In this document: one piece after another, positions 1 through 24,354 of the stretch
Position numbering within the stretch: position 1 is the first letter of the stretch
Layout of the letters: every line of letters begins with the position of its first letter
DNA from: a virus
DNA length: 24,354 nucleotides
IMG/VR virus record: IMGVR_UViG_3300048586_000149
Location: 1 to 24,354 of that record
Reading direction: 5' to 3' (one strand)
The notes under the pieces: generated by a model
What the model saw: only the letters and a program-made list of their open reading frames with translations
Told to the model about the DNA's origin: nothing
The model's database searches: none
Translations under genes and position numbers: made by a program

Positions 1-4
1 CGGG

Positions 5-33
5 TTCCTGGATACGCTGCGGCTTGTTACACT
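5..33 (+). promoter_or_regulatory. Possible promoter of the tRNA-Lys gene
   Basis: A weak -35 (TTCCTG, 5-10) and a -10-like TACACT (28-33) are spaced 17 bases apart. They are followed by a GC-rich stretch (36-41) resembling the discriminator of stable-RNA promoters. The predicted start would lie about 8 bases before the tRNA. The match to consensus is poor, so this is only a candidate. Confidence 0.3.
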
Positions 34-48
34 ATCCGCGCAGTTTCA

Positions 49-124
49 GGGCTGTTAGCTCAGTTGGTAGAGCAGTTGACTCTTAATCAATAGGTCGAAG
101 GTTCGAATCCTTCACAGCCCACCA
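49..124 (+). tRNA. tRNA-Lys, anticodon CTT
   Basis: A full cloverleaf can be drawn. The acceptor stem is GGGCTGT (49-55) paired with ACAGCCC (114-120), the D-arm contains AGCTCAGTTGGTAGAGC, the T-arm contains GGTTCGAATCC, and the encoded discriminator plus CCA is ACCA (121-124). The anticodon loop CTCTTAA gives anticodon CTT, which reads AAG (lysine). The sequence closely follows the known bacterial tRNA-Lys pattern. The gene is intact even though a prophage integrase lies 70 bases downstream, as expected when a phage integrates into a tRNA 3' end and restores it with its own copy of the core. Confidence 0.97.
85..124. other. Inferred prophage attachment site (integrase-proximal end) in the tRNA 3' half
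   Basis: The integrase gene ends 70 bases from the tRNA and is read toward it, the usual arrangement for tyrosine integrases that use the 3' half of a tRNA gene as attB. The second copy of the core would be at the other prophage end, which is not in the window. The exact core limits therefore cannot be set, and the given range is the typical anticodon-to-CCA portion. Confidence 0.4.
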
Positions 125-140
125 TATAGAACAAAGACTT

Positions 141-164
141 AGGCGTCCGAAAGGGCGCCTTTTT
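141..164 (+). terminator. Intrinsic terminator after tRNA-Lys
   Basis: An 8-bp stem (141-148 with 153-160, including one T-G pair) is closed by a GAAA tetraloop (149-152) and runs directly into a T tract (160-164). It ends the tRNA transcript. In the other direction there is no T tract, so it would not stop the integrase transcript. Confidence 0.85.
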
Positions 165-193
165 CGTTGCTCCGTAAAATTCCTCCGTAATAT

Positions 194-1345
194 TCACGGC
201 ATATCCGATGGTTTCACGACCGCCAGGCTGTGGTCGTAGACCTTCATCATGGCTTCGGTGACGCCGAGAGCTTGTTGCTTGTCGGCCTTGGTGCCGGCGG
301 TGTCGGTGCCGCCTTTGCGCTTGAGGTCGTGCAGGCTGAATCGCTGGTCTTCGGTGATGACCTGGTGCTCGACGCAACTGGCGATGAGCCGTTGCCAAGC
401 GCTATCGAGACCTGACTTGCTCAGCGGTTCGCCGTCTTCGCTGATGACCAGGAACCGGCGGTCGGCGTGGAGCTGTTCAGGTTGACGGCGTCTTTTGATG
501 ACAGCCGCCCGGTTGGCAAGCAGCGCGTCCCACGCAGCCCGGAGGCGCGGTGTCCACTCCACGATGTTGTTCTGGCTGCCCTTGCGGCGATCGGTGCGCA
601 GGCCGGCGACCTCTCCCTGGGCTTCAACCAGCGTATTGGTCTCGATGCCGCGCAGCCGGCACAGGTAGCCGATTTCGGCCACTGCCCACAGGTAGGGCGG
701 CACGGACCCCTTGCTGTGCGCCTTCAAGCCCGCACCGTGGCGTGCGTAGCCCACGACGGCGGCATACACGTCCGGTGCCGGCAACCTGCGCCGCTGGCGT
801 TCCTTGGCCTGCAGGATCCCGCGTGCGGGGTTGTCCTTGATGCCCAGATGCGGCCCGGCCCATTTGTAGACCCCCCGCAAATAGCGCAGCACGTGGTTCG
901 CCTTGGATGGCGTGCCCTGCTTGACGATCTTCTCGTGCATGGCCTGCACGTGGGGCTGGGCCAGGCGTGCCGCCACGAGCGCGCCGACCTTTATGCCCAG
1001 CTTGGTTGGGAAGTCCTGCACGATGGCACGGCAGACCTCATAGTCGCGCTTGGTAGCAGCCGCTAGACCTTTGAAATGGGTGCTGTCGTGGAACTTGGCC
1101 AGCATCCACTCCACGGTGCCGTGGGTGGGGCCGCCTTTGCCTTCCTCGACGAACCGGTGCAGGTCGGAGTTGCGGGCAGTGGGCCCGGCGATGGTTTCGC
1201 GGGCGGGCTTGCCTTCCTTGGTGACAAAGACGAACCAGCGGCCGTTGCCAGACGGATCCCAGTACACACCTGTCGGCAGCGCGGCCTGGTCGATGTGGCC
1301 CGGGATGCTGGGGTTGTGCTTACGGATGCGGCCGCGGGGTGGCAT
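194..1345 (-). CDS. int: Phage tyrosine recombinase (integrase)
   Basis: This 383-residue protein is the site-specific recombinase expected to insert the prophage into, and with an excisionase remove it from, the adjacent tRNA-Lys gene. The N-terminal part carries an arm-type/core-binding region. The catalytic half shows the first Arg in CRLRGIE, a beta-hairpin Lys region (DRRKGSQN), the SLHDLKRKG box and the nucleophile region VYDHS near the C-terminus. In the HxxR box the residue after HDL is Lys with Arg next to it, a variant I associate with a subgroup of proteobacterial prophage integrases. Its ATG overlaps the stop of the upstream gene (TAATG). It is the last gene of the leftward operon, so integrase would be made when that operon is expressed. 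Confidence 0.93.
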   Translation of the reverse strand: MPPRGRIRKHNPSIPGHIDQAALPTGVYWDPSGNGRWFVFVTKEGKPARETIAGPTARNSDLHRFVEEGKGGPTHGTVEWMLAKFHDSTHFKGLAAATKRDYEVCRAIVQDFPTKLGIKVGALVAARLAQPHVQAMHEKIVKQGTPSKANHVLRYLRGVYKWAGPHLGIKDNPARGILQAKERQRRRLPAPDVYAAVVGYARHGAGLKAHSKGSVPPYLWAVAEIGYLCRLRGIETNTLVEAQGEVAGLRTDRRKGSQNNIVEWTPRLRAAWDALLANRAAVIKRRRQPEQLHADRRFLVISEDGEPLSKSGLDSAWQRLIASCVEHQVITEDQRFSLHDLKRKGGTDTAGTKADKQQALGVTEAMMKVYDHSLAVVKPSDMP

Positions 1346-1608
1346 TAGGCGAGGTGCCGCCAGCCTGGATGGCCCTTCCGCTTTGCCTGTTGGCGCAGGT
1401 CCTCGATGCGTTTCATGCTGGGCGCAAGCATGCGAAGTGAACGTCGGAAGTGTTTCGAGGCTTCCATGGTCGCTGTGAATTGTGTTGCGGCGAGAGCGGC
1501 CGCGTGGGTGGAGACGGAAAGGGAATCAAAAGCGAGTACCAACGGTCCTCTGACTGTCCCGATCAGTGACCTAATGCCCTTTTCATCAACCGAGTAGATG
1601 CTGTTCAT
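1345..1608 (-). CDS. Hypothetical protein, 87 aa
   Basis: A small protein of unknown function is encoded immediately upstream of integrase and overlaps it by one base (TAATG), so the two are probably translationally coupled. It begins MNSIYSVDEKG and has a basic C-terminal third (KHFRRSLRM, RQQAKRKGH). No signal peptide, membrane segment or metal motif is visible. Location and charge are compatible with a small DNA- or RNA-binding accessory protein, but no family is recognised. The start is the only plausible ATG in the frame. Confidence 0.65.
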   Translation of the reverse strand: MNSIYSVDEKGIRSLIGTVRGPLVLAFDSLSVSTHAAALAATQFTATMEASKHFRRSLRMLAPSMKRIEDLRQQAKRKGHPGWRHLA

Positions 1609-1619
1609 TGGCTCCCGCC

Positions 1620-1829
1620 TCAGAGAATATCGGATTGGTAGGGTGAAGCATCGTCATTCGCCGCGACTATGCCAAGAGCCTTGTTCAATGCATCCAAGGT
1701 AGTCCAAACGCCGCCACGGCAGCCCTTGACGGGCACGCCGTTGTCCTTGGCCCACCGTTCTACATCGGCCCGGCGGTCGAAGCCGCTGAGCTTTTGCAGG
1801 TCGGGGAACTCGAGGACGGGGCCGATCAT
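1620..1829 (-). CDS. Small DUF4224-like protein, possible excisionase
   Basis: This 69-residue protein has the pattern LQKLSGFDRRADVERWAKDN followed by GVPVKG and a tryptophan-containing strand. By eye it resembles the short DUF4224-type proteins often encoded beside prophage integrases, where a helix-turn-helix is followed by a short beta strand. Recombination directionality factors (Xis) are usually this size and in this position, so an excisionase role is plausible but is inferred from context only. Its ATG lies one base after the stop of the ParB-like gene (TGACATG), which indicates co-translation. Confidence 0.65.
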   Translation of the reverse strand: MIGPVLEFPDLQKLSGFDRRADVERWAKDNGVPVKGCRGGVWTTLDALNKALGIVAANDDASPYQSDIL

Positions 1830-1830
1830 G

Positions 1831-3807
1831 TCAGCCGGCCGCCTTCTTGGCCACGACCTTTTTGGCTGCCTTCTTCACGGCTTTCTTGGCGGCCTTCTTC
1901 GCCGCGGGTTTCTTGGCCGTTGGCTTCTTGGCTTTTGCCGGAGCATCGGCAACTGGCGCCGTGGCTTTCTTCTTGCCGTAGTCCGCGCCGCGCAGCAGCT
2001 TGGGCAGCCATCCGGTACCAGCCAGCAGTTTGCCGGCGGTGGCCACTCGCTCAGCCTTCTTCAGACCGGTGAGCGTGGCCGCCGCGTCCTTGCCCTTTGC
2101 TTCGGTAACGGCCTGCACGACCAGGTCGCCATGGATCCGGCCGAGGAAGTCATCGACCGTTGGATTCCAGTGGTCCGCCATGTCGAAGCCGACGATCTGG
2201 TGGATGTCCGCAACCGTTTCGTGGCCATCGCGGTAGGCGGTGATGCCGTCGAAGCTGTTGGCCACCAGCAACGCCAGAATATCCAGGCGCTGTGCATCAG
2301 TCTGTGCCATCAGCCATTGCAGCGTGTCGCGCTTGGGAATGGCGGACAGCTTCTTAACTTCATCTGCAAGCGCAGTGCGCACCGCCTTGTGCACGTCGGC
2401 TACCTTTGCGGCCTCACTGGTGCGGCCGGTGTCGATGCACACTCCGTTGCGGCCATAGGTGTTGGGCCAGTGGCTCTGCAGAAGTCGGTGGATCAGCAGG
2501 CACAGTGCCAACGTGGGGTCGCGGATGATGTGGAGCCGCGCCACTTCGCTGCGGTGTGCGGCCAGCGAAGTGCGAACGGCGTCGCTCAAATCGGCTTTCT
2601 TGGGCTTTTCCTGCTTGGCATTGGCGGCCGGTGCCCCGGATACCTTGCCGTCTTTACCGGCTTTTTCGCCAGGGCGGAGGCGTGCATAGCTGACATTTAG
2701 GCCGCTGTTGTCGGTGAACACTAGGACGCCTGATTTGCCTTTGACCTCATCCGGGTAGACCTGCACCATGCGATCGTCGATATCAGAAAGCTCAGCTTCA
2801 ATCCGCTGCAGTTCATCCTGGAGAGAGTTCTTTTCTTCCTCAGACAGACTGTCCTCATCGATGTCGTAGATCTCGGTCTGGCGCGCATCAAGCACGGCGT
2901 GGCGCGCTTCATCTTCAAGCGTGCCGAACAGTTCGGGCGGTTCTTGGCCCGCAAACAGCAGTCGCGGAAACTCGGCCCGCTCTTCATATGCCATGTTGAT
3001 GCGGGCCTCGGCCCACGACCAGCCCGCATCACGGTGCTGCTGTGCGATAGCTTCCAGCTTGTCCATTGCCAGGGAATCCAGCAATGCGAGATTGGTCAAG
3101 CGCACGTCGTCGTTGAACAGGTTGCGCTGCACGCGGCCGCCGGCGGATTCGTAGGCGTCCAAGCCCACGAAGGTGGCCAGCGCCTCGCCGGCGCCGATTG
3201 AATCGCGGGCAAGGTACTTGCGCAGCGCATGCGGTTGCCGCTCCCAGTCGCCGGCTGCGGTCTCCCACGCCTGGCGCTGCATTTCGTGGTTGTCGGTGCT
3301 GGCCAGCGCGACCAGCTGGTCGAGCGTCATGCCGTCTTCGCGGTACAGCTCAAACAGTTCCGGCCGCACGTTTGCCAGCTTGAGACGCTGCGCGATGTAT
3401 CGCGGGCTCTTGCCGAAGCGCGTGGCGATTTCGTCGACGGTGTTGCCGTCATCCACCAGGCGCTTGAACGCCACGAATTCATCGGCCGGATGCATGGCCA
3501 TGCGTATGATGTTGGCGCTGAGGCCCGCTTCCACGGCGTTGTCGGCATCGACGATCTTGCACGGCACCTCGCGCAGGGCGGCGGGAAGGCGGCCGTCTTC
3601 GTCCATCTGGTGCAGAGCGCGCAGGCGACGGCCGCCGTCCTCCACGTAGTACAGGCCATCGTTGCCGGCCGTCACCACCAGGTTGTTGAGCACGCCTTCC
3701 GCCTCAAGGCTGGCCATCAGGTCATCGATGTCGGTGCTGCCGGTCTTGCGGACGTTGCTGGGCGAAAAGCGCAGGTCTTGCAGGGCAATCTGTTGGATTT
3801 GGGTCAT
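1831..3807 (-). CDS. ParB-like DNA-binding protein with lysine/alanine-rich tail
   Basis: The 658-residue product starts with a ParB/Srx-type N-terminal domain (about residues 1-100, including EDGGRRLRAL and the conserved SANIIRMAMHP). A helix-turn-helix of the KorB/ParB kind follows (about 110-150, TVDEIATRFGKSPRYIAQRL). The middle is acidic and helical. The last 50 or so residues are repeats of KKAAKK, a histone-H1-like tail that should bind DNA non-specifically. No ParA partner is present in the window, so classical partition is unproven, and such proteins can also act as regulators or nucleases. The ATG overlaps the RT stop (ATGA) and is preceded by AGGAG, which couples it to the DGR. Confidence 0.85.
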   Translation of the reverse strand: MTQIQQIALQDLRFSPSNVRKTGSTDIDDLMASLEAEGVLNNLVVTAGNDGLYYVEDGGRRLRALHQMDEDGRLPAALREVPCKIVDADNAVEAGLSANIIRMAMHPADEFVAFKRLVDDGNTVDEIATRFGKSPRYIAQRLKLANVRPELFELYREDGMTLDQLVALASTDNHEMQRQAWETAAGDWERQPHALRKYLARDSIGAGEALATFVGLDAYESAGGRVQRNLFNDDVRLTNLALLDSLAMDKLEAIAQQHRDAGWSWAEARINMAYEERAEFPRLLFAGQEPPELFGTLEDEARHAVLDARQTEIYDIDEDSLSEEEKNSLQDELQRIEAELSDIDDRMVQVYPDEVKGKSGVLVFTDNSGLNVSYARLRPGEKAGKDGKVSGAPAANAKQEKPKKADLSDAVRTSLAAHRSEVARLHIIRDPTLALCLLIHRLLQSHWPNTYGRNGVCIDTGRTSEAAKVADVHKAVRTALADEVKKLSAIPKRDTLQWLMAQTDAQRLDILALLVANSFDGITAYRDGHETVADIHQIVGFDMADHWNPTVDDFLGRIHGDLVVQAVTEAKGKDAAATLTGLKKAERVATAGKLLAGTGWLPKLLRGADYGKKKATAPVADAPAKAKKPTAKKPAAKKAAKKAVKKAAKKVVAKKAAG

Positions 3808-5159
3808 GGTGTGCAGCTCCTATAGGGAATGGAAATGCGCCTGCCTTCCAGGCGGTGAGAGAAACGCCGCGGGAGTGCGGCGGCGGTGATCCAGGGAAAA
3901 CGGCTGTGCAGTGCCTGCTGCAGGCGGTGGCTGTTGGCGTGACGCAAGTGGCCCTGGTAGCTGGCAAGCACACTGCCGATGCGGCGGAAGTCGTCAGGCG
4001 TGCCCTGCAGCTGGTCGCCGCGCACGTGATCGCGTTCCCATGCCTGCAGGGTTTCGCGTGCATGCACCACCACGCGACGGCGTGCCAGCGTGTGCGTGGG
4101 GTGGATGACGTAGCCGAGGAAGTCGATGCCGTCGCCCAGCGGGCGCAGCCTGATGTCCGCCTTCAATGCCAGGCGCAGGTGAGCGTGCAGGAACTGCTCG
4201 ATGCGCGCTTGCCAGCTGGCCAGCTGTGCGCGGTCGTGGTGCACCAGCACGAAGTCATCCACGTACCGCAGGTAGCGAGTGGCCTTGAGCTCGTGCTTGA
4301 CGAACTGGTCCAGCGCGTCCAGGTATACGTTGGCGAAGAACTGGCTGGACAGGTTGCCGATGGGCAGGCCGAAGCCGGCAGGCGCATTGCACAGCCGCTT
4401 GTGCGCCGGCACCGCGGCCAGTTCCTCTGGCGTGGCACGCAGATCCACGCCGGCACGCACGGGGTCACGGCGCAGCAGCGCATGCGTGACGTGCTGGGCT
4501 TCGGCGCCGATGCCAGCACGCTGCAGGACGGGCTTCAGGTGCGCCCACAGCGTGGGACGGTGGATGCTGTTGAAGAAGTTGGCGATATCCAACTGCAGGT
4601 AGTAGCCGCCGCGTTGACCGCTGTGCACCTGGCGCACGAACGCCTGCAGCCTGCGCACGGCGGCATGACTGCCCTTGCCGACACGGTTGGCGTAGCTGTC
4701 GTGGATGAAGCGCGGTTCGTAGATGGCTTCCAGCTGCGGCACCAGCCAGTGGTGCACGACGCGGTCGGCGAAGTCCGGTGCGTGGATCTCGCGGGCCTTG
4801 GGGCGCGTGGCGATGAAACAGGTGGAACGGCGTGGAGCCCAGGTGTTGCTCTGGATCTGCGCCTGCAGGTGCAGCAGGCCATCCATCCAGCGGCTGTCGA
4901 AGCGCAGCTGGTTGTGGCTGGGCACTTTCTGCCGGCGCGCACGACGCCAGGCACGGTAGAGCGATTGCAGCGGTACAGCCCCCTGAAACTCACTGGCACG
5001 ACGCACGGCCAACGCGAACCCGTTGTTGTTGCGGTGGTTGTTGTTGACGTTGCCGTTGTTGAAATTGACGTTCCACGCGGACGCCGAAGACCAGGCAGCC
5101 GCTTCCCCGCGCTCTTGCGACCCAGCCGCACATCCGTGTTGGTAGCGTGGCGTCGTCAT
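3804..5159 (-). CDS. Reverse transcriptase of a diversity-generating retroelement
   Basis: A 451-residue RT. It shows QLDIANFFNSIH (first catalytic Asp, D191), GLPIGNLSSQ (264-273), YVDD (299-302; two catalytic Asp) and FLGY (347-350). The IGxxxSQ motif in place of the QGxxxSP of group II introns marks DGR-type enzymes. It would copy the TR RNA into cDNA with errors at adenines. The chosen ATG (5157-5159) overlaps the avd stop (ATGA). Starting there, residues 20-56 are encoded by the template repeat itself, giving an Asn-rich N-terminal arm, and the RT fold begins directly after it (SLYRAWRRAR, 67-76). A start inside or just after the TR (for example the GTG of AVRRAS) is possible, but I see no good ribosome site there. 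The stop overlaps the ParB-like gene (ATGA). Confidence 0.95.
   Translation of the reverse strand: MTTPRYQHGCAAGSQERGEAAAWSSASAWNVNFNNGNVNNNHRNNNGFALAVRRASEFQGAVPLQSLYRAWRRARRQKVPSHNQLRFDSRWMDGLLHLQAQIQSNTWAPRRSTCFIATRPKAREIHAPDFADRVVHHWLVPQLEAIYEPRFIHDSYANRVGKGSHAAVRRLQAFVRQVHSGQRGGYYLQLDIANFFNSIHRPTLWAHLKPVLQRAGIGAEAQHVTHALLRRDPVRAGVDLRATPEELAAVPAHKRLCNAPAGFGLPIGNLSSQFFANVYLDALDQFVKHELKATRYLRYVDDFVLVHHDRAQLASWQARIEQFLHAHLRLALKADIRLRPLGDGIDFLGYVIHPTHTLARRRVVVHARETLQAWERDHVRGDQLQGTPDDFRRIGSVLASYQGHLRHANSHRLQQALHSRFPWITAAALPRRFSHRLEGRRISIPYRSCTP
4992..5101 (-). repeat. DGR template repeat (TR)
   Basis: This 110-bp segment is the non-varying master copy. On the coding strand, 23 adenines are packed into a 50-base block (5023-5072), flanked by 29 bases without A on one side (5073-5101) and 28 bases without A on the other (4995-5022). 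The block encodes twelve AAY or CAC codons (Asn x11, His x1), with every A at codon position 1 or 2. It aligns without gaps to VR1 (offset 637) and VR2 (offset 1096). It lies within the RT frame and shares the reading frame of the VRs. The A-free stretch at the low-coordinate end, finishing in GTGCCAGT, is the likely template copy of the initiation-of-mutagenic-homology site. Confidence 0.95.
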
Positions 5160-5599
5160 TGATTGGCCCCCGTGGAGGCGGCGCAGGTACTCAGTTTCTT
5201 GCCACGCTGCACGACGGCATTGCTGCCTGATGCACTCTGGGCTTGGGGGTTGGCGAACTGCCGGCGCCATCCGCCGGCTTGTGCACCCAGGCCGTGCGCC
5301 TGGCGTGCCAATTCTTCGAACTGGGCAAAGCTGTTGAACGCATGCAGCAGCTTCGCCGTCTGCATGTACTGCTTCAGCTCATCTATGGCCCACACCAGCT
5401 GTTCCACCCACCGCCGTTGGTGTGCACGGTCGCGCCATGCACGGCTGGCCACGCGGTAGACCGACATGGCCTGCGTGCGCAGGTCCGCGCCGATCTGGTA
5501 GCGGTGGTAGCGAGGAAAGCGGCGCACCGCGTTCTCGATATCCACAAGCAAGCGCTCGGCGGCCTTGACGATGGGTGGGAGCTGGAAACGTGAGGGCAT
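5156..5599 (-). CDS. avd: Avd-like DGR accessory protein
   Basis: A 147-residue, Arg-rich, mostly helical protein encoded between the last target gene and the RT, the position of avd in the Bordetella phage BPP-1 retroelement. The helices run about 5-25 (VKAAERLLVDIENAVRRFP), 33-57 (YQIGADLRTQAMSVYRVASR), 60-85 and 86-105, matching the four-helix-bundle pattern of the bAvd/S23-like family. Avd forms a pentamer that binds the RT and the TR RNA and is needed for cDNA synthesis in the characterised system; that role is inferred here. The last 40 residues are low-complexity and probably reflect constraint as part of the TR RNA. The stop overlaps the RT start (ATGA). No strong ribosome site precedes the ATG. 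Confidence 0.88.
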   Translation of the reverse strand: MPSRFQLPPIVKAAERLLVDIENAVRRFPRYHRYQIGADLRTQAMSVYRVASRAWRDRAHQRRWVEQLVWAIDELKQYMQTAKLLHAFNSFAQFEELARQAHGLGAQAGGWRRQFANPQAQSASGSNAVVQRGKKLSTCAASTGANQ

Positions 5600-5622
5600 G
5601 ATGAGATCAGCAGAAAGTCAAA

Positions 5623-6048
5623 TTACTGACTGGCACGACGCACGGCCAACGCGAACCCGAGGCTGGAGCGGCGGAAGCTGCTGACGTAGCCGTAGCTGAA
5701 ATCGACGAACCACGCGGACGCCGAAGACCAGGCAGCCGGCGTCTTCGACCAGTACCAATCGCTCTGGATGTTGGTGAAGAAGTCGGTGTTGATGGCCGGC
5801 TGGTAGCGCGTGCGATCGATGAGCAGCTGCAGCTCTTCGATGGTGGGCAGATCCCAGTCGGTCTTGCCCAGCAGGTCGAGTGCACTGGCGCGTGCCTGCA
5901 GGTCTTCCTGGGACTCTTCTTCTTCGTTGATCTGGGTGGCGCTGAATTGCAAGCCAAGGCCGGCAACTTCCACTGCAACCCATTCGATGGCGTCGTTGGG
6001 CAGCGGCTGGCCGTCGGCGCCGATTTTGATGAGGGTGATAGGTGACAT
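5623..6048 (-). CDS. DGR target protein 1 (DUF1566/C-type-lectin-like, variable C-terminus)
   Basis: The 141-residue product has an N-terminal part (1-60) with an acidic stretch NEEEESQEDL and no signal peptide. A shortened DUF1566 (Lcl C-terminal) domain follows, with the core WDLPTIEELQLLID (65-78), PAINTDFF and WYWSKTPAAW. Residues 104-140 are encoded by VR1; the variable residues lie between SASAW and GFALAVRRAS, ending four bases before the stop. This fold displays randomised side chains on a rigid scaffold in known DGR targets. I chose ATG 6048 because AGGAG lies 7 bases before it; an upstream in-frame Met (6081) would run into the preceding gene. The C-terminal domain is paralogous to target protein 2. 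The ligand is unknown. Confidence 0.9.
   Translation of the reverse strand: MSPITLIKIGADGQPLPNDAIEWVAVEVAGLGLQFSATQINEEEESQEDLQARASALDLLGKTDWDLPTIEELQLLIDRTRYQPAINTDFFTNIQSDWYWSKTPAAWSSASAWFVDFSYGYVSSFRRSSLGFALAVRRASQ
5629..5738 (-). repeat. DGR variable repeat 1 (VR1)
   Basis: This is a gap-free 110-bp copy of the TR. It differs at 16 positions, all of which are A in the coding-strand TR (A to T 8, A to G 6, A to C 2). The two A-free flanks are identical to the TR. Translation of the variable block replaces Asn/His codons by Phe, Asp, Ser, Tyr, Leu and Arg. Beyond the TR-matching end, VR1 and VR2 share eight further bases that the TR lacks (AATTACTG on the plus strand, 5621-5628). Confidence 0.96.
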
Positions 6049-6081
6049 GGTGATGCTCCTGTTGATGATCAAAAAGGCCAA

Positions 6082-6711
6082 TTACTGACTGGCACGACGC
6101 ACGGCCAACGCGAACCCGTCGCTGTTGCGGGGGTTGCTGCCGACGACGCCGTTGTCGAAACCGACGCCCCACGCGGACGCCGAAGACCAGGCAGCCGGTG
6201 TGCTGGTCCAGTGCCAGCGCGGCTTGACGTGAGGGAAGAGGCTCACGTCGATTGCGGGCTCGTGGCGCGTGTCGTCGACCAGGTCGGCGAGTTCGGTGCG
6301 GGTGGGCAAGCGCCAGTCGTCGTAGCCCAGCAGGCGCAGCTGCTTGCAGCGTTCGATGCAATGCTCCTGGGTGATGCCGTCGTTTTCGTCAGACGGGTCG
6401 CCGAGAGATTCGACGGACCACATCAGACCGGTGCTGTGATCGATCACGGCGAAGTGGTCGGTGCGGTCGCTGTCGGCGGGCAGGTGCAGGCCTTCAGCGG
6501 TGACCTTGGTGAAGGCGGTGCGGATGCGTTCACCAGGCTGCAGGATGGCCGGCACTTCGTCCGGCCGCAGTCCGGCGATGCCGCCGCTGTGGTAGCGCAC
6601 CGCGGCGTTGTAGTCCGCCGGTCCCGGCAGTGCTTTGGTGATGCCGGCGGCAAGCGTTGCCAGCTGTGGCGCAAACAGGTTGCCGGCGACGTGGATGGTG
6701 ATCTGGTTCAT
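6082..6711 (-). CDS. DGR target protein 2 (tape-measure-like motif plus DUF1566, variable C-terminus)
   Basis: A 209-residue protein. Residues 42-61 (from SGGIAGLRPDEVPAILQPGE) resemble a Gly-rich DEVPAxLxxGE motif that I know from the C-terminal ends of phage tape-measure and minor tail proteins. From about residue 86 there is a complete DUF1566 domain: IDHSTGLMWSVE, a Cys-containing helix, GYDDWRLPTRTELADLVD (129-146), PAIDVSLFP and WHWTSTPAAW. Residues 173-208 are encoded by VR2. No signal peptide is seen. AAGGAG lies 7 bases before the ATG. The N-terminal motif suggests attachment to, or descent from, a virion tail component, but tail assembly is not shown. It is encoded 33 bases upstream of target protein 1 and is the first gene of the DGR block. 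Confidence 0.9.
   Translation of the reverse strand: MNQITIHVAGNLFAPQLATLAAGITKALPGPADYNAAVRYHSGGIAGLRPDEVPAILQPGERIRTAFTKVTAEGLHLPADSDRTDHFAVIDHSTGLMWSVESLGDPSDENDGITQEHCIERCKQLRLLGYDDWRLPTRTELADLVDDTRHEPAIDVSLFPHVKPRWHWTSTPAAWSSASAWGVGFDNGVVGSNPRNSDGFALAVRRASQ
6088..6197 (-). repeat. DGR variable repeat 2 (VR2)
   Basis: This is a gap-free 110-bp copy of the TR with 13 differences, all at coding-strand template adenines (A to G 11, A to T 1, A to C 1). The flanks match the TR exactly. Sites changed in VR1 and VR2 only partly coincide; 20 of the 23 block adenines are altered in at least one copy. The variable block reads Gly, Gly, Asp, Val, Gly, Ser, Pro, Ser and Asp at changed codons, with Asn kept at three. 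Confidence 0.96.
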
Positions 6712-6732
6712 GGGTGTGCTCCTTGGTATCGG

Positions 6733-6954
6733 TTAGGAAAGGACTGCGGCAGCACGCTGTGCGCGATCGCGCAGCGCGGAGATTTCGGTGGTTTGTTGCG
6801 CAATCAATTCGCGTGCTTCGCGCTCGCTACGCTCGAGCTCGCGCCACTGACCGGCGCGTTTGCGGTATTCGTGGGCGTTAATGTCGAAGCCACTGCCCGA
6901 CTCGGTGTCCGCCAGCTTGTCCAGGAAGTCTGGGCCGGAAAGTTCTGTGCACAT
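6733..6954 (-). CDS. Hypothetical protein, 73 aa, coiled-coil C-terminus
   Basis: A small protein starting MCTELSGPDFLDKL, with residues 35-70 forming a charged helix likely to be a coiled coil (RELERSEREARELIAQQ, then TEISALRDRAQRAA). GAGGAA lies 6 bases before the chosen ATG; a longer frame upstream is a shadow of the winged-helix gene. It sits 21 bases upstream of the first DGR target, with no room for a separate promoter, so it is probably co-transcribed with the DGR. Function is unknown. Confidence 0.72.
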   Translation of the reverse strand: MCTELSGPDFLDKLADTESGSGFDINAHEYRKRAGQWRELERSEREARELIAQQTTEISALRDRAQRAAAVLS

Positions 6955-6964
6955 GGTGGGTTCC

Positions 6965-7615
6965 TCAATCGTCGGTTTCGTCGTCGGGTTCTTCGACGGG
7001 GTTTGCGGGAAGGGCGCGCATGGCGTGTGCCTGGAACGCGCCGCGCTTGGTGCTGTTGATGGTGAAAGCGTCGCGGTAGTCGCCGTTGAGCGGGCGCGAG
7101 GTTTCATGCATGCCCAGCTGCTGGATTTTTCCGCCGCGTGCTTCGAAGTCGGCGATGTCATCAGCGATCTGCATGCTCTCGATGCGCTTGGCAGCCAGGT
7201 ACGCGCCGCCGTGTGCATTGGCGGCGGTGAGGCGTTGGGTGTTGATGACACGCGAGGTGAGGCCGGCGCTGTGCTGTGCCTTGACGCGTGGCGTGGGGGC
7301 AGGTGCAGCGGTTGGCGTTCGCTTCGCCGGCCTCGTCTTCACCTGCTGGATGGATGCGGCTTGCGCTTTGGCGGTGCGCTTGTCGATCAGCGCGCCCGGT
7401 GCGATGCGGAACATGTTGTTGCCGCCCACTTTCTTGACCAGCAATCGGCCTTGGCGCTGCAGAGTGGACAAGGTGCCGTACATCAGCGTGCATTCGCTGA
7501 CGCCCACGGCATCCATGATGTCGCGCACGTTGCGCGACCGGGTCTGCTTTTCCAGGTAGGTAAGCACCGCGACCGAACGGCCGGTGCGGATGCCGCGTTC
7601 GGGAACGCTGCTCAT
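6965..7615 (-). CDS. Phage protein with N-terminal winged-helix domain
   Basis: The 216-residue product has a winged helix-turn-helix in residues 10-65 (RSVAVLTYLEKQTRSRN, VRDIMDAVGVSECTLMY, LQRQGRLLVKK, NMFRI). A basic, Ala/Pro-rich linker follows, then a helical part with ADDIADFEARGGKIQQLG and an acidic end (EEPDDETDD). It is probably a DNA-binding regulator or replication accessory factor. The ATG at 7615 overlaps the preceding stop (ATGA); a GTG nine bases upstream is an alternative. The target DNA is unknown. Confidence 0.78.
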   Translation of the reverse strand: MSSVPERGIRTGRSVAVLTYLEKQTRSRNVRDIMDAVGVSECTLMYGTLSTLQRQGRLLVKKVGGNNMFRIAPGALIDKRTAKAQAASIQQVKTRPAKRTPTAAPAPTPRVKAQHSAGLTSRVINTQRLTAANAHGGAYLAAKRIESMQIADDIADFEARGGKIQQLGMHETSRPLNGDYRDAFTINSTKRGAFQAHAMRALPANPVEEPDDETDD

Positions 7616-8160
7616 GCGTCGCACCCCGGTCCGCGTTCGCCGTAGCTGCCAGGCTTGGTGAAGCGCATGAAGTGGATCCAGCCTTGGTCGGGGCAGTGGA
7701 AGCCCCAGTCACGCACGCGAGGTCCGGTGATGAAGAGCGTCCAGCAGGGTGCTACTACCGTAGCGGACCACGAATATGGATTGGTGCAGTCCATGTTTGG
7801 ATCAGGTACCTGCACCAGCTCTATGCGGTGTGCGCGGCTGGGCAGACTGAACTTCCAACTGCCGGCGTGGCGCAGACGCTTGTGGTGGACGCCGCCTGCG
7901 GCGATGGTGTGCTCGATGTAGCTGCCACGCAGCAGCCACGATGCCCAGGCCCACGGATGATCGTGCAGTGCGCGGTCATCGTCGTCACGCAGGAAGTGGT
8001 GCAGGTAGACATTGCAGATCGGGTTGCGCGGCAGCAGGTACCAGCGGCGTAGGTACGCGCCCTGTGGATCCTCTGCGCCCACCACGAAGTTGGGTGGACG
8101 CTTGGCGGCGACACGCTGCATGAGCTGGATGAAGATGAAGTTGGTGAAGCGCTGGATCAC
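7612..8160 (-). CDS. Cupin-like conserved phage protein, 182 aa
   Basis: This belongs to a type of small phage protein I recognise by the signature YLRRWYLLPRNPICNVYLH, then DDDRALHDHPW, LLRGSYIEH, RAHRIEL and TLFITGPRVRDWGFHCP. The His and Glu pattern (HDHPW, HRIEL) and beta-rich make-up suggest a cupin barrel with a metal site, but substrate and activity are not known. It begins with GTG, overlapping the previous stop (GTGA), and ends overlapping the next ATG (ATGA), so it is tightly coupled on both sides. A second start at the internal Met of LMQRVAAK is possible. Confidence 0.82.
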   Translation of the reverse strand: MIQRFTNFIFIQLMQRVAAKRPPNFVVGAEDPQGAYLRRWYLLPRNPICNVYLHHFLRDDDDRALHDHPWAWASWLLRGSYIEHTIAAGGVHHKRLRHAGSWKFSLPSRAHRIELVQVPDPNMDCTNPYSWSATVVAPCWTLFITGPRVRDWGFHCPDQGWIHFMRFTKPGSYGERGPGCDA

Positions 8161-8435
8161 TGCACACCCGCCTTTGTCAGCTCATCGGCAATGCGTTCCC
8201 CTTCGCTGGTCAGGGTGATCTGCGTGGGGAATTCGGGTTCGTCGAAGGTGACCAGGCCGGCGTCATGCAGGCGGTTGACGGTGCGGCGCGTGAACGCCTG
8301 GTACATCACGGGCCCGCTGGTGCGGATGCTTCCGCCGGTGGCGATGTAGCCGCCATTGGCGCGGCGCAGGCTGTGGCTGGGTGTACGCGATGCAGCGAGC
8401 AACGCGTCGCGCATCTTGGGTTGCAGTTCTGGCAT
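8157..8435 (-). CDS. Winged-helix protein, 92 aa
   Basis: The small protein shows a recognition-helix-like segment TRRTVNRLHDAGLVTF followed by a wing (PTQITLTSEGERIADEL), the pattern of MarR/PadR-like winged helices. The N-terminal part (MRDALLAASRTP) is a helix. It may regulate transcription within the phage or of the host, but the target is unknown. It starts one base after the TGA of the small membrane protein gene and overlaps the next gene by GTGA. Confidence 0.75.
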   Translation of the reverse strand: MPELQPKMRDALLAASRTPSHSLRRANGGYIATGGSIRTSGPVMYQAFTRRTVNRLHDAGLVTFDEPEFPTQITLTSEGERIADELTKAGVQ

Positions 8436-8436
8436 T

Positions 8437-8607
8437 TCAGGCTCCGGGAACGCTGGCGGCGGCCAGCACGAAAAGGGACAGCAACACGACGGCCGCCCAG
8501 CCGAGAACGGCAGGCAGCGGGTTGCGTTTGCGGGGTGTGCGCCGACCAGGCGTGGTGGCGTGGATGCTTTCCATCACGCCTTGCGAGAGCATGTGATCGA
8601 TGCTCAT
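8437..8607 (-). CDS. Small membrane protein, 56 aa
   Basis: A short gene fits exactly between its neighbours. Its ATG overlaps the upstream stop (ATGA at 8604-8607), and its TGA ends one base before the next ATG. The product begins MSIDHMLSQGVMES, has a basic patch (GRRTPRKRNP, 21-30) and then one hydrophobic helix (LPAVLGWAAVVLLSLFVLAA, 31-50), so it should cross the inner membrane with its N-terminus in the cytoplasm. Function is unknown; small membrane proteins in early operons often affect host or superinfecting phage. Confidence 0.75.
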   Translation of the reverse strand: MSIDHMLSQGVMESIHATTPGRRTPRKRNPLPAVLGWAAVVLLSLFVLAAASVPGA

Positions 8608-9020
8608 GCGGCACCGCCTACGCGTAGTAGTGCAGCGGCACGACGGGCGATCGTTGCGCCCAAGTGACGCACTGCGGCCGGAGTCAGGTTTTTCTGACAG
8701 GCCTCCCGGGCTTTGTCGTACGCCTGATCCGCGACGACCAACTCTTCCACGGCAGCAATTGCTTCGTCCGCCTTGTGAGCTAACGGGTGGCTTCGCGGCA
8801 TGAAGCTGATGGGATCAGGTGGTGCGTGCAGCTCGTTGCGCATGGCGCGCATCGTATCGATTGCTTCGACACACGTGCGCACCCCGCCTGGATCGCGTGT
8901 AGGTGGGTTGGGTTCGCTGGCTTGAAGACGCAGGCTATGATCGTTATTGCTGACGATGCCTCCCCGTGAATGACGCCCAGGCCAGATTGCAGACAGGATC
9001 CGGTGCAAGAGGGCGCTCAT
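8604..9020 (-). CDS. Hypothetical protein, 138 aa
   Basis: It starts MSALLHRILSAIWPGRHSRG, chosen because this ATG overlaps the upstream stop by four bases; a longer upstream extension is only an antisense or out-of-frame shadow with biased composition. The C-terminal half is helical (ADEAIAAVEELVVADQAYDK, then REACQK and HLGATIARRAAALL). No motif of known function is visible. The codon pattern and overlaps on both sides support a real gene of the leftward operon. Confidence 0.72.
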   Translation of the reverse strand: MSALLHRILSAIWPGRHSRGGIVSNNDHSLRLQASEPNPPTRDPGGVRTCVEAIDTMRAMRNELHAPPDPISFMPRSHPLAHKADEAIAAVEELVVADQAYDKAREACQKNLTPAAVRHLGATIARRAAALLRVGGAA

Positions 9021-9247
9021 GCCGTCACCGCCCGCGGATGGATATCGTCGTTGCAGTGCTGGACGTCGCCTTCGATGAAGGGTTCCACCTTGCCGGTGGC
9101 GGTGAGGATGGCCTGCGCGAATGCGGCCATTTCCTCGCGTGTGCCCACCAGGTTGGGCGCGTGCATGCCGAAGGCGATGTGGATACGTCCGTGCAGGCCG
9201 ACATGCACGACCGGCACCACGACCAGGCTGGCTTGGTTGCACATCAT
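9017..9247 (-). CDS. Hypothetical protein, 76 aa
   Basis: The product begins MMCNQASLVVVPVVHVGLHG, followed by APNLVGTREEMAAFAQAILTA. The first 25 residues alternate hydrophobic residues like beta strands, and the middle is one helix. The ATGATG start overlaps the stop of the membrane gene upstream, and the stop overlaps the next ATG. No family is recognised. It appears to be a small phage-specific soluble protein. Confidence 0.7.
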   Translation of the reverse strand: MMCNQASLVVVPVVHVGLHGRIHIAFGMHAPNLVGTREEMAAFAQAILTATGKVEPFIEGDVQHCNDDIHPRAVTA

Positions 9248-9456
9248 CCGCGCACCGCACCGCACACTGGCGCCTTGGTGTTGTGGTAGTTGGCGAGCTC
9301 CATGGCGCGCATCGGCACGACCCACAGCGCGAGCAACGCCATTGCCACCCACGCGAGGGTCAGCCAGTGACGGCGCAGCCAGTTGCGGGCGGTGTGGACG
9401 TCGCATTCGATGCGGCGTCGCAGGGAAAGAAGGGCGGGGCGCTGGGCGGTAGCCAT
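9244..9456 (-). CDS. Small membrane protein, 70 aa
   Basis: Starts MATAQRPALLSLRRRIECDV and has one hydrophobic helix (LTLAWVAMALLALWVVP) at about residues 33-49, flanked by Arg/His on the inner side, so a single-pass inner-membrane protein is likely. The start overlaps the previous stop by one base (TGATG). Function is unknown. Confidence 0.72.
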   Translation of the reverse strand: MATAQRPALLSLRRRIECDVHTARNWLRRHWLTLAWVAMALLALWVVPMRAMELANYHNTKAPVCGAVRG

Positions 9457-9701
9457 CAGCGTGCCTCCCATGCCAGTTCGTCGCTGCGTGCTTCGGTGCG
9501 CTTTTCCTTTACCTTCAGCAGCCGCGCACGGCGCTTGTGGTCCTGGAAGTGCTCACCGCCTGCGCTGCTGCGCAGTGCCTTGGCGTGCTGGTGGTCTGCG
9601 CGGCTGGCGGCACGCATGCAGCGCATGGCAGCCGGGGGCAGGGTGGCGGTGGGCTCTGCGGTGCTGGTTTCGCTGTCCAGGGATGCGATGGCGTCGAACA
9701 T
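9456..9701 (-). CDS. Hypothetical protein, 81 aa; first gene of the leftward operon
   Basis: Starts MFDAIASLDSETSTAEPTAT. GGAG lies 8 bases before the ATG. The C-terminal half is strongly basic (FQDHKRRARLLKVKEKRTEA), which would suit nucleic-acid binding. As the first gene after the operator-controlled promoter it holds the place of an early regulator (lambda N lies first after PL), but no sequence similarity to an antiterminator is visible and I do not claim that role. Confidence 0.7.
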   Translation of the reverse strand: MFDAIASLDSETSTAEPTATLPPAAMRCMRAASRADHQHAKALRSSAGGEHFQDHKRRARLLKVKEKRTEARSDELAWEAR

Positions 9702-9728
9702 GGCGGCCTCTCCGGTGTGGAAAGGGCG

Positions 9729-9774
9729 ACCCGCCGCGCAGGCAAGGAAGGGGGCGATGCCTGCGCTGGCGGGT
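9729..9774 (-). promoter_or_regulatory. Strong hairpin in the leader of the leftward operon
   Basis: A 16-bp stem (9729-9744 with 9758-9774) is interrupted only by one bulged base (9767) and closes a 13-base loop. It lies in the roughly 150-base untranslated leader between the operator cluster and the first gene. On the leftward transcript it is followed by CGCCCTTT, which has only three U, so it is not a convincing intrinsic terminator. It could be an attenuator, an antitermination element or an mRNA-stabilising structure. Confidence 0.55.
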
Positions 9775-9849
9775 ATTGCCACCGGAAAAGCCGAGGGGAT
9801 GCGGCGAAACCGGCGGTGCCCTGCCCGGTCGGGTGACCGGACGGCTCGC

Positions 9850-9879
9850 ACCCTACACGTAGCGTGTAGCGCATGTCAA
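9850..9879 (-). promoter_or_regulatory. Candidate leftward early promoter (PL-like)
   Basis: A perfect -35 box TTGACA (9879-9874 on the minus strand) lies between two operator copies. At 16-18 bases spacing the -10 candidates (TGTAGG or TAGGGT) are weak. Position upstream of a 13-gene leftward run and overlap with two operators support a repressor-controlled promoter. Confidence 0.5.
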
Positions 9880-9893
9880 CACGAAATGTGTAG
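9853..9893. promoter_or_regulatory. Left operator cluster (two ACACG-N3-CGTGT sites)
   Basis: Site 1 is CTACACG-TAG-CGTGTAG (9853-9869), a perfect inverted repeat. Site 2 is ACACG-AAA-TGTGT (9879-9891) with one mismatch, followed by AG. Both flank or cover the TTGACA box of the leftward promoter. The same motif recurs at 10699-10738 beside the repressor gene, as expected for binding sites of the encoded CI-like and Cro-like proteins. Confidence 0.75.
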
Positions 9894-9952
9894 CTGTGCC
9901 GCAATATTTGTAATCAGGGCACTTTTGGCCCCGGCTACGCTGGTTTCAGCGC

Positions 9953-10225
9953 TCAGTCTTGGGTTTTGGCGGCTGCAGGAACGGGCGGGGGTGATCTGGC
10001 GGCATGTTCCCGATGCGCGAACTGCTGCGCCATGACGCTATTTTCGGGAATCATGTTCCGGTTGCCGCAGGACGGGCAGGCTTTGTGGCGTGCTGAAATG
10101 CGCCAAATGCTATAGATCAAACCGCCGATGATGAGGCAAAAAATGTATAGGCCAAGTTCGATGATGATCGACCCTGGTGTGACGCTACGGGGCAAGCCCC
10201 GGAAGCCGCAGTTGGTGCAAAGCAT
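9953..10225 (-). CDS. LITAF-like zinc-ribbon membrane protein, 90 aa
   Basis: Two CxxC knuckles (CTNC at residues 3-6 and CPSC at about 50-53) flank a hydrophobic segment (IIIELGLYIFCLIIGGLIYS, about 20-39). This layout is that of LITAF/zinc-ribbon membrane proteins, in which the Cys pairs come together to bind zinc beside a membrane-embedded helix. The tail is Pro/Ala-rich. It lies directly downstream of the repressor, with the Shine-Dalgarno AAGGAG overlapping the repressor stop, so it should be expressed in the lysogen. That makes a superinfection-exclusion or other lysogen-protective role plausible, but this is inference. Confidence 0.78.
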   Translation of the reverse strand: MLCTNCGFRGLPRSVTPGSIIIELGLYIFCLIIGGLIYSIWRISARHKACPSCGNRNMIPENSVMAQQFAHREHAARSPPPVPAAAKTQD

Positions 10226-10234
10226 GCCATCTCC

Positions 10235-10654
10235 TTATGCCGAATGTTTTGTACGCACCGCCGGCTCTGAGATTTCCTGTTTTTCCGGCGTTACTTCGTA
10301 GCCCGATTGAGCATCCGCAACGCCATGAATGGCGCGCTTCCCGCGGTCGTCTGTAGTCCTGTATTTCTCGAATAGCGCCTGTTCGTCCTTGCCCATGATG
10401 GCATCAGGGAACCCCAGGATGGCCGAGGGTGAAATGTTGCCGTAAATGCTGCACAAGATCTGTATTACCAAGGGGTCTGGCAGGCGCGTCCCCTGTTCGT
10501 AGTTCCCTATACGTGATGAAGGCAGTTCTTTCCCCAAAGCGCGGCCCAGTCGTTCAGCAGCAATTTCCTGCGTGATATCGGCGGATTCCCTTGCCACCTT
10601 CAGGCGTTTCCCCACTTCGCGCCTGTATTCCGACTTTTTCTGATCGTAGTTCAT
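10235..10654 (-). CDS. CI-like XRE-family repressor, 139 aa
   Basis: The protein carries an HTH_3 domain at about residues 10-72 (KRLKVARESADITQEIAAER, LGKELPSSRIGNYEQGTRLP, then PLVIQILCSIYGNISPSAIL). No LexA-type protease domain follows: the remaining 65 residues are short and charged, with no Ser-Lys catalytic pair, so RecA-stimulated self-cleavage is unlikely and induction would need another route. I chose MNYDQKKSEYRRE as the start because the longer frame runs through the operator cluster. It is divergent from the Cro-like gene and is the likely lysogeny repressor acting on the ACACG-N3-CGTGT operators. Confidence 0.85.
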   Translation of the reverse strand: MNYDQKKSEYRREVGKRLKVARESADITQEIAAERLGRALGKELPSSRIGNYEQGTRLPDPLVIQILCSIYGNISPSAILGFPDAIMGKDEQALFEKYRTTDDRGKRAIHGVADAQSGYEVTPEKQEISEPAVRTKHSA

Positions 10655-10698
10655 CACAAAAGCGTAGGGTGACCCTGAACGGGCGGCCAGATTGGAAC

Positions 10699-10738
10699 CG
10701 TGTAGATACACCTTGCGTGTAGAACACGTTTCGTGTAG
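10699..10738. promoter_or_regulatory. Right operator cluster (three sites) between repressor and cro
   Basis: Three overlapping or adjacent inverted repeats are present: GTGTA-GA-TACAC (10700-10711), CGTGT-AGA-ACACG (10716-10728) and ACACG-TTT-CGTGT (10724-10736). They lie 12-50 bases before the Cro-like ATG. A weak rightward promoter can be drawn (TTGCGT 10713-10718, N17, TAGTTT 10736-10741), which would give a nearly leaderless cro mRNA; this part is uncertain. Confidence 0.75.
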
Positions 10739-10749
10739 TTTGCCGGGCC

Positions 10750-10977
10750 ATGACGACATCATTGGCTAATTTCATCACCGAAGTGGGCGACGCCGAGGCG
10801 GGTGCCTTGTTCCAAGTGAAGCTGCGCACCGTCCAGTCCTGGCGCCGCGGCGAGCGCTTCCCGCGCCCGGAACAGGCCCGGATCATCGTCGACGTGACCA
10901 ATGGTCGCGTGGATATGCAGGGTATCTACGGAACTGCTTTCCGTGAAACCAGCGAACAGCTGGCAAGGGTGGGCTGA
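10750..10977 (+). CDS. Cro-like HTH regulator, 75 aa
   Basis: A small protein divergent from the repressor gene, beginning MTTSLANFITEVGDAEAGAL. The segment AEAGALFQVKLRTVQSWRRG is a helix-turn-helix in which the second helix carries the VQSW.RG signature of YdaS/Cro-type regulators, followed by RFPRPEQARIIVDVTNG. It should repress the repressor promoter and favour lytic development by binding the same operators. The ATG is 14 bases after the last operator. It is the first gene of the rightward early transcript. Confidence 0.82.
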   Translation: MTTSLANFITEVGDAEAGALFQVKLRTVQSWRRGERFPRPEQARIIVDVTNGRVDMQGIYGTAFRETSEQLARVG

Positions 10978-10978
10978 C

Positions 10979-11242
10979 ATGCGCTCCATTTCCGATGACG
11001 ACATGGAACGCGCACTCAACAGTACGTTGGGCGAAGACGCCGTTCTCAGAGTGGTTCGCCGGAAACAGGCGGCCCTTGCAGCGCCTCGATCAACTCTGAG
11101 TAGTGTGCGAGTGTCTTTCGCCACCCTTCGGATACTTCTGCGCTGGGCGCGGGATCTGATCCGACAAGCTCGTCTACAAGCTCTGGCAGAACTTCTGGCC
11201 ACATCTGCGCCAGGGAATGCGGCAAGGGATGCGTCGCCATGA
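10979..11242 (+). pseudogene. Early-gene remnant or doubtful ORF downstream of cro
   Basis: The ATG lies one base after the cro stop, and the first 22 codons (MRSISDDDMERALNSTLGED and following) look like the start of a normal early phage protein. From about 11046 onward the frame runs antisense to a better-looking gene, and its codons become atypical (CGA, TCA, AGT, AGT, CGA). I read it as a gene whose 3' part has been replaced; a functional 87-residue product cannot be excluded. Confidence 0.4.
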
Positions 11243-11321
11243 CGATGTCCAGGACATACCGCAACGCACGCACTTCGCCTGACAACTGCAAAAGCAGTTG
11301 CCGTTCCAATTTGCTTTCCAT
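11046..11321 (-). CDS. Hypothetical protein, 91 aa, on the strand opposite to its operon
   Basis: The product is MESKLERQLLLQLSGEVRAL followed by a helical middle (SLAQMWPEVLPELVDELVGS) and a second helix (WRKTLAHYSELIEAL). GGAG lies 6 bases before the ATG, and amino-acid composition and codon use are normal, unlike the plus-strand frame across it. A single minus-strand gene inside the rightward early region looks like a moron or accessory insert. No function is recognised and no clear terminator follows it. Confidence 0.65.
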   Translation of the reverse strand: MESKLERQLLLQLSGEVRALRYVLDIVMATHPLPHSLAQMWPEVLPELVDELVGSDPAPSAEVSEGWRKTLAHYSELIEALQGPPVSGEPL

Positions 11322-11407
11322 GTCGGTCTCCGGTGGTGGGATGGTTGTCGGGCGATTCCCAGCCTATCACCGGCAGACCGGCACCCATTGGGGTGCGGTG
11401 GTGATCT

Positions 11408-11728
11408 ATGCGTAAGCTCAGCCAGCTGCAGGTGTTGGAAATGGTGCTCAACAACTGGCACCGCAAGGAGTATCCCGCCGGCAGCTTCGGGCCGTCAGTA
11501 CGGGGCACGGCTTGGTTTCTCTGGGTGATTGTTCTGGCTGCCCTGGTCTTGGCCGCGCTGGCTGTGATCGTGCAGCTGTATCCCCAGCCGAAAGAACACT
11601 GCGACCACCGCCCCCGGGCCGGTGCGGATGTTGAATGTCCGCATGACGTGCAGGCGAAGGCGGGTAGGGAAGGGAAGGACGTTGTGCATGGCCTGGATTC
11701 TGCAGGCCCGCATGAGGTGCGCGCATGA
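11408..11728 (+). CDS. Small membrane protein, 106 aa
   Basis: The protein has a polar N-terminus (MRKLSQLQVLEMVLNNWHRK), one hydrophobic helix (AWFLWVIVLAALVLAALAVI, about 35-54) and a charged, His/Asp/Gly-rich C-terminal half. It is predicted to span the inner membrane once. Its stop overlaps the next start (ATGA, 11725-11728). The Shine-Dalgarno is weak (GGTGGTG). Function is unknown. Confidence 0.65.
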   Translation: MRKLSQLQVLEMVLNNWHRKEYPAGSFGPSVRGTAWFLWVIVLAALVLAALAVIVQLYPQPKEHCDHRPRAGADVECPHDVQAKAGREGKDVVHGLDSAGPHEVRA

Positions 11729-12303
11729 AGGCCGCCCGTCAATTTCTGCCGCCGCGGCAGTCGGTTATCTATGCGCACACGCGTCAGATGCTGGACAGCA
11801 CAGGCTGCAACTACACGTCGTTCGCAATGACGGTGGCCGAGAACTACATCGGCATGACCGCACCCGATGTGCGCCAGGTCAAGCTGCGTACCGGTGACGG
11901 CGCTGACCTGATCAAGGCCATGGACAACAACGCCCAGATCATTCGTCGCTACATGGATGGCACAGTCAAGACGCTGCCCGCCGATCTGGAAGATGCGTGG
12001 GTGATGAGCCTGCCCGAGCCGTATCGCAGCAACTGCGAACGCGACTTGGCGCGCAGGCGTGGTGTGCTGCCGGTGAAGCTGGTCAGCGATACCGAAGCTG
12101 ACCAGGCGGTGGGCATTGCCAACCTGATGTCGGAGTTCGGCGATCTGATTGCCGCGCTGTCGCCTGCGATGAGTGATGGGCGCATTGATGCAGAAGACTT
12201 GCCGCACGCTAGGAGAATCCTTGATGAGTCGGATGACCTGATCATCGCCATCACTGGTGTGCGCAGGCGCGTGCATGCGCTACTCCCCGGTGTCGAGCCC
12301 TGA
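11725..12303 (+). CDS. Hypothetical early phage protein, 192 aa
   Basis: A mostly helical protein beginning MKAARQFLPPRQSVIYAHTR. The segment ADLIKAMDNNAQIIRRYMDG resembles part of a helix-turn-helix, and LEDAWVMSLPEPYRSNCERD with ARRRGVLPV looks like a conserved block I associate with early regulatory proteins of prophages in this host group. The position between cro and the primase is where CII-type activators are found, but similarity to the CII family is not clear enough to assign. It ends in TGATG overlap with the next gene. Confidence 0.7.
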   Translation: MKAARQFLPPRQSVIYAHTRQMLDSTGCNYTSFAMTVAENYIGMTAPDVRQVKLRTGDGADLIKAMDNNAQIIRRYMDGTVKTLPADLEDAWVMSLPEPYRSNCERDLARRRGVLPVKLVSDTEADQAVGIANLMSEFGDLIAALSPAMSDGRIDAEDLPHARRILDESDDLIIAITGVRRRVHALLPGVEP

Positions 12304-12524
12304 TGCTTATGGCCAGGGGGAGGCCGCCACACTGGAACCGCAGCGTCATTGCACATCCAAACGTGCATGCGAACGCGGGTTTGGTGCGTGCGATGACTGA
12401 GCTATACAGCGACGCACCTGGTCTGGCTGGAGACGATGCGCTGGCTGAGAAAGCGCGATACCGCATCGAGGATGACGCCAAGCGCACGTGCCAAGGTGTT
12501 CTGGTGCTTGAGGTCAAGGCATGA
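12303..12524 (+). CDS. Hypothetical protein, 73 aa
   Basis: Small protein starting MLMARGRPPHWNRSVIAHPN, with a helical centre (ALAEKARYRIEDDAKRTCQG) and ending VLVLEVKA. It overlaps the upstream stop by one base and the primase start by four (ATGA), so it is translated in a coupled chain. The second Met (12309) could also serve. No function is recognised. Confidence 0.65.
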   Translation: MLMARGRPPHWNRSVIAHPNVHANAGLVRAMTELYSDAPGLAGDDALAEKARYRIEDDAKRTCQGVLVLEVKA

Positions 12525-13642
12525 ACGAGCGTCGCATCAATGACGTAGAGCGCGCTCGCTTGTGCGAGCAAGCCAACCTGGTTGACCTGATCGGTGGATC
12601 CATCCAGCTGAAGAAGCGCGGCAAGAATTACGTGGGGTGTTGCCCGTTCCATGGAGAGCGCACGCCCAGTTTCAACGTGATTCCGTCAAAGCAATATTTC
12701 CACTGCTACGGATGCGGCAAGAACGGCGACGCCATCACCTGGTTGATTGAGCAGCATGGACTGGATTTCGTCGAGGCTTGCAAGTGCCTCGATGAACGGG
12801 CTTTCGAAAGGCTGGATCTGACCACCGCCCGCATCATCGCGCCTGCGCCGGAGGCTGTCCCCGACGTGCGGCTGGTGCCGCTGCTGCCTGTGCCCCGCGA
12901 TGCGCCTTCGCTGTTCGGGACTGATGGTTGGACAGTGCCCATATTCAACCCGGGCAAGAATAAGGCATCCAAGTGGAAGCCACTGCGGGCCGACGAATAT
13001 CGAGACGGTGAGGGTGGTCTGCTGGGCTACGTGTTACGGGCGGAATTCAAGGACGACAGCGGCAAGTTCACGAAGGTGACGCCGACGGTCACGTACTGCA
13101 TCAAGCCCGATGGCAGCAAGACGTGGGCGCTGTGCCTGTTCCCCATCCTGCGCCCGTTGTGCGGCCTTGATGAGCTTGCGGCGAAGCCTGACGCGCCTGT
13201 TTTGATCGTGGAGGGCGAAAAGTGCCGCGCCGCTAGCGCTGGCGCGTTGCCGATGTACGCGACGGTGACATGGCCAGGCGGCAGCAACGGCTTGGGTGGC
13301 ACGTCGTGGCATGACGCCGTGAAGGGTCCGCACTACACGCAGCCGCTTGTGGACTGGTCTGCCATGGCCGGCCGCGATGCGGTGTTGTGGCCCGATGCCG
13401 ATGAGGCGGGACAGCGCGTGATGCTTGGCCACAAAGATTCCAGCGGGCGATGGCATCCGGGCGTGGTGGATTTTTTGACCCGCGCAGGAGCTCGCTCCAT
13501 TCGAATGATTGATACCACTGGGCAGCCGAAAGGCTGGGATATAGCCGACGCGCTAGATCCTGCTGGCAATGGTTGGTCGCCGCCTCAACTTGCTGCATGG
13601 GCCAAAGAGCGCGTGGTGCAGGTCGAAGTTCACCGGGTATGA
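12521..13642 (+). CDS. Phage DNA primase (CHC2 zinc finger plus Toprim)
   Basis: This 373-residue protein should make RNA primers for phage replication. The CHC2-type zinc domain is clear: CPFH (41-44), RTPSFNV, CYGC (62-65), then GKNGDAITWLIEQHG. A linker of about 130 residues follows, then a Toprim fold with LIVEGEK (228-234, metal-binding Glu 231) and VLWPDADEAGQ (288-298, Asp 292 and 294). C-terminal KGWDIADAL is typical of phage primase/Toprim proteins. It overlaps both neighbours by ATGA. Together with the VapE-type helicase just downstream it forms the replication module. Confidence 0.92.
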   Translation: MNERRINDVERARLCEQANLVDLIGGSIQLKKRGKNYVGCCPFHGERTPSFNVIPSKQYFHCYGCGKNGDAITWLIEQHGLDFVEACKCLDERAFERLDLTTARIIAPAPEAVPDVRLVPLLPVPRDAPSLFGTDGWTVPIFNPGKNKASKWKPLRADEYRDGEGGLLGYVLRAEFKDDSGKFTKVTPTVTYCIKPDGSKTWALCLFPILRPLCGLDELAAKPDAPVLIVEGEKCRAASAGALPMYATVTWPGGSNGLGGTSWHDAVKGPHYTQPLVDWSAMAGRDAVLWPDADEAGQRVMLGHKDSSGRWHPGVVDFLTRAGARSIRMIDTTGQPKGWDIADALDPAGNGWSPPQLAAWAKERVVQVEVHRV

Positions 13643-14979
13643 CTGTGCCGAAGAAACTGACAGTGATCGTGGGCGGTGGTAGTCCGCCAGGCGGCGGGCA
13701 GACCGGCGCCGACGATTGGCAAAACAAGCTGACCTGCACCAAAGACGGTGCGGTCCAAGCCGCCATGCACAACCTGATGCTGATTCTGGAAATGGATCCG
13801 CAACTGGCTGGGCTGTTGGCGCTGGATGAGTTCGCCAACCGCGTGGTCGTGCGCCGAGCGCCGCCGTGGAGTGGCGGCAACGACGGTGAGTTCACTGAGC
13901 TGGATGGCGTTGAGCTTTCGGCCTGGTTGGGCTCACCGGATCGATACCAGATGATCGTGAAGTCATCCATGGTGCTGGAGGCCGTTGAAGCGGTAGCGCG
14001 TCGACACAAGTTCCACCCGGTGCGTGATTACCTGCGCACCTTGAAGTGGGACGGCGAGCCCCGGTTGCGGCGACTGTTCGTGGATCACTTCGGTGCAACG
14101 GATGATGAGTATCACCAGCGCGTTGCTGAGATATTCATGGTCAGCGCCGCGGCCCGCATTCTGCGCCCAGGCTGCAAGGTTGACACGATGCTGGTGCTCG
14201 AAGGCGGGCAAGGGCTCGGTAAAACCCGCGTGACGCAAGTCCTGTTCGGCGGTGACCGGTGGTACATGGATGCGCAGCGCAGCCCCGCTGAAAAAGACTT
14301 CTATCAGGACATCGTGGGGAAGTGGGGTGTGGAGATCGGCGAGATGACGTCGTTCTCCAAGGCTGAGACCAACAAGGTCAAGCAAACACTTTCCGCCACC
14401 AGTGACACGTACCGGCCCAGCTATGGCCGCTACAGCCGCACCTTTCCGCGGCAGTGCGTCTTCATCGGCACTACCAACGAGAACGAGTGGCAACGCGACC
14501 ACACCGGTGGGCGTCGCTTTCTGCCTGTAGGCGTGACACGTGTGGACGTGAGTGCGATTGAAGCCGTGCGCGACCAGCTGTGGGCTGAGGCTGTGGCGCT
14601 GTTGGATGATGGTTTGGATTGGTGGGTGTTGCCCTCGGATGCGAAAGACCAACAGGACGAGCGTTACCTGGAGGATTCGTGGTCCGAGCCGATCAGCCGA
14701 TGGTTAGACGGGCGAGCGCCCAGCAGCGACAAGGTGGATGTGTATGCAGGGATCGAGATGTGCCAGAACCCTTACATCGTCACTGAGTGCTCAACGACCG
14801 AGATCCTGACTCGCGCCCTGCACATCGATCTTGCGCGGCATACCAAGCAGGATCAGATGCGCGTGGCCGCAATCATGACGCGCCTTGCTTGGGATAAGTA
14901 CCGACCTCAACGTTATGGAACGCGGGTGTGGCTGTGGCTTCGGACTGGGCCATATAGGGGGGGCGATGCGCCAGCCTGA
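13639..14979 (+). CDS. VapE-family phage replication helicase/ATPase
   Basis: A 446-residue protein of the virulence-associated E family, P-loop ATPases that work with a primase in phage and island replication. It shows HPVRDYLRTLKWDGEPRL (about 126-143), the Walker A motif GGQGLGKT (189-196), KDFYQDIVGKWGVEIGEM with an acidic Walker B-like site, then RQCVFIGTTNENEWQRD and GGRRFLPV, all family hallmarks. I chose the ATG at 13639, which overlaps the primase stop (ATGA). The C-terminus (MRVAAIMTRLAWDKYRPQ) is a winged-helix-like end. Immediately after it comes a repeat-rich non-coding region that may be its site of action. Confidence 0.92.
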   Translation: MTVPKKLTVIVGGGSPPGGGQTGADDWQNKLTCTKDGAVQAAMHNLMLILEMDPQLAGLLALDEFANRVVVRRAPPWSGGNDGEFTELDGVELSAWLGSPDRYQMIVKSSMVLEAVEAVARRHKFHPVRDYLRTLKWDGEPRLRRLFVDHFGATDDEYHQRVAEIFMVSAAARILRPGCKVDTMLVLEGGQGLGKTRVTQVLFGGDRWYMDAQRSPAEKDFYQDIVGKWGVEIGEMTSFSKAETNKVKQTLSATSDTYRPSYGRYSRTFPRQCVFIGTTNENEWQRDHTGGRRFLPVGVTRVDVSAIEAVRDQLWAEAVALLDDGLDWWVLPSDAKDQQDERYLEDSWSEPISRWLDGRAPSSDKVDVYAGIEMCQNPYIVTECSTTEILTRALHIDLARHTKQDQMRVAAIMTRLAWDKYRPQRYGTRVWLWLRTGPYRGGDAPA

Positions 14980-14986
14980 CTCGCGA

Positions 14987-15223
14987 CCTGCCCAACCAGG
15001 TTGGACGTGCCCAACCTGCTGCCCAACCTCTATAGCTAGCAGGGACGGGCGGCCGTCCAACCTGCCCAACCTTTTCTCCATGCGCACGTGTAAGAGAGTG
15101 GCTCGGTACTTCCTCTATGTATGTTCGTACAGGTTAGGCAGGTTAGGCAGGTTGGACGCAGCCAGCAATGGCGTGGGTTTCCGCCTGCCTAACCTATGCG
15201 CTATTGGTTGGGCAGGTATGGCA
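14987..15223. repeat. Cluster of 9-bp motif TGCCYAACC in both orientations
   Basis: The non-coding stretch 14980-15384 holds eight exact copies of TGCCYAACC or its complement: 14989, 15008, 15020, 15063 and 15186 in plus orientation, and 15132, 15141 (tandem) and 15206 in minus orientation. Near copies are CGTCCAACC (15054), GGTTGGACG (14999, 15150) and GGTATGGCA (15215). CCAACC-A-GGTTGG (14992-15004) is a small palindrome. Iterons directly after a primase/helicase pair suggest a replication origin or a protein-binding control region. No convincing gene is seen here; the open frame across it has a biased composition. Confidence 0.7.
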
Positions 15224-15247
15224 GGACGTTTCACGGGAATCCCTAGG

Positions 15248-15286
15248 GGCGTTCAGGTTAGCGGCGCCTGTTCGAACCTGAACGCC
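15248..15286. repeat. Perfect 12-bp inverted repeat upstream of terminase
   Basis: GGCGTTCAGGTT (15248-15259) and AACCTGAACGCC (15275-15286) form a perfect 12-bp stem with a 15-base loop. No T tract follows in either direction, so it is not a typical terminator. It could be a cos- or pac-related structure, an origin hairpin or an RNA control element ahead of the packaging genes. Confidence 0.6.
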
Positions 15287-15384
15287 AAGCTGAACAATGG
15301 GTCCTCCCTGGGGGTCGTGGTTACGGGTAATTCGGACCTCGGTTTGTCGCTAGTCACAAGGGTGATTCAGCGGGGGGGGTTGTA

Positions 15385-15933
15385 ATGGAAGGGCTCACTG
15401 TCCCGCTCACTCAGGCGGAGTTCGGCGAGTTGATCGGCGTCACGCAGCAGGCGGTCGCCGGTCTATTGCAGCGCGGCGTGCTGGTCGATGGCGCCGCTGG
15501 TGAGGATTGGCTGATCGCGTACTGCGAACACCTGCGCGAGATTGCCGCTGGCCGCGGCGGAGAGGAGGGCGTCCGCCTGAATCTTGAGAACACCAGGGCG
15601 ACCATCCGCGGCAAGAACGCCGACAACGCACGCAAGGAACTCGCGCTCGCTGAGAAGCGGCGCGAGCTCATGCCCACCTATCTACTGGAAGAAGTGCTCG
15701 CGAAAGCCAGCTCTCGCGCTGGCCGCATCCTGGACACGATCCCGGGCGAGGTCCGCCGCCGGCTGCCGCAGCTCACCAGCAGCGACATCGCCGCCGTGAC
15801 CGCGACGGTTGCCCGCGCACGCAACCTGGCGGCGCAGGTATCGCTCGCCGACCTTGAGATCAGCATCGACGCCGCTGCCGACCAGGACGCAGAAAGCGAC
15901 GAAGCCCTGCAGGCCGAGGCGGACGCGGCATGA
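15385..15933 (+). CDS. Terminase small subunit (Nu1-like)
   Basis: This 182-residue protein should recognise the phage packaging site and recruit the large subunit. The N-terminus is a winged-helix DNA-binding domain of the Nu1 type (TQAEFGELIGVTQQAVAGLL, QRGVLVDG). A long charged helix follows (ADNARKELALAEKRRELMP) and then a helical C-terminal part for large-subunit contact. The end is acidic. A G-rich Shine-Dalgarno lies upstream of the ATG. It overlaps the large subunit gene by ATGA, the usual coupling of the two terminase genes. Confidence 0.88.
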   Translation: MEGLTVPLTQAEFGELIGVTQQAVAGLLQRGVLVDGAAGEDWLIAYCEHLREIAAGRGGEEGVRLNLENTRATIRGKNADNARKELALAEKRRELMPTYLLEEVLAKASSRAGRILDTIPGEVRRRLPQLTSSDIAAVTATVARARNLAAQVSLADLEISIDAAADQDAESDEALQAEADAA

Positions 15934-18011
15934 GCCTCATGCGCATCGACACCCAGCAGCTGGTGGAGATCGACCGCCGGCTGAAGCGCGGCATGCTCGC
16001 CCTGGCGGTGCCGGAACCAGAAACCCTGAACCAGTGGGCGGAACACAACTTCTACCTGTCGGCCGAATCCTCCTACGTCGAGCAAGGCTGGACGCCCTGG
16101 CCATTCCAGCGGGCCATCCTGTCGGTCTTCAGCAACGACGACGTGCAAGAGGTCGACGTGAAGAAGTCGGCCCGCATCGGGTACACGAAGATGCTGCTCG
16201 CCGGCCTCGGATATTTCGCCGCCCATAAGCGCCGCAACCAGGCGCTGTGGCAGCCCACGGATTCGGACGCCGAGGACTTCGTGAAGTCGGAACTGGATCC
16301 AATGCTGCGCGACGTCGAGGCCATGCACGTCGTGTTCCCGTCGCACCTGCAGCGTCACAAAGACAACACGCTCACGCAGAAGCGCTTCGTGGGCAGCGTG
16401 CTGCGCGTCTTGGGTGGCAAGGCCGCAAAGAACTACCGCCGCATCTCCATAGACCGCGCCTGGTTGGATGAGTTGTCGGCTTTCGATCGCGATATCGAAA
16501 AGGAAGGCGATCCGCGCAGCCTGGCGAAGAAGCGCCTTGAGGGTGCTACGTTCCCACAACTGGTCTGCGGCAGCACGCCAAAGCTCAAAGGCTTCTGCCT
16601 TATCGATGACGCCTTCATCGCGGCGGATGAGCGCTTCACTTTCCAGATTCCATGCCCGCACTGCCACACGCACCACCCGTTGTCGTGGGGCGGCAAAGAC
16701 GAACCCCATGGATTGAAATGGCGTGATGGCAATCCCGCGACTGCATATCACCTTTGCCCGCACTGCGCGTCTCCCATCACCCAGGCGGACTACTTCAATG
16801 CAGCTGACGGGGGCGTCTGGATAAACGACAGCGACGCCGTATGGCTGCTGGATGACGGCACATTCACTACGCCGGAAGGCGCGCAGCTCGACGCGCCTAA
16901 GCACATAGCCTTGCACGTGTGGACTGCGTACAGCCCATCAGTGCAGTGGTCGGAGATCGTCAAAGAATTCCTGGCGGCCTACGAGAAAATGCAGGAAGGC
17001 GACGACACCAAAATGAAGGCGTTCGTCAACCTGACGCGTGGCGAGACGTGGGAAGGTGACATCGAGAAGACCGATGTCGACGACTTGAAGAATCGTGCGG
17101 AGCCTTTCGCACTGCGCCGCATGCCACGCGACTGCCTGCTGTTGCTGTGTGGCCTGGACACACAGGACAACCGCATCGAGGCGGCGGTGTGGGGCTATGG
17201 CCTAGGCGGGCAGATGTGGACGATCGACCACATGGTGTTCTTCGGCAATCCTGCGCTGCCCGAAGTATGGGCTGATGTCGAGGAGTTCCTGCGCACTTCG
17301 GAGTACGAGCACAGCTGCGGGTTTCCTCAGAAGATCTACGCAAGTGCGATCGACTCCGGTGGCCACCATGCCGATGCCGTGTACGCGTTCGCACACCGCC
17401 TGAAGTCAATGCGCGTGCACGCAGTCAAAGGTGCCAGTGGCCGCGAGCGTTCGATCGATAACGGAAACGCCCGGGTTTCCTACAAGTGGAATGGCAAGGT
17501 AGAGAAGCAAGGTCCCGTGTTGTGGCAGGTCGGCACGAACTTGGCAAAGGACCGTTTCCAGGCACGCATGACGGTCGGCGCTCCTGGTCCGGGCTACGTG
17601 CACTTCTCAAGTGAGCTCTCTGACGAATGGTACAAGCAGCTGGCCGGTGAAGTTCGTGCGTTCAAGCGGACGGCCAAGGGCACTGAGTCTCGCTGGACTG
17701 CGACCCGGAAGCGCATTGAGGTCAAGGACTGTCTCACCTATGCGATCTGGCTCGAGGAGCGCCTGGATCTCTGGCTTCCCAAGAAAGCGAATTGGTGGAA
17801 GCAGCTTGAACAAGCGGTGCAACCGCCGAACGATTTATTCACTGGCGCAGACGCAGTCCAGTTGGATTCCCGTCAAACACCACCAAGCCCGCCGCGCAGG
17901 TCGGCTGCCGATGATTCCCGTGAAACATCGCGGAGCCTGGATGGCGATAGCGACCTGCCCACCAACACCAAACCAGCCCGGCGCCGCAAGGGCTGGGTGG
18001 ATGCCAACTGA
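15930..18011 (+). CDS. Terminase large subunit, GpA family
   Basis: The 693-residue DNA packaging motor has the lambda gpA layout: PWPFQRAIL (57-64), a Walker A-like KSARIGYTKM (79-88), and RISIDRAWLDEL (171-182) at the Walker B position. VCGSTPKLKG follows (212-221), then a Cys4 zinc ribbon (CPHC 242-245 and CPHC 276-279) characteristic of GpA proteins. The endonuclease half begins with LLCGLDTQDNRIEAAVWGYG, whose Asp residues are expected to bind metal. The C-terminal 60 residues are polar and would contact the portal. Length agrees with family members (about 640-700). It indicates a lambda-like, probably cos-type, packaging strategy. Confidence 0.95.
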   Translation: MSLMRIDTQQLVEIDRRLKRGMLALAVPEPETLNQWAEHNFYLSAESSYVEQGWTPWPFQRAILSVFSNDDVQEVDVKKSARIGYTKMLLAGLGYFAAHKRRNQALWQPTDSDAEDFVKSELDPMLRDVEAMHVVFPSHLQRHKDNTLTQKRFVGSVLRVLGGKAAKNYRRISIDRAWLDELSAFDRDIEKEGDPRSLAKKRLEGATFPQLVCGSTPKLKGFCLIDDAFIAADERFTFQIPCPHCHTHHPLSWGGKDEPHGLKWRDGNPATAYHLCPHCASPITQADYFNAADGGVWINDSDAVWLLDDGTFTTPEGAQLDAPKHIALHVWTAYSPSVQWSEIVKEFLAAYEKMQEGDDTKMKAFVNLTRGETWEGDIEKTDVDDLKNRAEPFALRRMPRDCLLLLCGLDTQDNRIEAAVWGYGLGGQMWTIDHMVFFGNPALPEVWADVEEFLRTSEYEHSCGFPQKIYASAIDSGGHHADAVYAFAHRLKSMRVHAVKGASGRERSIDNGNARVSYKWNGKVEKQGPVLWQVGTNLAKDRFQARMTVGAPGPGYVHFSSELSDEWYKQLAGEVRAFKRTAKGTESRWTATRKRIEVKDCLTYAIWLEERLDLWLPKKANWWKQLEQAVQPPNDLFTGADAVQLDSRQTPPSPPRRSAADDSRETSRSLDGDSDLPTNTKPARRRKGWVDAN

Positions 18012-18022
18012 GCGAAACCACC

Positions 18023-18343
18023 ATGGCCGAAGACGCAAAAGCTGACGAAATGACCGACACCCTACGCACCTCCTTTGCGGAAAGCATCCGCCGTGGCGTG
18101 CCGGATATTCCTGCGCATCACGCACTGCAAATGGCGGATGCACTCTGTGCGGTCCAGGCCGATGTGTTGGCGGGGCTTCGTGTCACGTATAGAGCTCGAC
18201 CAGAAGTGGATGTGGAAGCGATTGCTGAGGACTGGCGGCAAGGGCGATCAATTGGCGAGATTGTGGAAAAGCACAAGGTCAGTCGATCGATGGCCTATAA
18301 GTGCCACCCCAGCAAGACTGTGCGTCCGGCAAAGCAGGGCTGA
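18023..18343 (+). CDS. Small HTH protein (Mor-like ending), 106 aa
   Basis: The N-terminal half is helical (MTDTLRTSFAESIRRGVPDI). The C-terminal half carries a clear helix-turn-helix, VDVEAIAEDWRQGRSIGEIV followed by KHKVSRSMAYK. This reminds me of the Mor/C activator group and of small HTH proteins found beside terminase genes in prophages. It starts 11 bases after the TerL stop in the late operon, so it may tune late transcription. A role is inferred from fold only. Confidence 0.7.
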   Translation: MAEDAKADEMTDTLRTSFAESIRRGVPDIPAHHALQMADALCAVQADVLAGLRVTYRARPEVDVEAIAEDWRQGRSIGEIVEKHKVSRSMAYKCHPSKTVRPAKQG

Positions 18344-18399
18344 AAATAGTCCACAGAAAACCGTGATCGTGGACAGATAGATGTATAGCTTGGGCGTCC

Positions 18400-18618
18400 A
18401 TGAGCACCCAAGCGCGTCTGGACAACTACCTTGCCGCTGAAGCCCGCATCCTCACGCGGGGCTTCAGCTTGCGGCTTGGTGAGCGTCAGCGACAGGAGGC
18501 GGAGCTCGCCGAGATCCGCAAAGCCATCACCCAGTTGCAGCGTGAACTGACCGCGCAAACGGGTGCCGGCACTGGCCGCGGAAGCCTGCGTTACAGCACT
18601 GCGGTGTTCAACAAGTGA
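18400..18618 (+). CDS. Head-tail joining protein candidate (gpW position, DUF6148-like)
   Basis: A 72-residue protein, MSTQARLDNYLAAEARILTR then LRLGERQRQEAELAEIRKAI, predicted as two helices and a short strand. It sits between terminase and portal, exactly where lambda gpW (68 aa) is encoded, and its length and pattern match the short DUF6148-type proteins in that position. It probably plugs the portal after packaging. Its stop overlaps the portal GTG start (GTGA). Confidence 0.75.
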   Translation: MSTQARLDNYLAAEARILTRGFSLRLGERQRQEAELAEIRKAITQLQRELTAQTGAGTGRGSLRYSTAVFNK

Positions 18619-20210
18619 ATCTTCTGGATTCCGCCATCGCCGCGGTTTCGCCGGCGCTCGCGATCAAGCGCGCCCAGGCGCGCAACGTGCTTGCGGCATA
18701 TGAAGGCGGCAAATCAACCAAGCGCCGCAAGAAAAACAAAGACAACAGCACGGGCGAGCGGCAGGTGGTGCGTGACGCCGCAACGGTGCGCGCCACCATG
18801 CGCGATCTGGAGCGCAACCACGATCTGCTCCGTGGTGCGCTGCTAACGCTGACGCGCAGTGTTATCGGCCCAGCGGGTATCAGCGTCGAGCCCACTCCGC
18901 GGATTGGCAAGCCAGGCGCCGAGAACTACGACGATATCGACGACGACTTCGCTCGCGACTTGCTCAACCTGTGGCGCGAGTGGACCGCCAGCCCGGAAGT
19001 TACGCGCACCATGTCCTGGGTGCAGGCGCAGGAACTGGCTTGCCGGTCCTGGCTTCGTGATGGCGAGATGTTCGTGCAACTGGTCGAAGGCAACGGTGCC
19101 TTCATCCGTCATGCCTCGCGGATCCCGCTGTCTCTGGAATTGCTGGAGGCGGACGTAGTGCCGCTGAATTACGACAGTGACACCCCGAATATCCAGGCAG
19201 GCATCGAGCGCAACGAGTGGGGCCAGCCCATCGCGTATCACGTCCACAAGCGTCACCCCGGCAACGGTGGGTGGTTCGTCGAGAACGATCTGAAGCGGGT
19301 GCCGGCCGAACGCTTCCTGCATCTTGCCGTACGCGAGCGTCTGTCTGGCCTTCGTGGCATCAGCCTGTTCGCCAGCGCCATTGATCGTCTGCTCGACATC
19401 AAGGACTACGAAGAATCCGAGCGGACCGCCGCACGCATCGCCGCACGCATCGCGGCATTCATCAAGCGCGACAAAGACATGGACGGCTACGTGCCGCCCA
19501 CCAACGACGATGGCAGCGCAGTGGAGCGCGACTTCCTTCTCGAGGCTGGTGCGATTTTCACCGACCTGATACCAGGCGAAGAGATCGAGATGGTCAACCC
19601 GAATCGCCCCAACACTGCGCTGGGCGATTTCCGCATGAACATGCTGCGTGCTGCCTCGCGCCCTGCGCAGCTCAGCTATTCCAGCTTTGCCGGCGACTAC
19701 GACGGCACGTACTCCGCGCAGCGCCAGGAGCTGGTCGAGTCTTACGACGGCTACCGCATGCTCACGCAACAATTCGTGTCGCGCTTCATCCAGCCCGTCT
19801 GGGAACGCTTCGTGCAGATGGCCATTGTGTCGGGGCAGTTGAAAGTGCCGGCACACATCCGGCCCGAGACCGTTGCTCAAGCGGAATTCCGCGGCCCGAA
19901 GATGCCGTGGATTGATCCGAAGAAAGAAGCCGACGCGATGTTGCTCATGTCGCGTGGCGGCATCCAGTCGCTGCAGCAGCTCATCGCCGAGCGTGGTGGT
20001 CGCTTGCAGGACGTGTTCGAACAGCTGCGTCGCGAGCGCGCCTTGGCGGATGAACTTGGCCTGGTGCTGGAGTCTGACGCACGCAACACGCTATCGACAG
20101 CACAGCAGTCACCAGCGCCAGAAGAGCCTGAAGAAGAAGAGAAAACTCGTCGCGGACCGCGCAGTCGCGCCGCTCGCATGCGCCTGGTCAATAACGGAGA
20201 CACCGTCTGA
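18615..20210 (+). CDS. Phage portal protein, lambda gpB family
   Basis: The 531-residue portal ring subunit starts with GTG overlapping the previous stop. It has the conserved blocks ATVRATMRDLERNHDLLRGA, VIGPAGISVEP, LACRSWLRDGEMFVQLVEG, LELLEADVVPL, GIERNEWGQPIAYHV, RVPAERFLHL, ERLSGLRGISLF and SYSSFAGDYDGTYSAQRQE, which identify the lambda-type portal family. It forms the dodecameric channel at one capsid vertex through which DNA passes. The C-terminus is acidic then basic (EEPEEEEKTRRGPRSRAAR), probably exposed. Its stop overlaps the next start by one base. Confidence 0.95.
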   Translation: MNLLDSAIAAVSPALAIKRAQARNVLAAYEGGKSTKRRKKNKDNSTGERQVVRDAATVRATMRDLERNHDLLRGALLTLTRSVIGPAGISVEPTPRIGKPGAENYDDIDDDFARDLLNLWREWTASPEVTRTMSWVQAQELACRSWLRDGEMFVQLVEGNGAFIRHASRIPLSLELLEADVVPLNYDSDTPNIQAGIERNEWGQPIAYHVHKRHPGNGGWFVENDLKRVPAERFLHLAVRERLSGLRGISLFASAIDRLLDIKDYEESERTAARIAARIAAFIKRDKDMDGYVPPTNDDGSAVERDFLLEAGAIFTDLIPGEEIEMVNPNRPNTALGDFRMNMLRAASRPAQLSYSSFAGDYDGTYSAQRQELVESYDGYRMLTQQFVSRFIQPVWERFVQMAIVSGQLKVPAHIRPETVAQAEFRGPKMPWIDPKKEADAMLLMSRGGIQSLQQLIAERGGRLQDVFEQLRRERALADELGLVLESDARNTLSTAQQSPAPEEPEEEEKTRRGPRSRAARMRLVNNGDTV

Positions 20211-22444
20211 TGAAAACCAATCTGCTCACCACGGCGCTACTGCTGGCCATGGCCACCGGCGTACAGGCAGGTCCACGCGACCCGCACAACCGGCCGCATA
20301 TCGAGCCTGTCATGCGCTTGGCACCAATGGCGGCGGATGCGAGCGCCTACGAACTGCTGATCTACGGCGATATCGGTGACAGCTGGTGGGGCGATTCGGT
20401 CACAGCGCAGTCGGTGGCCCAACAGCTCAACGATCTGCCCGCCACGGTTGCCACTATCAATGTGCGCATCAACAGCTACGGCGGCAGCGTTGCCGATGGA
20501 TTTGCCATCTACAACGCACTGAAGCGCCACAAGGCGACGAAGGCCGTGACCGTGGACGGCGTGGCAATGTCAAGCGCATCGCTGATTGCCATGGCCGGTG
20601 ATACCCGCGAAGTTCCGCCCACCTCGCTGCTCATGATCCACGCGCCCTGGGGCGGCCTGTATGGCAATGCCGTAGAGATGCGGCAGTACGCCGACGTGCT
20701 GGACAAGTTCAGCGAGGCCATGGCCGATGCCTACGTCACCGCATCTGGCATGTCGCGAGAAGACGTGCTGGCGTTGCTGACCGATGGCGTCGACCACTAC
20801 TACACCGGCGACGAAGCAGTCGCTGCTGGCTTCGCGACTGCGCTCGGCAACACGCTCGAGGAAGACAAGGACCCGGACGAGAACGCCAGGGCCTTCGCCG
20901 CGGCGCTGCTTGAACGCATCAGCGCTCGGGGCGCACCTGCGAAGTATGCCGGCCTTGCTGTCGCTGCCGCGCTGCGTTCCGCACCTCACGCCGCCACAAC
21001 CAAGCCCGCGCCTGCAGCGCCGGCTGCCACGAATCCGCCGGTCATCCAGACCGAGCCCACCCCGCCGGCGGATGCCGGTAATCCAACTGGAGTTACCACC
21101 ATGAACGAAGAAGAAAAGAAGGCCGCCGCCAAGGCTGCCGTCGCCGCCGACAAGGCACGCCGTGACGCCATCCGCTCGCAGTTCGCTCCGTTCGTGGCGC
21201 GCACTGACCTGGATGTCGCTGCCATCGCCAAGGTCCAGCAGGAATGCGAGGACAACGACGAAATCACCCCTGAAGCTGCTGGCACTAAATTGCTCGCACT
21301 GCTGGGCAAAGACACCACGCCCATTGCCGGCAACCACCGCGTGGAAGCGGGCAACCAGGACGAAACCAAGACCTACCGCGACGGCGCGATCAACGCCGTG
21401 CTGCACCGCTACAACCCGGGCGCCTACAAGCTGGACGAACAGTCAAACGGCTTCCGTGGCTTCGACCTGATGGACCTCGCCCGCGATACGCTGGCCCGTG
21501 CCGGCAAGAACACCCGCGGCATGTCCAAGTCCGAGATCGCCGTGCAGGCGATGCAGACCACCAGCGACTTCCCCAACATCCTGGAGAACGTGGTCACCAA
21601 GAGCTTGCGCTCCGGCTACGCCGGTACGATGCGCACGTTCCTGCCCTTCAGCCGCCAGGCCATCCTGCCCGATTTCAAGCAGATCAGCCGCGCCCAGTTG
21701 GGCGGTGCGCCCAGCCTGAAGCGCGTGCTGGAAGGTGCCGAGTATGAGCACGGTGTCATCGGCGACGGCGCCGAGAAGTATGCCGTGCAGAAGTACGGCC
21801 GCATCGTTTCGCTGAGTTGGGAAACCATCGTCAACGACGACCTGGACGCGCTGACCCGCATCCCGTTCGCATTCGGCGCCAGTGCGGCCGACCTCGAATC
21901 CGACCTGGTCTACGCGATCCTGACCGGCAATGCCGCAATGTCCGACAACGTTGCCCTGTTCCACGCGGACCACGGCAACCTCGGCACCGCCGCCAAGCTG
22001 GCCGATGCACTCGATCCGACCAAGGCCAATCCGCTGGCGGAAATGCGCCAGAAGATGCTGTTGCAGAAGGGCCTCGAGGGTCGCTACATCACCGTGCGTC
22101 CGCAGTTCCTTATCGTGCCGCCGGAGCTGGAAGAGGTGGCGCTGAAGGCAACCAACGCTGCCATCGTCGCGTCGAAGGGTATCGACCTCAACGTCACCGG
22201 CGTCAGCCTGACGCCCATCGTCGAGCCGCGTCTGCATGACGGCAGTGCGACGGCATGGTTCGGTGCCGCGGCGCCGGGAACCATCGACACCATCGAGTAC
22301 GCCTACCTGGAAGGCCACGAAGGCGTGTTCACCGAAACCAAGTCCGGTTTCGAAGTGGACGGCGTGCAGATCAAGTGCCGCCACGTGTTCGGTGCCAAGG
22401 CCATCGACTTCCGCGGCCTGTTCAAGAACGCCGGTCTGGCCTGA
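20210..22444 (+). CDS. Fused ClpP-like head protease and major capsid protein
   Basis: This single 744-residue frame holds the maturation protease, a scaffold-like linker and the capsid protein. Residues 45-235 are ClpP-like: NSYGGSVADGFAIYNAL (89-105), nucleophile Ser 121 in GVAMSSASLIAMAG and His 144 in LMIHAPWGG. Residues 255-297 are Ala/Pro-rich, and 298-390 are charged and helical like a scaffold. From about 395 onward it matches a Mu-like major capsid protein (ENVVTKSLRSGYAGTMRTF, YGRIVSLSWETIVNDDLDAL, PQFLIVPPELE). Cleavage by the protease would release mature capsid protein. Oddly, residues 1-20 look like a signal peptide (MKTNLLTTALLLAMATGVQA). It overlaps the portal stop (TGATG). 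Confidence 0.92.
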   Translation: MKTNLLTTALLLAMATGVQAGPRDPHNRPHIEPVMRLAPMAADASAYELLIYGDIGDSWWGDSVTAQSVAQQLNDLPATVATINVRINSYGGSVADGFAIYNALKRHKATKAVTVDGVAMSSASLIAMAGDTREVPPTSLLMIHAPWGGLYGNAVEMRQYADVLDKFSEAMADAYVTASGMSREDVLALLTDGVDHYYTGDEAVAAGFATALGNTLEEDKDPDENARAFAAALLERISARGAPAKYAGLAVAAALRSAPHAATTKPAPAAPAATNPPVIQTEPTPPADAGNPTGVTTMNEEEKKAAAKAAVAADKARRDAIRSQFAPFVARTDLDVAAIAKVQQECEDNDEITPEAAGTKLLALLGKDTTPIAGNHRVEAGNQDETKTYRDGAINAVLHRYNPGAYKLDEQSNGFRGFDLMDLARDTLARAGKNTRGMSKSEIAVQAMQTTSDFPNILENVVTKSLRSGYAGTMRTFLPFSRQAILPDFKQISRAQLGGAPSLKRVLEGAEYEHGVIGDGAEKYAVQKYGRIVSLSWETIVNDDLDALTRIPFAFGASAADLESDLVYAILTGNAAMSDNVALFHADHGNLGTAAKLADALDPTKANPLAEMRQKMLLQKGLEGRYITVRPQFLIVPPELEEVALKATNAAIVASKGIDLNVTGVSLTPIVEPRLHDGSATAWFGAAAPGTIDTIEYAYLEGHEGVFTETKSGFEVDGVQIKCRHVFGAKAIDFRGLFKNAGLA
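21089..21103 (+). promoter_or_regulatory. Internal ribosome site and ATG for a scaffold-capsid product
   Basis: Inside the fused gene, GGAG (21089-21092) stands 8 bases before an in-frame ATG (21101-21103, residue 298), just after the Pro/Ala linker. Initiation here would give a 447-residue scaffold-capsid protein without protease, supplying excess capsid subunits. It is comparable in principle to the nested Nu3 start in lambda gene C. Confidence 0.6.
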
Positions 22445-22451
22445 TCCAGCG

Positions 22452-22473
22452 CGGCGCGGTGAAAGCCGCGCCG
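22452..22473 (+). other. GC-rich hairpin between capsid and decoration genes
   Basis: CGGCGCGG (22452-22459) pairs perfectly with CCGCGCCG (22466-22473) around a 6-base loop, eight bases after the capsid stop. No T tract follows, so it is more likely an mRNA-stability or partial-attenuation element that adjusts the ratio of capsid to decoration protein. Confidence 0.5.
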
Positions 22474-22527
22474 GTTCCTGGTTAGTTCGATACCCGCACT
22501 CACTCAATCTCTTCGAGGTATATCGCA

Positions 22528-22902
22528 ATGGAAAACTATGTTGATGACGGCACGACCGTCAACTACACCAACGGCGGCGGCACCACCATCGCCAGCGGCA
22601 CGCTCATCAAGATGAGCCACTGCTTGGGCGTCGCGCTTGTCGACATCGCTGCCGGTGCGACTGGTGCGGTGAAGATCAAGGGCAAAGTCACGGCACCCAA
22701 GGTGTCTGCCGCGGTGTTCGCGGTCGGCGAGAAGCTTGTGTTCGATATCAGCGCCAACAGCGGCGTGGGTGCATTCGATGACTCGGCAGCTTCGCCGGCC
22801 ACCGGAGACGTCACGGGTGGCGCGATCGCAGCGGTCGCCGGCGCCAACACCGAGACCACGTGCACCGTGATCCTGACGCCAGGCAACGCAACCCTGACGT
22901 AA
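22528..22902 (+). CDS. Capsid decoration protein, DUF2190 family
   Basis: This 124-residue, beta-rich, Gly/Ala/Thr-rich protein begins MENYVDDGTTVNYTNGGGTT and carries IASGTLIKMSHCLGVALVDI and KGKVTAPKVSAAVFAVGEKL, the usual DUF2190 pattern. It occurs directly after the capsid gene, where lambda gpD-like stabilising proteins are encoded, and should bind the outside of the expanded head. GAGG lies upstream of the ATG. A strong terminator follows, so it closes the head transcript. Confidence 0.88.
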   Translation: MENYVDDGTTVNYTNGGGTTIASGTLIKMSHCLGVALVDIAAGATGAVKIKGKVTAPKVSAAVFAVGEKLVFDISANSGVGAFDDSAASPATGDVTGGAIAAVAGANTETTCTVILTPGNATLT

Positions 22903-22909
22903 GTCCTGG

Positions 22910-22962
22910 CCACCACCGCACGCAGATGCCCGGGTGGCGCGTGCGGTGGTGGGTCTTTTTTT
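22910..22962 (+). terminator. Strong intrinsic terminator after the head genes
   Basis: A perfect 14-bp stem (CCACCACCGCACGC 22910-22923 with 22939-22952) has a 15-base loop and is followed within three bases by seven T (22956-22962). It separates the head genes from the lysis cassette, so the latter needs read-through, antitermination or its own promoter. Confidence 0.92.
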
Positions 22963-22984
22963 ACCAAGTAGTCGGACAGGGGCG

Positions 22985-23287
22985 ATGAGCGAGCAGCACA
23001 TGAACATCGAGCAGGCCACAGAGAGCACGTTAGCCAAGGCGATCACGCGCTTCGGCGTGCCTCTGTTCCTATCAGTCATCAGTTTTCTTGGCGGCATCGT
23101 GCTGCTGGATATCCGCAGTGAGACACGCGAGAACGGTACCGAACAGGCCAAACAGAGTCGTGAGCTGCAGCAGTTGACGGCCGACGTACGCGTGTTGAAA
23201 GAGACCGTCAATGCCGGACTTGTCTGGCGCATCACCGAAATCGAACGCCGCGTCAACACCGTCGAACAGGCACAGAAGACCCCATGA
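22985..23287 (+). CDS. One-helix membrane protein of the lysis cassette (holin candidate)
   Basis: A 100-residue protein with N-terminal polar residues (MSEQHMNIEQATESTLAKAI), one hydrophobic helix (GVPLFLSVISFLGGIVLL, about 24-41) and then a long coiled-coil-like tail (QSRELQQLTADVRVLKETVN, RITEIERRVNTVEQ). It overlaps the endolysin start by four bases, which suits a holin or a pinholin regulator, although a single helix with a long coiled coil is also seen in other phage membrane proteins. I chose ATG 22985 because the longer frame runs back through the terminator. Confidence 0.7.
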   Translation: MSEQHMNIEQATESTLAKAITRFGVPLFLSVISFLGGIVLLDIRSETRENGTEQAKQSRELQQLTADVRVLKETVNAGLVWRITEIERRVNTVEQAQKTP

Positions 23288-23805
23288 CTGACCGCTTCCC
23301 CATCTTCATTGACCGGCTGCTTTCACACGAAGGCGGCTACACCGCTGACAGTCGTGATCCGGGCAACTGGACGGGTGGTCGGGTGGGTGTCGGCCAGCTG
23401 AAGGGCACGAAGTTCGGCATCGCTGCCAACACGTATCCGACGCTGGACATCAAGAACCTGACGCGGGAGCAAGCCATTGCGATCTACCGCCGCGATTTCT
23501 GGGAAGCCGCCAAGTGCGACAAGTTGGCGCCAGTGGTCGCGTTCCAGTTGCTGGACGGCGCAGTCAACAGCGGCATCGCCCAGGCCACGCGCTGGCTGCA
23601 GCGTGCCGTCAAGGTCGCGGACGACGGAATGATCGGAAACATGACGCTGGCGGCCATACGGGCCACGGATCACAACGACATCGCGTATCGATTCAATGCG
23701 GATCGCATGGAGTTCATGACGCGCTTGAAGAACTGGAAGGTGCACGGCGCGGGTTGGATGCGCCGTATCGCCGCCAACTTGCGGTTCGCCGCCGAAGACA
23801 ACTGA
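23284..23805 (+). CDS. Endolysin, GH108 N-acetylmuramidase
   Basis: The 173-residue cell-wall hydrolase has the GH108 signature: FIDRLLSHEGGYTADSRDPG with catalytic Glu 16, GTKFGIAANTYP, LTREQAIAIYRRDFWEAAKC and VAFQLLDGAVNSG. A C-terminal PG_binding_3-like part follows (ATRWLQRAVKVADDGMIGNM and YRFNADRMEFM). It cleaves the glycan strand of peptidoglycan at the end of the lytic cycle. There is no signal peptide, so it depends on a holin to reach the wall. It overlaps the upstream membrane protein gene by ATGA. Confidence 0.94.
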   Translation: MTDRFPIFIDRLLSHEGGYTADSRDPGNWTGGRVGVGQLKGTKFGIAANTYPTLDIKNLTREQAIAIYRRDFWEAAKCDKLAPVVAFQLLDGAVNSGIAQATRWLQRAVKVADDGMIGNMTLAAIRATDHNDIAYRFNADRMEFMTRLKNWKVHGAGWMRRIAANLRFAAEDN

Positions 23806-23815
23806 GGATCCTGAC

Positions 23816-24172
23816 ATGCAACTCTTCTTCACCCTGCTCCTGGTCCTGCTGATCGCAGTGGCTTACCTGTTCTACGACAAGTTCACCCGCAAGGGTGCCG
23901 TGCCGCTGGGTAGCGCGTGGAAGTCCTTCACTGTCTGGCTGGCCGCTGCCGGCACCGTGTTGGGACAGTACCTGGTGGACCTGTTTGCATGGGGTGCCAC
24001 GCAGGTGGATTTCCTGCAGGACCGGTTCGGCGGCTTGCTCGCGGATCCATCGGCTGGCCAGGCGCTGCAGCTGCTGAGTTGGTTTTTCCTGTTGCTGCGA
24101 CTGAAGGGGCAGGGCTTGCCGAGCATCCGCCTGCCTGATCTGCCGGACGACACCAACACGGCGGGCGCCTGA
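23816..24172 (+). CDS. Membrane protein of the lysis cassette, 118 aa
   Basis: This protein has an N-terminal hydrophobic helix (LFFTLLLVLLIAVAYLFY, 3-20), a second (FTVWLAAAGTVLGQYLVDLF, about 38-57) and a third (QALQLLSWFFLLLRLKG, about 82-98), then a short polar tail. Two or three membrane helices between an endolysin and a spanin gene are compatible with a holin or antiholin, so it competes with the one-helix protein upstream for the holin role. Similar proteins occur in lysis modules of phages of this host group, but their role is not known to me. Confidence 0.72.
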   Translation: MQLFFTLLLVLLIAVAYLFYDKFTRKGAVPLGSAWKSFTVWLAAAGTVLGQYLVDLFAWGATQVDFLQDRFGGLLADPSAGQALQLLSWFFLLLRLKGQGLPSIRLPDLPDDTNTAGA

Positions 24173-24181
24173 GATCCACTC

Positions 24182-24354
24182 ATGACCATCCTGGCCAAGC
24201 TCAGCGTCAAGCCACTGCTGTACGCCATCGGCGTGCTACTGGTGGTGGTGGTCGCGTTGTCCGTCGCCCTGTTCGTGCAGGGTGCGCGTGTCGACACGGC
24301 CACTGCTGAGCGCGCCACTGCCGAAGCGGCACAGCGCAGCACGGTCACCGAGCG
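24182..24354 (+). CDS. Rz-like inner-membrane spanin, 5' part only
   Basis: The frame starts MTILAKLSVKPLLYAIGVLL and continues to the window end, so it is truncated by the window and not by mutation. One N-terminal helix (LLYAIGVLLVVVVALSVALF) is followed by a periplasmic coiled coil rich in Ala/Thr/Glu (TATAERATAEAAQRS). This is the typical start of an i-spanin, which with an outer-membrane o-spanin disrupts the outer membrane after endolysin action. The o-spanin would be nested in or after the missing part. Confidence 0.75.
   Translation, partial: MTILAKLSVKPLLYAIGVLLVVVVALSVALFVQGARVDTATAERATAEAAQRSTVTE

Follow-up and report, generated by a model that had tools for sequence, protein, structure and literature searches.

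The template RNA of the DGR described here is, very probably, embedded in the avd-RT message and permuted with respect to the template RNA of BPP-1. Comparison with relatives supports RT translation that would run from an ATGA overlapping the end of avd, through a short leader, the TR and a linker, into the RT fold. It also supports a predicted structured RNA of about 140 nt, formed by the 3' end of avd and the RT leader directly upstream of the TR, one strand of which would pair with the TR 3' junction, and it supports the view that the VRs lack a partner for this strand. DGRs are natural targeted-mutagenesis machines, and their template RNA is understood for BPP-1 alone, where a spacer downstream of the TR serves for priming and recruitment. 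Should an upstream priming strand and a coding TR both be possible, the minimal RNA code of a DGR would be topological and not a fixed order of parts, consisting of a strand that pairs with the TR 3' end and a protein-binding domain, and many spacer-less DGRs in the databases would become interpretable.

The cassette and its relatives

The window, by which the whole stretch of DNA analysed is meant, is a virus contig of 24,354 bases whose minus strand, to which all coordinates given for the cassette and its RNA refer, carries two Lcl_C/DUF1566 target genes for surface-type proteins, each with a VR, an avd-like gene and a DGR RT. The RT gene (3804-5159, 451 aa) encodes an RVT_1 domain at residues 121-326 (E 5e-12) and retrieves DGR phages including BPP-1 by tblastn (E 5e-33), and the RT profile of its clade has the BPP-1-type DGR RT 8ub7 as best PDB match. 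The avd-like gene (5156-5599), which holds part of the RNA element discussed below in its last ~30 codons, covers the bAvd profile PF22296 almost fully at a score below the gathering threshold (24 bits against 40, E 5.6e-5), while its position and conservation fit an Avd-type accessory gene. The TR (4988-5101), a 114-nt repeat of family D1, occupies RT codons 20-57. Its counterparts lie at the 3' ends of the two Lcl_C/DUF1566 genes, VR2 (5625-5738) in target gene 2 (5623-6081) and VR1 (6084-6197) in target gene 1 (6082-6711). Sixteen template adenines are mismatched in VR2 and 13 in VR1, in each case alongside one terminal G/C difference at 4991. The marks of a DGR, namely a DGR-type RT, a TR/VR pair differing almost only at adenines and a VR at the 3' end of a C-type-lectin-like target, are thus found together. 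The differences between TR and VRs appear to carry the imprint of past adenine mutagenesis, and mutagenic retrohoming activity is putative.

The RT stop and the first codon of the following ParB-like gene (1831-3807) likewise share an ATGA (3804-3807), so that avd, RT and the ParB-like gene look translationally chained. At the left end of the window, a tRNA gene (49-121) adjoins an integrase-like ORF (194-1345), an arrangement resembling a prophage attachment site. An Rfam scan of the window at gathering score returned this tRNA only, and no known RNA family at the DGR.

Relatives were collected in three sets: 80 viral loci obtained with the whole RT; 78 genome loci and further viral loci obtained with an alignment of the RT domain only, from which the TR is absent; and loci found with two divergent RT domains. 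Among the 368 loci so collected, some of them overlapping, the TR lies wholly within the RT open frame in 262, partly within it in 26, and upstream of it beyond a stop in 44, the last group consisting mostly of distant relatives that have a spacer of about 200 nt. The window's own clade comprises 126 intact, deduplicated loci whose RT is at least 55% identical to the window RT or to one of five query relatives, and the 83 clade loci kept for the tree form one group (SH-aLRT 99). Two loci were set aside from the clade: L197, which contains undetermined bases and has an open frame, and L156, whose RT match falls into two pieces and which looks like a pseudogene. The frames of VRs were assigned by the largest number of Asn codons together with the VR stop; assignment by the longest ORF gave inconsistent frames in GC-rich DNA and was dropped. 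The label actinobacterial-looking, as applied to some relatives, reflects composition and general resemblance and not taxonomy.

The RNA upstream of the template repeat

Divergence at 4-fold sites is normal past the TR, in RT codons 58-93 (0.43-0.49), is reduced to 0.20-0.23 in the RT leader (5103-5159, codons 1-19 from the start codon to the TR), where coding and RNA constraint are combined, and amounts to 0.18, 0.16 and 0.095 in the last three ten-codon blocks of avd, where codon periodicity is lost. No structured Sp element was found downstream of the TR: there is no spacer, and a BPP-1-like Sp embedded after the TR is rejected because synonymous divergence there is ordinary. From an alignment of 78 diverse loci (A2), and with no input structure, RNAalifold returned 33 pairs, 22 of them with two-sided changes. 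Over the whole structure 90.0% of cells are paired, compared with 74.1% in shuffled alignments and 28-53% when columns are slid.

The helix that links this RNA to the TR, P1, joins GAAACU within avd codons (5193-5198), a strand after which come G5192 and A5191, to the sequence AGUUUC (4985-4990) at the TR 3' junction. It is paired in 99.6% of 468 cells, 45 of them changed on both sides, against 23-50% when slid. Its substitutions occur pair by pair at sites 200 nt apart, relatives carrying the combinations GACACU/AGUGUC, GAUACU/AGUAUC, GAGACU/AGUCUC, GAUUCU/AGAAUC, GCAACU/AGUUGC, CACACU/AGUGUG and UACACU/AGUGUA. The motif CUGAGU, which includes the G and then the adenine (A5191) after P1, is identical in 78/78 sequences. 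The four variable P1 pairs are all possible in 117 of 120 TRs, against a mean of 48 after shuffling, and in one of 205 VRs; being formable in TRs and not in VRs, P1 would tell template from target, and it offers a testable rule for the copying of the TR rather than the VR.

Closer to the RT start, helix P2 pairs avd codons (5181-5187) with RT leader codons 16-18 (5106-5112) and thus spans the start codon; 97.8% of its cells are paired and all seven of its pairs have two-sided changes, 90 such changes being counted against 17.4 in shuffles. Hairpin P3 (5166-5179) contains in its 3' arm the RT ribosome-binding site (5166-5171), which in the window is G-rich and not a canonical GGAGG, and hairpin P4 (5125-5151) lies in RT leader codons 3-12, with 88.8% of cells paired. 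A further hairpin within avd, P0 (5209-5233), is variable and weakly formed in the window itself, with 81.8% of cells paired and two-sided changes in 6/6 pairs. The covariance model of the whole element, R1, matches the window at 5080-5239 with 141.8 bits, the window being a training member. Clade loci outside the training set score 84-140 bits, those with short leaders included, and no-spacer loci at a greater distance have weaker matches, many with E below 1e-3, on the upstream side of the TR. The search with R1 gave no match in the actinobacterial-looking, BPP-1 and BPP-1-like loci searched. For L109, L127 and L128, the A-biased repeat that ranks best is 0.7-1.1 kb away from the RT on its upstream side, with an R1 match nearby, the TR being misassigned or the cassette rearranged.

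Two other no-spacer groups, one actinobacterial-looking and the other gamma/beta, each have an upstream strand of their own complementary to the TR end, with 0/2000 shuffles as good in either group. A best-helix search without alignment on BPP-1-like loci was uninformative. The viral contigs L249-L292, which are actinobacterial-looking and lack a spacer, have the TR read in the Thr frame, a coupled start that is often 260-290 nt upstream of the RT fold, and a conserved upstream RNA of their own (AATCTGGTCGTGCCGCTG) that pairs with the end of the TR.

The upstream fold could be a translational attenuator of the RT only, template recruitment and priming being left to other sequences, for instance RT codons or sequences acting in trans. 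The fold does enclose the RT ribosome-binding site and start, and energy folding of the whole RNA gives P1 little weight, the helix being disfavoured in the window RNA alone (pair probability 0.04); the 260-nt window RNA is less stable than shuffles (z 2.15), and the upstream 138 nt alone fold as P2/P3/P4 with probabilities of 0.67-0.86. An attenuator, however, leaves unexplained the pairing of P1 with the TR 3' junction and its specificity for TRs as opposed to VRs. The RT codons after the TR, where such other sequences might be sought, diverge normally at synonymous sites and no RNA element is seen there, and the other no-spacer groups have a similar upstream pairing with the TR end. A role in attenuation alone is hence unlikely, and an upstream RNA that also serves the template is the reading preferred here.

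Probable read-through translation and the encoded arm

The sequence-only reading of the window had placed the RT start at an ATG overlapping the avd stop, had the frame run without a stop through the TR into an RT fold beginning shortly afterwards, and had noted that the TR-RT spacer of BPP-1 is missing. The gene layout agrees with it on each of these points. The ATG (5159-5157) and the avd TGA (5158-5156) overlap as ATGA on the minus strand, the frame is open to 3804 and reads the TR in the frame of both VRs, and the RT fold starts at about residue 61-64, after a linker of about 3 codons (4979-4987; its length varies in relatives) compared with a spacer of 144 nt in the BPP-1 locus (L371). 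The segment 4992-5159, which had been given for this arrangement, covers leader and TR, except that the TR itself ends at about 4988. An open frame in a single sequence is weak evidence, since the ORF is open upstream from 5270 in GC-rich DNA and since the TR cannot in any case contain stops in the VR frame. Relatives, as judged from their sequences, lift the open frame beyond chance.

An open RT frame through the TR is found in all 126 distinct and intact loci of the clade, and stops inside the TR occur in more distant relatives only. The start is coupled to the avd stop in 125 of the 126, by ATGA in 123 and by GTGA in two. The remaining locus, L210, on a viral contig, has a single frame that joins avd to RT across the TR (L210:2373-3009), possibly by sequencing error; the raw count of 124 ATGA had included this locus, whose detected coupled start belongs to avd itself. 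The leader shrinks to 8-10 codons in L302, L305, L311 and L237 with the frame kept, and in L237, L302 and L305 the ATGA (GTGA in L237) is shifted along the conserved RNA, which indicates that it is preserved as a start/stop signal and not as an RNA motif.

Stops or frameshifts between the avd stop and the RT fold, which would have spoken against read-through, were sought in the same loci. Tree parsimony yields at least 34 changes of linker length, about 5 of them not multiples of three, and at least 20 changes of leader length, of which 3 are not multiples of three; indels in the clade are in frame or form compensated pairs. In six loci (L182=L039, L104, L294=L061, L239=L066, L154 and L238=L080), which fall into about five independent lineages of the tree, the RT reads the TR in another frame and the arm is Thr-rich, not Asn-rich; in each, the shift that precedes the TR is offset by a second one behind it, and an open RT frame is kept. 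The conserved TR end, GTGAG, contains a TGA that closes the third TR frame, and no clade member uses that frame. Leader codons have a third-position excess of 1.87-fold (95% 1.63-2.18) and a pN/pS of 0.37. Because the indels are mostly in frame or compensated and the leader shows codon periodicity, the continuity of the frame from ATG 5159 is under selection. The proposal that one RNA is both message and template gains from this, the frame from the avd-coupled ATG being kept through the TR in relatives.

On the evidence of these sequences, what selection maintains is frame continuity and not the amino acids of the arm. AlphaFold2 gives residues 1-60 a pLDDT below 50 and a fold from about residue 64, and the Thr-frame lineages, together with an arm modelled as disordered, point to arm composition as a by-product. 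The Asn-rich arm that had been put forward as a feature in its own right is therefore not upheld. It could still be asked whether the encoded TR peptide has a function of its own, such as RNA binding or regulation of the RT, given that an arm is present in every clade member and that Asn- or Thr-rich low-complexity arms could bind RNA. The switch from Asn to Thr in about five lineages, the modelled disorder and the reduction of the leader to 8-10 codons in four loci make such a function improbable.

Translation from the avd-coupled start would be illusory if the RT instead began inside the TR 3' end, where TTG 5012 and GTG 5006 are available as in-frame alternative start codons, or by some other route, the open frame upstream being accidental. 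More distant no-spacer relatives (L111, L124, L126, L121, L290 and L264) do have an RT-frame stop inside the TR. If the RT started internally, however, leader, TR and linker would be free to differ in frame, yet the indels seen in the linker keep the frame or are made good upstream; the start coupled to avd is maintained in the clade, even relocating with the avd stop, and the leader has its third-position excess. An internal start in the window's clade is thus very unlikely, and read-through from ATG 5159 is retained.

In the six distant loci just named a TR-made ATG (TSTMAT) occurs, and the RT may start within the template. Given their stops, the RT must start there inside or after the TR, and full read-through is thus not obligatory for DGRs generally.

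That the upstream conservation reflects protein coding alone, of the avd C-terminus and RT N-terminus, with helices arising by chance in GC-rich DNA, is hardly credible: although most helix strands lie in codons, leader residues are conserved and GC content is high, the end of avd lacks codon periodicity and has the most conserved 4-fold sites of the gene, two-sided changes are more numerous than in any shuffle or slid version, both over the whole structure and in P1 (P2 behaves alike when cells changed are counted), the substitutions in P1 go pair by pair across 200 nt, and equal pairing at random partner columns, sought with slid columns, was not seen.

A proposed message-or-template switch and comparable known systems

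In an embedded and permuted template RNA, P1 would be the counterpart of the duplex between spacer and TR tail in BPP-1. It would place cDNA initiation at the TR 3' end and mark the TR, not the VR, as template, and A5191, two bases 3' of the P1 strand, is the probable priming adenine, a candidate by analogy with BPP-1. The P2/P3/P4 domain would be the binding site of RT-Avd. As the RT ribosome-binding site and its start codon both lie within this domain, a choice between message and template can be envisaged, in which ribosomes finishing avd would unfold the domain and re-initiate on the RT, and folded RNA bound by RT-Avd would be untranslatable. A given RNA molecule would thus serve as message or as template but not as both, leading to cis-assembly and to feedback on RT synthesis, and such an RNA switch may couple RT synthesis to mutagenesis. 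The competition between translation and cDNA synthesis suggested in the sequence-only reading is putative, and the RNA fold around the RT start makes it more plausible. It is reasonably probable that the same arrangement extends to a widespread DGR branch, comprising Lysobacterales phages and related gamma/beta-proteobacterial and actinobacterial-looking groups, in which a 5' priming strand would lie in the avd 3' end, an RT-Avd domain would cover the RT ribosome-binding site and start, the TR would form a disposable arm of the RT, and the transcript would switch between message and template.

Overlap of the TR with an RT ORF end is known, having been catalogued in 2012 as DiGReF structural group 3 by Schillinger et al. 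(PMC3521204), and the window DGR shows the overlap by which that group is defined. For group 3 the TR and RT RNAs were suggested to be separately transcribed, and the account of the group, in the portions of the paper available, is given without frame analysis, translation evidence or upstream RNA structure (PMC3521204). In the literature, of which coverage was partial, nothing was found on read-through translation, on compensated frame switches or on a permuted upstream template RNA, so that an earlier mention is possible; read-through translation and the permuted RNA look new.

In the group II intron pair of LtrA and DIVa, the RNA-binding site overlaps the IEP start codon, which allows autoregulation. 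The window DGR resembles this system in having an RT related by descent and a putative RNA-binding site over its own translation start, the likeness drawn being one of layout. In group II introns DIVa is a critical IEP binding region (PMC2882425). Unlike these introns, the window DGR has neither ribozyme nor splicing, and its template is a short repeat.

With BPP-1, the window DGR shares the RT family, the order avd-TR-RT and the A-specific differences between TR and VR, as well as a short RNA strand that can pair with the tail of the TR and has an adenine two bases farther on. In BPP-1 the strand is Sp48-54 (AGGTGGT, against the TR tail ATCACCT), followed by C55 and by A56, the priming base. 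Both the complementary strand and the priming adenine of BPP-1 lie in a non-coding spacer downstream of the TR and before brt, and this TR-brt spacer folds, recruits RT-Avd and primes cDNA from an internal adenine (PMC12875486). The window DGR, in contrast, has no spacer; a strand of the BPP-1 type, complementary to the TR 3' end, is present in it as P1, but upstream, within avd, and the TR appears to be translated as part of the RT.

Follow-up and report, generated by a model that had tools for sequence, protein, structure and literature searches.

The block at positions 5023 to 5072 of the window (the whole 24,354-base virus record analyzed here) is very probably the A-rich core of the template repeat (TR) of an avd-bearing phage diversity-generating retroelement (DGR) that diversifies two Lcl_C proteins; the TR would itself be translated within a disordered N-terminal tail of the reverse transcriptase (RT), with an RNA domain folded around it. 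The codon design of the block is correct as first noted and has already been explained in print; less usual are the reading of the TR inside the RT gene and a conserved RNA fold that extends over two genes. The evidence for the mechanism is comparative and comprises A-specific divergence between the TR and its variable repeats (VRs), a stop-free TR, a shared open frame, an upstream start preceded by a GRGG motif, and covarying helices.

Organization of the DGR and its target genes

All features lie on the minus strand unless indicated otherwise. The RT gene (3804 to 5159, 451 amino acids) encodes a DGR-type enzyme (PHROG 1423, 1.2e-93), whose best PDB match is the bRT of Bordetella phage BPP-1 (8ub7, 2.2e-35), and its ATG (5159 to 5157) overlaps the stop codon of avd (accessory variability determinant, 5156 to 5599) as ATGA. 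The product of avd was recognized as a BPP-1-type accessory protein by PHROG 3206 (3.9e-17), while the Pfam bAvd match (5.6e-5) falls under the cut-off of that family. The TR (4992 to 5101), defined as the span over which TR and VR are identical except at A positions, lies in frame at RT codons 20 to 56; in the AlphaFold model, residues 1 to 59 have pLDDT values below 50 and are followed by a good RT, and the TR-coded tail is predicted to be disordered.

Two genes carry copies of the TR at their 3' ends: target gene 1 (5623 to 6051; Lcl_C [DUF1566] domain, Pfam 3.8e-20) contains VR1 (5625 to 5738), a copy in register with the TR, and target gene 2 (6082 to 6711; Lcl_C [DUF1566] domain, Pfam 1e-25) contains VR2 (6084 to 6197). 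Within the homology, both VRs differ from the TR at adenine positions only, with 16 of the 23 adenines changed in VR1, 13 of 23 in VR2, and no non-A mismatch, as expected of a DGR. The position of the VRs at the 3' end of genes with a C-type-lectin-like fold is equally typical; the model of target 2 is nearest to the C-terminal domain of Legionella Lcl (8q4e; Z of 7.6, root mean square deviation of 3.6, 101 aligned residues), compared with a Z of about 5 for ordinary C-type lectins, and a plain Foldseek search with this model gave no match at an E value of 0.001. Residues from about 29 to 64 of target 2 resemble a near-C-terminal stretch of phage tape-measure proteins (PHROG 2335; PDB 8vjh, chain Q).

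At the other end of the window, a tRNA-Lys (CTT; 49 to 124, plus strand) directly adjoins a phage integrase gene (194 to 1345, minus strand), as expected of an attachment site. Among the 12 records listed of 35 in the phage collection, the window DNA gave only short matches, located at its tRNA; among plasmids, nothing reached 60% identity to the RT.

Sampling of relatives and clade-wide substitutions

When the window RT alone was used to query genome contigs, only two distant loci were recovered. To collect relatives, IMG/VR was scanned with an alignment of the RT domain that left out the TR, and the best 80 of 487 confirmed loci (RT identity, 58 to 94%) were retained. Of these 80, 76 yielded a TR and VR; three of the remaining loci (L024, L034, and L072) are truncated by the end of their contig, and L077, the fourth, likewise extends to a contig end. 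In L077 (1 to 324), the RT and a lectin VR form one in-frame fusion, and avd, the leader, and the TR are absent, which reflects either recombination between VR and TR or an assembly collapse at the contig end.

Substitutions were counted in 76 TRs and 135 TR-VR pairs, i.e., the relatives minus L023 plus the window, all from these best 80 of 487 loci. They comprise 1,908 changes at A and 42 others, 30 of the latter being G to C. Changes at adenine are uneven in direction (A to G, 1,067; A to T, 592; A to C, 249). Of 54 copies, 2 carry a change at the first adenine outside the block.

Codon design of the template block

The 50-nt block (5072 to 5023) contains 23 adenines and reads NVNFNNGNVNNNHRNNN. 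Its 17 codons (5072 to 5022) include, as the initial annotation had stated, 12 mutable ones, 11 AAY and 1 CAC, which alternate with A-free codons; the count confirmed that the adenines occupy codon positions 1 and 2 alone (0 of 23 at position 3), and a search of the block for mutable codons ending in A or G, which would have contradicted that description, found none. Only three sense codons (AAA, AAG, and AGA) can be converted to a stop by substitution of A. One-by-one enumeration of the A-substituted codons yielded 0 stops and 3.46e13 protein variants, so the claim that mutation cannot create a stop here holds. The block is bordered by A-free flanks of 30 nt on its 5' side and 28 nt on its 3' side, which are immutable because they lack A on the coding strand, again as proposed; the 3' length had been given correctly, whereas the 5' flank had been put at 29 nt, a figure that probably derives from the 29 nt of TR/VR homology inside the 5' A-free run (5101 to 5073). 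A-free runs of at least 28 nt occur twice in the 14,910 nt of 12 window genes.

How unusual this composition is depends on the feature that is counted. Against the A-containing codons of the same 12 genes, the probability that none of 12 codons is stop capable is 0.29, which is unsurprising on its own; the corresponding values are 0.017 for the lack of A at position 3 among 23 adenines, 3e-4 for a pyrimidine at the end of all 12 codons, and 3e-5 for every one of 11 AAN codons being AAY. Asn codons end in a pyrimidine automatically, and AAY may have been chosen for amino-acid breadth, with the absence of stops a side effect rather than a selected trait; we regard this as quite conceivable, although it is not the reading we favor. 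The chance value of 0.29 suits it, as does the retention of AAG or AAA in 7 of the 76 TRs (window plus 75 relatives, from the best 80 of 487 loci). It is less easily reconciled with the frequency of AAA and AAG, 7 of the 939 A-containing codons in TRs versus 235 of 2,390 in the window genes. AAC and AAT together account for 766 of those 939 codons, and 69 of the 76 TRs have no stop-capable codon. Stop avoidance, which had been presented as the design of the block, thus holds in the window but is a strong preference rather than a rule in the clade, since seven TRs depart from it. A-free flanks are likewise not universal, a 5' A-free run of at least 19 nt being present in 47 of the 76 TRs. The principle of stop-avoiding TR codons is already set out in PMC6328139, PMC12875486, and PMC4891356.

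The TR lies in the RT reading frame

Comparison across the clade indicates that the TR is an in-frame part of the RT gene, read in the same frame as in the lectin targets. The RT start could be judged in 78 loci, the window and 77 of the 80 relatives (L034, L072, and L077 were not judgeable), and both the start and the TR in 77. In 77 of the 78 loci the RT start overlaps the avd stop as ATGA or GTGA (75 ATG, 2 GTG), and in the remaining one as TGATG; a Shine-Dalgarno-like GRGG (GGGG or GAGG) stands 7 to 8 nt ahead of it in all 78. Downstream of this start, the frame stays open as far as the RT domain in all 77 loci, compared with 0 of 77 for the +1 frame and 1 of 77 for the +2 frame. The leader plus 5' arm occurs in 12 different lengths, as does the 3' arm plus linker, and the TR and RT share a frame in every locus except L023. 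The VR frame equals the RT frame through the TR in 129 of 136 VRs; two of the seven exceptions come from L023, and the other five were judged to be open reading frames cut by the edge of the stretch.

One could suppose instead an ordinary BPP-1-like DGR whose RT starts after the TR, or at a GTG or TTG in the 3' arm, with the open frame a by-product of stop avoidance. The BPP-1 brt start does lie after its TR, the TR is stop free in the VR frame anyway, and the 3' arm of the window has an in-frame TTG and GTG, a pair also found in L006 and L007. Such a start would, however, leave unexplained why the frame that begins at the avd stop stays open in every locus despite the 12 lengths on either side of the TR, and why GRGG precedes that start throughout; furthermore, no ATG, GTG, or TTG occurs between the TR and the RT domain in 27 of 77 loci, and 5 of 77 lack any such codon from the TR start onward. 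In L070 (3731 to 3855), the avd stop and the RT start are shifted downstream together with a new GRGG ahead of the start, whereas the RNA fold has not moved. We therefore consider a start downstream of the avd stop improbable and retain translation through the TR as the preferred reading. It counts against nesting that a Thr-rich alternative frame of a TR can also be open. Such a frame is used in L023 (3725 to 3990), where two compensating frameshifts cause the TR to be read as a Thr-rich peptide while the frame from the start to the RT remains open; the usual TR-coded peptide is lost there and so seems dispensable. The dN/dS ratios (leader, 0.40; linker, 0.25) fit coding, but the leader value is no clean proof of it because the leader must also satisfy an RNA fold.

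A covarying RNA fold surrounds the TR

Covariation points to an RNA fold that encloses the TR, with a three-way junction before it and a helix, P0, around it. The junction (5106 to 5187) consists of helices P1 (5187-5181/5112-5106), formed between the 3' end of avd and the RT codons immediately preceding the TR; P2 (5179-5176/5169-5166), whose 3' strand is the GRGG motif; and P3 (5150-5149 and 5146-5145/5131-5130 and 5127-5126). The RT start and avd stop are located between P2 and P3, and GRGG forms the P2 3' strand in nearly all loci, the exception being L070 with its displaced start. RNAalifold gave a z score of -8.9 for the avd end plus leader relative to column shuffles. Among 53 sequences, 98.4% of 795 cells are paired in the junction helices, compared with 22 to 55% when the helices are slid as controls, and double changes occupy 102 cells in 11 of the 15 pairs, a level reached by 0 of 500 shuffles.

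P0 was first suggested by co-folding of the leader with downstream parts; the region downstream of the TR yielded no structure when folded alone. Its 5' strand (GAAACT; 5193 to 5198) belongs to the avd 3' end, and its 3' strand (AGTTTC; 4985 to 4990) lies inside the RT gene, starting 2 nt past the TR end. In the 77 loci, 459 of 462 cells (99.4%) are paired, compared with 13 to 52% in slid controls. The consensus joins GAxACT in avd to AGTyTC 2 nt after the TR, and the x-y combination is A-T in 40 loci, C-G in 18, T-A in 11, T-G in 5, G-C in 2, and T-C in 1; mapping on an RT tree showed 16 events in which both strands changed along the same branch. Because of this pairing, RT residue 58 follows a base in avd.

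A covariance model trained on 27 sequences recovered 52 of the 54 loci outside its training set, each where it was expected, and missed only L034 and L077; the 54 include loci nearly identical to some used for training. The model hit 0 of 15 loci outside the clade. Rfam detected only the tRNA across the window, and the window and seven relatives gave no match to any DGR-related Rfam family. Conservation of the leader might alternatively reflect its peptide, a functional N-terminal RT domain, rather than RNA, an explanation to which the leader dN/dS and an excess at codon position 3 (P = 0.03) lend some color. It is hard to square with the pLDDT values below 50 over residues 1 to 59, with L023, which retains an RNA score of 101.6 bits while reading another frame, and with residue 58, which varies among F, C, Y, S, and N alongside the P0 covariation; we judge it very unlikely and take the RNA fold to be what is conserved.

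Proposed mechanism

As in BPP-1, Avd-RT would reverse transcribe the TR RNA, inserting nucleotides at random opposite A, and the resulting cDNA would replace VR1 or VR2. The AAY codons would permit a broad choice of amino acids without stops, and the A-free arms would keep homology and scaffold constant. Stop avoidance would protect the targets and would also spare the RT if the TR were ever rewritten. The TR frame is presumably translated in reality, and the fold may recruit or position RT-Avd.

More tentatively, and as a possibility rather than our expectation, one RNA may serve as both RT message and template. The avd-RT fold would hide GRGG and the start codon, so that translation of the RT would depend on ribosomes leaving avd; since P0 and the junction span the RT start region, ribosomes that translate avd would open the fold and, on finishing avd, switch to the RT. 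An RNA left idle would become the mutagenic template, with each RNA acting as either mRNA or template and P0 marking the template edges. The nested TR and its covarying RNA offer another, independent look at the parts that a DGR RNA requires. They also allow direct tests of how RT-Avd locates its template, what sets the cDNA ends, and how one RNA can be both translated and reverse transcribed.

Comparison with known systems

The DGR of BPP-1 (mtd-avd-TR-brt) shares with the window the order target-avd-TR-RT, A-specific TR/VR divergence, and even the number of adenines in the detected TR/VR match (23). However, the BPP-1 TR lies outside brt and in a frame other than that of the RT, an arrangement that sequence comparison did not find in the window, where the TR appears inside the RT gene. 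The RNA differs too: that of BPP-1 (Rfam Phage_DGR) occupies the spacer that separates the TR from brt on the 3' side of the TR, whereas the window fold is mostly 5' of the TR and embedded in two genes; the Phage_DGR spacer model (RF03022) matches BPP-1 itself but gave no match in the window. In single-sequence folds, the hairpins after VR1 and VR2 looked weak, and a GC-rich hairpin with a GRNA loop as in BPP-1 was not evident. According to PMC12875486, bRT-Avd is recruited in BPP-1 by the structured spacer 3' of the TR, which also primes the cDNA, and synthesis is terminated by a motif in the avd 3' end; P0 and the junction may take over these jobs from the 5' side.

In three phage DGRs (L087, 3206 to 3382; L089, 3230 to 3412; L096, 2690 to 2882), the Rfam RNA RT-15 (RF03018) occupies the stretch that separates avd from the TR, and for this reason it looks like a DGR RNA. 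The DGRs of Haboob, Magia, and Cruim01 with RT-15 resemble the window in having a structured RNA 5' of the TR, but their TR is in a frame other than that of the RT, and RT-15 gave no match in the window or seven relatives even at an E value of 1.

Overlap of TR and RT, as in the window, is also seen in DGR group 3 of Schillinger et al., a class drawn from annotation, whose section in that paper mentions neither frame nor RNA fold. The literature searched contained no description of a TR that is translated in frame and closed by a covarying helix, an absence that carries little weight, as most subscription papers lay outside the search. Thirteen named phage records were compared; 10, including BPP-1, do not have the TR within the RT gene and read in the frame of the VR. 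Although their TR-coded peptide is of another type and the RNA model of the window clade does not match them, the other three, Vibrio phage VP58.5, Pseudoalteromonas phage ACA1, and Aeromonas phage phiARM81mr, do show this arrangement with respect to their annotated RT genes, as the window does.
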